Assembly (NCBI GenBank): GCA_944384215.1
Contig: CALWSN010000104.1
Coordinates: 1 to 34,680, forward strand
From: an uncultured Clostridia bacterium
Lineage (GTDB): Bacteria; Bacillota; Clostridia; Lachnospirales; CAG-274
DNA length: 34,680 nt
Direction: 5' to 3'
Under the pieces are notes generated by a model that did not search any database, was not told where the DNA came from, and saw only the letters and a program-made list of their open reading frames with translations. Shown here in pieces: positions 1-34,680 of the stretch (position 1 is its first letter; every line of letters begins with the position of its first letter). Position numbers and translations under genes: made by a program.

Positions 1-404
1 TGTTTCATTTCTTCAAAAATATGCTTAGGAAGCTCAGATATGTCTTTATATGAATTATAAATAGGGTCATTTTTAGCTATTGCTATAATTTTTTCATCAT
101 TTTCGCCACCATCAACCATATGCATAACACCAATAGGATAAGCTTCAACAAGTGTTAAAGGTTCAATAGTTTCAGAACATAATAGAAGAACATCAAGAGG
201 GTCTTTGTCATCACCATAAGTTTTAGGTATAAAACCATAATTAGCAGGGTAATGCACAGCAGAATGTAAAATTCTATCTAACATAATAAGACCAGTTTCT
301 TTATCTAGTTCATATTTTTTTTTGCTGCCTTTAGATATTTCTATAACGCATACAAATTCATCAGTTTTTATTCTATCAGAACTAATATCGTGCCAAATAT
401 TCAT
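1..404 (-). CDS. ppa: Inorganic pyrophosphatase, 3' end outside window
   Basis: This is a soluble family I inorganic pyrophosphatase, which hydrolyses pyrophosphate to two phosphates and pulls biosynthetic reactions forward in the cytosol. The first 134 codons are visible and the C-terminus lies before base 1. It starts MNIWHDISSDRI and has the family segments HYPANYGFIPKTYGDD and DPLDVLLL, which carry the metal-binding aspartates. The ATG at 404-402 follows a TTTGGAGG ribosome site at good distance. The usual family length is about 170-180 residues, so perhaps 40 are missing. Upstream lies a 125-base AT-rich gap to the end of the LUD gene, so it probably has its own promoter. I am confident of the family. 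Confidence 0.93.
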   Translation of the reverse strand, partial: MNIWHDISSDRIKTDEFVCVIEISKGSKKKYELDKETGLIMLDRILHSAVHYPANYGFIPKTYGDDKDPLDVLLLCSETIEPLTLVEAYPIGVMHMVDGGENDEKIIAIAKNDPIYNSYKDISELPKHIFEEMK

Positions 405-529
405 TATAATTTCCTCCAAAAAATAAATTTAACCTTATTAATTATATATTTAAATGATAAAAAATTAAATTGACAAATAATATAAATTAAAAATCAATAA
501 TAGATTTAAAATATACAAATTATACAAAA

Positions 530-1165
530 TTAGTAACCTAATTCTTCACCGACTAAAATAACTTTAATTCTATCTTTATATCTACTATAACGATGAACAG
601 TAGTAACACAGCATATAGTATCACCAGATAAACAATCGTAACAGTTACCTTTTATTGCACAAGGTGTTTTTCTATCTAGACGCATAGCATTTATAGGTGA
701 AGCATAATTTTTAACTCTATCAATGGCAGAGGTTTCATCTTTTGCTATTTTGTTAACACCCACAACTAATATAACATTTTTAGGACCATAAATCATAGCA
801 GCAACTCTGTTACCAGTGCCATCAATATTTACTATTTTACCATCTAAAGTTATAGCATTAGCACTAGCAAGATAAAAATCGCTTGTAAAAGCCTTTGTAT
901 AAATTTTGTCAATTTCATCTTGATTAGTTGCCTTAGCTCTATCAAAAAGTTGATAATCTCCGCTATATAAGGCATCTATTAAGCCAATTTGCATTATGCT
1001 TTGAGAGCCACCCCAACAAATAGTGGATTTATTAGGTATAAGCTCTAAAGCCTTTTGTAATGCATCTTCTTTAGTTTTAACAAAAAAGCCTTGCATATTT
1101 CTCTTTTCTAAATTTTCAATGATTTTTCTTGCATTAATTTCATTATACATTTCTTTTGGTGTCAT
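530..1165 (-). CDS. LUD-domain protein (lactate utilization LutC/YkgG-like)
   Basis: This 211-residue cytosolic protein belongs to the LUD (DUF162) family, which includes LutB and LutC of lactate oxidation. The start MTPKEMYNEINARKII, the segment STICWGGSQSI near residue 47 and the segment SANAITLDGKIVNIDGTGNR near 101 are typical of stand-alone LUD proteins of Clostridia. Five cysteines cluster near the C-terminus (C169, C175, C178, C185, C186), which could hold a metal or an iron-sulfur centre; that is inference. It starts 27 bases downstream of the lysA stop and is probably the last gene of the aroC-lysA operon. No other lut genes are nearby, so the substrate cannot be read from context. 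Confidence 0.82.
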   Translation of the reverse strand: MTPKEMYNEINARKIIENLEKRNMQGFFVKTKEDALQKALELIPNKSTICWGGSQSIMQIGLIDALYSGDYQLFDRAKATNQDEIDKIYTKAFTSDFYLASANAITLDGKIVNIDGTGNRVAAMIYGPKNVILVVGVNKIAKDETSAIDRVKNYASPINAMRLDRKTPCAIKGNCYDCLSGDTICCVTTVHRYSRYKDRIKVILVGEELGY

Positions 1166-1192
1166 ATAAAAGCCCCCTTAATAACTAATATA

Positions 1193-2458
1193 CTATTTTA
1201 AAGAAATAAAGTTTTTAACTATATCTTCTAATGTATCTCTTTTTCTAATAAGAACAGCTTCACCGTTTTCTCTAATTAAAATTTCAGCAGGGCGTAATCT
1301 GTTGTTATAATTTGAGCTCATAACGTGGCCATAAGCTCCAGCATCTAAAATACCTAAAATATCACCTTCTTTTAAAGTAGGTAACATTCTATTTTTAGCA
1401 ATAATATCACCTGTTTCACAAATATTACCAACAACTGTAATAGGTTCCATATCTTCAGATTTTTCATCGGATTTTCTATAAACCTCTATATCGTGATGAG
1501 AATCATACATAACAGGTCTTGCTAAAACATTAAACCCTATATCAGTACCAGCATATTTATCAGTGCCATTATTTTTTATAGCGTGAACTGTACCAAGTAA
1601 AATACCACATTCTGCTGCAATATACCTACCTGGCTCTACTTTAAACTTAAGTCTTTTGCCATATTCTTTAGTAAATTCTTCAAATATTTCATCTAATTTT
1701 TTACCAAGAGATTTAATATCTAATGTATTATAAGTATCTTCTAATTTATTGTAAGGTATGCCAAAGCCACCACCTAAATCAATAAATTCTAAATTATCAA
1801 ATTGTTTAGCAATGGATAAAATAGCATATACACCTTGTATATATTTATCTGGTTCCATAAATAAAGAACCTATGTGTTGATTTATACCTACTAATGTTAA
1901 ATTGTATTTTTTTAAAGTTTCTTTAAATAAATCCATTTCATCAGGGTCTATACCAAATTTAGTATTTTTACCAGCAGTGATAACTTTTTCGTGATGACCA
2001 GCCCCAACACCACCATTAAAGCGAGCAGCAACTTTTCCGTTAGGGTTTAATTGACCAAATTGTTCTAATTGAGATATAGAATCTACACTTAATATAATGT
2101 TATTGTCTATTGCATACTGCATTTCTTCTTTAGAAACATTATTGCTTATATAAAATATTTTATCAGATGAAAAGCCTGCTTTAAGCTCTGCATACATTTC
2201 ACCAGGAGACATTGCATCAATGTTTAAGCCTTCTTCATTAGCTATTTCTAATATAGCAAGGCTACTATTTGCCTTAGCAGAATAATTTACAGCAAAGTTT
2301 TCATAAGAAACAAGATTTTTCATATTTCTCATTTTTTCACGTAGTATTTTTTCATTATATACATATAAAGGGCTACCATATTTTTCTATTAAATCAATAG
2401 GTGAATGCCCCATATAAAAATTTACATTGTCAGTTACTTTTGATATTAGTTTTTGCAT
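1193..2458 (-). CDS. lysA: Diaminopimelate decarboxylase
   Basis: This PLP enzyme converts meso-diaminopimelate to L-lysine and CO2, the last step of lysine synthesis. It has 421 residues, normal for the family. The PLP lysine is K62 in the segment NYSAKANSS. Also present are the glycine-rich phosphate loop DLGGGFGIPY, EPGRYIAAECGILLGT with the substrate-binding arginine, CETGDIIAKNR with the conserved cysteine, and DAGAYGHVMSSNYN. The start MQKLISKV follows an AGGAGAA ribosome site. It lies 43 bases after the aroC stop and 27 bases before the LUD gene, so I place it in one operon with both. There is no room for a lysine riboswitch directly upstream. Confidence 0.96.
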   Translation of the reverse strand: MQKLISKVTDNVNFYMGHSPIDLIEKYGSPLYVYNEKILREKMRNMKNLVSYENFAVNYSAKANSSLAILEIANEEGLNIDAMSPGEMYAELKAGFSSDKIFYISNNVSKEEMQYAIDNNIILSVDSISQLEQFGQLNPNGKVAARFNGGVGAGHHEKVITAGKNTKFGIDPDEMDLFKETLKKYNLTLVGINQHIGSLFMEPDKYIQGVYAILSIAKQFDNLEFIDLGGGFGIPYNKLEDTYNTLDIKSLGKKLDEIFEEFTKEYGKRLKFKVEPGRYIAAECGILLGTVHAIKNNGTDKYAGTDIGFNVLARPVMYDSHHDIEVYRKSDEKSEDMEPITVVGNICETGDIIAKNRMLPTLKEGDILGILDAGAYGHVMSSNYNNRLRPAEILIRENGEAVLIRKRDTLEDIVKNFISLK

Positions 2459-2501
2459 AATAGTTCTCCTTTATCAATTATAATATATAAGTAAAAATAG
2501 G

Positions 2502-3599
2502 TTAAAAATTTAAGTATGCTTTTTTAACACAGTCTATTTTTTTAGTAATATTTACTAAAATATAGTCTATTAAAGTTATAGCTACCATAGATTCAATAAT
2601 AGGTATTGCTCTAGGTACAATAAAAGGGTCGTGTCTACCTTTTATCATAATTTCTTTATTTTCTAAGCTAGTGTTTATAGTATGTTGTGGTAAAGATATA
2701 GAAGGGGTAGGCTTAAATGCTATATTTATAGTGATTTTAGAACCATCAGATATACCTCCTAAAATACCACCAGAATTGTTGGTTTTTTTTAATACTTTTC
2801 CATTTTTTGAGTAAAAATTATCATTATATTCACTACCTTTTTTTTCACTAGCTAAAAAACCTAGACCAAACTCTATACCTTTTGTAGCACCAATAGACAT
2901 AATAGCCATAGATAACATAGCATCTAGTTTTTCAAAAACAGGCTCGCCTATGCCAGCTTTTAAGCCTGTTATTTCACAATAGGCAGTACCTCCAATAGAG
3001 TTATTTTCTTTAATAAGATTATCTAAAAGAGCGGTAGCTTTTTTAAATGTATCTTTACAAGGTATTTTTAAAGGATTTTCATTAATATAAGATAAATCTA
3101 TATTTTTAACTTTTATGTTACCAACAGATGATGTATAGGCCAAAATATTTATACCAAAATCAGTTAATATTTTTTTTGCAATAGCACCAGCACAAACACG
3201 AGCTACTGTTTCACGAGCAGATGCTCTACCACCCCCACGATAATCTCTAAAACCATATTTTTTATCATAAGTAAAGTCTGCGTGAGAAGGTCTATATATA
3301 TCCTTTATATTATCATAATCTTTAGATATATAATCTTTATTATGTACAATTAAAGATATAGGTGTACCTGTGGTTTTACCATTAAATACACCAGACATTA
3401 TTATAACTTTATCATCTTCATCTCTTTTAGTAGCATATTTACTATTATTAGGTTTACGTTTATCAAGTTCTTTTTGAATATCTTCTTCACATATATAAAC
3501 ACCTGCTGGGCAACCATCAATAACAACACCTATTGCTTTATTATGAGATTCACCCCAAGTAGAAACTTTAAAAATATTTCCATATATAGAACCAGATAT
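2502..3599 (-). CDS. aroC: Chorismate synthase, apparent ATA start codon
   Basis: This FMN-dependent enzyme makes chorismate from EPSP, the last shikimate step. Read from the ATA at 3599-3597 the protein has 365 residues, the normal length, and begins (M)SGSIYGNIFKVSTWGESH, which is where the family usually begins. Later motifs are intact: RPSHADFTY, the RDYRGGGRASARETVAR signature, NSGGILGGISDG and KGRHDPFIVPR. Residues 1-67 precede the first in-frame ATG (3398), and starting there would remove the conserved N-terminus. The frame is open back to a TAA at 3629-3627 with no ATG, GTG or TTG. AGAAGG lies 7 bases before the ATA. The GESHG motif reads GESHN here. It is the first gene of aroC-lysA-LUD. 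It could also be a gene with a damaged start, or a base-call error. Confidence 0.88.
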   Translation of the reverse strand: MSGSIYGNIFKVSTWGESHNKAIGVVIDGCPAGVYICEEDIQKELDKRKPNNSKYATKRDEDDKVIIMSGVFNGKTTGTPISLIVHNKDYISKDYDNIKDIYRPSHADFTYDKKYGFRDYRGGGRASARETVARVCAGAIAKKILTDFGINILAYTSSVGNIKVKNIDLSYINENPLKIPCKDTFKKATALLDNLIKENNSIGGTAYCEITGLKAGIGEPVFEKLDAMLSMAIMSIGATKGIEFGLGFLASEKKGSEYNDNFYSKNGKVLKKTNNSGGILGGISDGSKITINIAFKPTPSISLPQHTINTSLENKEIMIKGRHDPFIVPRAIPIIESMVAITLIDYILVNITKKIDCVKKAYLNF

Positions 3600-3612
3600 A
3601 ATATCACCTTCT
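3597..3612 (-). promoter_or_regulatory. Ribosome site and non-canonical start of aroC
   Basis: On the minus strand AGAAGGTGAT (3612-3603) matches the anti-Shine-Dalgarno sequence well and is followed by ATT then ATA. From AGAAGG to ATA is 7 bases and to ATT is 4 bases, so ATA fits best and gives the family's usual N-terminus. The only nearby ATG (3625-3623) is in another frame and has only a weak ribosome site. Confidence 0.6.
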
Positions 3613-3639
3613 TTTTTAGTATCATTTTACTTTAGATTT

Positions 3640-3668
3640 ATTATATAAATATTTTTTTATTTTGTAAA
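3640..3668 (-). promoter_or_regulatory. Sigma-A promoter of aroC-lysA operon
   Basis: TTTACA (3668-3663), a 17-base spacer and TATAAT (3645-3640) on the minus strand. Transcription would start near 3633, only about 30 bases before the aroC ribosome site, which leaves no room for an upstream canonical start. Confidence 0.65.
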
Positions 3669-3770
3669 TAGGAACATATACAAAATATACAAAATACATA
3701 AAAAATAATATGTAGTATTAAATATCAATTTAATAGTTATTAATTATAAATTATTTGGTAATTTTTAAGC

Positions 3771-3798
3771 TTGACTTTTTTATTTTAAATGGTAAAAT
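3771..3798 (+). promoter_or_regulatory. Sigma-A promoter of the queD-like gene
   Basis: TTGACT (3771-3776), 16 bases, then TAAAAT (3793-3798) preceded by TG at 3790-3791 plus one base, an extended -10. The leader would be about 110 bases long. No preQ1 riboswitch core is recognisable in it. Confidence 0.6.
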
Positions 3799-3830
3799 AA
3801 TAATCAAATAATAATAATATGTAAATAATA

Positions 3831-3870
3831 ATAAATATTAATGAATATTAATAAATATTAATAAATATAT
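3831..3870 (+). repeat. Four 10-base tandem units in queD leader
   Basis: Four consecutive 10-base blocks read ATAAATATTA, ATGAATATTA, ATAAATATTA and ATAAATATAT. They lie between the promoter and the ribosome site AAAGGAGG of the QueD-like gene. The AT-rich background makes chance resemblance easier, but the exact register over 40 bases stands out. Confidence 0.6.
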
Positions 3871-3913
3871 ATTTTTGTTGTTTATATATTAAATTTTAAA
3901 GGAGGTTTTAAAT

Positions 3914-4477
3914 ATGAGAAGTATTACAACTTTAGATTTACAGTATGCACACAGATTTTTAAATTTTAAAGGAGAGGCACAATATTTACACGGACATACA
4001 GGCGTTTTAACAATTGAGGTAGAAGATTCTATCGAACCTGGAGTAAATATGGTTTTCCCTTGTAATGAAATTCAAAAAACTGCTTGGGAAGTTTAAAAAA
4101 ACTTTGACCACGCACTTATATTAAGAGAAGATGACCCTTTACTTCCAGCTATACTAGATGTTTATGAAAAACAAGGTATTAAAGATGGTGCTTCAAATAA
4201 TAAGATGAAAGGGCCTGCTTTTAAAACAGAGCTTGCAACAGCATATCCAGATTGCCGTTTAGTTGTGACAAAGGAAACATTAACTGTTGAAGGTATGATT
4301 AAAATTGTTTACGATTTATTAAAAGATAAGCTAAACATTGCTAAAATAACTTTTACAAGTGGTGTAAATATGGCATCTGAAGAATATGAAACTAAAAATA
4401 AAATAGACCATTGTCCTTTATGTGGAATTGCATTAAATGAAAATGGTGTTTGTCCAAAATGTGGTTATAAAAAATAG
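3914..4477 (+). pseudogene. queD: QueD/PTPS-family gene with in-frame stop and zinc ribbon
   Basis: The 188-codon frame encodes a 6-pyruvoyl-tetrahydropterin synthase/6-carboxytetrahydropterin synthase family protein (queuosine or pterin pathway). Zinc ligands are visible as YAHRF (residues 11-15) and LHGH (residues 25-28). The second half has NFDHALILREDDPL, then VVTKETLTVEGM and a C-terminal Cys4 zinc ribbon (CPLC, then CPKC). The cysteine normally four residues before HGH is alanine here, so it may be a family variant rather than classical QueD. A single TAA at 4094-4096 interrupts the frame. Codons before and after it are in the same frame and the 36 codons to the next ATG (4205) are all family-like, so one substitution, not an indel, explains it. 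It is either a recent pseudogene, a readthrough site or a sequencing error. The AAAGGAGG ribosome site and the promoter look intact. Confidence 0.8.
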
Positions 4478-4519
4478 AGGTACATATTAATTGAAATAAA
4501 TAAAATATTTTAATTTTGT

Positions 4520-4588
4520 AAAAGCTGTATAAATTATTTAATTTAAGTTTAAAAGTGACTAAAGTTGAATATATTATACAGCTTTTTT
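4520..4588 (+). terminator. Long-loop hairpin with T-run after queD-like gene
   Basis: AAAAGCTGTATAA (4520-4532) pairs with TTATACAGCTTTT (4574-4586), followed by more T. The loop is about 41 bases, longer than usual. The rest of the gap 4478-4773 holds only the possible promoter at 4621. Confidence 0.6.
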
Positions 4589-4620
4589 GTAAATGTATAA
4601 AATATTTTGTATAAAGTTAC

Positions 4621-4649
4621 TTTACATAACCTTATATGTATGATATTCT
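4621..4649 (+). promoter_or_regulatory. Possible promoter of punA-deoC
   Basis: TTTACA (4621-4626), 17 bases, TATTCT (4644-4649) with TGA directly before the -10. The -10 match is only moderate. The leader would be about 118 bases and I see no purine riboswitch in it. Confidence 0.4.
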
Positions 4650-4773
4650 AATTATTAAATAGACTTTATTATTAGTTATCGTTTTTATAGTTGTGAAAAT
4701 ATTAGATAATTAATGTTTATAAGTTTTGATTTATATAAAATGATATTAAATTTATTAAATAAGGAGTTATTAT

Positions 4774-5586
4774 ATGTTTGAAAATATAGTAAAAACAACT
4801 GAATATATAAAAAATAATACAAAATATAATCCAAAGGTTGCTATAATATTAGGTTCTGGACTTGGAGATTTAGTAAACTTTGTAGAAGAAAAAGAAGAAA
4901 TAAATTATGAAGATATACCATATTTTCCAGTATCAACAGTAGCAGGCCACGCTGGCAAGCTTGTTTTTGGTAAAATAAATAATGTTGAAGTTTTGTTAAT
5001 GCAAGGTAGATTTCACTTTTATGAAGGTTATTCTATGAAAGAGGTTACATATCCAATATATGTTATGAAACAGCTTGGTATAGAAAAGCTTATAGTAACA
5101 AATGCTAGTGGTGGGGTAAACGAAACATTTGAGCCAGGCACATTAATGATTATAAATGATTTTATAAACTTTATGGGTACTAATCCATTAATAGGTAAAA
5201 ATGATGAAAGATTTGGTGTTAGGTTCCCAGATATGTCTGAGGTTTACTCTTTAGAGCTTATTGATAAAGCTAAAAAGGTTGCAGATAGTTTAAATATAGC
5301 TTATAGAGAAGGTATTTATATGGCTTGCACTGGCCCTAATTATGAAACAGCAGCTGAGATAAGAGCTTTTAAAACTTTAGGTGCAGATGCAGTTGGTATG
5401 TCTACTGTACCAGAAACTATTGTTGCTAATTATTTAGGGTTAAAAGTTTTAGGTATATCTTGTATCACTAATATGGCAACAGGTATACAAAAATTTAAAC
5501 ATTCTCACGATAGAGTTGTAGAAACAGCTAAAAAAGCATCTGAAAATTTTTGTACTTGGGTATCTAACATAGTAAAAGAATTTTAA
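4774..5586 (+). CDS. punA: Purine nucleoside phosphorylase, trimeric type
   Basis: This cytosolic enzyme splits purine (deoxy)nucleosides with phosphate into base and (deoxy)ribose 1-phosphate. The 270-residue length and motifs are those of the trimeric family. GSGLGD (27-32) and GHAG (58-61) bind phosphate, GRFHFYEGY follows, TNASGGVN is at 109-116, GPNYET (187-192) carries the catalytic glutamate E192, and ITNMATG contains the purine-binding asparagine. The trimeric type favours guanosine and inosine nucleosides; that is family knowledge. The start ATG follows AAGGAG. deoC begins 18 bases after its stop, so the two form one unit. The product deoxyribose 1-phosphate is the substrate of deoB just downstream. 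Confidence 0.95.
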   Translation: MFENIVKTTEYIKNNTKYNPKVAIILGSGLGDLVNFVEEKEEINYEDIPYFPVSTVAGHAGKLVFGKINNVEVLLMQGRFHFYEGYSMKEVTYPIYVMKQLGIEKLIVTNASGGVNETFEPGTLMIINDFINFMGTNPLIGKNDERFGVRFPDMSEVYSLELIDKAKKVADSLNIAYREGIYMACTGPNYETAAEIRAFKTLGADAVGMSTVPETIVANYLGLKVLGISCITNMATGIQKFKHSHDRVVETAKKASENFCTWVSNIVKEF

Positions 5587-5604
5587 TTTTTAGGAGGATA
5601 TATA

Positions 5605-6264
5605 ATGAAACACATATTAGAAAAAGTAGACCATACTTTATTAAAACCAGTATCAACTTGGGAAGATATTAAAAAAATTTGTGATGAAGCTAAAGAAATG
5701 AAAGTAGCATCTGTTTGTATACCACCATCTTTTGTAAAACAAGCAAGTGAGTATTTAAAAGATGAAATACCAGTTTGTACAGTAATAGGGTTTCCTTTAG
5801 GATACAATACTACTAAAATAAAAATAGAAGAGGCAAAAGATGCCATAGAAAATGGTGCTAAAGAAATAGATATGGTTATAAATATTGGTGATGCTAAGGC
5901 TGGTTTATTTGACAAAATAGAAGATGAAATTAGACAAATAAAAAATGCAATAGGTAACCATATTTTAAAAGTTATAATAGAAACTTGTTACCTAACACAA
6001 GATGAAAAAATAGCTCTTTGTAAAGCTGTTAGCAATGCAAAAGCAGATTTTATAAAAACTTCAACAGGGTTTGGCACAAATGGTGCAACTTTAGAAGATA
6101 TTAAGCTTATGAAAGAAAATGTAGCACAAAATGTAGCTATAAAAGCTGCTGGTGGTGTTAAAACAATAGAAGATGCAGAAAATTTTATTAAAGAAGGTGC
6201 AACAAGACTTGGTACAAGCTCAATTTGCCAAGTTTTAAAAAATCAACAAGTTACAGGGTATTAA
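5605..6264 (+). CDS. deoC: Deoxyribose-phosphate aldolase
   Basis: It cleaves 2-deoxyribose 5-phosphate to glyceraldehyde 3-phosphate and acetaldehyde, the last step of deoxynucleoside breakdown. The 219 residues match the family length. D89 in KEIDMVINIG, the Schiff-base lysine K151 in DFIKTSTGFG, and K180 in VAIKAAGGVK form the known active-site set. An AGGAGG ribosome site precedes the ATG. It is co-transcribed with punA and followed by a strong terminator. A long open frame on the opposite strand inside it is only a shadow. Confidence 0.96.
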   Translation: MKHILEKVDHTLLKPVSTWEDIKKICDEAKEMKVASVCIPPSFVKQASEYLKDEIPVCTVIGFPLGYNTTKIKIEEAKDAIENGAKEIDMVINIGDAKAGLFDKIEDEIRQIKNAIGNHILKVIIETCYLTQDEKIALCKAVSNAKADFIKTSTGFGTNGATLEDIKLMKENVAQNVAIKAAGGVKTIEDAENFIKEGATRLGTSSICQVLKNQQVTGY

Positions 6265-6277
6265 TAAAAGATAATTT

Positions 6278-6325
6278 AAAAGCCTGTATTATATATTTTG
6301 TTTAATATGTAATACAGGCTTTATC
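6278..6325 (+). terminator. Terminator after deoC
   Basis: AAAAGCCTGTATT (6278-6290) pairs with AATACAGGCTTTA (6311-6323) around a roughly 20-base loop, which itself is AT-rich and partly pairable. The T-run is short. It separates punA-deoC from the deoB operon. Confidence 0.7.
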
Positions 6326-6407
6326 AATTAATTGTACAAAATTATACTTATAATACCTATAAAAAATATACAAAATATAATAAAAGTATATTTTTTATTA
6401 TAAAAAA

Positions 6408-6436
6408 TTGCATAAAATATAAAAATGTGATAAAAT
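6408..6436 (+). promoter_or_regulatory. Extended -10 promoter of the deoB operon
   Basis: TTGCAT (6408-6413), 17 bases, TAAAAT (6431-6436), with TG at 6428-6429 plus one base before the -10. It lies about 38 bases before the deoB start. Confidence 0.6.
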
Positions 6437-6473
6437 TTAATTAATAATAAAAAATATATAAGGAGGTTTTAAA

Positions 6474-7643
6474 ATGAAAGCAAAAAGAGTATTTTTAATT
6501 GTTTTAGATAGTTATGGAATAGGTGAAGCTAAAGATGCAAAAGCTTTTGGTGATGAAGGTAGCAATACATTAAAAACTATTACATCTTCAAAAGAATATA
6601 ATACACCTAATATGGCTAAAATAGGTCTTTTCAATATTGATAAAATAGATTATAAAGAAGGGGTAGAAAAACCTATTGGTGCTTATGGAAGGTTAGAAGA
6701 AGCATCTATGGGTAAAGATACAACAATAGGTCATTGGGAGATAGCAGGTATTATATCAGATAACCCTCTTCCTACTTATCCAAATGGTTTTCCTGATTAT
6801 ATACTTAATGAGTTTAAAGAAAAAACAGGTAGAGATGTTATATGTAATAAGCCATACTCAGGAACAGAAGTTATAAAAGATTATGGAAAAGAACATATAG
6901 AAACAGGTGCTTTAATAGTTTATACATCAGCAGATAGTGTTTTTCAAATAGCAGCACACGAAGATGTTGTACCCATTGAAACATTATATGAATATTGTCA
7001 TATAGCTAGAGATATTTTAAAAGGAAAAGATGGTGTAGGTAGAGTTATAGCCAGACCTTTTGAAGGTGAATATCCTTTTAAAAGAACACCTAGAAGACAC
7101 GATTATTCTTTATTACCACCAAAAGATACAATGCTTGACTATTTAGAAAAAGCTAATTTAGATACTATTGGTATAGGTAAAATATATGATATATTTGCAG
7201 GTAAAGGTATTAAAGAAACAACAAGTATAGTAAATAATATTGATGGTATGGAAAAAACAATTGCCTTACAAGAAAAAGATTTTACAGGGCTTGCTTTTAT
7301 TAACTTAGTAGATTTTGATATGGTTTATGGTCATAGAAATGACATAGAAGGTTATGCAAAAGCAGCTACTACTTTTGATAATCAGCTTGGTACATTTATT
7401 AACAATATGAAAGATGATGATATGCTTATTATAACAGCAGACCACGGTTGTGACCCAGGGTTTAAAGGGACAGACCATTCAAGAGAAAATGTACCTTTAT
7501 TAGTTTATGGTAAAAATATAAAAGAAAATGTATCTTTAGGTACAAGACATACATTTGCAGATATAGCTAAAACTATATTAGATGTATTTGATATAAATGG
7601 AGATATAGATGGAACAAGTTTCTTAAATGATGTATTAAAATAG
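6474..7643 (+). CDS. deoB: Phosphopentomutase
   Basis: It interconverts (deoxy)ribose 1-phosphate and (deoxy)ribose 5-phosphate, linking phosphorolysis by PunA and Pdp to DeoC and the pentose phosphate pathway. It is a 389-residue member of the alkaline phosphatase superfamily. The metal site is seen as LDSYGIG (D12), the phosphorylated threonine in GKDTTIGHWE (about T84), NLVDFDMVYGHRND, and ITADHGCDPGFKGTDHSREN. AAGGAGG precedes the ATG. It is the first gene of a six-gene unit; cdd starts 14 bases after its stop. Confidence 0.97.
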   Translation: MKAKRVFLIVLDSYGIGEAKDAKAFGDEGSNTLKTITSSKEYNTPNMAKIGLFNIDKIDYKEGVEKPIGAYGRLEEASMGKDTTIGHWEIAGIISDNPLPTYPNGFPDYILNEFKEKTGRDVICNKPYSGTEVIKDYGKEHIETGALIVYTSADSVFQIAAHEDVVPIETLYEYCHIARDILKGKDGVGRVIARPFEGEYPFKRTPRRHDYSLLPPKDTMLDYLEKANLDTIGIGKIYDIFAGKGIKETTSIVNNIDGMEKTIALQEKDFTGLAFINLVDFDMVYGHRNDIEGYAKAATTFDNQLGTFINNMKDDDMLIITADHGCDPGFKGTDHSRENVPLLVYGKNIKENVSLGTRHTFADIAKTILDVFDINGDIDGTSFLNDVLK

Positions 7644-7657
7644 AAAGGTTATAAACT

Positions 7658-8068
7658 ATGAAAGAACTAGTAAAAAAAGCTTTAGAGGCACAAAAATTTT
7701 CTTATTCACCATATTCTAATTTTCAAGTAGGAGCAGCCCTTCTTACTAAATCTGGTAAAATATATACTGGATGTAATATAGAAAATGCTGCGTATTCACC
7801 TACAAATTGTGCAGAAAGAACAGCATTTTTTAAGGCAGTGTCTGAAGGCGAGCTACAATTTGAAGCTATTGCTATTGTTGGCAGCCCAAATGGTGCTAAA
7901 GAAGATGAAAGAGAATATTGTGCACCTTGTGGTGTATGTAGGCAAGTTATGGCAGAATTTTGTAGCATTAAAAATTTCAAAGTTATTTTAGGTAAAAGTG
8001 AAGATGATTATAAAGTGTATACATTAGAAGAAATATTACCTCTTGCTTTTACAAAAGATGATTTATAA
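7658..8068 (+). CDS. cdd: Cytidine deaminase
   Basis: It deaminates cytidine and deoxycytidine to uridine and deoxyuridine, making them substrates for the pyrimidine nucleoside phosphorylase in the same operon. It has 136 residues, as expected for the small tetrameric type. The zinc site is C51-A-E53 (NCAERTAF) with C91 and C94 in PCGVCRQ; E53 is the proton shuttle. FQVGAAL and GCNIENAAY are the usual substrate-binding segments. It lies between deoB and the transporter genes. Other open frames across it on both strands are shadows. Confidence 0.97.
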   Translation: MKELVKKALEAQKFSYSPYSNFQVGAALLTKSGKIYTGCNIENAAYSPTNCAERTAFFKAVSEGELQFEAIAIVGSPNGAKEDEREYCAPCGVCRQVMAEFCSIKNFKVILGKSEDDYKVYTLEEILPLAFTKDDL

Positions 8069-8092
8069 AAAAGCGTTTAGGAGGTGGTTTAT

Positions 8093-9622
8093 TTGTCTTA
8101 TGTAATAGAAATGAATAACATTACAAAAGAGTTTGGAAATTTTAAAGCTAATGATGATATTACTTTAAAAGTAGAAAAGGGAGAAATACACGCTCTTTTA
8201 GGTGAAAATGGTGCTGGTAAATCTACTTTAATGAGTGTTTTATTTGGTCTTTATCAACCAGAAAAAGGTAACATAAAAATAAATGGTAAAGAAGTTAAAA
8301 TAAATAACCCAAATGATGCAAATAATTTAGGTATAGGTATGGTTCACCAACATTTTAAGCTTGTTCATAATTTTACTGTTTTAGAAAGTATAGTCTTAGG
8401 TAGAGAAACAACATCTGGTGGCTTTTTAAAAATGAAAGATGCTAGAAAAAAAGTTGAACAGCTTATCGAAAAATACAAGTTTCAAATAAGTTTAGATTCT
8501 TATATATCTGATATAACAGTAGGTATGCAACAAAGAGTTGAAATTTTAAAAATGTTATATTGTGATAATGATATACTAATATTTGACGAACCAACAGCTG
8601 TTTTAACTCCACAAGAAATAGATGAACTTATGGTAACTATGAAAAATCTTGTTGCAGAAGGTAAATCTATTATATTTATTACACATAAATTGAATGAAAT
8701 AAAAGCTGTTGCCAACAGATGTAGTGTTATTAGAAAAGGAAAATATATAGGCACAGTAGATGTTGCCACTACATCAAAAGAAGAAATGTCTGAAATGATG
8801 GTTGGTAGAAAAATTAATCTTAATATTGAAAAACAACCAGCAAAATTAGGCGATACAGTTTTAAAAGTAGAAAATTTATGTGTAAAATCAAAAGATACTA
8901 ACAAACAAATAGTAAAAAATGTTTCTTTTGAAGTTAAAAGTGGTGAGATTGTTTGTATAGCAGGTATTGATGGCAATGGTCAATCCGAACTTGTATATGG
9001 TATAACAGGTCTTATGCCAATAGAAAGTGGTAAAGTTAAGCTAAAAGATAAAGATGTTACAAAAGAGAGTATTAGAAAAAAATGTATAGATGGTTTTGCT
9101 CATATACCAGAAGACAGACACAAATATGGTCTTGTTTTAGACTATACATTACAAGAAAATTTAGTTTTACAAAGTTATTTTACTAAAAGATTTCAAAAGT
9201 TTGGTTTTTTAAAATTTGGTGAAATAAAATCTTATGCAAAGTATCTTATAGATAAATTTGATATAAGAAGTGGACAAGGTGAAAATTCTATTGCAAGGGG
9301 TATGTCTGGTGGTAATCAACAAAAAGCTATTATAGCTAGAGAACTTGATAGAAACCCTGAGCTTATAATAGCAGTACAGCCAGTTAGAGGGCTTGATGTT
9401 GGTGCAATAGAGTATATACATAGACAAATAGTAGAACAACGTGATAAAGGTAAAGCTATTTTATTAGTTTCTTTAGAGCTTGATGAAGTTATGAATCTTA
9501 GTGATAGAATATTAGTTATGTACGAAGGTGAAATAGTAGCAGATGTTAACCCTAAAGAAGTTACTATACAAGAATTAGGCTTATATATGGCTGGTACAAA
9601 AAGGAGTGTGAAAAATGGATAA
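8093..9622 (+). CDS. nupO: Nucleoside ABC transporter ATPase, TTG start
   Basis: This is the double-domain ATPase of a BMP-type nucleoside importer (NupO/YufO family). I choose the TTG at 8093 because AGGAGG (8079-8084) lies 8 bases before it; the in-frame GTG at 8084 overlaps that site. This gives 509 residues. The first half has an intact Walker A (GENGAGKST, 37-45), a VGMQQR signature and Walker B ILIFDEPTAVLT. The second half has the degenerate Walker A GIDGNGQSE, signature MSGGNQQKA and AVQPVRGLDVG, where the catalytic glutamate is absent and SLELDE replaces the histidine switch. This asymmetry is normal for sugar and nucleoside importers of this family. It overlaps nupP by 8 bases, implying translational coupling. 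Confidence 0.93.
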   Translation: MSYVIEMNNITKEFGNFKANDDITLKVEKGEIHALLGENGAGKSTLMSVLFGLYQPEKGNIKINGKEVKINNPNDANNLGIGMVHQHFKLVHNFTVLESIVLGRETTSGGFLKMKDARKKVEQLIEKYKFQISLDSYISDITVGMQQRVEILKMLYCDNDILIFDEPTAVLTPQEIDELMVTMKNLVAEGKSIIFITHKLNEIKAVANRCSVIRKGKYIGTVDVATTSKEEMSEMMVGRKINLNIEKQPAKLGDTVLKVENLCVKSKDTNKQIVKNVSFEVKSGEIVCIAGIDGNGQSELVYGITGLMPIESGKVKLKDKDVTKESIRKKCIDGFAHIPEDRHKYGLVLDYTLQENLVLQSYFTKRFQKFGFLKFGEIKSYAKYLIDKFDIRSGQGENSIARGMSGGNQQKAIIARELDRNPELIIAVQPVRGLDVGAIEYIHRQIVEQRDKGKAILLVSLELDEVMNLSDRILVMYEGEIVADVNPKEVTIQELGLYMAGTKRSVKNG

Positions 9623-10700
9623 AAAAGAAAAAAAACAACGAAATTATAAAGGGCTTATAAGTTTTTCATCATCTTTATTTGCCATATTAGCAGGATTTAT
9701 TTTTGCTTTTATAGTACTTTTTATAAGCAACCCAACAGAGGCTGTAAATGGTTTTATAACTATATTACAAGGTGGTTTTACAGATGGTTTAACTGGTGTA
9801 TCTAGGCTTATATATTTTGCTACACCTATTATTATGACAGGTCTTTCTGTTGCATTTGCCTTTAAAACAGGACTTTTTAATATAGGTGCTTCTGGACAGT
9901 TTATTGTAGGTGCTTATGTTGCTGTACATATAGGTGTTAAATGGACGTTTTTACCACCTAGTATACACTGGGTAGTTGCATTAATAGGTGCAGGTATTGC
10001 AGGGGCCTTATGGGGGGCTATACCTGGTATATTAAAAGCATTTGCAAACGTTAACGAAGTTATAGCATCTATTATGACTAATTATATAGGTATGTATTTA
10101 GTAAATATGCTAGTTGTAAAAAATGTTTTTGACCAACTTAGAAATCAATCTTTAGATGTGGCTAAAAGCGCTGTTATACCAAAGCTTGGCATAGCAGATA
10201 CTAATATAAACTATGCTATTATTATAGCATTAATATTTGTAATAATTATATACATATTATTAGAAAAAACAACAATAGGATATGAGTTAAAAGCTTGCGG
10301 ACAAAACAAACTAGCTAGTAAATACGCGGGGATTAATGAAAAGAAAAATATTGTTCTATCAATGGTTATAGCAGGTTTATTGTCTGGTATAGGTGGTGGA
10401 CTTATGTATCTTTATGGTGCTGGTAAATATATACAAGTATTAGATATTATTGCACCAGAAGGTTTTAGTGGTATATCTGTTGCTTTATTTGGACAATCAA
10501 ATCCGTTTGGGGTATTTTTAGCAGGTTTATTTATAGCACATATTCGTGTTGGTGGAACTAACCTTCAGTTACACGGTTATGCTCCAGAAATTATAGATAT
10601 GATTATAGCATCTATTATATATTTTGGTGCTTTTGCATTATTATTTAAAAATATTATATCTAAAATTATAAAAAAATCTAAGAAAGGGGATAAAAAATAA
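9615..10700 (+). CDS. nupP: Nucleoside ABC transporter permease 1
   Basis: This 361-residue polytopic membrane protein is one half of the importer channel (BPD_transp_2 fold). It begins with a lysine-rich cytosolic tail, then a first membrane segment near residues 18-38. FKTGLFNIGASGQFIVGAY and the cytoplasmic segment ELKACGQNKLASKYAGIN, which contacts the ATPase, are characteristic of YufP/NupP. GISVALFGQSNPFGV follows. The ATG lies inside the 3' end of nupO, and its stop overlaps the nupQ start by one base. It partners NupQ and the nucleoside-binding lipoprotein at 13578. Confidence 0.93.
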   Translation: MDKKEKKQRNYKGLISFSSSLFAILAGFIFAFIVLFISNPTEAVNGFITILQGGFTDGLTGVSRLIYFATPIIMTGLSVAFAFKTGLFNIGASGQFIVGAYVAVHIGVKWTFLPPSIHWVVALIGAGIAGALWGAIPGILKAFANVNEVIASIMTNYIGMYLVNMLVVKNVFDQLRNQSLDVAKSAVIPKLGIADTNINYAIIIALIFVIIIYILLEKTTIGYELKACGQNKLASKYAGINEKKNIVLSMVIAGLLSGIGGGLMYLYGAGKYIQVLDIIAPEGFSGISVALFGQSNPFGVFLAGLFIAHIRVGGTNLQLHGYAPEIIDMIIASIIYFGAFALLFKNIISKIIKKSKKGDKK

Positions 10701-11653
10701 TGGATACAATTTATTTTATAACACAACAGACTATGTCTTTTGCTATTCCTCTTTTAATAGTAGCCATAGGTGGTATGTTTTCTGAACGAAGTGGTGTTGT
10801 AAATATCGCTTTAGAAGGTATAATGATAATGGGAGCATTTGCTGGTATATTATTTATAAATCAGTTTCAAGACACTATGTCTGGGCAAGGGTTACTACTT
10901 TTAGCTTTATTGGTAGCAGGTGTTACAGGTGCATTATTCTCTCTATTACACGCTTTTGCAGCTATTAATCTTAAAGCAGACCAAACAATAAGTGGTACAG
11001 CACTTAATCTTTTTGCACCAGCCTTTGCTATATTTTCGGCTAGAATGATTCAAACAACACAACAAATAGCTTTTACAAATACATTTTTTATTAAAGAAGT
11101 ACCTATTTTAAGCTCTATACCAATTATAGGTGATTTATTCTTTAAAAATGTATATATTACAACATATTTAGGTATTTTAATATTTATTATTGCTTACATT
11201 GTAATAAATAAAACAAGATTTGGGCTTAGGCTAAGAGCTTGTGGAGAACACCCTCAAGCAGCAGATTCTGTTGGTATTAATGTTTATAAAATAAGATATG
11301 CTGGCGTTATAATATCTGGTATATTAGCTGGTATTGGTGGGGTTGTATTTGTTGTACCTACATCTACAAACTTTAATGCAACTGTTGCAGGTTATGGTTT
11401 CTTAGCATTGGCTGTTTTAATATTTGGGCAATGGCGTGTACCTAGAATATTTATTGCTGCATTTTTCTTTGGTATTATGAAAACTTTATCTAGTGCACAT
11501 TCTACTATACCATTTATTAAAGATTTACCTATAACAAATGAAATTTATAAAATGTTACCATATCTTATAACTTTAATTGCTTTAACATTTTTATCTAAAA
11601 GCTCTCAAGCTCCTAGAGCTGCTGGTATACCTTATGATAAAGGCTCAAGATAG
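10700..11653 (+). CDS. nupQ: Nucleoside ABC transporter permease 2
   Basis: This 317-residue second channel subunit is a multi-pass membrane protein. The features RSGVVNIALEGIMIMGAF near the start and RLRACGEHPQAADSVGIN (the ATPase-contacting loop) are those of YufQ/NupQ. Its start overlaps the nupP stop in TAATG, so the two subunits are probably made in equal amounts. pdp starts 12 bases after its stop. It is somewhat shorter than NupP, as is usual. Confidence 0.93.
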   Translation: MDTIYFITQQTMSFAIPLLIVAIGGMFSERSGVVNIALEGIMIMGAFAGILFINQFQDTMSGQGLLLLALLVAGVTGALFSLLHAFAAINLKADQTISGTALNLFAPAFAIFSARMIQTTQQIAFTNTFFIKEVPILSSIPIIGDLFFKNVYITTYLGILIFIIAYIVINKTRFGLRLRACGEHPQAADSVGINVYKIRYAGVIISGILAGIGGVVFVVPTSTNFNATVAGYGFLALAVLIFGQWRVPRIFIAAFFFGIMKTLSSAHSTIPFIKDLPITNEIYKMLPYLITLIALTFLSKSSQAPRAAGIPYDKGSR

Positions 11654-11665
11654 GGAGGTAATAAT

Positions 11666-12994
11666 ATGAGAATGTATGACATTATTCATAAAAAAAGAAA
11701 TAATGAAGAACTTACAAATGAAGAAATAGAATATATGATAAATCATTATGTATCTGGAGAAATACCTGATTATCAAATGTCAGCTATGCTTATGGCAATA
11801 TATTTTAATGGTATGAACGATAGAGAAATATCTACTATGACAAATGTTATGGCTCAGTCTGGTGATATGGTAGACTTATCTTCTATTGATGGTATAAAAG
11901 TTGACAAACACTCAACAGGTGGTGTTGGAGATAAAACAACATTAATAATAGCACCTATTGTTGCATATTATGGTGTTAAAGTTGCTAAAATGTCTGGTAG
12001 AGGTCTTGGTCATACTGGTGGAACTGTTGATAAAATGGAAGCTATACCTGGACTTAAAACTAATTTTTCACAAGAAGAATTTTTTGATATAGTTAATAAA
12101 ACAGGCATTAGTGTAATAGGACAATCTGGAAACCTTGCTCCTGCTGATAAAAAGCTTTATGCTTTAAGAGATGTAACAGCAACAGTCGAAAGTATACCTC
12201 TTATTGCAGCATCTATTATGAGTAAAAAACTTGCAGCAGGCAGTGATTGTATTTTATTAGATGTAAAAACAGGTAGTGGTGCTTTTATGAAAACCTTAGA
12301 TGATTCTATAAGTCTTGCTGAAAAAATGGTAGCAATAGGTGAAAATTGTGGTAAAAAAACAGTTGCTCTTATTACAGATATGGATATACCTCTTGGCAAT
12401 AATATAGGAAATTCTTTAGAGATAAAAGAAGTTGTAGATACTCTTAATGGTAAAGGACCTAAAGATTTAACTGAAATATGTATAAAACTTGCAGGAAATA
12501 TGCTTTACTTAGCTAATAAAGGTAGCATAGAAGACTGTGAAAAAATGGCTAAAGATGCTATTGAAAATGGATATGCTATTAATAAGCTTATAGAAATGGT
12601 AGAAGCCCAAGGTGGAGATATAGATTATATAAAAAATCCAGATAAATTTGAAAAATCTAAATATAGCTTAGATATAATATTAGAAGATAATATAGATGGA
12701 TATATTGGCTCTATGAATACAGAAGGTCTTGGTATAGCCTCTACAATGTTAGGTGCTGGCCGAGAAACCAAAGATGATGATATAGATTTTTCGGCAGGTA
12801 TTATTTTAAATAAAAAAGTTGGCGATAAAGTTAAAACAGGTGATGTTTTATGCACTTTATACACTAATGATGAAAAAAGACTTGAAAATGCTAAAAATAA
12901 AGTTAAATCTTCAATATCTATTACAAAAGATATGCCTAAAAAATTACCTTTAATTTTTGCAAGAGTAGAAAAAAATAATATTGAAAAGTTTTAA
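11666..12994 (+). CDS. pdp: Pyrimidine-nucleoside phosphorylase
   Basis: It phosphorolyses uridine, deoxyuridine and thymidine to the base and (deoxy)ribose 1-phosphate in the cytosol. It has 442 residues. KHSTGGVGDKTT (81-92) binds phosphate, KMSGRGLGHTGGTVDK follows, and LAAGSDCILLDVKTGSGAFMK lies between the two lobes. The C-terminal domain includes GIILNKKVGDKVKTGDVL. The family includes Pdp and thymidine phosphorylase DeoA; I prefer Pdp because this is a Gram-positive operon. AGGGAGG precedes the start. It closes the deoB operon, so uptake, deamination and phosphorolysis are expressed together. Confidence 0.93.
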   Translation: MRMYDIIHKKRNNEELTNEEIEYMINHYVSGEIPDYQMSAMLMAIYFNGMNDREISTMTNVMAQSGDMVDLSSIDGIKVDKHSTGGVGDKTTLIIAPIVAYYGVKVAKMSGRGLGHTGGTVDKMEAIPGLKTNFSQEEFFDIVNKTGISVIGQSGNLAPADKKLYALRDVTATVESIPLIAASIMSKKLAAGSDCILLDVKTGSGAFMKTLDDSISLAEKMVAIGENCGKKTVALITDMDIPLGNNIGNSLEIKEVVDTLNGKGPKDLTEICIKLAGNMLYLANKGSIEDCEKMAKDAIENGYAINKLIEMVEAQGGDIDYIKNPDKFEKSKYSLDIILEDNIDGYIGSMNTEGLGIASTMLGAGRETKDDDIDFSAGIILNKKVGDKVKTGDVLCTLYTNDEKRLENAKNKVKSSISITKDMPKKLPLIFARVEKNNIEKF

Positions 12995-13021
12995 TATATA
13001 AAAAATATATATAAAAAATAT

Positions 13022-13050
13022 TTGACTAAATTAATATTTAAGTGTAAAAT
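13022..13050 (+). promoter_or_regulatory. Promoter of the lipoprotein genes
   Basis: TTGACT (13022-13027), 17 bases, TAAAAT (13045-13050), 28 bases after the pdp stop. It gives the mini-lipoproteins and the binding protein their own transcription, as expected where a binding protein is needed in excess over the channel. Confidence 0.6.
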
Positions 13051-13089
13051 ATGAATTGAATAATATATTCTAATTTTTGGGAGGAAAAA

Positions 13090-13254
13090 ATGAAAAAATT
13101 AGTTACTTTAATAATAGCAGGTATGATGGCATTTAGTATGGTTGCTTGTGGTAGCAATAGCTCTACTGAAGAAACATCTTCTGAAAGCTCACAAGATGTT
13201 TCAACAGATGACGCTTCAACAGATGAAGATAGCTCAGAAGAAGTTAGTGAATAA
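13090..13254 (+). CDS. 54-residue acidic mini-lipoprotein, copy 1
   Basis: This short frame has a GGGAGG ribosome site. The product starts MKKLVTLI, has a hydrophobic stretch to MAFSMVAC (lipobox, C20), then 34 residues rich in Ser, Thr, Glu and Asp, ending EEVSE and a TAA. It should be exported, lipidated at C20 and anchored to the outer face of the membrane with only a short acidic tail. The signal peptide is nearly that of the binding lipoprotein at 13578, and the tail resembles that protein's linker, but no ligand-binding domain follows. The function is unknown. The frame is a complete gene rather than a broken end: the stop is shared with copy 2 and several differences between copies are silent. 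Confidence 0.75.
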   Translation: MKKLVTLIIAGMMAFSMVACGSNSSTEETSSESSQDVSTDDASTDEDSSEEVSE

Positions 13255-13307
13255 TTAAATAATATTTAGAAAATTTATAGTTTACTTATTTTTAAGGAGG
13301 CAAAAAA

Positions 13308-13472
13308 ATGAAAAAATTAGTTACTTTAATGATAGCAGGTATGATGGCGTTTAGTATGGTTGCTTGTGGTAGCAGTAGCTCTACTGAAGAACCATCTTCT
13401 GAAAGCTCACAAGACGTTTCAACAGATGATGCTTCAACAGATGAAGGTAGCTCAGAAGAAGTTAGCGAATAA
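13308..13472 (+). CDS. 54-residue acidic mini-lipoprotein, copy 2
   Basis: This is the second tandem copy, with AAGGAGG seven bases or so before the ATG. It differs from copy 1 at 8 of 165 bases by my count. Four changes are silent and four alter residues (I to M at 8, N to S at 23, T to P at 29, D to G at 47). Signal peptide and lipobox (SMVAC, C20) are unchanged. No promoter is evident between the copies, so both probably come from the promoter at 13022. I do not know a function; a small surface lipoprotein, or a partner of the nucleoside-binding protein, are guesses. Confidence 0.75.
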   Translation: MKKLVTLMIAGMMAFSMVACGSSSSTEEPSSESSQDVSTDDASTDEGSSEEVSE

Positions 13473-13577
13473 TTTATATTTAATTATATAAAATTTTAAA
13501 AAAATAGAAATATATTATTCAATTAATAGTTAAAAAATAAATATTATTTTATTTATTTTTACTAAGGAGGAAAAACT

Positions 13578-14714
13578 ATGAAAAAATTAGTTAGTTTAAT
13601 ATTAGCAGTAACTATGGCATTTAGTATGGTTGCTTGTGGTAACAAAGCTGAAAATCCTTCAGAGCCTACATCTTCAGAAGCTTCAACACAAGAAGAAGCA
13701 AAAGATGATACTAGCTCTAGCTCTGGAGCAGAAATAGCTCTTGTTACAGATGTTGGTACTATTGATGATAAATCTTTTAACCAAGGTTCTTGGGAAGGGG
13801 TTGTAAAATTTGCTGAAGAAAACGGTATTTCTCACAAATATTATCAACCAGCAGAAAAATCTAATGAAGCTATCACTACTGCTATTGAATTAGCTATTAA
13901 AGGTGGAGCTAAAACAGTTGTTTGTCCTGGTTTCTTATTTGAAGTTCCAGTATATAATATGCAACAAAAATATCCAGATGTTAAATTTATTATTATAGAT
14001 GGTACACCTCAAGATGGTAATGGTACATATGAAGTAGGTCAAAACTCTGAAGCTATCTACTTTGCAGAAGAACAAGCTGGTTTTTTAGCTGGTTATGGTG
14101 CTGTTATTGATGGTTATAGAAACTTAGGCTTTATGGGTGGTATAGCAGTTCCTGCTGTTATCCGTTATGGCTATGGTTTTGTTCAAGGTGCAGAATATGC
14201 TGGTAAAGAACTAGGTCTTGCTCCTGGTGAAATTACTATGAATTATACTTATGTTGGTGATTTTGATGCATCTCCAGACCATACAGCTAAAGCTGCTGCT
14301 TGGTATAATGAAGGTGTAGAAATTATTTTTGCTTGTGGTGGTGGCGTTGGTAACTCTGTTATGAAAGCTGCTGAAACTGCTGATAAAAAAGTTATTGGTG
14401 TAGACGTTGACCAATCAGTTGAATCTGAAACAGTTATTACATCTGCTATGAAAAACTTACAAAATGCAGTTTATAAAACTTTAGCTTCTATTTATGATGG
14501 CACTTTTGCTGGTGGCAAAACAGTTAGTTTAGGTGCTGCTACAGATGATATTTTATTACCTATGGAAACTTCTAAATTTGAAACTTTTAATCAAGAACAA
14601 TATGATGCTATATACAAAAAAGTATCAAATAAAGAAATTGAGTTAAAAGATGAAACAGCTGCAGAAAAACCTGACGGCTTAGGTTCAGAAATAGTTTCTG
14701 TAAACTTTAAATAA
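13578..14714 (+). CDS. nupN: BMP-family nucleoside-binding lipoprotein
   Basis: This is the extracellular substrate-binding protein of the nucleoside importer (BMP/PnrA/NupN family), 378 residues. The signal peptide ends in the lipobox SMVAC with lipidated C20. An acidic Ser/Thr/Glu linker follows (about 21-50). The binding domain starts at about 52 with IALVTDVGTIDDKSFNQGSW, the family hallmark. VCPGFLFEVPVY, GFMGGIAVPAVIRYGYGF, IIFACGGGVGNSV and VIGVDVDQS are further family segments. It lies after the channel operon rather than before it, in its own unit with the two mini-lipoproteins. AAGGAGG precedes the start. Base use is less AT-extreme than its neighbours, as expected of a highly expressed gene. 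Confidence 0.94.
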   Translation: MKKLVSLILAVTMAFSMVACGNKAENPSEPTSSEASTQEEAKDDTSSSSGAEIALVTDVGTIDDKSFNQGSWEGVVKFAEENGISHKYYQPAEKSNEAITTAIELAIKGGAKTVVCPGFLFEVPVYNMQQKYPDVKFIIIDGTPQDGNGTYEVGQNSEAIYFAEEQAGFLAGYGAVIDGYRNLGFMGGIAVPAVIRYGYGFVQGAEYAGKELGLAPGEITMNYTYVGDFDASPDHTAKAAAWYNEGVEIIFACGGGVGNSVMKAAETADKKVIGVDVDQSVESETVITSAMKNLQNAVYKTLASIYDGTFAGGKTVSLGAATDDILLPMETSKFETFNQEQYDAIYKKVSNKEIELKDETAAEKPDGLGSEIVSVNFK

Positions 14715-14716
14715 TA

Positions 14717-14755
14717 AAATAAAAGCTTAGAGATTAATCTCTAAGCTTTTATTTT
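14717..14755. terminator. Bidirectional terminator between nupN and TPR gene
   Basis: A perfect inverted repeat has the arm AAAATAAAAGCTTAGAGATT and its complement with almost no loop. The A/T ends serve both strands. It includes the stop codon (14743-14741) of the minus-strand gene. Confidence 0.85.
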
Positions 14756-15817
14756 ATTTAATACATTTTCACAATGATTAGAAATTTCTTTTGATGTTGT
14801 ATTACATTTTATAGAAGATAAAAGCTCTTTTGCAAAATTATATTGTTTTAAATATAAATAGCATTCTGCTTTTAAACAAGAAATTTCATCTAAGAGTAAA
14901 CTATTTTCTAAAGTCTTATTTTCATTTTTTAATATTATATCACAATATTTTATAGCCTTATTATAATCTTTTATATAAATAGATAAGTATATAATATTTT
15001 TTATAATATTTAAATCATAATCTATATTATCTAAAACTTTTTCAAAATATAATAAAGCATTATCAAAACTATTTAAAAATTGCAAACACATAGCTTTTGA
15101 ATAATATATATCAGTTAGTTCATTTTTAGATATAATATCTTTAAACAACAGGCAAGTGTTAAAATATTTAAGAGCTTCTAAAAAATTAGATTCATTATAT
15201 AAATAAATACTACCTCTTTTATATAATAAATATGGATTTTCAGGAGCACCTTCTAAAGTAACATCTATCTTTTTTGATATAATAATATTGATAAACTCTT
15301 TATTATATGAATCTATAAAATTAATTATATCATTATATATAAAGTCTTTTTCATCTCCTATATAAAAGTTATTATCATCTTTAAAATTTACATCTATACA
15401 AAATGTTCTGTTTTTTTTAGGTAATAAATAACAATCTTTTGATTGGGCTTTAACATTAAAATATAAATCTCTACCAACAGATGGATAGCTTAATTTTCTT
15501 TGTAAAAAATTATATACATGGGCATTTTTATACCAACCAACAATATAATATTTATTGTTATCTTCATAAACCCAAACTACTAAAGCATTTGTTAAAAGTT
15601 TTGACTTATCATCTGTAAAATTTATATTTGAAAGATTAACAACACCAGATTTTAAAGATGCATAACCATAGCAAAAATTATTATAATCTTGAAAATTATA
15701 TATTTCAGGATTATTAGATTTTTTTTCTTGATAAAATTTATCATAAATATTTAATGATTCATTTTCTATACCATTATAATTATTAGAAAAACCTATTTTA
15801 AAAATAATAAAATTCAT
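14741..15817 (-). CDS. Uncharacterised protein with C-terminal TPR-like repeats
   Basis: I do not recognise this 358-residue protein as a named family. There is no signal peptide or membrane segment, so it is probably cytosolic. The N-terminal 150 residues form a domain with LLTNALVVWVYE, NKYYIVGWYKNAHVYN and FNVKAQSKDCYLLP. The VGWYKNA segment resembles EVE/YTH-like modules that I recall in HNH-nuclease-like and TPR proteins; that is a memory-based suggestion. Residues from about 205 to 350 form helical TPR-like repeats (NPYLLYKRGSIYLY, FLEALKYFNTCLL, DIYYSKAMCLQFLNSFDNAL, DYNKAIKYCDIIL, AKELLSSI). It is a single gene with its own promoter, lying opposite to its neighbours, which suggests an accessory function. 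Confidence 0.7.
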   Translation of the reverse strand: MNFIIFKIGFSNNYNGIENESLNIYDKFYQEKKSNNPEIYNFQDYNNFCYGYASLKSGVVNLSNINFTDDKSKLLTNALVVWVYEDNNKYYIVGWYKNAHVYNFLQRKLSYPSVGRDLYFNVKAQSKDCYLLPKKNRTFCIDVNFKDDNNFYIGDEKDFIYNDIINFIDSYNKEFINIIISKKIDVTLEGAPENPYLLYKRGSIYLYNESNFLEALKYFNTCLLFKDIISKNELTDIYYSKAMCLQFLNSFDNALLYFEKVLDNIDYDLNIIKNIIYLSIYIKDYNKAIKYCDIILKNENKTLENSLLLDEISCLKAECYLYLKQYNFAKELLSSIKCNTTSKEISNHCENVLNKIKA

Positions 15818-15834
15818 ATTAACCTCTTATCAAT

Positions 15835-15863
15835 ATTGTATAATTAAATATATTTGGTGTAAA
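15835..15863 (-). promoter_or_regulatory. Promoter of the TPR-protein gene
   Basis: On the minus strand TTTACA (15863-15858), 17 bases, TACAAT (15840-15835), about 18 bases before the ATG. The rest of the gap to 16027 holds a TATAAT (15981-15986) with a poor -35 that may serve the plus-strand operon. Confidence 0.55.
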
Positions 15864-16026
15864 ATAATTATAAATATATTATATCAGAAAAATGTATAAT
15901 ATTAAAGATAAATTGTTAAGAAAATAAAAACATTTTATTAAAAGTGATGAAATACTATATACTTTTTTTCAATTTAGTATTATAATATTATAGTCAAGAT
16001 TATTTATAATTACAAAGGAGAGTAAT

Positions 16027-16446
16027 ATGGATACAGTTCTAGTCATTATGCAGAAAAATAAAAAAACAGGTTTATTTGAAAAAGAATTGCAAACTCTTAA
16101 TATTTCTAAATATGAGCAATATATTTTAAACATATATGCTTTAGAAGAAGATAATAGTGAAATTTTTTTAAAAATAAAATTGACAACTCAAAAAGATGTG
16201 TTAGATTGGGAATATAATGCTATTTATGATTACTATGATTTAAGTATATTTGAACAGCTAGGATACAGTATAAATGAATGTGAGGAAGAATATAATCCAA
16301 CTTGGGAAATAACTATACCATATATAGATAATAATTCTGATTTGGTAGATATAGTAAATAAAATTTTGAAAATACATTACCAAGAATTAGAAGAGGTATA
16401 TACTATTATAAAAGATAAAGAAGGAGAATATAAAAATGAAAAATAA
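16027..16446 (+). CDS. Conserved-looking 139-residue cytosolic protein
   Basis: This small acidic protein has no signal or membrane segment. It begins MDTVLVIMQKNKKTGLFEKE and has LTTQKDVLDWEYNAIYDYYD near the middle and EEEYNPTWEITIPY near residue 97. I recall similar clostridial proteins of unknown function, possibly DUF6762, but cannot confirm it. CAAAGGAGAG precedes the ATG. Its 3' end overlaps the start of the next gene by 11 bases, so the two are translationally coupled. The context is a membrane-anchored protein and a c-di-GMP enzyme. I give no function. Confidence 0.75.
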   Translation: MDTVLVIMQKNKKTGLFEKELQTLNISKYEQYILNIYALEEDNSEIFLKIKLTTQKDVLDWEYNAIYDYYDLSIFEQLGYSINECEEEYNPTWEITIPYIDNNSDLVDIVNKILKIHYQELEEVYTIIKDKEGEYKNEK

Positions 16447-17536
16447 AAAAATAATTATTAAAAACATAATTGTTTCTATTATAGCTTTAATTATTGTTAT
16501 CATAAGTTTTATAGGTTTATCTTATATTATGAATAAAGGTAATATTAACCAAAATGTATCTGCACAGGTTAATATAAGCCCTGAAACTTTAGAAAATTTA
16601 AAAGTTTTTAATCAAAAGCTTGATGATTATTATATACAAACTTGGGATGAAAATAAATTTTTATCATCTTATAGTTATTTAGTTAAAAATGATGGAACAG
16701 AAGTTATAATAGATGATATAGAACAAAGCTTAGAATATCAAGTACCTGAAGATTTAAAAGATGTAAGTATACATTTTGTAGCACCAAAGGCTTTAAAACC
16801 TTATTTAGGTGATAAAATATTAGATGAAGACCCAGACATATTGACTGTATATAGTGCTTTACCAGTAAATGGAGGTATGTATGTATCTTCTAAATTTGAT
16901 GAAGGTGGTTTTATACCAGAAGAAGATTATAAACAATTTGTTATGGAGCATTCTTGGGTTCATGGTGATATTAGAACGCCATCTAAAGATGATAAAGACT
17001 ATAAAGAAATTTTAAAAGCTGTAGAAAAAGCCGATAAATTATTAGAAAATGGAAATGTAAAACATATTGCATGTGATGATAAATATGCTATAATAGTAAT
17101 ATCTAGTAAAGATGAACCTGCTTATATAAAACAATATGCTTTACAAAAAAATAATAATGGTTCATATGATATAATAGTTGAGCAGTTAGAAAGTCTTGAT
17201 AGTAAAGTATTCATAAATTATAAATATACAGATTTTGATTTAGGTTTATTACCTTTATATGAACTATCTGATTATACTAATATATCATCTGAACAAGAAT
17301 ATATTATAGAATTATTAAAAGAGAATGGAAGTATAGCTGATAATGAAGAAGTAGTTTATTCTTGTGGAGCTGGTAACTTTATATGTTTAGAATTTAAATC
17401 AAATTTAAAAATACTTTTACATTCAGATATTAATGGGAAGTTAAATGTATATGAAGTTGATAACTTTAAAACAGCTTTATCTCAAATGTTAAAATTAGAG
17501 TCTAATCCACCAGCATTTATATTAAATTTTGAGTAA
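16436..17536 (+). CDS. Membrane-anchored exported protein of unknown function
   Basis: This 366-residue protein has a basic start (MKNKKIIIKN), one hydrophobic segment at about 11-32 and no lipobox, so it should be anchored by its N-terminus with about 330 residues outside. The exterior part includes PEDLKDVSIHFVAPKALKPY, DPDILTVYSALPVNGGMYVS and EHSWVHGDIRTPSKDD, all well-formed and apparently conserved, but I do not recognise a named domain. It overlaps the 139-residue gene by 11 bases and ends 33 bases before the GGDEF/EAL gene. An extracytoplasmic sensor or partner working with that protein is possible, but is inference only. Confidence 0.75.
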   Translation: MKNKKIIIKNIIVSIIALIIVIISFIGLSYIMNKGNINQNVSAQVNISPETLENLKVFNQKLDDYYIQTWDENKFLSSYSYLVKNDGTEVIIDDIEQSLEYQVPEDLKDVSIHFVAPKALKPYLGDKILDEDPDILTVYSALPVNGGMYVSSKFDEGGFIPEEDYKQFVMEHSWVHGDIRTPSKDDKDYKEILKAVEKADKLLENGNVKHIACDDKYAIIVISSKDEPAYIKQYALQKNNNGSYDIIVEQLESLDSKVFINYKYTDFDLGLLPLYELSDYTNISSEQEYIIELLKENGSIADNEEVVYSCGAGNFICLEFKSNLKILLHSDINGKLNVYEVDNFKTALSQMLKLESNPPAFILNFE

Positions 17537-17569
17537 TTTATATTATCAAAAATTTGAGGGGAGATAAAA

Positions 17570-20221
17570 ATGATAATAGATAAATTTCATATAAGCTTAT
17601 TTAATATTTTAGATGAATTAATATATATATATGATTACAAAACTTTAGATGTTTTATTTTTGAATAATAAAGCTAAAAGCATACTTAAAATAAATAATAA
17701 TATACCTTTAACAAAAGATATATTAAATAATCCCTTTTTTAATAACTCTGAAACTTTAAATGAAGATATAGGTGAAGAAACAAAATTTATTAGCTTTGAA
17801 GGATGTAATTATAGCATAAATAAAACAGCAGCTATATATAATGATAAAAGTGTTGTTTTATGTGTTTGTAATGAAGTTAAAGATGCTGAATGTAATAAAG
17901 AAAAAAAATATATGGATATGAAAGATATATTAATAAATAGTGTCTCTATTTTATCAAAAGATGATGATTTATCTAAAGTTATGTATGAAATATTAGAAAT
18001 GATAGGTTTATACTATAATGCAGATAGATGTTATATTAATGAAAGATTAACTAATAATGAAACAATAGTATATTCTTATGAATGGAGTAGAGTTAAGTCT
18101 GAAGAAAATATATGTGATGAGATATTTAGTGATTCTGAGATATTTAAATGGTCTGACATATGTAAAAATGAAGAAATATTATTTATAGATGATATTTCTT
18201 CATTAAAAGAAAAATGGCCAGATAAATATAAAGAGTTAAAAGAAAAGAATACAAGTAATGTAGTTATCGCTATAATGAAATTTTTAGAAAATCCAGTAGG
18301 CTTTATATGTATTGAAAATATAGAAGAACACAAAAAAGATATATTATTATTAAAATCTTTAATCTATTTTATATTAAATGAATTTAAAAGAAGACAAATA
18401 TCTAAAAAACTTACTTTTATGAGCTTTCATGATGCAGCAACAGGTCTTAATAATAGAAATAAATATATAAATTATATAGATAATATAAAATATGGTAAAA
18501 TAAGATCTATTGGTGTTGCATTTATAGATATTAATGGCTTAAAGAAAATTAATGATACTCAAGGCCACGAATTTGGTGATAGAGCTATAAAAGAAGTTAG
18601 TAAGGCTTTAAAAAGACACTTTAGAAGAGAAGATAGCTTTAGGGTTGGTGGCGACGAATTTGTTATAATATCTGAAAATATAACAAAAGAAACTTTTTTT
18701 CAAAAAATTAATTCTATAAATAGGTATTTTTTAGATTTAATGGAATATAGTGTATCTATTGGATATTTATGGAGAGATAAAAACCTAGATATTAATGAAT
18801 TAACACATAAAGCTGATGAATATATGTATCAAGCAAAAAGGTCTTATTATGATTATGTTGAGAACAATCACATAGAAATATATTCTGCTATGGCAACAGA
18901 ATCTGAATATGAAGATAATAAAATAAAAATTACACTAGGGCATGATACAGAGCTTGATTTTAGCACTAATAAATTTTCTTTTCAGTCTAAGCAAGATATA
19001 TTTAAATTTAAAGTAAACCAATTAATAAATAATAATAATGACAAAAATTTTGTAATGGTTATGCTAGATATTAATGGTTTTAAAGTTATAAATGAAATGT
19101 ATGGTTTTGAAGAAGGTAATAAGATACTTTTAAAAATAAACCATATAATAAATAAATTTATATTTGGTAGAGGTATTTGCTGTCATTCTTATTCAGATGT
19201 ATATTATTTTTGTTGTGAAGCTGAAAATGACCAAGATATACTAAAAATATTATACGATATAAATAATGAAATAAATGAGACTATATTAAATATTAAAATA
19301 GTTTTATCTTATGGTATATATAGAATATATGATAAAAATATTGTTATTGATGAAATTATTGAAAGAGTTAGTTATGCACATAAAATATCTAAAAGAGATA
19401 CAACTAAAAATATAACATTTTATGATGATACATTAAAACTTAATATGTTAAATGAAAAACAAATAGAAAATGATATGGATGATGCTCTTGCGAATAACAA
19501 CTTTAAATTATACTTGCAACCTAAATATAATATACATACTAATAAAATAAATGGAGCTGAAGCATTAGTTAGATGGGAACACCCTACAAAAGGATTAATG
19601 CTTCCTGGTAAATTTATCTCTGTGTTTGAAAAAAATGGTTTTATTATGAAACTAGATATGTACATATTAGAGCAAGTTTGTAAATTTATAAAATATAATG
19701 AACAAAAAGGGAGAAGAAATATACCTATATCTGTGAATATATCTAAATTAAACTTTAGAAGAAAAGATTTAAAAGAACATGTAATGGAAATAATAAATAA
19801 ATACAAAGTAAACCCAAAACTTATAGAGCTTGAAATAACAGAAAGTTTAATAGCAGAAGAGCCTGATGAAATAATAGAAGTTATTCAAGACTTTAAAAAA
19901 GAAAATGTAACCATATCTATGGATGACTTTGGCACAGGATATTCATCATTAAGTATGCTACAAAGTTTACCTGTTGATGTTTTAAAAATTGATTGTGGAT
20001 TTTTTAAAGATTTTGAAAAATCAAAAAAAGGTGCAGCTATTATAAAATCTATTGTTATGCTAGCTAAAGAATTAAATTTAGGAGTAGTTGCAGAAGGGGT
20101 AGAAACAAAAGAAGAAGTAGATTATTTAAGAGAAATAGACTGTAATAATATACAAGGATATTATTTTTGTAAACCTATAACGTTATCAGAATTTGAGAAA
20201 AGAGCATTTTTAGATAATTAA
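17570..20221 (+). CDS. PAS/GAF-GGDEF-GGDEF*-EAL cyclic-di-GMP protein
   Basis: This 883-residue cytosolic protein should control cyclic di-GMP. Residues 1-100 look PAS-like. About 115-275 look GAF-like (NADRCYINERL, PVGFICIEN). The first GGDEF domain (about 285-435) is intact: DAATGLNNRN, DINGLKKINDTQGHEFGD and RVGGDEF, with GGDEF at 360-364. The usual RxxD inhibitory site is not in register. A second GGDEF-like domain (about 490-625) keeps LDINGFKVINEMYG but has SYSDVYYF in place of GGDEF, so it is degenerate. The EAL domain (about 640-880) has EAL at 664-666, NIS, EITES, DDFGTGYSS, KID, AEGVET and QGYYF, so it should be an active phosphodiesterase. Both activities are possible, with sensing by the N-terminal domains. 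GAGGGGAG precedes the ATG. Confidence 0.9.
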   Translation: MIIDKFHISLFNILDELIYIYDYKTLDVLFLNNKAKSILKINNNIPLTKDILNNPFFNNSETLNEDIGEETKFISFEGCNYSINKTAAIYNDKSVVLCVCNEVKDAECNKEKKYMDMKDILINSVSILSKDDDLSKVMYEILEMIGLYYNADRCYINERLTNNETIVYSYEWSRVKSEENICDEIFSDSEIFKWSDICKNEEILFIDDISSLKEKWPDKYKELKEKNTSNVVIAIMKFLENPVGFICIENIEEHKKDILLLKSLIYFILNEFKRRQISKKLTFMSFHDAATGLNNRNKYINYIDNIKYGKIRSIGVAFIDINGLKKINDTQGHEFGDRAIKEVSKALKRHFRREDSFRVGGDEFVIISENITKETFFQKINSINRYFLDLMEYSVSIGYLWRDKNLDINELTHKADEYMYQAKRSYYDYVENNHIEIYSAMATESEYEDNKIKITLGHDTELDFSTNKFSFQSKQDIFKFKVNQLINNNNDKNFVMVMLDINGFKVINEMYGFEEGNKILLKINHIINKFIFGRGICCHSYSDVYYFCCEAENDQDILKILYDINNEINETILNIKIVLSYGIYRIYDKNIVIDEIIERVSYAHKISKRDTTKNITFYDDTLKLNMLNEKQIENDMDDALANNNFKLYLQPKYNIHTNKINGAEALVRWEHPTKGLMLPGKFISVFEKNGFIMKLDMYILEQVCKFIKYNEQKGRRNIPISVNISKLNFRRKDLKEHVMEIINKYKVNPKLIELEITESLIAEEPDEIIEVIQDFKKENVTISMDDFGTGYSSLSMLQSLPVDVLKIDCGFFKDFEKSKKGAAIIKSIVMLAKELNLGVVAEGVETKEEVDYLREIDCNNIQGYYFCKPITLSEFEKRAFLDN

Positions 20222-20227
20222 TGACAC

Positions 20228-20255
20228 TTGACATTTAAAAAAAAGAATTTATAAT
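20228..20255 (+). promoter_or_regulatory. Consensus sigma-A promoter of prepilin gene
   Basis: TTGACA (20228-20233), 16 bases, TATAAT (20250-20255): both boxes are perfect. Transcription would start near 20262, where an upstream in-frame ATG lies; that ATG therefore cannot be the start. It is the best promoter in the window. Confidence 0.8.
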
Positions 20256-20294
20256 ATATATATGAAGAAAAATAGAATTTTTTGGAGGAATAAT

Positions 20295-20696
20295 ATGATT
20301 AATAAATTTAAAAGTAAAATCAAAGATAAAAAAGGTTTTACCTTAGTTGAAGTTATAGTTGTTATGACTATTATAGTAACACTTATAGCAATAGTAGGCC
20401 CTAATACTATTGGTTATATTAACTCTGCTAGAACAACTTCTAATAAAGCAACTGCAAGAGCTGTTTATATAGCTAGTATGCAAGTTGCAGCAGACGCAGC
20501 TATGAAAAATTCTACACTTGCAACAGAAGCAGATTTAAAAAATGCTATAAAAGCTGCAAACTTATTACAAGGTGATGCAGAAGCTATTTTAAAAGATACA
20601 ACAATTAGCTATGACCCTAAAAATTATATTATAAATTCTGTTACATATCTTGGTGAAAAATATCCAGAAGATGGAGAAGTAGCTCCAGCTAATTAA
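20295..20696 (+). CDS. Type IV prepilin-like protein
   Basis: This 133-residue protein has a 14-residue basic leader ending in KKG and then FTLVEVIVVMTIIVTLIAIV, the classic class III signal. Prepilin peptidase would cut between G14 and F15, leaving E at mature position 5. The rest is a helical spine and a small C-terminal part ending EDGEVAPAN, with no cysteine pair. The start is the ATG at 20295, set by TTGGAGGA; the ATG at 20262 falls on the transcription start. It could be a major pilin, minor pilin or ComGC-like pseudopilin. No prepilin peptidase, ATPase or platform protein is in the window, so it is an orphan here. A near neighbour is the c-di-GMP enzyme. Confidence 0.88.
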   Translation: MINKFKSKIKDKKGFTLVEVIVVMTIIVTLIAIVGPNTIGYINSARTTSNKATARAVYIASMQVAADAAMKNSTLATEADLKNAIKAANLLQGDAEAILKDTTISYDPKNYIINSVTYLGEKYPEDGEVAPAN

Positions 20697-20710
20697 AGGA
20701 GGCAATTTTT

Positions 20711-20896
20711 ATGGATATAATTAATAGTGTTGCAACAACATCTACGGCTATTAGTATGGCTAATGCAAAGCAAGATATAGGTATATCTTTATTAAAGGAT
20801 ATAATGCAACAAAGCGAAGAAAATATAATGAAACTTATGTCTATGCCTACACTTACTCCACCACCTAGTGGAACAACAGTAGATTATACTATTTAA
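20711..20896 (+). CDS. YjfB-family putative motility protein
   Basis: This 61-residue protein begins MDIINSVATTSTAISMANAK, then QDIGISLLKDIMQQSEENI and ends in PPPSGTTVDYTI. That is the pattern of the YjfB family (a short helical N-terminus, a Gly-Ile-Ser-x-Leu-Lys centre and an aliphatic C-terminal tail), which is often found in motile Firmicutes and is annotated as putative motility protein; its role is not established. AAAGGAGG lies before the ATG and 14 bases separate it from the prepilin stop, so they share one transcript, ending at the hairpin at 20910. Confidence 0.8.
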   Translation: MDIINSVATTSTAISMANAKQDIGISLLKDIMQQSEENIMKLMSMPTLTPPPSGTTVDYTI

Positions 20897-20909
20897 TTTT
20901 AAAAACAAC

Positions 20910-20955
20910 AAAACCTCTTAGTAGAACTAAATTGTTTCTATTAAGAGGTTTTATA
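20910..20955 (+). terminator. Terminator after the YjfB-family gene
   Basis: AAAACCTCTTA (20910-20920) pairs with TAAGAGGTTTT (20942-20952), and the inner TAGTAGAA with TTCTATTA adds further pairing. T residues follow. Confidence 0.8.
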
Positions 20956-21011
20956 TTACAAAAAGTATTATTAAGGTACTAATATGTATAATTTATTAAA
21001 AAATCTACTGA

Positions 21012-21137
21012 ATTTTTGAATGTGACCTTACATTTATAATAACAAAAGAAATTTGCAAAATATTAAAAAGTTTAGGTGTAGATATTATAGAACTATATAG
21101 CAATGTTCATACAAAAGCTAAAGATATATTAGAGTAA
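21012..21137 (+). pseudogene. Short gene remnant, identity unknown
   Basis: Between two stops lies a 41-codon frame without a start codon. It encodes a sensible helix-strand stretch: ECDLTFIITKEICKILKSL then GVDIIELYSNVHTKAKDILE. It has no ribosome site and no usable ATG, GTG or TTG near its beginning. It looks like the 3' end of a lost gene. I cannot assign a family. It lies in a 380-base gap (20897-21276) whose other content is the terminator at 20910 and the prmA promoter at 21219. Chance coding in AT-rich DNA is possible. Confidence 0.35.
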
Positions 21138-21218
21138 ATATGTAATAATAATATTACTATTCAAAAAGATGCTTACTTTATAAATTATGCAAAACTTTGT
21201 ACAGTTTTTAACAATTAA

Positions 21219-21247
21219 TTGTTTTAAATATTAAAATATGATATAAT
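21219..21247 (+). promoter_or_regulatory. Extended -10 promoter of prmA operon
   Basis: TTGTTT (21219-21224), 17 bases, TATAAT (21242-21247), with TGA directly before the -10. The -35 overlaps the 12-base palindrome ACAATTAATTGT (21211-21222), which might be an operator, though AT-rich palindromes arise by chance. Confidence 0.6.
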
Positions 21248-21276
21248 ATAATAAAGTAAAATTGGAGGATACATAA

Positions 21277-22260
21277 ATGGAATGGATAGAAGCTAAAATA
21301 TATACTACTAGAGAAGGGATAGAGCCAGTAAGTGCAGTTTTATTAGAAACAGGTATAACAGGTATACAAGTAGAAGATGATGATGAGCTTAAAGAATATC
21401 TTGAAGAAAGCTCTATGTATTGGGACTATGTAGATGAAGAGCTTTTAAACAAAGAAAAAGAAGAGACAAAGCTAAAAATATATGTTAGTGATAACCCTTA
21501 TGGTAATGAAATTTTATTAAATGTAAAAGAAGCTATAAAAAGGCTTAAAACGATTGAAAATGAAGTTGGTTTAAATTTAGGAAGATTAGATATAGAAACT
21601 ACTTCTAACTTAAATGATGAAGAATGGCTTAATAAATGGAAAGAATTTTATAAGCCTTTTACACTTGGAGAAAAAGTGCTTATAAAACCTGTTTGGGAAC
21701 AAGTAGAAAATAAAGACAACAGAGTTGTATTTAATATTAATCCAGGACACGTTTTTGGAACAGGGCTACACCAAACAACACAACTTTGTATAACAAATCT
21801 TGAAAAATATGTAAATAATGATAGTGTTGTTTTAGATCTTGGTTGTGGTAGTGGGATATTATCTATTATATCTATCTTATTAGGTGCTAAAAGTGCTTTT
21901 GCCGTCGATATAGATGAAAATGCTGTAAAAGTTGCTTATGAAAATGCAGAACTAAATGGCATAGGTAAAAATCAATATTATGTTACAGCTGGCAATGTTG
22001 TTACAGATGAAAATTTAAAAGATGAAATAGGATATAAAAAATATGATATAGTTTTAGCTAATATTATAGCTGATGTTATATGCTTTATATCCACAGTTGT
22101 TACTAATCAATTAAAAGATGATGGGGTATTTATAGCTAGTGGTATTATAAAAGACAGATTAGAAGATGTTTATAATGCTTTAAATGAAAATGGACTTGAA
22201 GTTGTAGATACTATTACAAAAGATGAATGGGTTTGTGTTATATCAAAAGTAAAAAAATAA
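21277..22260 (+). CDS. prmA: Ribosomal protein L11 methyltransferase
   Basis: This SAM-dependent enzyme trimethylates ribosomal protein L11. It has 327 residues, close to other Gram-positive PrmA proteins. The N-terminal substrate-recognition domain starts MEWIEAKIYTTREGIEPVS. The linker has WLNKWKEFYKPF and KVLIKPVWE. The methyltransferase core has NPGHVFGTGLHQTT, VLDLGCGSGILSI (SAM-binding glycines) and IVLANIIADVI. TTGGAGG precedes the start. It is followed after 18 bases by rsmE, a common pairing in Firmicutes. Confidence 0.96.
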   Translation: MEWIEAKIYTTREGIEPVSAVLLETGITGIQVEDDDELKEYLEESSMYWDYVDEELLNKEKEETKLKIYVSDNPYGNEILLNVKEAIKRLKTIENEVGLNLGRLDIETTSNLNDEEWLNKWKEFYKPFTLGEKVLIKPVWEQVENKDNRVVFNINPGHVFGTGLHQTTQLCITNLEKYVNNDSVVLDLGCGSGILSIISILLGAKSAFAVDIDENAVKVAYENAELNGIGKNQYYVTAGNVVTDENLKDEIGYKKYDIVLANIIADVICFISTVVTNQLKDDGVFIASGIIKDRLEDVYNALNENGLEVVDTITKDEWVCVISKVKK

Positions 22261-22278
22261 TAAAGAAAGAGTGAATAT

Positions 22279-23007
22279 ATGGCTAAATTTTTTATTTCTA
22301 GTGATTTAATAAAAGAGGATAAAGTTTTTATAGATGGAGAAAATGCTAATCATCTTATAAATTCTCTTCGTTGTAAAATAGGAGAAGAAATAGAAATATC
22401 ATCTGGTGATGGGTATGATTATATTTGTAAAATAGAAGAAATATCAAAAAATAGCGTTAAAGCTAAAATAATTGATTGTTTTGTAAATGAAAGTGAGCCT
22501 AATGTTAAAATAACTCTTTATCAAGGGTTACCTAAATCTGAAAAAATGGAGCTTATTATACAAAAATGTGTTGAGCTTGGTATAGATGAAATTGTGCCTG
22601 TAAACACTGATAGAGCAATAGTTAAACTAGTAGGTAAAGAAGATAAAAAAATAGCTAGATGGAACAAAATATCAGAGTCCGCTGCTAAACAATCTAGGCG
22701 TGGCAAAATACCTACTGTAAAACCTGTTATTAATTTTAGTGAGGCTATTAAGCAATCTAGTAAAAATAATTTAAACATTATACCTTATGAAAAAGAAAAA
22801 CATAATGGTATAAAAAATATAATAAAAGATTTTAAAGGACAAAGTATAGGTATTTTTATAGGTCCTGAAGGTGGATTTAGTGAAAAAGAGATAGAGCTTG
22901 CTATCCAAAATAATATCAAACCTATAACTTTAGGTAAAAGAATTTTAAGAACAGAAACGGCTGGTTTTATAACAACAGCTATTTTACTTTATGAATTGGA
23001 GGCATAA
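22279..23007 (+). CDS. rsmE: 16S rRNA m3U1498 methyltransferase
   Basis: It methylates N3 of U1498 in 16S rRNA. This 242-residue SPOUT-class enzyme has the N-terminal PUA-like part with NHLINSLRCKIGEEI, then KSEKMELIIQKCVELGIDEI, and the C-terminal knot with IFIGPEGGFSEKEIELA and LGKRILRTETAGFITTAILL. It lies 18 bases after prmA and its stop is one base before the ATG of the cysteine desulfurase gene, so the genes are coupled. Confidence 0.95.
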   Translation: MAKFFISSDLIKEDKVFIDGENANHLINSLRCKIGEEIEISSGDGYDYICKIEEISKNSVKAKIIDCFVNESEPNVKITLYQGLPKSEKMELIIQKCVELGIDEIVPVNTDRAIVKLVGKEDKKIARWNKISESAAKQSRRGKIPTVKPVINFSEAIKQSSKNNLNIIPYEKEKHNGIKNIIKDFKGQSIGIFIGPEGGFSEKEIELAIQNNIKPITLGKRILRTETAGFITTAILLYELEA

Positions 23008-23008
23008 T

Positions 23009-24145
23009 ATGATTTATTTCGATAATTCTGCAACAACTAAAGTGAATAACGAAGTTTTAGAAGAGATTATAGATACTATGAATAATAATTTTGCAAATGC
23101 TTCATCTTTACATAGGCTAGGATATGAAGCAGAGCAAAAAATAATAAATTCTAAAAAGGCAATAGCCAATATTATAGGTGGAAAAGAAGAAGAAATATAC
23201 TTTACATCTGGTGGTACAGAATCTAATAATATAGCTATTTTTGGAGTTTGTGATGCATATAAAAAATATGGAAATAAAATTATAACTACAAAAATAGAGC
23301 ATCCATCTGTTTTAAAATGTTTTAATGAGCTTGAAAATCGTGGTTTTGAAGTTTGTTATTTAGATGTAGATAATAAAGGTTATATTAATATAGATAATCT
23401 TATTGATGAAATAGATGATAATACAATATTTGTAAGCATTATGTATGTTAATAATGAAATAGGAACTATACAAAATATTGATGAAATAGGAAAAAGAATA
23501 AAAGAAAAAAATAGAAATACTATTTTTCATACAGATGCAGTACAAGCTTTTGGTAAGCTTAAAATAAATGTAAAATATATAGATTTAATGAGTGTTAGTG
23601 GTCATAAAATTCACGCACAAAAAGGCATAGGATTTTTATATGTAAAAAGTGGTACAAGGCTTAACAATATAATATTTGGAGCAGGGCAACAAAAGGGGTT
23701 ACGCTCTGGAACTATAAATAATGAAGGTATAGTAGGTCTTTGTAAAGCTAGTGAAGTTGCCTATAAAAATATAGATGAAAACTTTGAAAAAATATCTAAA
23801 ATAAGAAAAAAAATAATATCTTTAAAAGATAAAATAGAAAATATGTATATAAATGGTGATGAAGAAAATGGTATACCTTATATATTAAGCCTTAGTTTTA
23901 AAGATGTTAAAGGTGAAGTTTTATTACATTCTTTAGAAGATAAAGGTATTTTTGTTTCAACTGGTTCTGCTTGTGGCTCAAAAGGTAAAAAGGATTTATC
24001 TACTATACATTATGTAAATGAAAACAATATAGGTTCAACTATAAGAGTAAGTTTTTCATTTGACAACACATTAGAAGAAGCAGAAAAGTTTAATAATGCT
24101 ATTTTAGAAATTGTACCTATGCTTAGAATGTATGTAAAAAGATAA
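23009..24145 (+). CDS. nifZ: Cysteine desulfurase partnered with ThiI
   Basis: This PLP enzyme takes sulfur from cysteine as a persulfide and here probably hands it to ThiI for tRNA 4-thiouridine. I place the start at 23009 (MIYFDNSATTKV) because TTGGAGG lies just before it; the upstream ATG at 22991 lies ahead of that ribosome site inside rsmE. This gives 378 residues. FTSGGTESNN, FHTDAVQAFGK, the PLP lysine in SVSGHKIHAQKG, and STGSACGSKG with the persulfide cysteine are all present. The short active-site loop and the position before thiI match the dedicated NifZ-type enzyme of Gram-positive bacteria rather than a general IscS; that assignment is from context. Confidence 0.92.
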   Translation: MIYFDNSATTKVNNEVLEEIIDTMNNNFANASSLHRLGYEAEQKIINSKKAIANIIGGKEEEIYFTSGGTESNNIAIFGVCDAYKKYGNKIITTKIEHPSVLKCFNELENRGFEVCYLDVDNKGYINIDNLIDEIDDNTIFVSIMYVNNEIGTIQNIDEIGKRIKEKNRNTIFHTDAVQAFGKLKINVKYIDLMSVSGHKIHAQKGIGFLYVKSGTRLNNIIFGAGQQKGLRSGTINNEGIVGLCKASEVAYKNIDENFEKISKIRKKIISLKDKIENMYINGDEENGIPYILSLSFKDVKGEVLLHSLEDKGIFVSTGSACGSKGKKDLSTIHYVNENNIGSTIRVSFSFDNTLEEAEKFNNAILEIVPMLRMYVKR

Positions 24146-24157
24146 TAGGAGATAATT

Positions 24158-25333
24158 ATGCAAAATGTTTTATTAGCTAAATATGGTGAAATTGCCTTAA
24201 GAGGTAAAAATAGGCATTTAATAGAAAATGCTCTTTTAAAAACTATATCTAAAAACTTAGAAAAAATTGGCAACTATTCTGTGTCTAAAGAGCAGGGAAG
24301 GGTGTTAATAGAAAGCAAAGATGAAATTTTTGATTATGATAAAGTAATACCTTTAGTTGTTAATATTTTAGGTATAACTGCTGTTTGCCCTGCTATAAAG
24401 CTTAATGATAGTAGTATAGAAAATATAAGAGAAAAAGCACTACTTCATATGAAAGAACATTGGACTGATAAAAACTATTCTTTTAAAGTTGAAACTAAGC
24501 GTTCAGATAAACAATATCCTATGGACTCTAGAGAAATATCAACAGATATAGGTGGTTATATTTTTAACAATATGGATAATATAACAGTTGATGTTAGAAA
24601 CCCAGATATAACATTAATGGTTGAAATAAGAAACTATGTGTATGTTTATAGTAAACTTATAAAGGGCTTTGGAGGATTGCCTATTGGTACATCAGGTAAA
24701 GCTACTGTTTTATTATCTGGTGGGATAGATAGTCCTGTGGCAGCTTTTATGATGGCTAAAAGAGGTGTTTCTATTGAAGCTGTATATTTTCATAGCCCAC
24801 CTTATACATCAGATAGAGCAAAACAAAAAGTTATTGACCTAGCAGAACAATTATCTACATTTACTGGTGAAATAAAGCTACATATAGTGCCTTTTACAGA
24901 AACTCAATTAAAAATATACGAAAGTGTTCCACCAGAAAAAATGACTATACTTTTAAAAAGAGCAATGTTTAAAATTGCTGAAAAAATTGCTATTAAAAAT
25001 AATTCTCAAGGGCTTGTTACAGGTGATAGTATAGGCCAAGTTGCTAGCCAAACAATGCAAGCCATAGAGGCTATAAACTCTGCTGTAAAAGATTTACCAG
25101 TATTTAGACCTCTTTGTAGTATGGATAAACAAGAAATAATAGATGTAGCTAGGAAGCTTGGAACATTTGATATATCAATTAGACCTTATGAAGATTGTTG
25201 TACTATATTTGTAGCTAAACACCCAGAAACTAAGCCTAAAAAAACTATTATAGAAAATATAGAAAAAAATATTCCTGATTTAGATATACTAATAGATAAA
25301 GCTATTGACAATATAGAAACTATTATATTATAA
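24158..25333 (+). CDS. thiI: tRNA 4-thiouridine synthetase ThiI
   Basis: It adenylates U8 of tRNA and transfers sulfur to make 4-thiouridine; it may also serve thiazole synthesis. It has 391 residues: an N-terminal ferredoxin-like part (LLAKYGEIALRGKNR), a THUMP domain to about 165 and a PP-loop domain with SGGIDSPVAAFMM (187-199). PYEDCCTIF, with the conserved cysteine, is near the C-terminus. It lacks the C-terminal rhodanese domain of the E. coli protein, as is normal in Firmicutes, so the sulfur should come directly from the neighbouring cysteine desulfurase. Their genes are 12 bases apart, with AGGAG between. Confidence 0.96.
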   Translation: MQNVLLAKYGEIALRGKNRHLIENALLKTISKNLEKIGNYSVSKEQGRVLIESKDEIFDYDKVIPLVVNILGITAVCPAIKLNDSSIENIREKALLHMKEHWTDKNYSFKVETKRSDKQYPMDSREISTDIGGYIFNNMDNITVDVRNPDITLMVEIRNYVYVYSKLIKGFGGLPIGTSGKATVLLSGGIDSPVAAFMMAKRGVSIEAVYFHSPPYTSDRAKQKVIDLAEQLSTFTGEIKLHIVPFTETQLKIYESVPPEKMTILLKRAMFKIAEKIAIKNNSQGLVTGDSIGQVASQTMQAIEAINSAVKDLPVFRPLCSMDKQEIIDVARKLGTFDISIRPYEDCCTIFVAKHPETKPKKTIIENIEKNIPDLDILIDKAIDNIETIIL

Positions 25334-25347
25334 AGAAGGTGTTAATC

Positions 25348-25509
25348 TTGCTAGATATATTAACATTTATTGTTTTAATTTTTAATATTTGTATACCGTT
25401 TGTAATAATTTATTTTATATATAAATTAATTAGATGTATAGATACATTAAGTTATAGTATACAAATGTTAAACAAAACATTAGAAGAAAAAAATAATAAA
25501 ACTAATTAA
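25348..25509 (+). CDS. 53-residue single-span membrane protein
   Basis: This small frame starts at TTG (25348) after AAAGAAGGTG and lies 14 bases after the thiI stop. The product begins MLDILTFIVLIFNICIPFVI, one membrane segment at about 3-26, then a basic turn (KLIRCIDT) and a hydrophilic helical tail ending KNNKTN. It is terminated by a tight hairpin that overlaps its stop codon. The coding fit, ribosome site and terminator support a real gene. The function is unknown. Confidence 0.6.
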   Translation: MLDILTFIVLIFNICIPFVIIYFIYKLIRCIDTLSYSIQMLNKTLEEKNNKTN

Positions 25510-25536
25510 AGAGTACATTTTTATGTACTCTTTTTT
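25508..25536 (+). terminator. Terminator of prmA-thiI operon
   Basis: AAAGAGTACAT (25508-25518), a TTTT loop, ATGTACTCTTT (25523-25533) and a T-run: a strong rho-independent terminator. Confidence 0.9.
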
Positions 25537-25610
25537 AAATAAAAAATTTTTATAATATTAAAACTTTTTATTATGACAAATAATCTATATAATACAAAGG
25601 AGGGAATCTT

Positions 25611-26087
25611 ATGAATATTGTATACAATAAATTAGCAAATCATTTAATAAAAAACCAAGAAAAATTTTATAGATTATCTTATACTTATGTTAGAAATGAA
25701 AATGATGCTTTAGATATTGTTCAAAATGCAATGGTAAAAGCTTTAGAAAAATATAAAGATATAAAAAATATAGACGCTATAAATACTTGGTTTTATAGAA
25801 TTTTGGTAAATGAAAACTTATTATTTTTAAGAAAAAAGAAAAAAGAAATATGTACAGAAGATAAAGATTTAGATGCTATATATTTTGAAAATTATAATGA
25901 TAATATTGATATTTATGAAAAACTTAAATTTTTACCAACAGATACTCAAACTATAATTATTTTACATTATTTTGAAGATTTAACATTATTAGAAATATCA
26001 AAGATAACTAATATAAATATAAACACCGTAAAATCTAAATTATATTCTGGGTTAAAAAAACTAAGGGTAGAGTTTAAGGAGGAATAA
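25611..26087 (+). CDS. sigV: ECF sigma factor, SigV-like
   Basis: This 158-residue extracytoplasmic-function sigma factor has region 2 (FYRLSYTYVRNENDALDIVQ, then NTWFYRILVNENLLFLRKKK) and region 4 (LPTDTQTIIILHYFEDLTLL, then ISKITNININTVKSKLYSGL), with the usual linker between. AAGGAGGG precedes the ATG. The next gene, 2 bases after its stop, encodes an RsiV-like anti-sigma factor, so this is probably the SigV type that answers cell-envelope stress such as lysozyme. TTAAAACTTTTTA (25558-25570) upstream vaguely resembles the TGAAACTTTT -35 box of SigV targets, possibly for autoregulation. Confidence 0.88.
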   Translation: MNIVYNKLANHLIKNQEKFYRLSYTYVRNENDALDIVQNAMVKALEKYKDIKNIDAINTWFYRILVNENLLFLRKKKKEICTEDKDLDAIYFENYNDNIDIYEKLKFLPTDTQTIIILHYFEDLTLLEISKITNININTVKSKLYSGLKKLRVEFKEE

Positions 26088-26089
26088 AA

Positions 26090-26947
26090 ATGAAAAAAAT
26101 AGAAAATGCCAAAAATAAATATGATAATATTAAAATACCTCAAGAATTAAAGAAGATGACAAATATGTTAGTAAAACAAAACAAACCAAAAAATAAAATT
26201 AAATATTTTTATACTGCTGCGGCAAGCTTTATATTAGTTATTATTATAGGGTTAAATGTTAGCCAAACATTTGCTACAAGTTTTTCAAAAATACCTATAA
26301 TAGGTGAAATTGTTTCTATTGTTTCTATATATGGCAAAAAAATAGATAATGATAAAATAGTAAATACAGAAGTACCAAAAATATCTTCAGATGATGAAAA
26401 TGCAAAAGACACAACAGATAAACTTAATCAAGAAATACAAAATATTGTAGACAGTTATACAAAAGAAGCAGAACAACATATAGCAGAATATAAAGAAGCA
26501 TTTATAGCAACAGGTGGAACAGAAGAAGAATTTGAGCAAAAAGATATAGTAGTTGATGTTTCTTATGATGTAAAATCTGAAAGTAAAGAGCATTTATCAT
26601 TAGTTTTAAATGCTAATGAAAATTGGGTTAATGCTTACAATGTATCTTATTTTTATAATATAAATTTAAACACTGGTGAAAATATAACTTTAAAAGATAT
26701 TTTAGGTAATGATTATATTAATATTGCTAATGAAAGCATTAAAAACCAAATAGAAGAAAGAATGGCTAAAGATGAAAATGCAATATTTTTTGGATATGGC
26801 GAAGATAACGGTATAGAAGGTTTTACAACAATAACAGATGAAACAAACTTTTATATAAATGAAAATGGTAACCCTGTAATAGTTTTTGCTAAATATGAAA
26901 TTGCTCCAGGTTCTATGGGACAAATTGAATTTGAAATAGAAAAATAA
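26090..26947 (+). CDS. rsiV: RsiV-like membrane anti-sigma factor
   Basis: This 285-residue single-span protein should hold the sigma factor inactive at the membrane. A cytosolic part of about 38 residues is followed by a membrane segment (about 41-57), then an exterior region. The segment TFATSF after the membrane span offers a possible signal peptidase site, as in RsiV, whose lysozyme-triggered cleavage there is known. From about residue 155 the exterior part is DUF3298/RsiV-like (VDVSYDVKSESKEHLSLVLN, NLNTGENITLKDIL, GNPVIVFAKYEIAPGSMG). It starts 2 bases after the sigma gene stop. No target such as oatA or dltA is in the window. Confidence 0.85.
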   Translation: MKKIENAKNKYDNIKIPQELKKMTNMLVKQNKPKNKIKYFYTAAASFILVIIIGLNVSQTFATSFSKIPIIGEIVSIVSIYGKKIDNDKIVNTEVPKISSDDENAKDTTDKLNQEIQNIVDSYTKEAEQHIAEYKEAFIATGGTEEEFEQKDIVVDVSYDVKSESKEHLSLVLNANENWVNAYNVSYFYNINLNTGENITLKDILGNDYINIANESIKNQIEERMAKDENAIFFGYGEDNGIEGFTTITDETNFYINENGNPVIVFAKYEIAPGSMGQIEFEIEK

Positions 26948-26996
26948 TCTATATAAAATCTATTTTTTGAATACAAAGGATTTAATTGTATAAAAT

Positions 26997-27025
26997 AAAA
27001 AAGGCTGATTTGTTCAGCCTTTTTA
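26997..27025. terminator. Shared terminator between rsiV and ymfI
   Basis: AAAAGGCTGA pairs with TCAGCCTTTT around TTTGT (27003-27008 with 27014-27019 as the core). A-run on the left and T-run on the right allow use from both sides. Confidence 0.85.
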
Positions 27026-27027
27026 TT

Positions 27028-27759
27028 TTATAATAACCCACCATCTAATGTTATTACTTGTCCTGTTAAATAAGAAGAATTATCTGATGCTAAATAGTAA
27101 GCTAAATTTGCTACTTCTTCAGGTTTACCAAAACGCATAGAAGGTATTTCATCTATAAAAGCTTGTTTTTCTTCATAAGATAAAAAATTATTCATTTCTG
27201 TTTCGATAGCTCCACAAGATATAGCATTAACACGAATATTGCTAGGAGCAAGCTCTTTTGCTAATGCTTTTGTAAATGAATTAATAGCACCTTTGGTAGC
27301 AGAATATATAACTTCACAAGAAGCCCCAACATTACCCCAAATAGAAGATATATTTATAATTATACCAGATTTTTTGTTTATCATATTTTGACAAGATATA
27401 TGAGAACAATTAAAAACGCCTTCTATATTAGTTTTTATAAGGTTTTGCCAAATATCTGGTGTAGCCATATTAAATAAGCCTATATGGGATATTCCTGCAT
27501 TATTAATTAGTATATCTACCTTACCAAAAGTATTTTCTATTTTTGAAAATATATCTAGTGCTATATTATAATTAGATATATCTCCTTGCAAAGCTAGTAT
27601 ATTAGGGTTTAATTTTTTTAATTCGTTATAAGTATTTTCTAAATCATCTTTTCTATTAACACAATTTATAACAACTTTAAAATTATTTTTAGCAAAAATT
27701 TTTGCTATTTCTTTGCCTATACCTCTTGATGAGCCAGTAACAAATACTACTTTAGACAA
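27028..27759 (-). CDS. ymfI: SDR reductase, YmfI-like (EF-P 5-aminopentanone reductase)
   Basis: This 243-residue NAD(P)-dependent short-chain dehydrogenase has TGSSRGIGKE (cofactor loop), NNAGISHIG, SSIWGNVGASCEVIYSATKG with catalytic Ser, Tyr and Lys, and a C-terminal YLTGQVITLDGG. It is FabG-like, but the SSIWGNVGASCE segment resembles YmfI, which in Bacillus reduces the aminopentanone modification on elongation factor P. A 3-oxoacyl-ACP reductase remains possible, but no fatty-acid genes are nearby. It starts 4 bases after nfo, so both form one operon. Confidence 0.82.
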   Translation of the reverse strand: MSKVVFVTGSSRGIGKEIAKIFAKNNFKVVINCVNRKDDLENTYNELKKLNPNILALQGDISNYNIALDIFSKIENTFGKVDILINNAGISHIGLFNMATPDIWQNLIKTNIEGVFNCSHISCQNMINKKSGIIINISSIWGNVGASCEVIYSATKGAINSFTKALAKELAPSNIRVNAISCGAIETEMNNFLSYEEKQAFIDEIPSMRFGKPEEVANLAYYLASDNSSYLTGQVITLDGGLL

Positions 27760-27763
27760 AAAA

Positions 27764-28615
27764 TTACCCCCTTAGCCTTGCTATTTCTTCTTTATATAGA
27801 TTAGTTTTAGCATCTAACCAAGGTGTTTCTAATATAAAAATTTTATCTTTTAAATAGCTTGAATGTACTATATTATAGATAGCATCAAACCCTATAAAAT
27901 CTTTACCTTTTGGATTTGTTTCATCTGCACCTAAATTTGCATGTCTATCTTTTTTAGCTCCACATTTATTTAAAGAACCATTTATATGAATTACTTTTAC
28001 CTTGTCAAGCCCTATTATATTATCAAAATGTTTCATAACATTATCAAAATCATTTACAATGTCATAGCCACTATCGTGTAAATGACAAGTATCAAGGCAT
28101 ATACCTATTTTTTCTTTTCTATCTACTTTATCTATAATAGCCTTTAACTCTTCAAAATTTCTACCAACTTCTGAGCCTTTACCTGCCATAGTTTCTAAGC
28201 ATATAAAAGGTTTAGTATTTTCTGTTAAAACTTGATTAAGCCCATTTGATATTCTTTCTATTCCATATTCGGCTGTTTTATCTGTAAAAGAACCAGGGTG
28301 TAGAACAATGTAATTAGAGCCAATAGCCGTTGTTCTTTCTATTTCTTGTTTTAAAAAATCTATTGCTAAAGAATAAGTATCATCTTTATATGATGCTAAA
28401 TTTATAATATAAGGGGCGTGTACAACTATATCGCTTATATTATGCTTAATCATAAATTCTTTACCTTCTTCTATTTTTAATTTTTCAATAGGAGAGCGTT
28501 TAGTATTTTGTGGAGCACCTGTATATATCATAAATGTATTAGCACCATAGCTATATGCCTCTTTAGCAGCATTTATAAGGCCACCAGACATAGATACGTG
28601 AGAACCAATTTTCAT
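27764..28615 (-). CDS. nfo: Endonuclease IV (AP endonuclease)
   Basis: It cuts DNA at abasic sites with three zinc ions in base-excision repair. It has 283 residues in a TIM barrel. Metal-ligand segments are visible: VVHAPYIINLAS, YIVLHPGSFTD, CLETMAGKGSEVG, GICLDTCHLHDSGYD, VIHINGSLN, KDRHANLGAD and ILETPW. The usual HLNDS reads HINGS; the histidine ligand is kept. An AAGGAAG ribosome site precedes the ATG and a TTTACA-17-TATAAT promoter lies upstream. Confidence 0.96.
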   Translation of the reverse strand: MKIGSHVSMSGGLINAAKEAYSYGANTFMIYTGAPQNTKRSPIEKLKIEEGKEFMIKHNISDIVVHAPYIINLASYKDDTYSLAIDFLKQEIERTTAIGSNYIVLHPGSFTDKTAEYGIERISNGLNQVLTENTKPFICLETMAGKGSEVGRNFEELKAIIDKVDRKEKIGICLDTCHLHDSGYDIVNDFDNVMKHFDNIIGLDKVKVIHINGSLNKCGAKKDRHANLGADETNPKGKDFIGFDAIYNIVHSSYLKDKIFILETPWLDAKTNLYKEEIARLRG

Positions 28616-28648
28616 ATTATCTTCCTTTCTAAATATATTAATATATTT

Positions 28649-28677
28649 ATTATATAAAAACTTACTTATTTTGTAAA
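28649..28677 (-). promoter_or_regulatory. Promoter of nfo-ymfI
   Basis: On the minus strand TTTACA (28677-28672), 17 bases, TATAAT (28654-28649). The boxes and spacing are the same as in the aroC promoter. Confidence 0.65.
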
Positions 28678-28709
28678 CTTTAAAATTAAATTTTAAAATA
28701 ACTATTATT

Positions 28710-28753
28710 AATATTAAAAGACTGAAGATAAAAATCTTCAGTCTTTTAATATT
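28710..28753. terminator. Terminator with 20-base stem after 57-residue gene
   Basis: AATATTAAAAGACTGAAGAT (28710-28729) is followed by AAAA and the exact complement (28734-28753). On the minus strand it ends the small membrane protein gene, and the stem includes its stop codon. Confidence 0.85.
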
Positions 28754-28925
28754 AATCTCTTTTACCTAAAATATAACCAAGAAATAATCCTTTTACAAAA
28801 ATTAATGCAAGAAAAACAACACTTAAAATCATTAATTTAGATTTTTGGTCATTAGTAACAAAAGTTCCTTTTGGAGAAGTTAGTTCTAATTGCTTTTTAA
28901 AAGCTCTATAATGTTTTTTAGCCAT
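28752..28925 (-). CDS. 57-residue single-span membrane protein
   Basis: This small frame has GGAGGTAATTAAT before its ATG (28925-28923). The product starts with a basic stretch (MAKKHYRAFKKQLEL), then SPKGTFVTNDQKSK, a membrane segment at about 31-54 (LMILSVVFLALIFVKGLFLG) and ends LGKRD. It has a good ribosome site, a near-consensus -10 and its own terminator, so I consider it a real gene. The function is unknown. It lies divergent from asnS. Confidence 0.7.
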   Translation of the reverse strand: MAKKHYRAFKKQLELTSPKGTFVTNDQKSKLMILSVVFLALIFVKGLFLGYILGKRD

Positions 28926-28967
28926 ATTAATTACCTCCTAAATAAATAAAATTTATTTACTAATAAA

Positions 28968-28976
28968 ATTATAACA
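28968..28976 (-). promoter_or_regulatory. Extended -10 promoter of the 57-residue gene
   Basis: TATAAT (28973-28968 on the minus strand) preceded by TGT, an extended -10. The -35 position (TTTTTA) is poor. Confidence 0.45.
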
Positions 28977-29049
28977 CAAAATTTATATTTTAAAAAGGAA
29001 ATTTTTATAAAAAATTAAAAAAGTTAATGCAAAAACTTAAAAAATAGGG

Positions 29050-29055
29050 TATAAT
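29050..29055 (+). promoter_or_regulatory. -10 element of asnS promoter
   Basis: TATAAT 48 bases before the asnS start; no good -35 is seen. The leader is too short for a T-box and none of its motifs is visible. Confidence 0.4.
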
Positions 29056-29103
29056 GTATGATAGACAGTTTATTATAATAAATAATATAAAGGAGATGAT
29101 TTT

Positions 29104-30492
29104 TTGTATACAGAAATTAGACAACTTTTTAAAGAAACAAAAAAATATACTCAAGATGAAATAACAGTTTGTGGTTGGGTAAAAACTATTAGAAGCTCAA
29201 AAACTTTTGGGTTTATAGAGCTTAATGATGGTAGCTTTTTTAAAGGAGTTCAAGTAGTTTTTGATGATAATTTAGAAAATTTTCAAAAAATAGAAAAATT
29301 AGGTGTTGGAGCAAGCCTTATTGTAAAAGGTAATCTTATCGAAACACCAGAAAATAAACAACCATTTGAGATAAAAGCAACAGCTATTGATATAGAAGGA
29401 GAAGCTCCTACAGACTATCCTTTACAAAAGAAAAGACACACTTTTGAATATCTTAGAACAATAGCACACTTAAGACCTAGAACAAATACTTTTTCTGCTG
29501 TATTTAGAGTACGTTCTTTAATAGCTTATTCTATACATAAGTTTTTTAATGAAAGAAACTTTGTTTATGTTCACACACCACTTATAACAGGTAGTGATTG
29601 TGAAGGTGCTGGCGAAATGTTTAGAGTTACTAACTTTGATATGTTAAATGTACCTACAACAGAAGAAGGTAATGTAGATTATAGCAAAGACTTTTTTGGT
29701 AAAGAAGCTAATCTTACAGTTAGTGGTCAATTATCAGCAGAGGCATATGCTATGGCATTTAAAAATGTTTATACATTTGGTCCAACATTTAGAGCAGAAA
29801 ACTCTAATACACCAAGACACGCAGCAGAGTTTTGGATGGTAGAACCAGAAATTGCTTTTGCAGACTTAAATGATGATATGGAGCTTGCAGAAGACTTACT
29901 TAAATATATTATAAACTATGTTTTAGAAAATGCCCCAGAAGAAATTAAATTCTTTAATGATTTTGTAGATAAAGGGCTTATTGAAAGATTACAAAATATT
30001 GTTGAAAACGAATTTGGTAAAATAACTTATACAGAAGCTATTGAAATACTTAAAAAAGCTGATGTAGACTTTGAATATCCAGTAGAATGGGGTATAGATT
30101 TACAAACAGAGCACGAAAGATATTTAACAGATAAAGTGTTTAAAAAGCCTGTTTTTGTTACAGACTATCCTAAAGATATTAAAGCCTTTTATATGAGATT
30201 AAATGATGACAACAAGACAGTTTCTGCTATGGACTTATTAGTACCTGGTGTAGGAGAGCTTATAGGTGGTAGCCAAAGAGAAGAACGCTTAGATGTTCTT
30301 ACAAAAAGAATGCAAGAGTTAGGACTTAATGAAGAAGATTATTGGTGGTATTTAGAGCTTAGAAAATTTGGTGGAACAAGACACGCAGGTTTTGGTCTTG
30401 GTTTTGAAAGATGCGTTATGTATCTTACAGGTATGTCTAATATTAGAGATGTTATACCATTCCCTAGAACTGCTAAAAATGCAGAATTTTAA
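29104..30492 (+). CDS. asnS: Asparaginyl-tRNA synthetase
   Basis: It charges tRNA-Asn. The 462-residue class IIb enzyme has an N-terminal OB-fold anticodon domain ([20 protein letters not shown]), a catalytic domain with [20 protein letters not shown] (motif 2), and motif 3 [15 protein letters not shown] followed by [11 protein letters not shown]. The usual AsnRS rather than AspRS motifs are present. The start is TTG at 29104 after AAGGAGATGA; no ATG is available in frame nearby. Its presence means the organism can make Asn-tRNA directly. Confidence 0.97.
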
Positions 30493-30503
30493 TATTTAAT
30501 AAT

Positions 30504-30546
30504 TATAAAATTAACCTTAATTTTTAATTAAGGTTAATTTTATATA
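30504..30546 (+). terminator. Hairpin between asnS and nudF
   Basis: TATAAAATTAACCTTA (30504-30519) pairs with TAAGGTTAATTTTATA (30529-30544). The T-run is interrupted, so read-through to nudF is likely. Confidence 0.6.
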
Positions 30547-30559
30547 AGGAGGTTAAACT

Positions 30560-31090
30560 ATGAAAAAGCCTTATGAAACAATAGAAAGTAAAAATGTTTT
30601 TAATGGCAAAATAATAAATGTTAATGTAGATACTATATCTCTGCCAGATGGTAATGTTGCTAAAAGAGAAGTTGTTATAAGAGGTGATGCAACAGCTGTT
30701 GTACCTATAGATGAAAATGGAAATGTTATTCTAGTAGAACAATATAGACACCCAGCAGGAGATATGGTGTTAGAAATACCCGCAGGTATGTTAGAAGAAG
30801 GAGAAGACCCTAAAATTTGTGCTATTAGAGAGCTAGAAGAAGAAACATCTCTTATAGCTAAAGATTTAATTCATATTACTACTATGTATCCTACAGTTGG
30901 TTTTTGTACAGAAAAATTACACATATATTTAGCTAAAAATTTATCACAAGGCAGCTTTAATTTTGATGATGATGAATTTATAGAAGTAAAAAAACTACCT
31001 TTAGAAGAAGCTATTAATATGATATATAGTGGAAAAATAATAGATGCTAAAACTATAATAGGACTTTTAGCTTGCAAAAGATTTTTATAA
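30560..31090 (+). CDS. nudF: ADP-ribose pyrophosphatase, Nudix family
   Basis: This 176-residue Nudix hydrolase probably cleaves ADP-ribose to AMP and ribose 5-phosphate. The Nudix box lies at about 76-98 (GMLEEGEDP, then IRELEEETSLI), with Glu residues for Mg2+; the box's usual EExG glycine is a serine here. VEQYRHPAGDMVLEIPAG just before it is typical for the ADP-ribose subfamily, as is the N-terminal ESKNVFNGKIINV. AAGGAGG precedes the ATG. The next gene starts 18 bases after the stop. Confidence 0.93.
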   Translation: MKKPYETIESKNVFNGKIINVNVDTISLPDGNVAKREVVIRGDATAVVPIDENGNVILVEQYRHPAGDMVLEIPAGMLEEGEDPKICAIRELEEETSLIAKDLIHITTMYPTVGFCTEKLHIYLAKNLSQGSFNFDDDEFIEVKKLPLEEAINMIYSGKIIDAKTIIGLLACKRFL

Positions 31091-31108
31091 ATATATAGGA
31101 GGTAAAAT

Positions 31109-31699
31109 ATGAGTTTATTTTTAGGGCCAATACATTATTGGTTATACAATAAAATAGATTTACAAAATAAAATAGTAAATAATATTATAGAAGTTTTAAA
31201 TATTAAAGAAATATCATCTATATTAGATGAAAAATTTGGATATTTAGAAAATAAGCCTTTAGAAGATATGATTAATACAGAAAATATACACGGTTGGTTA
31301 CAAGAAAAAGTTGATGTAGTAGAAAATAGATTAGCATACACAGTAAAATATTCATTAGAAAAAGATAATAATAATCTACAAAAAATAGAAAATATATTTT
31401 TTGAGTTTGGTAAAAATATTAATATTGAAGGTGATATAAATGATGCTACAATAATATTTAAAGCTATTGAAGATAATCTTTTAGATGGTATGCCTTGTGA
31501 TAGAGCTAAAATAGTTATTAATAAAGATTATGATAAAGTTAGCTTTGAAAAGAATATTTGTGTACATCAAAAATACTGGGATAATATAGGTGTTGATATT
31601 AATATTTACTATAATCTTATAAATAAATTTATAGATGGGGTTTTATGTAAAACAAGATTTAATATAAAAAAAGAAGATAATATATATATAATATTTTAA
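31109..31699 (+). CDS. Unrecognised 196-residue protein
   Basis: This protein begins MSLFLGPIHYWLYNKIDLQN and continues with helical, acidic sequence (ISSILDEKFGYLENKPLEDM, ENIHGWLQEKVDVVENRLAY), then GMPCDRAKI and a C-terminal part with CVHQKYWDNIGVDINIYYN. No signal peptide or membrane segment is visible, so it is cytosolic. I recall similar clostridial proteins of unknown function but no name. The cysteine of GMPCD, the HQKYW segment and the final GVLCKTRF are possible conserved positions. TAGGAGG precedes the ATG. It shares a transcript with nudF and ends at the hairpin at 31712. Confidence 0.7.
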   Translation: MSLFLGPIHYWLYNKIDLQNKIVNNIIEVLNIKEISSILDEKFGYLENKPLEDMINTENIHGWLQEKVDVVENRLAYTVKYSLEKDNNNLQKIENIFFEFGKNINIEGDINDATIIFKAIEDNLLDGMPCDRAKIVINKDYDKVSFEKNICVHQKYWDNIGVDINIYYNLINKFIDGVLCKTRFNIKKEDNIYIIF

Positions 31700-31711
31700 A
31701 TAATAAACTAT

Positions 31712-31757
31712 AAAAATACAACTAAATTGTTAATTATAGCATTTTAGTTGTATTTTT
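31712..31757 (+). terminator. Terminator after the 196-residue gene
   Basis: AAAAATACAACTAAA (31712-31726) pairs with TTTAGTTGTATTTTT (31743-31757), ending in T residues; the loop is about 16 bases. Confidence 0.8.
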
Positions 31758-31768
31758 ATACAAAATAG

Positions 31769-31797
31769 TTGTTTAATTTTATCTAATCTTGTATAAT
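31769..31797 (+). promoter_or_regulatory. Promoter of the large membrane protein
   Basis: TTGTTT (31769-31774), 17 bases, TATAAT (31792-31797), 58 bases before the ATG at 31856. Confidence 0.6.
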
Positions 31798-31855
31798 TTA
31801 ATATAAAACAATAGGTTTATTATGAAAATTATTAGTTTTATATAAGGAGTAAAAA

Positions 31856-34680
31856 ATGGATTTAATATATATTATAGTAATTATTATTTTAAGTATATGT
31901 ATTATTAAAGAGCAAAATAAACTTAAGAATATAGAAAGAGGGCTAAATGATTTATTTCAAAAAAAATATATAGATTTTAAACATTTTAAAATAATGGATA
32001 TTTTAATAAAATATTCTAAATATACCTCAAACTATTTATTTTATAATATAGAAAAAATTATTTTAAATAATCCATTTATAAATAATGATAAAAATAAAGA
32101 AGAAATAAAATTAAATATAGAAAATCAAGATAAAAAAATAATTGAAGAAAATGAAATTAGTAAAAATATAAATGTAGATAATAAGTCTGGTGAAAATATA
32201 GATACAAAAGAAGAGAAAAGAGTTTATATTGAACCACAAAATACATATATAAAAGAAAGTATTCAACCGGAATTATCATATATAAAAGAGTCTAATATAA
32301 AAAATAATAAAGATTTAAATAAAAAAGAAATAGATTTTGCTAAAATATTGTTAGTTTTAGGTACTATATTTATATTAACATCATCTATCCTATTTGCTAC
32401 TACTAATTGGAAAATAATGTCTAGTAATGTAAAAATACTTACACTTTTTATTTCAGGTATTTTACAAGTTTTAATAAGTATCTTTTATTATAAAAAGCTT
32501 AAAATAAAAAATATTAGTTTAGCATTTTATATATTAGGTACTACCATTCTATCATTAACTGTTTTATCATTTGGGTATTTTAAGTTAGATTATAATGTTA
32601 ATTTAAAAAGTTGGTATTTAATTTTATCTATATTTTTTATTTGTTTGTTAGTATTTCAGTTTATAGGGCTAAAAATATATAAATATCTAGTATTTCAATG
32701 GGGGTATTTACTATTTTCAGATTTAGCATTATTTTTTATAATAAAAACAATTATAAATGATAATAATATAGCTATATTAGCTTTATCTATATATGGTTTA
32801 ATTTTAATGCTAACTAGTAAAAATATTGATAAAAAAGATTTAGAAAAAGATGAGTTTATACATAAGAAAACAAATAATTTTATAAAATTTTCTAAAGTAA
32901 ATATAATTTTTATTATATTAATATTTATAGTATTAACAAATTCTACTATACTTAGCATTATAACGGCAATTATTATTGCTATAAGTATATTTACTTTAAA
33001 AATGTATAATTTAGATGATTTTTATAGCCTTATATCATTTACAGTATTATTATTTGCTACTTTATTAAAAATAAGCCAAGATAGTAATATTTCTATTATA
33101 ATTTACTTATCTTCAGCACCATTAATTTTATCAATATTAAATATGCTAGACTTATTTTCTAAAAAGCATATAAAAATAGTTAGTAATATAATACTTTTTA
33201 TAACATTGGCTATATTCATTTTAAGTAATATTAACATTTTTATTTTAACACCAAGTATATATGATATAATTTCTATTATTGTTTTAATAGTATCATTTAA
33301 TTTAAGTATAAGTAAAATAGATACTAAAATAAATTTTTATATAAATCCATTTTTAGTATTTTTACTTATCATACAAATTAATAGATATTTACAAATATTA
33401 TTAAAAAATAATAATATTTATTTAGTATTTTTTAATGCATTTATTGTGTTTTTAGTATATTTTATACATATAACATTTAAGAAAAATAATAAGTATATAT
33501 TAAGAAATTATATATCAATTTCTGTTTTTCCAATATATTTATTCTTATTAGGTGTATTTTATTATATAATAAATATGTATGATTATAGTATTATATGTTT
33601 ATTATTTACATCAATTATATTTATACTTAATAGCATATTAAAATATAATACCTATAAAATAAATTACGTTTTTAGTTCATTATTTTCTTTAACATCAATT
33701 ATATTTATACTTAATTTATATAGTAAATTTAATATAGATTTTATATTATACTTAATTTTTATAATTATAATGCTTATTATTTTTGAAAGCTTTAATAATG
33801 GTAAAAAAATATATAATATTATAAAATGTCCAATAAATATTACATATTGTATTTTAGGGGAAATATACATTATAATACATTATTTATTATATTTATTAGA
33901 TTTTAATAATACAATAAATTATAATATAATTATATTAGCTTTTTTAATTAGCTTATTAATATTAGTTATTTTATATAAAAAACTAAAAAAAGATATATTC
34001 AATAAGCAAGATAATATTTATAGTATAAGCTTTATTCTTTCTGTATTTTTAGGAAGTTTTACTCCTATTATTGTATTTAATAATGAATATACTTATATTG
34101 TACAAATAATAATCTGTATAATGGTTTATTTATTAATAAATATACTGCCTAAAAAAATGAAAAACATATTATATAATGAGTATTCATTGAGTATGATAGG
34201 CTTTACAATTTTTTATAACTTATGGTATATTTTAAATTATTTTAATAACCCTAAAAACTTTTATGTTAATATAATAATAACAATTTTATTTATTGGTATT
34301 TATTTATTAAGATATAATAAATTAATTGAAAATATAAAGTATATACTTACCATATTTATTTCATTTAATATTATGTTTATAGGTGTATACTTAAAAGACT
34401 ATATATACGCAATAGAAAATATATTTTTATTATATTTCATAGTTATAATATTATTTAACATAATTTTAATTAACATAAAAGATTTATATGTTAAATTAAA
34501 TAAATTTATAAAAGTTTTTAATATTATATTTTTAATAGTAAGTATTTACCTTATAAAAGAGGTTGATAATTATAAATATTTGCTATTAAATATAGTTCCG
34601 TTATATTATTTTATACAATTAATAAAAGAATATAAATTAGGCAAAATAAATAATAGGTTAAATATACATTTATTTATATT
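31856..34680 (+). CDS. Very large polytopic membrane protein, 3' end outside window
   Basis: A single open frame of 941 codons runs from the ATG at 31856 (after AAGGAG) past the end of the window with no stop. Residues 2-17 are a hydrophobic segment (DLIYIIVIIILSICII). About 18-160 are charged, Asn/Lys/Glu-rich and of low complexity. From about residue 162 to the end, hydrophobic segments follow one another with short loops, so 20 or more membrane spans are likely. The start of this part (VLGTIFILTSSILFATTNWK, then MSSNVKILTLFISGILQVLI) resembles DUF2157-like and SCO7613-type giant membrane proteins of Firmicutes; that is from memory and uncertain. Codon use is extremely AT-rich, in line with Ile/Leu/Phe/Asn content. 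It has its own promoter. The function is unknown. Confidence 0.8.
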   Translation, partial: MDLIYIIVIIILSICIIKEQNKLKNIERGLNDLFQKKYIDFKHFKIMDILIKYSKYTSNYLFYNIEKIILNNPFINNDKNKEEIKLNIENQDKKIIEENEISKNINVDNKSGENIDTKEEKRVYIEPQNTYIKESIQPELSYIKESNIKNNKDLNKKEIDFAKILLVLGTIFILTSSILFATTNWKIMSSNVKILTLFISGILQVLISIFYYKKLKIKNISLAFYILGTTILSLTVLSFGYFKLDYNVNLKSWYLILSIFFICLLVFQFIGLKIYKYLVFQWGYLLFSDLALFFIIKTIINDNNIAILALSIYGLILMLTSKNIDKKDLEKDEFIHKKTNNFIKFSKVNIIFIILIFIVLTNSTILSIITAIIIAISIFTLKMYNLDDFYSLISFTVLLFATLLKISQDSNISIIIYLSSAPLILSILNMLDLFSKKHIKIVSNIILFITLAIFILSNINIFILTPSIYDIISIIVLIVSFNLSISKIDTKINFYINPFLVFLLIIQINRYLQILLKNNNIYLVFFNAFIVFLVYFIHITFKKNNKYILRNYISISVFPIYLFLLGVFYYIINMYDYSIICLLFTSIIFILNSILKYNTYKINYVFSSLFSLTSIIFILNLYSKFNIDFILYLIFIIIMLIIFESFNNGKKIYNIIKCPINITYCILGEIYIIIHYLLYLLDFNNTINYNIIILAFLISLLILVILYKKLKKDIFNKQDNIYSISFILSVFLGSFTPIIVFNNEYTYIVQIIICIMVYLLINILPKKMKNILYNEYSLSMIGFTIFYNLWYILNYFNNPKNFYVNIIITILFIGIYLLRYNKLIENIKYILTIFISFNIMFIGVYLKDYIYAIENIFLLYFIVIILFNIILINIKDLYVKLNKFIKVFNIIFLIVSIYLIKEVDNYKYLLLNIVPLYYFIQLIKEYKLGKINNRLNIHLFI

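Follow-up and report, generated by a model that had tools for sequence, protein, structure and literature searches.

Do two very short open reading frames whose 5' ends resemble that of a neighbouring binding-protein gene represent genes in their own right, and, if so, what might their products do? The question arises in a 34,680-nucleotide stretch of DNA (hereafter the window; contig C104, GC content 25.6%) from a 1.9 Mb draft genome that is 81% complete. A nucleoside salvage cluster on the plus strand of the window ends in the twin frames and a gene for a BMP/PnrA binding lipoprotein. We use LP as the name of the mini-lipoprotein gene family, and LP1 and LP2 for its two copies here. The features of the locus are as follows.

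4774, plus strand: purine nucleoside phosphorylase (nucleoside salvage cluster)
5605, plus strand: deoC (same cluster)
6474, plus strand: deoB (same cluster)
7658, plus strand: cytidine deaminase (same cluster)
8084, plus strand: ABC ATPase (same cluster)
9615 and 10700, plus strand: two permeases (same cluster)
11666..12994, plus strand: pyrimidine nucleoside phosphorylase gene pdp (PF00591/PF02885/PF07831), by synteny the constant upstream neighbour of LP
13022..13050, plus strand: promoter TTGACT - 17 nt - TAAAAT; positions 13036-13053 (ATTTAAGTGTAAAATATG) are invariant in five genus members compared
13079..13084, plus strand: LP1 ribosome-binding site GGGAGG, from sequence
13090..13254, plus strand: LP1, a 54-aa mini-lipoprotein (signal peptide 1-19, lipobox Cys20, acidic Ser/Thr/Glu/Asp tail 21-54), with orthologues in 6 further genomes of the genus
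13294..13300, plus strand: LP2 ribosome-binding site AAGGAGG, from sequence
13308..13472, plus strand: LP2, the second copy, 54 codons; its protein is 93% identical to LP1
13564..13570, plus strand: BMP gene ribosome-binding site, from sequence (CTAAGGAGGAAAA, conserved in the genus)
13578..14714, plus strand: BMP/PnrA-type nucleoside-binding lipoprotein gene (PF02608, E=5.9e-46), homologous to LP in its 5' 60 nt

Other parts of the locus also deserve mention. The pdp of the genus is 69% identical to that of G039, a genome from another family, and approximately 50% identical to those of other genera of its own family; these identities suggest transfer of the nucleoside cluster between families. 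Elsewhere in the window, and by eye only, a small sigma-factor-like frame followed by a membrane protein (25611-26947) resembles an ECF sigma/anti-sigma pair, and a type IV pilin-like protein (20262-20696) carries a GFTLVE prepilin motif and stands alone, with no pilus genes visible alongside.

Two mini-lipoproteins and the 5' end they share with BMP

The original prediction of two tandem 54-residue frames, each with its own ribosome site, a complete lipobox and a 34-residue acidic tail, was confirmed. LP1 and LP2 sit in a repeat unit of 189 nt (92% identity, 218-nt spacing), and half of the differences within the frames are indeed silent (4 silent, 4 replacement). Their 34-residue tails contain 12 and 11 Asp/Glu, 16 Ser/Thr and zero Lys, Arg or His, for net charges of -11/-12. 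BMP and all 12 LP copies of the genus, LP1 and LP2 among them, match the PROSITE pattern for Gram-positive lipoproteins, and LP thus carries the features of Lgt and LspA substrates: a Lys/Arg-containing n-region, a hydrophobic core and a lipobox with its cysteine. Pfam recognizes no Bmp domain in LP; the protein stops after 26-57 tail residues, with no substrate-binding domain, and scores below the cut-off of every Pfam and NCBIfam model. AlphaFold models the signal helix alone (tail pLDDT ~50-54), a result that is uninformative for so short a protein and so shallow an alignment.

The first 20 residues were described as almost equal to those of BMP, and 16 of 20 match. Over the first 63 nt, the window copies are 90% (LP1) and 87% (LP2) identical to the BMP gene, and at most 70% identical to other lipoprotein genes of the genome over the 5' end. 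That LP copies both the signal peptide and the linker of BMP holds for the signal peptide; the resemblance of the linkers is weaker, consisting of composition and one 20-nt stretch (family D3) and with no clear copy. The corresponding LP-BMP identity is 72-77% in G002, G003 and G004 but 85-88% in G005, so exchange between LP and BMP is local. In BMP relatives outside the genus, the linker after the cysteine is mostly short or non-acidic, and copying may therefore have run in either direction, LP to BMP or BMP to LP. It is possible that BMP took its 5' end from LP, a direction that the LP of G001 allows.

A gene family of one genus

Eight genomes of one genus, the window genome included, were compared, and the stretch after pdp was read directly in each of the seven others (G001 to G007). 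LP lies behind pdp in seven of the eight, with one or two copies each. Twins occur in the window, G002 (47 and 46 aa), G004 (77 and 66), G005 (57 and 57) and G006 (61 and 57), and single copies in G003 (53 aa) and G001 (76 aa). G007, which is 99% complete, has no LP, and its BMP gene starts 83 nt after pdp; LP is dispensable in this genome, from which it was probably lost. Absence from relatives and frequent disruption had been named as signs of decay; both were looked for, and the outcome favours a real gene, the reading frame being intact in 12/12 copies. An LP HMM (profile A3) was run over 295 genomes of the order at E<=1e-8, and frames of up to 100 aa matched solely in the genus; among the matches listed, those from other genera were N-termini of longer frames. 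The comparison gives good support to a real gene family, found here solely in the genus: a new orphan family within a known kind, the small lipoproteins.

Across species the tails vary in sequence and length and stay acidic and Ser/Thr-rich; they lack aromatic residues and have hardly any basic ones. Each of the 12 is acidic: four basic residues occur overall (two per G004 copy), net charges run from -9 to -19, Ser/Thr makes up 37-49% and lengths are 26-57 residues. No motif is conserved across the species. Internal repeats are clear in two genomes alone, G004 (15-45 nt) and G001 (18 nt).

Selection and exchange between copies

The silent differences between LP1 and LP2 had been taken as a hint of selection to keep the protein, and this hint is borne out by the tails. 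Same-genome copies differ at 37 tail nucleotides and only 16 tail residues; counted by site, silent changes (19.5/112 sites) exceed replacements (17.5/428; Fisher p 6e-6). Simulation of neutral tails under AT-biased mutation rejects neutrality at P<=0.002 for transition biases (kappa) up to 16, and many of the simulated sets contain a stop. In the signal-peptide parts, the silent excess is not significant in the site test (p 0.33) and is slight in simulation (P 0.04-0.19). Neutral drift by 30-50 changes in a genome of 25.6% GC nearly always breaks the tail composition, adding Lys, Phe, Tyr, Ile or stops; the drift test assumes independent substitutions, and repeat slippage also shapes these tails. 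Judged by these sequence comparisons, purifying selection acts on the LP tails.

The G005 copies illustrate the pattern. Their tails are identical at 37/37 residues with 6 silent differences, and their signal peptides differ by 3 residues. In both G005 and G006, first copies start with MKKLF and second copies with MKKI, and the LP1-LP2 spacers are alike, so the duplication is older than the split of the two species. Yet the G005 tail pair differs by 6 changes, all silent, against 10 to 14 from its G006 counterparts; this likeness is what gene conversion would leave.

A dedicated promoter

Over five species, identity in the leader of the first copy is 68%, compared with 41-42% in the two spacers, and the invariant 18-nt run of this leader spans the -10 region. 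Between the two promoter boxes, the spacer is conserved and is no homopolymeric tract. When one mismatch at most was allowed, each of the six genomes of the genus searched gave a single hit to the promoter pattern, in every case in the LP slot; G003 has one extra site with 3 mismatches, and there is no sign of a regulon. In six genomes LP is placed after the conserved promoter and before BMP, so co-transcription of LP and BMP is likely, and the genes probably form one transcript wherever both LP and BMP are present.

Few RNA structures stand out. The LP-BMP spacer was considered as an RNA element and rejected, as it folds no better than shuffled sequences (z -0.5 to +0.5). The outstanding folds are a strong terminator hairpin after LP in G001 (z -3.4) and a hairpin in the LP1-LP2 spacer of G005 (L010:4172-4253, z -3.0), whose arms change in a pairing-compatible manner in G006, as judged by eye. 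Separately, an inverted repeat of 52 nt (81% complementary) flanks the twin frames at 13027-13078 and 13500-13551; its core, ATTGAATAATATAT / ATATATTATTCAA, recurs in G002 (L009). The repeat may reflect a dyad, GAATA-N3-TATTC, that occurs twice near the promoter, or it may be a chance product of AT-rich sequence.

LP without the transporter, and the transporter without LP

The key case for the INDEPENDENCE of LP from the BMP transporter is G001 (98% complete). Searches of this genome for BMP (E<=1e-20) and for the Nup permease (E<=1e-10) give no match, yet an LP gene follows pdp there as in its relatives, under the same promoter and with a terminator of its own. G007 presents the reverse, with BMP and Nup present and LP absent. 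Judged from these two genomes, LP is thus not a BMP fragment in decay, nor is it a partner that the transporter needs, and the corresponding proposals of the original prediction, a transporter partner and a remnant of BMP duplication, are not supported. The conserved promoter, the occurrence of LP without BMP and the conservation across the genus all go beyond what had been spotted at first.

A tree of pdp places G001 outside the seven remaining genomes, its order relative to the outgroup G039 being unresolved, and nests G007 inside the seven. The simplest history would place LP in the common ancestor, with loss in G007. In that genome, the LP promoter lies directly before BMP, and at L011:3905-4025 a leader that is LP1-type up to the start codon is joined directly to a BMP-type coding sequence. 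Such a junction would be expected if LP had been deleted through recombination of one repeated 5' end with the other.

Proposed function and alternatives

With confidence and doubt about evenly balanced, we propose that both LP1 and LP2 are functional, as copies of a mini-lipoprotein gene that is specific to the genus and has a dedicated promoter, and that the product is a lipid-anchored, acidic, disordered bristle on the cell surface. The LP product would be exported, lipidated at Cys20 and cleaved there, which would leave a diacylglyceryl-cysteine bearing a strongly negative, unfolded Ser/Thr/Glu/Asp tail of 26-57 residues on the external membrane face. The product would most likely act by bulk properties (charge, length and copy number), as a short anionic brush or spacer between membrane and wall, a function that we derive from tail composition. 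Tandem duplication would raise LP dosage, repeat slippage would alter tail length, and recombination between copies would keep the tails alike. The lack of a domain, the selected acidic composition and the variable length and copy number together make a bristle acting via charge and length the most economical reading. A lipid-anchored acidic spacer was among the roles first suggested, and it survives as the best fit to acidic tails in 12/12 copies and selection on those tails; the signal-helix-only AlphaFold model is loosely consistent with it. More tentatively, LP may exemplify a lineage-specific, domain-free class of lipoproteins: free-standing, lipid-anchored anionic brushes, selected in composition and free in sequence, homogenised by gene conversion, that may have donated signal peptide and acidic linker to the BMP gene that came to lie behind them.

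It is also conceivable, if rather doubtful, that the tail acts in a specific way, as a ligand for a cation or cationic peptide, or as a substrate that is glycosylated or cut to free a tail peptide. The strong charge and high Ser/Thr content of every tail would suit such a role, as would the acidic end and the near-C-terminal Ser that most copies have; the lack of a conserved motif across species, the range of lengths and the lack of any modifying enzyme seen near LP speak against it.

We consider it unlikely that LP is an accessory of nucleoside uptake that organises, shields or feeds BMP and its ABC transporter from a common promoter. The gene order and probable co-transcription in six genomes favor this role, and BMP shares the signal peptide and has a similar acidic linker, whereas the linkers of BMPs outside the genus are mostly short or non-acidic; even in G001, LP still lies behind pdp, within the nucleoside catabolism cluster. 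However, G001 has LP with neither BMP nor the Nup permease, and G007 has both of these and no LP.

A third alternative, originally raised as a signal peptide-derived pheromone, is very improbable. Here the signal peptide would be the useful product, a hydrophobic pheromone as in the enterococcal cCF10/cAD1 precursors, and the tail ballast. LP is a short lipoprotein with an ordinary lipobox, and enterococcal pheromones are the last residues of lipoprotein signal peptides (PMC7117660). A precursor of this kind would have its signal peptide more constrained than its tail and identical between copies; in LP, the significant constraint is on the tail, and the G005 copies differ in their signal peptides and not in their tails. 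Nearly the same signal peptide is found on BMP, so no special source would be needed, and the Rgg/PrgX-type receptor (TIGR01716), the only receptor family searched, has no match in nine genomes.

Finally, the view of the twins as neutral debris, in which the 5' part of the BMP gene was duplicated and the copies stayed open by chance, has little to recommend it beyond the 87-90% identity of the first 63 nt, a copy number of 0-2 and the absence from G007, and is largely refuted by the dedicated conserved promoter and by the evidence that speaks against a BMP-derived pseudogene, namely 12/12 open frames, purifying selection on the tails and LP without BMP in G001, the most divergent genus member examined.

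Significance and comparison with known systems

Frames so short and domain-free tend to be dropped by annotation pipelines, and LP is a maintained gene with a conserved promoter. It provides a clean natural example of a bacterial surface protein that is selected on composition and length rather than on exact sequence. The case also serves as a warning: what resembles a damaged duplicate of a binding protein can be a gene in its own right. In the literature on small acidic Gram-positive lipoproteins, we found nothing directly relevant.

Among known systems, the downstream neighbour BMP/PnrA (PF02608) has a signal peptide, a lipobox and an acidic, Ser/Thr-rich N-terminal stretch in common with LP; LP differs in lacking the substrate-binding domain, in having its own promoter and in being present without BMP in G001. 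The PG1828 family lipoprotein (NCBIfam NF050142), whose name comes from a gene of Porphyromonas gingivalis, is likewise very short, with a 59-position model that all 11 LP rows match below the cut-off (24.2 bits against 50), mostly through the signal peptide. Enterococcal pheromone precursors, such as CcfA and others, resemble LP in a lipoprotein signal peptide processed at the cysteine, and differ in that LP is constrained in its tail, not in its signal peptide, and in that no receptor of the Rgg type was found. The acidic lipoprotein LytA of Bacillus subtilis (NCBIfam NF058647) is small and acidic like LP and is a plausible functional analogue, although the match, over residues 1-44, scores 19.6 bits against a cut-off of 110 and no lyt genes lie beside LP. 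The Vlp proteins of Mycoplasma hyorhinis are paralogues with a common signal sequence and tails of short repeats in variable number (PMC12815946). LP, from a clostridial genus, is not homologous to them as far as known, has no phase-variation tract found at its locus and shows clear repeats only in G004 and G001; what it does have, like Vlp, is tandem paralogues with repeat-built tails of variable length.
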